NCBI GenBank assembly: GCA_002348425.1
Contig: DEBE01000127.1
Span: 1-14,266, forward strand
Source of the DNA: Alphaproteobacteria bacterium UBA2964
GTDB taxonomy: Bacteria > Pseudomonadota > Alphaproteobacteria > MPNO01 > UBA2964
DNA length: 14,266 nucleotides
Direction: 5' to 3'
Shown here: piece after piece, positions 1 through 14,266 of the stretch
Layout of the letters: every line of letters starts with the position of its first letter
Numbering within the stretch: the stretch's first letter is position 1
Position numbers and translations under genes: made by a program
The notes under the pieces: generated by a model
Database searches by the model: none
What the model saw: only the letters and a program-made list of their open reading frames with translations
Told to the model about the DNA's origin: nothing

Positions 1-1
1 A

Positions 2-442
2 GGTGTTTTACTCGTACTTTGCGGTGTCCTATTTCAAACATGCAACACTATTATAGTTAAAAAACTCACAAAAACCGAGGAACCCGATGCCATAGTGTTA
101 TATCATACATTATTTATTTTACCTCTCTCAATCATTCCAACAATCTACGTATGGGAAACACCAACTTTGGAACAATGGGGTTGGTTCGCTATTATCGGCG
201 CCGCAGGGATCTTAACACAAAGTTGTATGACCAGGGCATTCGTCGTTGCAGACGCTTCATTTGTATTGGCCCTCAGCTATCTAAGATTGCCGATTGCAGC
301 GATTATGGGGTTTGCAATTTTTGGAGAGGTTCCTGTCATATGGGTATGGATTGGGGCTATTATCATATGCGCCTCCTCAACCTACATTGCTCACCGCGAG
401 TCAGTCCTCGCCCAGACCAATGGACGACGGAACAATGAATAA
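2..442 (+). CDS. EamA/DMT-family transporter, C-terminal part (cut by window start)
   Basis: The reading frame is open from base 2 with no stop before the TAA at 440-442, so about 146 C-terminal residues are visible and the N-terminal half lies outside. The protein is very hydrophobic, with several helices separated by short polar turns. Its last part ('LRLPIAAIMGF...GEVPVIWVWIGAIIICAS') is typical of the second EamA repeat of drug/metabolite transporters, which are inner-membrane carriers of about 300 residues and 10 helices that move small metabolites. It aligns by eye with the same part of the next gene ('TRLPLAALAGF...NEVPEVWVWIGSGVIACA'), so the two are tandem paralogs. The first internal ATG, at 95, is not the real start, because the homologous frame continues upstream. 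Substrate unknown. Family call is confident; the missing half means integrity cannot be judged. Confidence 0.85.
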   Translation, partial: GVLLVLCGVLFQTCNTIIVKKLTKTEEPDAIVLYHTLFILPLSIIPTIYVWETPTLEQWGWFAIIGAAGILTQSCMTRAFVVADASFVLALSYLRLPIAAIMGFAIFGEVPVIWVWIGAIIICASSTYIAHRESVLAQTNGRRNNE

Positions 443-1343
443 AATAGCAAAGCTCATTTCATTTTGGCCAGCGGTGATCCAATGCACCTTTTGGATCTTA
501 ATCTCCGGATCTTTGATGGTCATACAACTGGGTATCGTCAGATTGATCTCAAATGATATAGATGTATTTGAAATTGTTTTCTTTCGTGCTTTATTCAGCT
601 GCCTTTTTATTCTTCCAATAATTACAAGCAACCCAACTGTGCTGAAGGTAAACCGCCCCGTCATTATGGGACTATGCGGCGTCTTGGCATTTGTAGCCGG
701 AGTTTGTTTTTATTTCGCCGCAAAATATATGCCTCTCGCAGATATTACGGCAATCCATTTTTCTCGTCCTATTTTCGCAGCCATTCTTGCAGCTATCGTC
801 TTAAAAGAAGTCATAAAAGGGCCTAGAGCTATTGCAATTATTGGCGGCTTTATCGGCGCAGCAATCATAATACGCCCCGGGCTAGTCGATTTTAATGTTG
901 GTATTTTCTTTGTACTTGGTGTGGTTGTAGTGCAAACTTGGAACCCCATAAATCGGCGCCTATTATCTAAAAGTGAACACCCGGATAGCATCGCTGTTTG
1001 GACACAGCTGATAGTTTTGCCACTGGCATTGATACCAACTTTTTTGGTCTGGACAATGCCAACATGGGAACTTCTAGGTTGGATGGCATTAATTGGACTT
1101 CTGGAAATGCTAAACCAGCGAGTGTTGGCACGGGCCTACATACAAGGGGAAACTGTCATAGTTCTGGCTCTTCATTATACCAGACTTCCTTTGGCAGCTC
1201 TTGCCGGTTTTCTTATGTTTAATGAGGTTCCTGAAGTTTGGGTTTGGATCGGCAGTGGGGTAATTGCCTGTGCAGCTCTTTATCTTGCCCACCATGAGAA
1301 AATAAAAGAGGGTCAAGAGAAAAATAAGAACTCTGATATTTAA
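435..1343 (+). CDS. EamA/DMT-family transporter
   Basis: An inner-membrane carrier of the drug/metabolite transporter superfamily, 302 residues from the ATG at 435, the usual family length. About ten hydrophobic segments form two EamA repeats (roughly residues 10-140 and 150-290). The second repeat contains 'GWMALIG', 'TRLPLAALAGF' and 'NEVPEVWVWIG', matching the upstream gene. The start is ambiguous: ATG at 420 adds five residues (MDDGT) and the frame is open further upstream to 294, but the family normally begins with a short polar stretch before helix 1, so 420 or 435 fits. The ATG at 435 overlaps the end of the previous gene by 8 bp, implying translational coupling and perhaps joint function, even as a heteromeric pair. 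No substrate can be inferred. A 140-bp spacer without a clear terminator separates it from the next gene on the same strand. Confidence 0.9.
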   Translation: MNKIAKLISFWPAVIQCTFWILISGSLMVIQLGIVRLISNDIDVFEIVFFRALFSCLFILPIITSNPTVLKVNRPVIMGLCGVLAFVAGVCFYFAAKYMPLADITAIHFSRPIFAAILAAIVLKEVIKGPRAIAIIGGFIGAAIIIRPGLVDFNVGIFFVLGVVVVQTWNPINRRLLSKSEHPDSIAVWTQLIVLPLALIPTFLVWTMPTWELLGWMALIGLLEMLNQRVLARAYIQGETVIVLALHYTRLPLAALAGFLMFNEVPEVWVWIGSGVIACAALYLAHHEKIKEGQEKNKNSDI

Positions 1344-1483
1344 TTTTATTGCCTTTAACAACTTCTATAAACCTTGGCACACCAACTAAAATTAGGTAGT
1401 GCTAGTTTTATAAAATGCTCATAAAACAAGAGACGGCTAAAAATTTAATCAGCTAGCAGATAACGGCATATATTGGAGATATC

Positions 1484-2473
1484 ATGACACCGCTTAGACT
1501 CAGCATCGCTTCTACTGATTACGATCATTTTCGTGACTTCCGAACAGGAGATGTGCGCGCCGAGGGGATAGACCACAATTGGTCCACGTTACGGCACCAC
1601 GAAGTATTTGCGCGTTTTACTGCGAATAGGGAATGGGATGTTGCAGAGTTAAGCTTTGCAAAGTTCGTCGCACAAGTAACTCGTGACAATGCTGATATCA
1701 TCGGTTTACCTGTGGTATGCTCCCGCTTATTTCGGTTTTCGTCTTTCTATATCAATAAAAATTCTGGCATCAAAACCGTCGAGGACCTCAAAGGAAAAAG
1801 GATTGGTTCACCCGAATGGGCCCATTCTGCCGCCGTGTATATGCGTGGCTGGATGCATAATGACTGTGGGGTAAAATTACATGATGTACACTGGTATCAG
1901 GCGGGCGCCAATGCGCCTGGTCGAGTGGAGAAGGTTGAACTCAATCTTCCTGAAGGGGTTGAGATTACGCGAATTTCAGACAAGTCTTTATCCGACCTAA
2001 TTGCCACTGGTGAAATCGATTGTGCAATAATAGCGAGGCCACCAACCTGTTTTCTTGAAGGGCACCCAGATGTAGTACGGCTTTATCCCGACTACCTTGA
2101 GATGGAGGAACAATATTATGAAAAAACCAAAGTCTGGCCAATAATGCACATCATGGTTATGCAAAACCATATTCTCGAGAACAATCCCTGGGTGGCACGA
2201 AACTTGTTGAACGCCTTCGACGAGTCCAAAGAACGTAGCATTGAAAGACTACTTGACCCGGCTGTATCCCGTTATCCTCTTGCGTGGCTTCCAACATATG
2301 CCCGAAAAATGCAAGCTACATTCGGGAAAGACCCCTACCCTTTCGGAATAGAGGAAAATCGGGCCACTTGGGAACAGATGCTACTCTATACATATCAGCA
2401 GGGCATCGCACACAAACACGTAACACCTGAGGATATATTTCCAAAAGGAATTATGACAAATGTAGTTGTTTAA
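1484..2473 (+). CDS. 4,5-dihydroxyphthalate decarboxylase (Pht5)-like / ABC substrate-binding-fold protein
   Basis: A 329-residue protein with the type-2 periplasmic-binding fold. It opens with a beta strand ('PLRLSIAST', residues 3-11), has the characteristic 'TVEDLKGKRIGSPE' loop near residues 98-111 that usually contacts the ligand, and a second lobe ending 'GIAHKHVTPEDIFPKG'. Length and motifs resemble Pht5-type 4,5-dihydroxyphthalate decarboxylases, which databases often label as NitT/TauT-like substrate-binding proteins. There is no signal peptide or lipobox: the N-terminus is polar and enters the fold directly, so the protein should stay in the cytosol. That favours an enzyme or a cytosolic ligand sensor over a transport receptor. 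A good ribosome site (GGAG, 1475-1478) lies 5 nt before the ATG. No ABC permease or ATPase adjoins it. It converges with the PrpD-like gene 31 bp away. Decarboxylase activity and substrate are inferences from family only. Confidence 0.75.
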   Translation: MTPLRLSIASTDYDHFRDFRTGDVRAEGIDHNWSTLRHHEVFARFTANREWDVAELSFAKFVAQVTRDNADIIGLPVVCSRLFRFSSFYINKNSGIKTVEDLKGKRIGSPEWAHSAAVYMRGWMHNDCGVKLHDVHWYQAGANAPGRVEKVELNLPEGVEITRISDKSLSDLIATGEIDCAIIARPPTCFLEGHPDVVRLYPDYLEMEEQYYEKTKVWPIMHIMVMQNHILENNPWVARNLLNAFDESKERSIERLLDPAVSRYPLAWLPTYARKMQATFGKDPYPFGIEENRATWEQMLLYTYQQGIAHKHVTPEDIFPKGIMTNVVV

Positions 2474-2504
2474 TATTCCAACAGTGGTAAATTTTTAAAA
2501 TAAA

Positions 2505-3875
2505 TCAAAGAATATCCATAAGCTTAATAAGCGGCCGCATATCGGATATATTTCCAAGCTCACACCACGCCGCCAAAACCGCATCACACCTTTGATTCCC
2601 AATAACGGGGGCACTTTGTGAACGAAATTTATTTTCTATATCTAAATCGGACATAGGATTGCCCGGGTGCCCAGGAGGATTGACGTTTTCAACCACATAA
2701 GTCGAGCCATCTTCCAATTCAACCACAGCCCGGACCATCATCGTATCAGGCATAAGTTCTTCGATAGCCGAATCCACAGTCACTTTTACTTTACTGAGGA
2801 GGGGACGAATTCCCGGATCACGGACTAAAGTTTCATCGAATGTGTTTACCGATACCGGACCATCAATTAGGGCCCTGACAAAAATATAAGGCAAGCTATG
2901 ATCAGCGGTCTCACGCGTTTGTGGATCCCATTTTTCTGGTTCACTAGCAATTTCATGTTTAGTAAAATTATCACAAAAAATTTCTATTTCTTTTATTGAC
3001 TCTATTTTATCTGGGGCAATCTTTTTCCGCATTTCGAGAGCTGCCCACACTACAGACTGTCCGTTGGTTTCTAAAGGCCAGTATTTGATAAGGACTTTTG
3101 GAAAATCAAAACTACCGCCTTCTGTAGGGAAGTTCGAAATCTCAAAAGGCCCCGTCACATTATCAAATAAACCACAACGACCTTCGAAGGCATTCCCTGG
3201 CCCAACCATACCTTCAGCCGCTAACGTCGCCGCAAAAACTCCATTTCGTCCTGCAAAGGCAGTCGCAACATTTTTCCATGGCGTCAGCTCACCGGATCTC
3301 GTAACACGTAACGGCACCGTAGAAGTCGCTGTCATTCCGATTGCGTGAGCTGTTTGTTCGCTAGAAAGTTTGAGCAGATTACAGATTCCTGCAGCAGTCG
3401 AAATTCCAACAGCAAATCCTTGGTCCCAACCCAGGTGGCGCATATTGGAAAATTCGCTAAGTCTGATGAATACTTCGTAAGTGACTAACACTGATGCCAA
3501 CAGTTGGCGGCCGCTTATAGGCATCGCTCCCGCCATAGCAAGATGCGGGCCAATTCCATCACTTGGATGCCCTCCCGGATAACGGTCATTAAAATCATAA
3601 TTACGAATCATACAGGTATTGATAAAGCCGGCAATTTCGACAGGTAGTACTTTTTCTTGCATAAGTGTGCGCCCCGGAAACCTGCCGGGCGTCTGCCCAA
3701 GAGCCAAACGCTTCCCTATTTCCGCGGCTTTGCAATCATGTGACCCTATAGCACAACCCAAAGTATCAATAAGGTGCTGACAGGCTAAATGAGAAATTTT
3801 AGTTCCAAGATGATCGAAAGTTAAATCGGTCGCAAAATTTGCAATTTGCCTGGTAAGCTGGTCGAACAAGATCAT
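2505..3875 (-). CDS. MmgE/PrpD family protein
   Basis: A 456-residue member of the MmgE/PrpD family, whose known members include 2-methylcitrate dehydratase (PrpD), cis-aconitate decarboxylase and iminodisuccinate epimerase. All act on small polycarboxylates in the cytosol. Visible hallmarks are 'YDFND' (93-97) followed by 'GGHPSDG' (101-107), the helical stretch 'NVATAFAGRNGVFAATLAAEG' starting near 202, 'KYWPLETNGQS' (264-274) and 'ADHSLPY' (324-330). Length is normal. The start is supported by an AAAGG ribosome site about 6 nt upstream. It is the last gene of a three-gene operon: only 8 bp separate it from the sulfotransferase-like gene. There is no prpB, prpC or acnD nearby, so a methylcitrate-cycle role is unlikely, and the partners point instead to catabolism of an unusual acid. 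Family assignment is firm; the reaction is unknown. Confidence 0.88.
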   Translation of the reverse strand: MILFDQLTRQIANFATDLTFDHLGTKISHLACQHLIDTLGCAIGSHDCKAAEIGKRLALGQTPGRFPGRTLMQEKVLPVEIAGFINTCMIRNYDFNDRYPGGHPSDGIGPHLAMAGAMPISGRQLLASVLVTYEVFIRLSEFSNMRHLGWDQGFAVGISTAAGICNLLKLSSEQTAHAIGMTATSTVPLRVTRSGELTPWKNVATAFAGRNGVFAATLAAEGMVGPGNAFEGRCGLFDNVTGPFEISNFPTEGGSFDFPKVLIKYWPLETNGQSVVWAALEMRKKIAPDKIESIKEIEIFCDNFTKHEIASEPEKWDPQTRETADHSLPYIFVRALIDGPVSVNTFDETLVRDPGIRPLLSKVKVTVDSAIEELMPDTMMVRAVVELEDGSTYVVENVNPPGHPGNPMSDLDIENKFRSQSAPVIGNQRCDAVLAAWCELGNISDMRPLIKLMDIL

Positions 3876-3883
3876 ATTTACCT

Positions 3884-5143
3884 TTATAAGACTGGAAAAT
3901 GTTCAGCTCGAAAGCTCGACAGTGGCAGAGGTGGATCTTCATTAATACCATCTATCCACATGTCAAAGACAATGTCTTTTTCTGGTGTTACCTCGAGTAA
4001 GCGCGCACGGCACATGTCTCCACGATTATCATTTGTGGCGACCCCATCAATTGTACAGATTCCGCCAAAGGTCATAAAGGTATTGCCGGTTTTCGGAAGA
4101 CGGTAGGCTCCACCCTGATAACAGGCATAAAATTGCTCCTCCGGACCAGCGCCGAACGACCACACTTGTTTTACTGTCATCATTTCCTCATCAACAAGGA
4201 ATTCAGCGACTCTACTGTAATTTTTTTCGGCCGGTAATTTTTCAGAAAAAGGCAATGCTCGGTGATTTCCATTATCAAAACATAGGATTGAACCAGAAGG
4301 TGTTACAGAGCAATCATGTTGATGGTATTGCCAGTCCAATTCTCCTAGAGGCTCCAGTAAATATTTTGACCATGGTCGTCGCCAGTTTCCAGGGTCGCCG
4401 AGAATCCATTTTATATCTCCGGTGAGACGAGAAAACTTAAGGATGCAGTCCTGGGTCCTAAGAGAAACCATTATTGTATCGTCACGCTGGTCATAAAAAA
4501 CAGCATTGGTATGACACCAGTCATTGCTATCCATAAAACCCAATTTATTCCAGTAATTAGAACAACTTCCATAGCAGAGCCGATATGGATCAATCATATC
4601 AAATAAATGCCATTTATCGATGATGTCCCCCTTTGCAGAAACCTCAAGGACAATGTCACCAATGACCTTGGCGGGACCTCGGGAAGCGTCAGGTTCACTA
4701 TCGTTTACCGGCCAGTCAGGAAAGACCCGCATTTCAGCACTTAGGAGCAAAAAGTTGCCATTGGGTAAAACATTCACTCGATGGTGAGTTAGAGGTATAT
4801 CTATTGCGATTGAACCGGGGGGCGGCTGCTTATCTTGCCACTTGCCAGTAACATGCCACTGTCGAATGAGCGTTCCAGTCGGTGATACCTCTATTATTTG
4901 ACCCGCAGCTGTCAGAGAAAAAATCAGATTACCGTTGGGGTGGGCACAACTATCTTGTGCTGCGGTATCAAATTGCAGATTTAACGGCATTTTCCCCTCT
5001 GCGTTGAGCCCAATAATCCATCCAACTTTATTGCGTCCTCTGTCATTGCCGCCGGGCCTTACGTTAAAAACCATCATCCCGGGTTCGCGTCTATCTGGTA
5101 TACAAGTATCGATATGATAAGGAGGCAAATCGGCAGTATTCAT
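3884..5143 (-). CDS. Arylsulfate-sulfotransferase-like beta-propeller protein (ASST family), no signal peptide
   Basis: Resembles PAPS-independent arylsulfate sulfotransferases, which move sulfate from a phenolic ester to another phenol through a sulfo-histidine in a six-bladed propeller. From the ATG at 5143 it is 419 residues; an in-frame TTG at 5152 would add three. Numbered from the TTG, motifs are 'HPNGN' (71-75), 'HHRVNVLPNGN' (123-133), 'DWCHTNAV' (211-218), 'SLRTQD' (230-235), 'TGDIKWILG' (244-252), 'QHD' (278-280) and 'CFDNGN' (291-296). H123/H124, H214, R232 and H279 fit the family's His-His-Arg-His site, and the 18-residue H214-R232 gap equals His356-Arg374 of the E. coli enzyme. 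Unlike that periplasmic enzyme it has no signal peptide or membrane anchor, so it should be cytosolic. The ATG starts 1 nt after the monooxygenase stop, consistent with reinitiation. A non-sulfotransferase propeller lyase or binding role remains possible. Confidence 0.8.
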   Translation of the reverse strand: MNTADLPPYHIDTCIPDRREPGMMVFNVRPGGNDRGRNKVGWIIGLNAEGKMPLNLQFDTAAQDSCAHPNGNLIFSLTAAGQIIEVSPTGTLIRQWHVTGKWQDKQPPPGSIAIDIPLTHHRVNVLPNGNFLLLSAEMRVFPDWPVNDSEPDASRGPAKVIGDIVLEVSAKGDIIDKWHLFDMIDPYRLCYGSCSNYWNKLGFMDSNDWCHTNAVFYDQRDDTIMVSLRTQDCILKFSRLTGDIKWILGDPGNWRRPWSKYLLEPLGELDWQYHQHDCSVTPSGSILCFDNGNHRALPFSEKLPAEKNYSRVAEFLVDEEMMTVKQVWSFGAGPEEQFYACYQGGAYRLPKTGNTFMTFGGICTIDGVATNDNRGDMCRARLLEVTPEKDIVFDMWIDGINEDPPLPLSSFRAEHFPVL

Positions 5144-5144
5144 A

Positions 5145-6482
5145 TTAATCAAACCGTCTAGTTGGCCATGCTGGACGCGACAGGCCTAAGTTTTGCCTTA
5201 GGGTCGTTCCGTTATATGCTTTACGATAAAGACCTCTCCGCTGTAATTCTGGGATAACAAGATCTATGAAATCTCTTAAACTAGATGGAAACAACGGGGG
5301 CATAATATTAAATCCATCGCATGCTCCGTCAACAAACCACTCTTCCATCAAATCGGCAACTTCACTCGTCGATCCAATGATTTCATAATGACCGCGAGCA
5401 CCAGCAACCCTTCTATAGAGTTCTTTGATTGTTAAATTTTCTCGGCGCGCAATATCAACAAATAGATCTACACGGGTAGAACTCGTTTTGTTACGTGGAA
5501 TTTCCGGCAAGGGGCTATCAATCGGAAAACCTGAAACATCGTAATCAAGCCGTTTGGAAAGAAGTTGCAATCCGGTAATTGGATCGATCAAGTCTTGAAG
5601 GTAGTCATACTTACGAACTGCTTCTTCGCGAGTTTCTGCAACGCACACCAATAATCCCGGCATTACCTTAAGATCATCAGGACTGCGACCATATCCATAC
5701 ATACGTTTCTTTACATCAGTGTAAAAATCTTTGGCTCCCAAAATCGTTTGTTGTGCGCCAAAAATTACTTCTGCGGTCTCAGCCGCAAGTTCCCGACCTT
5801 CATCAGAAGCTCCCGCCTGCACCATAACAGGTTCTCCTTGGGGTGATGGCGGAACGTTCAAAGGTCCCTTAATTTTGAAAAACTCACCATCATGTTCAAG
5901 AATTTGAAGCTTTTTCTTGTCAAAATAAACACCAGATGCTCGATCCCTGATAAAGACGTCCTCCCCCCAGCTATTCCATAAGCCCCGGACAACGTGTGCA
6001 AACTCTTTTGCTCTTTTATAACGCTGTGATTTTTCCATATGCTGTTCTTTACCAAAACTTGCCGCTTCAGACCTATTCCCCGAAGTAACCAAGTTCCAGC
6101 CAGCACGGCCACCGCTTACGAGATCCAATGAAGCAAATCTCCTTGCCAGGGAAAAGGGTTGATCATAGGTTGTTGTTGCTGTGCAAACTACACCAAGTTG
6201 TTTGGTATGTTGGGCTATCGCACCCATAAGGGTAAAGGGTTCGATCCATGTACCATAGGAATCGTGAGCCATCGCATCCAGTTCGCCTCTCCAGAAAGAG
6301 ACCGAATCTGCCATAAAGAACATATCAAAAAGGCCGCGCTCAGCCATTTGAGCAATATCAATAATATGGTTCATGTTTGATCCGGAATTTGGAACACTAT
6401 CAGGATGTCTCCAAGCGGCAATATGGTGGCCACATGGCCAATAAAACATGCCGAGCTTCATTTCCTTTTTACTGCCAACCAT
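5145..6482 (-). CDS. NtaA/SnaA/DszA-type FMN-dependent monooxygenase (LLM class)
   Basis: A 445-residue luciferase-like flavin monooxygenase of the nitrilotriacetate/pristinamycin/dibenzothiophene-sulfone subgroup. These enzymes use FMNH2 supplied by a separate reductase to oxidise C-N, C-S or similar bonds. Diagnostic parts are 'LGMFYWPCGHHIAAWRHP' (10-27), 'FMADS' (56-60), 'EPFTLMGAIAQHTKQLG' (81-97), 'SGGRAGWNLVTS' (123-134, the flavin-phosphate region) and 'VMVQAGASDEGRELAA' in the C-terminal half. Length is typical. The ATG at 6482 has a GGGAG ribosome site about 10 nt upstream; the ATG at 6461 (MKLGMFY) is where many relatives begin and is a real alternative. It is the first gene of the three-gene operon and starts only 42 bp after the polA stop, with no evident terminator between, so read-through from polA is possible. 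No flavin reductase is present in the window. Substrate unknown. Confidence 0.9.
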   Translation of the reverse strand: MVGSKKEMKLGMFYWPCGHHIAAWRHPDSVPNSGSNMNHIIDIAQMAERGLFDMFFMADSVSFWRGELDAMAHDSYGTWIEPFTLMGAIAQHTKQLGVVCTATTTYDQPFSLARRFASLDLVSGGRAGWNLVTSGNRSEAASFGKEQHMEKSQRYKRAKEFAHVVRGLWNSWGEDVFIRDRASGVYFDKKKLQILEHDGEFFKIKGPLNVPPSPQGEPVMVQAGASDEGRELAAETAEVIFGAQQTILGAKDFYTDVKKRMYGYGRSPDDLKVMPGLLVCVAETREEAVRKYDYLQDLIDPITGLQLLSKRLDYDVSGFPIDSPLPEIPRNKTSSTRVDLFVDIARRENLTIKELYRRVAGARGHYEIIGSTSEVADLMEEWFVDGACDGFNIMPPLFPSSLRDFIDLVIPELQRRGLYRKAYNGTTLRQNLGLSRPAWPTRRFD

Positions 6483-6524
6483 GCGCTAGCTTCTCCCGAG
6501 TTTTACATCATCCCGCGGGTATTT

Positions 6525-9329
6525 TTAATGTGCCTCGTCCCAGCTCAAACCATAACCGGTATCACAGATTAAGGGGACAGATAGGCTTGCCGCAGACTCC
6601 ATGACGTCTTTGACCAGTTTCTCGGTCTTCTCAAGCTCACTTCTTGGCACTTCAAATATTAATTCATCATGAACCTGCAACAACATTTGTGCTTTGAGAT
6701 TCGCGGACTTCAAAACATCGGGCATCAGGATCATTGCACGTTTAATGATATCAGCAGCCGACCCCTGTAACGGGGCATTGATTGCCGCACGTTCCATAAA
6801 ATTTCGTCGCGCCGGATTTTTATCCTTAATTCCCGGCACGTGAACTCGACGGCCAAAAATTGTTTCAACATATCCATTCTTTTGCGCGAACTCTTTTGCG
6901 TTATCCATGTAGCCCTTAACACCGGGATATCGTGCAAAATAAGCCTCGATAAAGGACTTTGCATCGCCTTGCGCAATGTCCAGCTGACGCGCTAATCCAA
7001 ATGGGCTGATACCATAAATAATGCCGAAATTTATCGCTTTAGCACGATTACGAGTCGGGCTATCGAGTTGGCTGATAGGAATTTCAAATACCTCACTAGC
7101 TGTCAGGGCATGAATATCAACACCATCTTTAAAGGCCTTCTTAAGGGTACCAATATCAGCCACATGTGCAAGCAAGCGCAACTCAATTTGAGAATAATCT
7201 GCTGAAAGCAGAACATTTTTATCATCTGCAACAAAGGCTGTTCTAATTTTACGACCATCTTCAGTGCGTATGGGAATGTTCTGCAGGTTAGGATCATTAG
7301 AAGACAAACGCCCAGTCGAGGCTATCGCTTGCGCAAAGGAGGTATGCACCCGTCCGGTTCGACTATCAATCTGACCTATTAATGCATCCGTATAGGTACT
7401 TTTAAGTTTGCTTAACTGGCGCCATTCAAGGACTTTCTTGGGTAATTCATGACCCTGGGCCGCAAGGCCTTCGAGAATATTTGCACCGGTAGCATAGGCC
7501 CCTGTCTTCCCCTTTTTACCACCAGGCAAGCCCATTTCATCAAACAAAACCTCGCCCAACTGTTTAGGCGAACCAATATTGAAAGAACGCTCAGCTAATC
7601 TGTGGACTTCTTCTCCGAGCAACGCAATACGTTTTTCGAAATCAGCAGACAAACTTTTCAAAACTTTGATGTCGACCCTAATACCCGCTCTCTCCATAGC
7701 CTCGAGTACACTTATAAGGGGCCTCTCTATTCGCTCATAAACCGTCGCCATATGCTCTGACACTAGACGAGGTTTAAGAAGTTGATACAAACGAAGTGTC
7801 ACATCTGCATCTTCTGCGGCATAGTCTAGAGCAGCTTCGAGTTCTACCTCCGCAAACCCTATTTGTTTTTTCCCGGAACCGGTTACTTCTTTATATTTAA
7901 TATTGGTTCGGCCAAGATGAATCCGTGTAAGTTCATCTAGTCCGTGGCCATGCGAGCCACCATCGAGTACATACGATAACAACATCGTATCATCTAATGG
8001 CCCCATCCTAACATTATAGTTTGCAAAAACCTCGCTATCATATTTTGCGTTATGCGCAACCTTCAACGTACCGGGATCCTCCAACAATGGTTTAATAATC
8101 TCCAATAATTTATCGATAGTAAGTTGTTTTGGGGCATCTTTAGTTTGAGAGAGCGGATTCTCTTCTCCTAGATCGAGTGTTGCTTGGCTGACCCGACGGA
8201 TATGCCCCACAGGAATATAACAGGCCCGTGCACCCTCAACCGGTTTTGGAAGGGCTAGAGAAATACCAATGAGTTCTGCATTTAACGAATCAAGGGAGTT
8301 CGTTTCCGTATCGACTGCAACGATACCTTGCTCATAAGCTGCTTTCACCCACGTTTTTAAGGGAATCTCTTCTTGAATTAAAGTGTAGCCCCCATCATCA
8401 CCAGCTGGAGCGTCCTGCATTACATTGTTAGTAACAGAAACATCCTGACCAGCGGCTCCAAGACGAGCCACAACCTTCGCTACCGTTGATTTAAACCCTT
8501 GTTCTTCAAGAAATCCCAATAACTTCTCAGGTTCCGGTTCCCTAATAACAAAATCCTCATATTTTTGTTTGACGGGCACGTCTTGCTTGAGGGTGACAAG
8601 ATCCCTTGAAACACGGGCTTGCTCGGCATACTCGATGAGGCTCTCACGTCGTTTTGGCTGTTTGATCTCATTAGCCCTAGATAACAATGTATCAAGGTCG
8701 CCGAATTCATCAATCAACTGTGCCGCGGTTTTTACCCCAACACCCGGTACGCCAGGCACATTGTCAGTTGAATCACCGGCGAGCGCTTGAACGTCAATAA
8801 CCTTTTCAGGTCTTACACCAAATTTTTTCTTTACCTCCTCATAGCTAATTGCCGTTCCCTTCATCGGGTCTTGCATTGAAATATTCTCGTCAACGAGCTG
8901 CATTAAATCCTTGTCGGAGGAGACAATGGTTACCTTATGTCCATTGGCGCCGGCCTCTTTTGCATATGTAGCAATTAGATCATCGGCCTCGTACCCTTCC
9001 ATTTCTGCTTGAGGCAGGCCAAATGCTTCTACGGAAGCACGAATTAACGCAAATTGTGGTATCAAATCTTCAGGTGGAGGCGGCCTATTTGCTTTATAAT
9101 CTGGATAAATCTCAGACCGAAATGTCCGCCTGGCTGTATCAAAAATTACTGCAAGGTAGTCCGCGTCCGAATCCTCCACCAGCTTTGTAAGCATGGAAGT
9201 AAAGCCGTAGACCGCATTTACCGGTGTCCCGTCAGGCCGGTTCATAGGTGGCAGAGCATGATAGGCGCGAAAAATATAACCAGATCCATCTATAAGCAAT
9301 AAATGTTTGGCCTTTTTATTTTCTGCCAT
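6525..9329 (-). CDS. polA: DNA polymerase I
   Basis: A 934-residue, full-length family-A polymerase for Okazaki-fragment maturation and repair synthesis. The N-terminal 5'-3' flap nuclease spans about 8-290 ('LLLIDGSGYIFRAYHALPP', 'DADYLAVIFD', 'GYEADDLIATYA', 'GVPGVGVKTAAQL'). The central 3'-5' proofreading domain has all catalytic residues: D340/E342 ('VDTETN'), N427/D431 ('HNAKYD') and Y503/D507 ('YAAEDAD'), so it should be active, unlike Thermus or Bacillus enzymes. The polymerase domain carries motif A with D711 ('SADYSQIELRL'), motif B ('RNRAKAINFGIIYG') and motif C with D888/E889 ('QVHDELIF'). The ATG at 9329 has a strong CGGGGA ribosome site 5-6 nt upstream. The zinc-finger gene lies 99 bp upstream on the same strand. 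Nothing is unusual in the protein. Confidence 0.98.
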   Translation of the reverse strand: MAENKKAKHLLLIDGSGYIFRAYHALPPMNRPDGTPVNAVYGFTSMLTKLVEDSDADYLAVIFDTARRTFRSEIYPDYKANRPPPPEDLIPQFALIRASVEAFGLPQAEMEGYEADDLIATYAKEAGANGHKVTIVSSDKDLMQLVDENISMQDPMKGTAISYEEVKKKFGVRPEKVIDVQALAGDSTDNVPGVPGVGVKTAAQLIDEFGDLDTLLSRANEIKQPKRRESLIEYAEQARVSRDLVTLKQDVPVKQKYEDFVIREPEPEKLLGFLEEQGFKSTVAKVVARLGAAGQDVSVTNNVMQDAPAGDDGGYTLIQEEIPLKTWVKAAYEQGIVAVDTETNSLDSLNAELIGISLALPKPVEGARACYIPVGHIRRVSQATLDLGEENPLSQTKDAPKQLTIDKLLEIIKPLLEDPGTLKVAHNAKYDSEVFANYNVRMGPLDDTMLLSYVLDGGSHGHGLDELTRIHLGRTNIKYKEVTGSGKKQIGFAEVELEAALDYAAEDADVTLRLYQLLKPRLVSEHMATVYERIERPLISVLEAMERAGIRVDIKVLKSLSADFEKRIALLGEEVHRLAERSFNIGSPKQLGEVLFDEMGLPGGKKGKTGAYATGANILEGLAAQGHELPKKVLEWRQLSKLKSTYTDALIGQIDSRTGRVHTSFAQAIASTGRLSSNDPNLQNIPIRTEDGRKIRTAFVADDKNVLLSADYSQIELRLLAHVADIGTLKKAFKDGVDIHALTASEVFEIPISQLDSPTRNRAKAINFGIIYGISPFGLARQLDIAQGDAKSFIEAYFARYPGVKGYMDNAKEFAQKNGYVETIFGRRVHVPGIKDKNPARRNFMERAAINAPLQGSAADIIKRAMILMPDVLKSANLKAQMLLQVHDELIFEVPRSELEKTEKLVKDVMESAASLSVPLICDTGYGLSWDEAH

Positions 9330-9428
9330 TGATATCCCCGTATTCTATCTGTCAAACTATCGCAAGGACGCAAAGGAACGATTTAATTAGTTAGTTTGCA
9401 AAGTAAATTAATAATAACCAAAGGGCCT

Positions 9429-9620
9429 TTAATGCCCCCCAGCAATCTTTGACCCGGGCTTTAAGAGATACATTCTACCGCAATAACCGCATTCAGCTTT
9501 ACCATCAATCAGGGTTAGAAAGACTCTCGGATGCCCGAGGGCTCCTCCCCCCCCATCACAAGCTACCGTCAGCGCTTCAACTTCAATAGTTTCTGGTGGT
9601 TTTAGAGCAGTAACAGCCAT
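9429..9620 (-). CDS. CHCC-type zinc-finger domain protein (NDUFS6-like)
   Basis: A 63-residue protein with the zf-CHCC signature: C21, H30 in 'GHPRVFL', then C44 and C47 in '[12 protein letters not shown]'. These four residues can bind one zinc ion, as in the mitochondrial complex I accessory subunit NDUFS6. Small bacterial relatives are common in alphaproteobacteria, and a role with respiratory complex I is plausible from that homology but not shown here. A GAGG ribosome site about 8 nt before the ATG supports the start. It precedes polA on the same strand and lies divergent from the ABC ATPase gene, with 130 bp of promoter space between. Family call is secure; function is inferred. Confidence 0.88.
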
Positions 9621-9653
9621 AGTTTAATCCTCATATTTTTTACACTCGGTTTA

Positions 9654-9681
9654 TTGACCACCGATGTAAGACAATGATAAC
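9654..9681 (+). promoter_or_regulatory. Possible sigma-70 promoter for the ABC ATPase gene
   Basis: TTGACC at 9654-9659 is followed after 16 nt by GATAAC at 9676-9681, in the divergent intergenic region about 70 nt before the ATPase start. The -35 element is good and the -10 mediocre. Judged by eye only. Confidence 0.35.
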
Positions 9682-9750
9682 CAATGGCCACCTTCATGAA
9701 AAGTTTCTTAAATTAAAATTCTGGCTCACTTTTTACCAACTAATTAATCT

Positions 9751-10716
9751 ATGAATATAGAAAAATCACATCGCAATGATGATATGCCACTTCTTGCAGT
9801 TGACATCCAGAATCTCACCAAGATTTACAACCCTTCAAAAGGTAAAACTGTTGAGGCCCTGAATAATATAAATATGAAAGTCCCGCAGGGTTCCATCTTT
9901 GGAATACTAGGACCCAACGGCGCCGGAAAATCAACACTCATCAATATCTTAGCAGGATTAGTTGTGAAAACTTCGGGGATCGCCAAAATTTGGAATTTTG
10001 ATATAGAACGAGAGACAAGGCGTGCAAGAGCAGCAATTGGTGTGGTACCTCAAGAAGTTAGTCTAGATGCATTTTTTAGCCCGAGAGAAGCATTGGAACT
10101 CCAAGCAGGTTTATATGGTGTACCGAAAAAAGAACGCCGTACTAATGAAATTTTGGAAGCAATTGGTTTAACAGAAAAAGCCAACGCTGACGCAAGGTCG
10201 CTCTCTGGCGGAATGAAACGGCGTTTACTAATTGGAAAGGCATTAGTTCATACACCCCCCGTCGTGGTTTTGGACGAACCAACGGCCGGCGTAGACGTAG
10301 AACTTCGCCGACAACTTTGGGATTATGTAAGGGATTTAAACAAAGCAGGGACCACCATTTTACTTACCACACACTACCTTAAAGAAGCCGAGAAAATGTG
10401 TGATACAATCGCTATTATTGATCAAGGCCAAATGGTTGCCTGTGACACCACACCAGCATTAATAGAGCGCTTAGATCAACGGACCCTCATTATTACCATT
10501 AAGGAAAAACTCCATAAGCTGCCGGATAATTTAAATGACTTTTCTGTTACTCTCACAACACCCATAAAGTTAACATTTGAATTTTCTCCAAGCAAAACCA
10601 GCACGGGGGAAATAATCACAGCTGTTCAAAAAGAAATGCTCACCATAGTGGATCTACAAACTTTGGACTCTGATCTTGAGGATGTTTTTATAAGAATGAC
10701 CAACCTTAACGGGTGA
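9751..10716 (+). CDS. ABC transporter ATP-binding protein (ABC-2 type, YadG-like), no permease next to it
   Basis: A 321-residue ATPase with Walker A 'GPNGAGKST' (54-62), Q-loop Q101 ('VVPQE'), signature 'LSGGMKRR' (151-158), Walker B 'VVVLDEP' with D175/E176, D-loop 'AGVD' and switch histidine H208 ('LLTTHY'). All catalytic residues are intact. A C-terminal extension (about 235-321) ending 'LDSDLEDVFIRMT' is typical of ATPases working with ABC-2 permeases in export or daunorubicin-resistance-like systems. Such ATPases are normally followed at once by the permease, but here a likely terminator and a tRNA gene follow, so the partner must be encoded elsewhere or was lost. The start is uncertain: neither the ATG at 9751 nor the one at 9784 (MPLLAVDI) has an obvious ribosome site, and most relatives begin near the second. 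Substrate unknown. Confidence 0.9.
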   Translation: MNIEKSHRNDDMPLLAVDIQNLTKIYNPSKGKTVEALNNINMKVPQGSIFGILGPNGAGKSTLINILAGLVVKTSGIAKIWNFDIERETRRARAAIGVVPQEVSLDAFFSPREALELQAGLYGVPKKERRTNEILEAIGLTEKANADARSLSGGMKRRLLIGKALVHTPPVVVLDEPTAGVDVELRRQLWDYVRDLNKAGTTILLTTHYLKEAEKMCDTIAIIDQGQMVACDTTPALIERLDQRTLIITIKEKLHKLPDNLNDFSVTLTTPIKLTFEFSPSKTSTGEIITAVQKEMLTIVDLQTLDSDLEDVFIRMTNLNG

Positions 10717-10747
10717 ATTGAATAGATCACTAACCCGACTGTTTTTT
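10710..10747 (+). terminator. Likely Rho-independent terminator after the ABC ATPase gene
   Basis: CGGGT at 10710-10714 pairs with ACCCG at 10733-10737, with additional TGA/TCA pairing inside, followed four bases later by six T at 10742-10747. The stem includes the ATPase stop codon. The loop is rather long, so this is a moderate call. Confidence 0.45.
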
Positions 10748-10890
10748 CAAAGAATCAGAGAAAGGATGTAGTTTTTTGGGCGGGATATGTTCTCGTACCA
10801 ATCCGACGCCACAAAATCACGAATATGGGTACCCTTTTGCACAAGGATTCACTTATCAGCTTACCTGCCCTTTAAAATGAGTTGGAGAAA

Positions 10891-10907
10891 AGGTACGTGT
10901 GGTACCT
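10891..10907. other. Short perfect hairpin/inverted repeat upstream of the tRNA
   Basis: AGGTAC (10891-10896), a 5-nt loop, then GTACCT (10902-10907). A related palindrome GGGTACCC sits at 10827-10834. The 237 bp from 10717 to 10953 hold no credible gene; these GGTACC elements are the only structure I see besides the terminator. They could be an operator or part of a leader of the tRNA transcript. Confidence 0.35.
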
Positions 10908-10953
10908 GAAAACACTAGAAGGTTTTGGATACCTAGCGTAAATTCCAGCCAAC

Positions 10954-11030
<77 letters not shown>

Positions 11031-11098
11031 CTTTTCTTTCAACAAGTTCAGATAGTTACCAGTTCGTGATTTCAGTCTGACCTCACAGAAGAGTGGCG

Positions 11099-11126
11099 GT
11101 CAGTTTCCTCATACGGAAATTCTGAC
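11099..11126. other. Stem-loop in the non-coding region
   Basis: GTCAG-TTTCC (11099-11108), a 6-nt loop, GGAAA (11115-11119), a two-base bulge, then CTGAC (11122-11126). Ten base pairs in total, more than expected by chance for a short loop. Confidence 0.5.
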
Positions 11127-11260
11127 AGAGAATATTCGGAATGTGTAGAGAGAATGGGGTGTAGATGATCCAGACCCCGTTACCCCGAAGAATTAGACCC
11201 ACTCGACAAAACACCTCATTACCTTTTTTTTGAGTATTAAAAAGGTTCTTACGCAAACAA

Positions 11261-11299
11261 GAAAAGACCCTGCAACTTAGGGGCAAACAGGGTCTTTTC
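11261..11299. terminator. Twelve-bp perfect hairpin, terminator-like on both strands
   Basis: GAAAAGACCCTG (11261-11272) is the exact reverse complement of CAGGGTCTTTTC (11288-11299), with a 15-nt loop. The A/T-rich base and GC core give the usual form of a bidirectional terminator. On the - strand the stem continues into TTGTTT, and on the + strand the stem's own TTTT would be the tail. On the + strand it could end a transcript starting at the tRNA or just after it. Confidence 0.55.
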
Positions 11300-11467
11300 C
11301 GTCTATCAATCTGCCAAAGAGGTCACGCTTAGAGCAGACCGAGATCACGATATGTTTATCGCCTTGCATAAGGGCTTTGTTCACCTAGTTCCCAAAGGTG
11401 AGAGGGTTAATTTTAAGCATGCAGCATGAGGCTTTGTTTTTCGAAATAAGCTTGTGTGCACTACCAC

Positions 11468-11492
11468 GGGCCGCGTTTACCCTCCGCGGCCC
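11468..11492. other. GC-only 8-bp stem-loop
   Basis: GGGCCGCG (11468-11475) pairs with CGCGGCCC (11485-11492) around a 9-nt loop. It is followed by GCGGTTTACCCC, which echoes GCGTTTACCCTC from the first half. The stem is strikingly GC-rich for this AT-rich surrounding and would be very stable in RNA. Confidence 0.5.
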
Positions 11493-11596
11493 GCGGTTTA
11501 CCCCATATCATGCAAACCTTTAGGAACTTAGACGTCGCCCCTATTTGTGAGGTAAGCGAAAATATTTAAATTTTATAATATAATTTCGATTTCCTA

Positions 11597-11625
11597 TTGC
11601 GACTAATTATCAGTTGCACTATATA
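11597..11625 (+). promoter_or_regulatory. Sigma-70-like promoter of the 188-aa gene / ahpC unit
   Basis: TTGCGA at 11597-11602 and TATATA at 11620-11625 are separated by 17 nt, the ideal spacing. The expected start of transcription, around 11632, falls inside the Fur-like palindrome and about 30 nt before the start codon of the first gene. Confidence 0.5.
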
Positions 11626-11644
11626 AATGAGATTGATTCTCATT
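11626..11644 (+). promoter_or_regulatory. Fur-box-like operator
   Basis: AATGAGATTGATTCTCATT is a 19-bp near-perfect palindrome (8 of 9 pairs, centre G at 11635). Its core TGAGATT-G-ATTCTCA follows the 7-1-7 layout of the classical Fur site TGATAAT-N-ATTATCA, with three or four differences. It directly abuts the -10 element and covers the likely transcription start, the place where bound Fur blocks RNA polymerase. Fur, Mur or Irr homologues with similar sites are possible. Regulation by iron is an inference. Confidence 0.55.
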
Positions 11645-11662
11645 CTCAACAGGGAATATAAC

Positions 11663-12229
11663 ATGGAACAAAAAATTATAAAGTTTGAAAACAGAGATAG
11701 AACTGCGGCTCAACGATCCTACAAAAAGACGTATCACCTCCAATTGGAAGGATTAAATTCTGCTGAGAATTTTTTAGTTTGGATGACTCAATATTGGGTT
11801 CGTTCAACGATACAGCGGATTGATCCACTACCATTAATTCGGAAAAGTATAGAGGAAATTTTGGATAAAGAGAATCAGGAGGAATATGTCCAATATATTA
11901 ATTATATATTTTACCTTTTTTTCAATATCTCGAGTTACCCTCTTACCCTGGGATGTCAACATTGTAAAAAACTAGGCTCTTTTGAGCTTAATTTTATGGC
12001 TTTGGTAAGTTTCCAGCAAAATGATGATGATCACCTAACCAAAAATTTATTGGGTCATATATTGGGTATTAATTATTCGGAGGATACAAAAAATTACATT
12101 GATTTGATTTCCGAAATTTATCTTAAAAGTAACCTAAAACTTCAACTTCGGCCAGAATACCAGGACCTATTTCAATTAAAGTCCCCCTCTATGGACCATT
12201 CCCTGAAATATTTAGGAAGTATTAATTAG
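11663..12229 (+). CDS. Unrecognised 188-residue protein with a CxxC motif
   Basis: I do not recognise this family. The frame is open from the ATG at 11627, but that codon lies within the operator and start-site region. The ATG at 11663 has an AGGGA ribosome site about 7 nt upstream and is preferred. The protein looks largely helical, with no signal peptide. It has a basic, polar N-terminus (RDRTAAQRSYKKTY), a tryptophan-rich helix (36-46), an aromatic hydrophobic stretch (76-90, 'YVQYINYIFYLFFNI') and one CQHC pair at 98-101 that could bind metal or act as a redox pair. It is the first gene of a unit with ahpC, 34 bp downstream, behind a Fur-like operator, so a role in iron or peroxide response is plausible by context only. 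It is AT-rich, like its right-hand neighbours. Confidence 0.75.
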   Translation: MEQKIIKFENRDRTAAQRSYKKTYHLQLEGLNSAENFLVWMTQYWVRSTIQRIDPLPLIRKSIEEILDKENQEEYVQYINYIFYLFFNISSYPLTLGCQHCKKLGSFELNFMALVSFQQNDDDHLTKNLLGHILGINYSEDTKNYIDLISEIYLKSNLKLQLRPEYQDLFQLKSPSMDHSLKYLGSIN

Positions 12230-12263
12230 TTAGATAATTTTCAAAAAAGAAAGTGTACAAATA

Positions 12264-12821
12264 ATGATAAATCAATCCATTCCCTCTTTTGTTGCTACGG
12301 CCTATCACCAAAACAAATTCGAAGAAATTTCTGACGAGACCATAAAGGGAAGTTGGGCCATTTTTCTATTTTACCCGAGGGATTTCACCTTTATTTGCCC
12401 CACGGAACTTCAAGACATGAGCAAATACTACGACGAATTTAAGAAATTGGGCGTCGAAATCTGCGCGGTTTCTACTGATAGCCATCACGTGCACAAAGCT
12501 TGGCACGACAATAGTGAAGCCGTCGGCAAAACAAAGTTTCCTATGATAGGCGATCCAACCGGAGCGATAACCCGTGGTTTTCAAGTCATGATTGAGGAGT
12601 CTGGAGAGGCCCATAGAGCAACTTTTCTTGTCGACCCCGAAGGGCTTATAAAAGTTGTCGAAATACATGCAGATAATATTGGTCGAAGTGCTAAAGATTT
12701 TTTAAGGAAAGTAAAGGCAGCTCAATATGTTGCAAATAGCGATGGGGAGGTGTGTCCCGCCGCTTGGGAGCCGGGAAACAAAACATTGAAACCTGGAATA
12801 GATTTAGTTGGCAAAATATAG
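12264..12821 (+). CDS. ahpC: Alkyl hydroperoxide reductase subunit C (typical 2-Cys peroxiredoxin)
   Basis: Reduces hydrogen peroxide, organic peroxides and peroxynitrite in the cytosol. At 185 residues it aligns by eye almost end to end with E. coli AhpC (187). It has the peroxidatic cysteine C45 in 'FYPRDFTFICPTEL', the supporting arginine R118 in 'HRATFLVDPEG', and the resolving cysteine C164 in 'GEVCPAAWEPG', ending in the family's 'DLVGKI'. The 'GDPTGAITR' stretch (97-104) is also typical. No ahpF or ahpD is present, so the reductant (AhpF, thioredoxin or other) must come from elsewhere. The ribosome site is weak (GAAAG about 12 nt before the ATG), so translation may partly depend on the upstream gene 34 bp away, with which it probably shares the Fur-like promoter. 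Confidence 0.95.
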   Translation: MINQSIPSFVATAYHQNKFEEISDETIKGSWAIFLFYPRDFTFICPTELQDMSKYYDEFKKLGVEICAVSTDSHHVHKAWHDNSEAVGKTKFPMIGDPTGAITRGFQVMIEESGEAHRATFLVDPEGLIKVVEIHADNIGRSAKDFLRKVKAAQYVANSDGEVCPAAWEPGNKTLKPGIDLVGKI

Positions 12822-12881
12822 CGTTTCAGACACTTTTTTAATTTTTGAGAAAATGTCGGCAAGTACCCAAACCTTCCTGAT

Positions 12882-12965
12882 ATGAAGCGCGCTAAGATAG
12901 TAATATTTTTGCTTATTTATTTACTTTGTTTCTTAATAATTTGGTATTTTTTATACTTCAATTGA
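12882..12965 (+). CDS. Possible 27-residue single-span membrane peptide
   Basis: A short frame encodes a basic start (MKRAK) followed by about 20 hydrophobic and aromatic residues (IVIFLLIYLLCFLIIWYFLYF) and a final N. This is the composition of a small inner-membrane protein with the N-terminus inside. It ends 12 bp before the next gene. There is no clear ribosome site, and AT-rich sequence easily gives such frames, so it may not be translated. Confidence 0.35.
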   Translation: MKRAKIVIFLLIYLLCFLIIWYFLYFN

Positions 12966-12977
12966 TCCCATAAAACC

Positions 12978-13262
12978 ATGTCCAAATCATCAAGCTATCA
13001 ACACTTAAGAGAATACCAAAAACAAGGCCCCAAAGTGCAAAATAATGCTGGTGGAGAAAAACAATTTTGGAAAGTCATAGCTATTAAGAAAGACCCTAGA
13101 AATTTCTGGATTCCAACAGAAGATTGCCCTTATTTAGATAATCGTTATCCTCTCGAAAGGGTTCGCTATGCGGTCGAACAAGGAAATTTAATTGTAGCTC
13201 AAAAAAAACTTGGCCCATTTCATTATGAATTATGGGCGACAGAACCTAAAATAAAGGTTTAA
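12978..13262 (+). CDS. Hypothetical protein, 94 residues
   Basis: I do not recognise this protein. It is soluble and basic, with no signal peptide or membrane segment. The first 28 residues are polar and probably disordered. The rest (about 29-90) looks like a small alpha/beta domain: 'QFWKVIAIKK', 'NFWIPTEDCPYLDNRYPLERVRYAVEQGNLIVAQKKLG' and 'HYELWATEP'. The strand-helix-strand pattern with conserved-looking W, P and Y residues, and codon use like its neighbours, support a real gene. The ATG lacks a clear ribosome site. It follows the putative membrane peptide by 12 bp and is followed by a possible terminator, so the two could form a unit separate from ahpC. Confidence 0.65.
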   Translation: MSKSSSYQHLREYQKQGPKVQNNAGGEKQFWKVIAIKKDPRNFWIPTEDCPYLDNRYPLERVRYAVEQGNLIVAQKKLGPFHYELWATEPKIKV

Positions 13263-13287
13263 ACAGATTACAATTTTTAGTCCTCCT

Positions 13288-13310
13288 AAACTCTAAGTTT
13301 TTTATTTTTT
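13288..13310 (+). terminator. Weak Rho-independent terminator
   Basis: AAACT (13288-13292), a 3-nt loop, AGTTT (13296-13300), then a T-rich tail through 13310 (TTTATTTTTT). The stem is short and AT-rich, and an alternative TTTAG/CTAAA pairing overlaps it, so termination may be inefficient. Confidence 0.4.
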
Positions 13311-13409
13311 GATCCGATAACAATCCTTTACCGTATTATGGTTTTGCTGCCAAATGTGGCATAACATTTTATGATATTGAAACTTCTAGAATATTTTTCA
13401 GTAAAGTTC

Positions 13410-14045
13410 ATGAAAACTAAACAAACAAAAACTCGATGGTGGTGGATAAGACATGCACCTGTTATTAACCCTGACAAAAAACTATATGGTCAGCTCGATC
13501 TAGACGTTGACCTTAGTGACCATCAAAAATTTGAATTAGTCGCCAACTCCCTGCCAAAAAATGCGACGTGGATAAGTTCACCTTTAGCACGAGCAAAAGA
13601 AACCGCCAGTCTTCTGGCCAACCTAACAAGCCAAGATAGTAAAATTAAGGAATATGATCAATTAAAAGAGCAAGCCTTTGGAGATTGGGAAGGAAAAAGA
13701 TGGGATGAAATTGACGAGAACATAAGCAAAACTTTTTGGGAAAACCCCGTAAAAAATTGCATCCCAAATGGTGAAAGCTTTAACGATTTGGTGAGACGTG
13801 TCTCAAAAACTATTGAGGAGCTAAACAATCAATATACTGGAAAGGACATCATTGCCGTCGCACACATGGGAACAATCAGAGCGGCGCTTACGCAGGCAAT
13901 CGGAGGGGACGGCCATGCTGGCCTGTTATTCCAACTAAAACCTATTTCCTTAACTCGTATTGATGCAATTCATGATAATAATCATATTTGGTGGAAAATT
14001 TCTGGTGTTAACCTTTATGGGAACAGAGATGAATTGGCGAGTTAA
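13410..14045 (+). CDS. Histidine phosphatase family protein (CobC/PhoE-like)
   Basis: A cytosolic phosphatase of the phosphoglycerate-mutase-like superfamily, which works through a phospho-histidine. From the ATG at 13410 it has 211 residues, with R14/H15 in 'WWWIRHAPV' (the phosphorylated histidine), R61 in 'SSPLARAKETA', E87 in 'LKEQAFGDWEG' and H152 in 'VAHMGTIRAAL'. The full catalytic set is present. 'LYGQLDLDVDLSD' (25-37) and 'FGDWEGKRWDEI' are typical of the alpha-ribazole-phosphatase (CobC)/PhoE branch. No cobalamin genes are nearby, so the substrate is open. An in-frame ATG at 13371 would add 13 residues; the later one is preferred because family members start just before the RHAP motif. 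A small hairpin (TGCCA/TGGCA, 13348-13361) lies just upstream. Confidence 0.88.
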   Translation: MKTKQTKTRWWWIRHAPVINPDKKLYGQLDLDVDLSDHQKFELVANSLPKNATWISSPLARAKETASLLANLTSQDSKIKEYDQLKEQAFGDWEGKRWDEIDENISKTFWENPVKNCIPNGESFNDLVRRVSKTIEELNNQYTGKDIIAVAHMGTIRAALTQAIGGDGHAGLLFQLKPISLTRIDAIHDNNHIWWKISGVNLYGNRDELAS

Positions 14046-14055
14046 CCCAAATATT

Positions 14056-14099
14056 AAAGCGATAAATCGATTATTAAAAATGGCATTGAAAGCGATAAA
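14056..14099. repeat. Two direct copies of AAAGCGATAAA, 33 bp apart
   Basis: Exact 11-base copies at 14056-14066 and 14089-14099, in the short gap before the DUF2177 gene. Their start-to-start distance of 33 bp is close to three helical turns, as for paired protein-binding sites. Could also be chance in AT-rich sequence. Confidence 0.4.
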
Positions 14100-14122
14100 G
14101 AAAAATTGATGGAACAAAATAC

Positions 14123-14266
14123 ATGATATTTGCAAAAGCCTATGTTGTAACCCTTATTGTGTTTCTATGCCTTGATTTTATATGGCTGGGATTTATCGCA
14201 AAGGATTTTTATGGTTCACAGTTAGACAATTTTATGCGTGTAAATATCAATTATGCCGCTGCTATA
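14123..14266 (+). CDS. DUF2177 family membrane protein, N-terminal part (cut by window end)
   Basis: The first 48 residues of a membrane protein that runs off the window. A hydrophobic first helix (residues 3-20) is followed by 'CLDFIWLGFIAKDFYGSQL' and 'NINYAAAI', which fit the start of DUF2177 proteins (helix 1 with a D-x-I-W-L-G motif, then a D-F-Y loop). These are small inner-membrane proteins of about 130 residues with four helices and no known function. The ATG at 14123 has a modest GGA ribosome site about 9 nt upstream. It is 77 bp after the phosphatase gene on the same strand. Confidence 0.75.
   Translation, partial: MIFAKAYVVTLIVFLCLDFIWLGFIAKDFYGSQLDNFMRVNINYAAAI

What the first reader, a model, noticed from the sequence alone, without database searches (positions are those of the whole stretch)
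2505..6482. Three-gene operon joining a DszA/NtaA-type monooxygenase, an ASST-like propeller and an MmgE/PrpD protein
Seen: three genes on one strand with 1-bp and 8-bp spacings. Known: NtaA/SnaA/DszA enzymes cleave C-N or C-S bonds with FMNH2, ASST proteins handle sulfate esters, and PrpD-like proteins act on small polycarboxylates. Inferred: a pathway that oxidises and dismantles one compound, possibly sulfur- or sulfate-bearing. I know of no described pathway with this exact trio. With the convergent Pht5-like gene and the EamA pair, it could be a complete uptake/catabolism locus of a new type.
Basis: partly seen in the sequence, partly recalled or inferred. Interest (0 to 1): 0.72.

Follow-up and report, generated by a model that had tools for sequence, protein, structure and literature searches.

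The report
Sulfotransferase-like catabolic gene pair
A probably marine bacterium carries a small, modular set of breakdown genes whose lasting core is a sulfotransferase-like enzyme paired with a PrpD-family enzyme, while the oxygenase that seemed to complete a new three-gene pathway is missing in most of the relatives examined.

Summary
polA lies 42 bp upstream of the LLM on the same strand, with no terminator-like site listed between.

The trio is not a fixed unit. In the genus, counting a TMED123 contig and the window, ASST-PrpD adjacency holds in 10 of 10 loci and the convergent Pht5-like gene in 9 of 10. LLM precedes ASST in 2 of 8 loci where that spot can be read (window, RS382). RS382's sister in a 12-row ASST tree has a similar polA leader but no LLM. 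Outside the genus, a PrpD profile hit 0 of 46 ASST loci.

The parts
5145..6482 (-). LLM: FMN-dependent NtaA/DmoA-family monooxygenase (accessory member)
   Evidence: PF00296; TIGR03860 547 bits vs cut-off 279.7; nearest solved 7e36_B, MoxC/YtnJ, then 3sdo, DszA; present before ASST in 2 of 8 readable loci
3884..5143 (-). ASST: aryl-sulfotransferase-fold protein, 419 aa, no visible signal peptide (core member)
2505..3875 (-). MmgE/PrpD-family protein, 456 aa (core member)
1484..2473 (+). Pht5-like (4,5-dihydroxyphthalate decarboxylase-like) gene, convergent with PrpD (usual neighbour)
   Evidence: 9jp7 'dihydroxyphthalate decarboxylase' 204 bits over 320 aa; in 9 of 10 genus-level loci
435..1343 (+). 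EamA-family transporter 2
   Evidence: PF00892 (on the longer ORF from 294); ATG at 435; EamA genes in the genus loci
2..442 (+). EamA-family transporter 1, cut by the window edge
   Evidence: PF00892
6525..9329 (-). polA (DNA polymerase I), co-directional, 42 bp upstream of LLM; marks the variable slot between polA and ASST
   Evidence: orthologues before ASST in relatives; no terminator-like site listed in 6483-6524; named from its sequence (recalled), no family search run on it

Best explanation
This is a modular peripheral-catabolism locus in an alphaproteobacterial genus that is probably marine. Its conserved core is ASST-PrpD, usually facing a Pht5-like decarboxylase gene and followed by EamA transporter genes; the LLM monooxygenase is an accessory gene in a variable slot between polA and ASST. 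Proposed working: (1) an EamA protein moves the substrate or product across the membrane (inferred). (2) ASST, apparently cytoplasmic, takes a sulfuryl group from a phenolic sulfate ester onto His276 and passes it to an acceptor, freeing the phenol (fold and residues shown, reaction inferred). (3) PrpD dehydrates, isomerises or decarboxylates a carboxylated intermediate and the Pht5-like enzyme decarboxylates it (fold or family shown, reactions and substrate inferred). (4) Where present, LLM cleaves a C-S or C-N bond with FMNH2, which widens the range (family shown, reaction inferred). The modular structure and the patchy presence of LLM are shown; the substrate is not.
For: ASST followed by PrpD in 10 of 10 loci: 8 of 8 genus genomes in which the ASST was found (G001-G006, G008, G009; in G009 PrpD is split over two contig ends), the TMED123 contig L035, and the window. 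Pht5-like convergent in 9 of 10, not G004. LLM in 2 of 8 readable slots; elsewhere polA runs straight into ASST (L034, L035) or other genes fill the slot: a TPR protein (L032), LysR/NmrA/glyoxalase (L033, same ORF clusters in L036), or an O-antigen-ligase-like gene with a PEP-CTERM gene (L037). ASST fold and active-site match. Some ASST relatives outside the genus have uptake or sulfatase genes on the same fetched stretch: a TctC-like ORF cluster in 13 and a TctA-like cluster in 7 of the 54 loci (all outside the genus), a sulfatase-family cluster in 3 of 54; of these clusters 4, 1 and 1 members were Pfam-tested, and one of the 4 TctC-like gave no Pfam match. Genus genomes hold 1 to 12 LLM matches each.
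Against: No substrate evidence at all. AssT Thr501 aligns with Gln343, and AssT His252 lies outside the printed alignment, so full active-site identity is not shown. Genus genomes already have 1 to 8 sulfatase-family matches each, so an ASST is not needed to split sulfate esters. A PrpD profile hit none of the 46 ASST loci outside the genus, so the pairing may be lineage history rather than shared chemistry. ASST follows polA closely in two relatives (L034, L035), so tight spacing need not mean a dedicated operon. The 36 of 46 or more outside loci without a sulfatase-cluster ORF give no hint of sulfate esters.
Confidence: 0.5

Rival explanations
1. One reading: LLM, ASST and PrpD form one dedicated operon for one sulfur- or sulfate-bearing compound, ancestral to the genus and repeatedly lost elsewhere.
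For: LLM lies in the same slot in the window and RS382, which are not sisters in the ASST tree, while their LLMs group together apart from G011's (support 89), so ancestral presence with losses is possible. LLM-ASST gap 1 bp. A Rhizobiales locus (L054) has an LLM of the same family (52%) co-directional with ASST after two TctC-like genes. A second, tail-to-tail LLM/PrpD pair exists elsewhere in 7 of 9 genus genomes, and in G012 and G013 (another genus) the 55-56% PrpD relative lies within 2 kb of an LLM.
Against: LLM missing from the slot in 6 of 8 readable loci, including RS382's sister in the 12-row ASST tree. In G011, which has the 81% LLM orthologue, no ASST match was found.
Confidence: 0.2
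2. ASST works in the other direction: it sulfates a toxic phenolic intermediate from an intracellular aryl-sulfate donor for export through the EamA pair, as Cpz4 sulfates a natural product.
Against: No biosynthetic genes recognised beside it among those tested; neighbours are of families common in catabolism.
Confidence: 0.2
3. The neighbours are unrelated genes collected downstream of polA and read through from it; there is no shared pathway.
For: The slot after polA holds different genes in different species. No terminator-like site listed between polA and LLM. Pht5-like and LLM are large paralogue families, so a copy nearby is not surprising.
Against: ASST-PrpD kept in 10 of 10 loci and Pht5-like in 9 of 10 although identity to the window, G001 apart, is down to 61-77% for PrpD and 73-82% for ASST.
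Confidence: 0.15

Closest known systems
PAPS-independent aryl sulfotransferases: E. coli AssT (3elq/3ets) and Streptomyces Cpz4 (9kf4)
   Different: 419 aa; the structural alignment to 3ets starts at AssT residue 102, so about the first hundred residues have no counterpart; no visible signal peptide (my reading); no dsb gene recognised beside it; AssT T501 aligns with Q; sits with PrpD
YtnJ/MoxC, 7e36 and the NtaA/DmoA family (TIGR03860); CmoJ and YxeK as C-S-cleaving relatives
   Same: Family cut-off passed by far; nearest solved chains by profile are 7e36_B 444 bits and MoxC/YtnJ 431 bits, above 3sdo 398 and DszA 372; two of the 120 listed relatives bear the JGI name N-acetyl-S-(2-succino)cysteine monooxygenase (P0164, P0211), while more bear 'nitrilotriacetate monooxygenase family'
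   Different: No acetyltransferase or deacetylase recognised beside it; substrate untested. That CmoJ is YtnJ is recalled, not from a call
MmgE/PrpD family: cis-aconitate decarboxylase, MmgE, PrpD, iminodisuccinate epimerase
   Different: 20-24% identity in those rows; below every 2-methylcitrate dehydratase cut-off listed (122.7 vs 950, 91.7 vs 575, 74 vs 458); the decarboxylase's H159 and T97 (numbers and roles recalled) align with W150 and R98
SAR202 flavin-monooxygenase expansions (PMC6946804, PMC5395668; passages seen)
   Same: Marine bacteria with many LLM-type paralogues, proposed for resistant dissolved organic matter; here 1 to 12 LLM matches per genus genome
   Different: Chloroflexi, not Alphaproteobacteria; the terms sulfotransferase, PrpD and MmgE occur in neither text ('arylsulf' 4 times in the first, in the passages shown as arylsulfatase)

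Membership tests
PAPS-independent aryl sulfotransferase (PF05935) | Pfam Arylsulfotrans over cut-off | tested here: met
   204.4 bits vs 24.2
PAPS-independent aryl sulfotransferase (PF05935) | AssT/Cpz4 propeller fold over most of the protein | tested here: met
PAPS-independent aryl sulfotransferase (PF05935) | Catalytic His436 with His356, Asn358, Arg374 | tested here: met
   Alignment; residue list from passages of PMC13426309; H276, H211, N213, R229 invariant in the 51 rows of A2
PAPS-independent aryl sulfotransferase (PF05935) | His252 and Thr501 of the AssT active site | tested here: inconclusive
   His252 lies outside the printed alignment (H120/H121 are candidates); Thr501 aligns with Gln343
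PAPS-independent aryl sulfotransferase (PF05935) | Sulfuryl transfer activity | not testable with these tools
   needs enzyme assay
NtaA/DmoA FMN monooxygenase (TIGR03860) | Subfamily HMM over cut-off | tested here: met
   547.4 bits vs 279.7
NtaA/DmoA FMN monooxygenase (TIGR03860) | C-S or C-N cleavage with FMNH2 | not testable with these tools
   needs enzyme and FMN reductase assay
2-methylcitrate dehydratase PrpD (equivalog) | NCBIfam equivalog cut-off | tested here: not met
   122.7 vs 950, 91.7 vs 575, 74 vs 458
MmgE/PrpD superfamily | Both Pfam domains and the fold | tested here: met
4,5-dihydroxyphthalate decarboxylase (Pht5-like) | Full-length similarity to a protein of that name | tested here: met
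   9jp7, 204 bits over residues 1-320 of 329; activity not tested, and the family has many paralogues here

The most novel reading that the evidence does not exclude
A cytoplasmic, PAPS-independent sulfuryl-transfer step works inside a catabolic pathway of marine bacteria, paired with a PrpD-family enzyme. That would give aryl sulfotransferases a physiological role in breaking down sulfated aromatic dissolved organic matter.
Probability: 0.2. Interest if true: 0.6.

Novelty: new variant of a known kind. Interest (0 to 1): 0.34.

Why it matters
A 2026 review says that the physiological role of bacterial aryl sulfotransferases remains poorly understood and that natural substrates have not been identified, although Cpz4 has a known role in antibiotic biosynthesis (passages of PMC13426309). 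A genus that keeps such a protein beside a PrpD-family gene in the 10 of 10 loci seen, with a Pht5-like gene in 9 of 10, gives a concrete setting in which to look for one. It also warns against reading a tight three-gene string as a pathway without looking at relatives: here one member of the three is optional.

Tried and rejected
Fixed trio: not favoured, because LLM is present in 2 of 8 readable slots. G001 and G002 could not be scored because their contigs end inside ASST.

LLM as a strict DszA or NtaA: not favoured; 7e36_B, MoxC and YtnJ score higher.

PrpD as 2-methylcitrate dehydratase: rejected on cut-offs.

Pht5-like gene as proof of a sulfate pathway: rejected, because its 79-88% orthologues in six genomes outside the genus (G011, G013, G015, G018, G020, G023) show no ASST, PrpD or LLM hit at E <= 1e-5 on the fetched stretches of 6 to 14 kb, and in G020 it lies with a zinc alcohol dehydrogenase, CobW, class II aldolase, shikimate dehydrogenase and hydantoinase genes. 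G018 has an ASST on another contig.

GST idea: a glutathione transferase gene abuts Pht5-like in 5 of 10 loci (G002, G003, G005, G006, G009, Pfam on two of them). Four of the five lack LLM in the slot; G002's slot cannot be read. A link to thioether salvage through the CmoJ/YxeK relatives is only an idea.

Regulatory RNA or promoter: Rfam at gathering thresholds found only a tRNA; 17 promoter-like sites against 14.7 expected and 11 terminator-like against 8.3, so uninformative.

Literature: searches (48 papers held 2 of 3 terms, 20 listed, the sulfotransferase term in none of the 20; 13 papers) listed nothing on this gene set by title; others (arylsulfotransferase, prpd, monooxygenase; arylsulfotransferase, rhodospirillales, marine) returned 0 papers. 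One search gave the review; two searches gave background; one search gave nothing of use. PMC11576661 was seen in passages only.

Rows dropped or biased: the ASST model and profile used 50, PrpD 25 and LLM 23 of 120 listed relatives each. The LLM tree used 36 of 120 (P0121-P0149 and seven more), and L054 was a very long branch there. L054's LLM was also a row of A4, so its profile score is biased upward. Weak LLM profile hits in L042 and L055 were not counted as partners. ORFs in relatives were called by a simple script of mine, clustered by single linkage, and only some members were Pfam-tested.

A rerun of the empty tblastn with a positive control worked.

Full report
OBSERVATION. The window has, on the minus strand, LLM 5145-6482, ASST 3884-5143 and PrpD 2505-3875, with gaps of 1 and 8 bp. 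The ASST start is taken as the ATG at 5143; the ORF list's TTG at 5152 would overlap the LLM, and the 96%-identical P0001 is 419 aa. Pfam and NCBIfam confirm the three families (NCBIfam has no model for the ASST). polA follows on the same strand 42 bp upstream of the LLM, and no terminator-like site was listed between them. On the plus strand are two EamA genes (the second starts at ATG 435) and a Pht5-like gene that ends 31 bp from the PrpD stop.

RELATIVES. The window's own genome is not held. The order has 27 genomes in the held set, and 16 of 27 carry this ASST subfamily at E <= 1e-30. In the window's genus 8 of 9 do; the ninth, G007, is a 1.4 Mb assembly given as 71% complete. A scan of named genomes gave 54 loci: 8 are of this genus or its near kin (L031-L037, L065; L035 is a contig labelled Flavobacteriales TMED123 that groups with them) and 46 are not. 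That the genus is marine is inferred from record and source names (for example 'tara') and recall.

WHAT IS CONSERVED. ASST is followed by PrpD in all 8 genus genomes in which the ASST was found, in L035 and in the window: 10 of 10. In G009 the PrpD is split between two contig ends. The Pht5-like gene follows, convergent, in 9 of 10; in G004 the best match anywhere is 46%. At least one EamA gene follows in all 10; the contigs or stretches of G008 and G009 end before a full pair can be seen. Outside the genus a PrpD profile found nothing at E <= 1e-5 in any of the 46 ASST loci; an LLM profile hit 4 of 46, of which L054 is a full-length strong match (and was in the training alignment), L047 a partial one, and L042 and L055 weak. 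Not all of these loci have much flanking sequence; the flanks are printed.

WHAT IS NOT. The LLM lies before ASST in the window and in RS382 (L031, 81%). It is absent in G003, G004, G005, G006, G009 and L035, so 2 of 8 readable slots; G001 and G002 cannot be read because their contigs end inside ASST. In L034 and L035 polA runs straight into ASST; elsewhere the slot holds a TPR protein, LysR with NmrA and glyoxalase genes, or an O-antigen-ligase-like gene with a PEP-CTERM gene. L031 and L035 are sisters in a 12-row ASST tree (100/99) and share a similar short leader after polA, yet only L031 has the LLM. Window and L031 are not sisters in that tree, while their LLMs group together apart from G011's (support 89), so either the LLM is ancestral and often lost, or it arrived more than once. 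The 81% LLM orthologue in G011, another genus of the family, lies in a genome in which one search found no ASST match.

CONTEXT IN THE LINEAGE. These genomes are rich in such enzymes: 4 to 20 Pht5-like matches per genus genome, 1 to 12 LLM matches, 1 to 8 sulfatase-family matches. A second, distant LLM/PrpD pair (45-47% and 20-23% to the window's proteins) lies tail to tail in 7 of 9 genus genomes, so LLM and PrpD families do meet elsewhere. In two genomes of another genus (G012, G013) the 55-56% PrpD relative lies within 2 kb of an LLM, without ASST. On the fetched stretches of the 54 ASST loci a TctC-like ORF cluster occurs in 13, a TctA-like one in 7 and a sulfatase-family one in 3, none of them in the genus; of these clusters 4, 1 and 1 members were Pfam-tested, one of the 4 without a match.

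VERDICT. The pairing is not described in what my searches listed, which is weak evidence of novelty because the library lacks most subscription journals. The component families are all known. Interest is modest; it would rise if the ASST were shown to act in catabolism.

Noticed in passing
G001:C14, G002:C115, G003:C1:2106898-2109571, G004:C9, G005:C1, G008:C46, G009:C15: A second, tail-to-tail LLM/PrpD pair in 7 of 9 genus genomes; an HpaB-family gene was Pfam-confirmed near it in G003, with members of the same ORF cluster in four other fetched loci.
   Followed up: partly
Order-wide, e.g. L164 (G020:C131): Pht5-like family expanded to 4-20 matches per genus genome; the window copy's orthologue lies with ADH, CobW, class II aldolase, shikimate dehydrogenase and hydantoinase genes in G020.
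   Followed up: partly
window 10954-14266: After a tRNA-Arg (10954-11030) G+C drops to about 0.37-0.40, and none of eight neighbour proteins from the far side of polA in relatives matches the window; a genomic island or an assembly join is possible.
   Followed up: partly
L101, L032, L033, L036, L141: A glutathione transferase gene abuts the Pht5-like gene in 5 of 10 loci, and in neither of the two seen with the LLM.
   Followed up: partly
L054:9863-15927: Rhizobiales locus with ASST, two TctC-like genes and an LLM (52%) all co-directional: a separate ASST-LLM meeting.
   Followed up: partly
L032, L033, L037 just upstream of ASST: A similar stretch, GCTGTGATA(A/T)CCTGTG, precedes the ASST start in three LLM-less loci; possibly a regulatory site.
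   Followed up: no
L033:14047-15033; L032 polA region: An in-frame stop splits the Pht5-like gene of G003, and polA of G005 reads in two frames; sequencing error or decay.
   Followed up: no
L035 (NHFY01000041.1): A contig labelled Flavobacteriales TMED123 carries this alphaproteobacterial locus; probably mis-binned.
   Followed up: no
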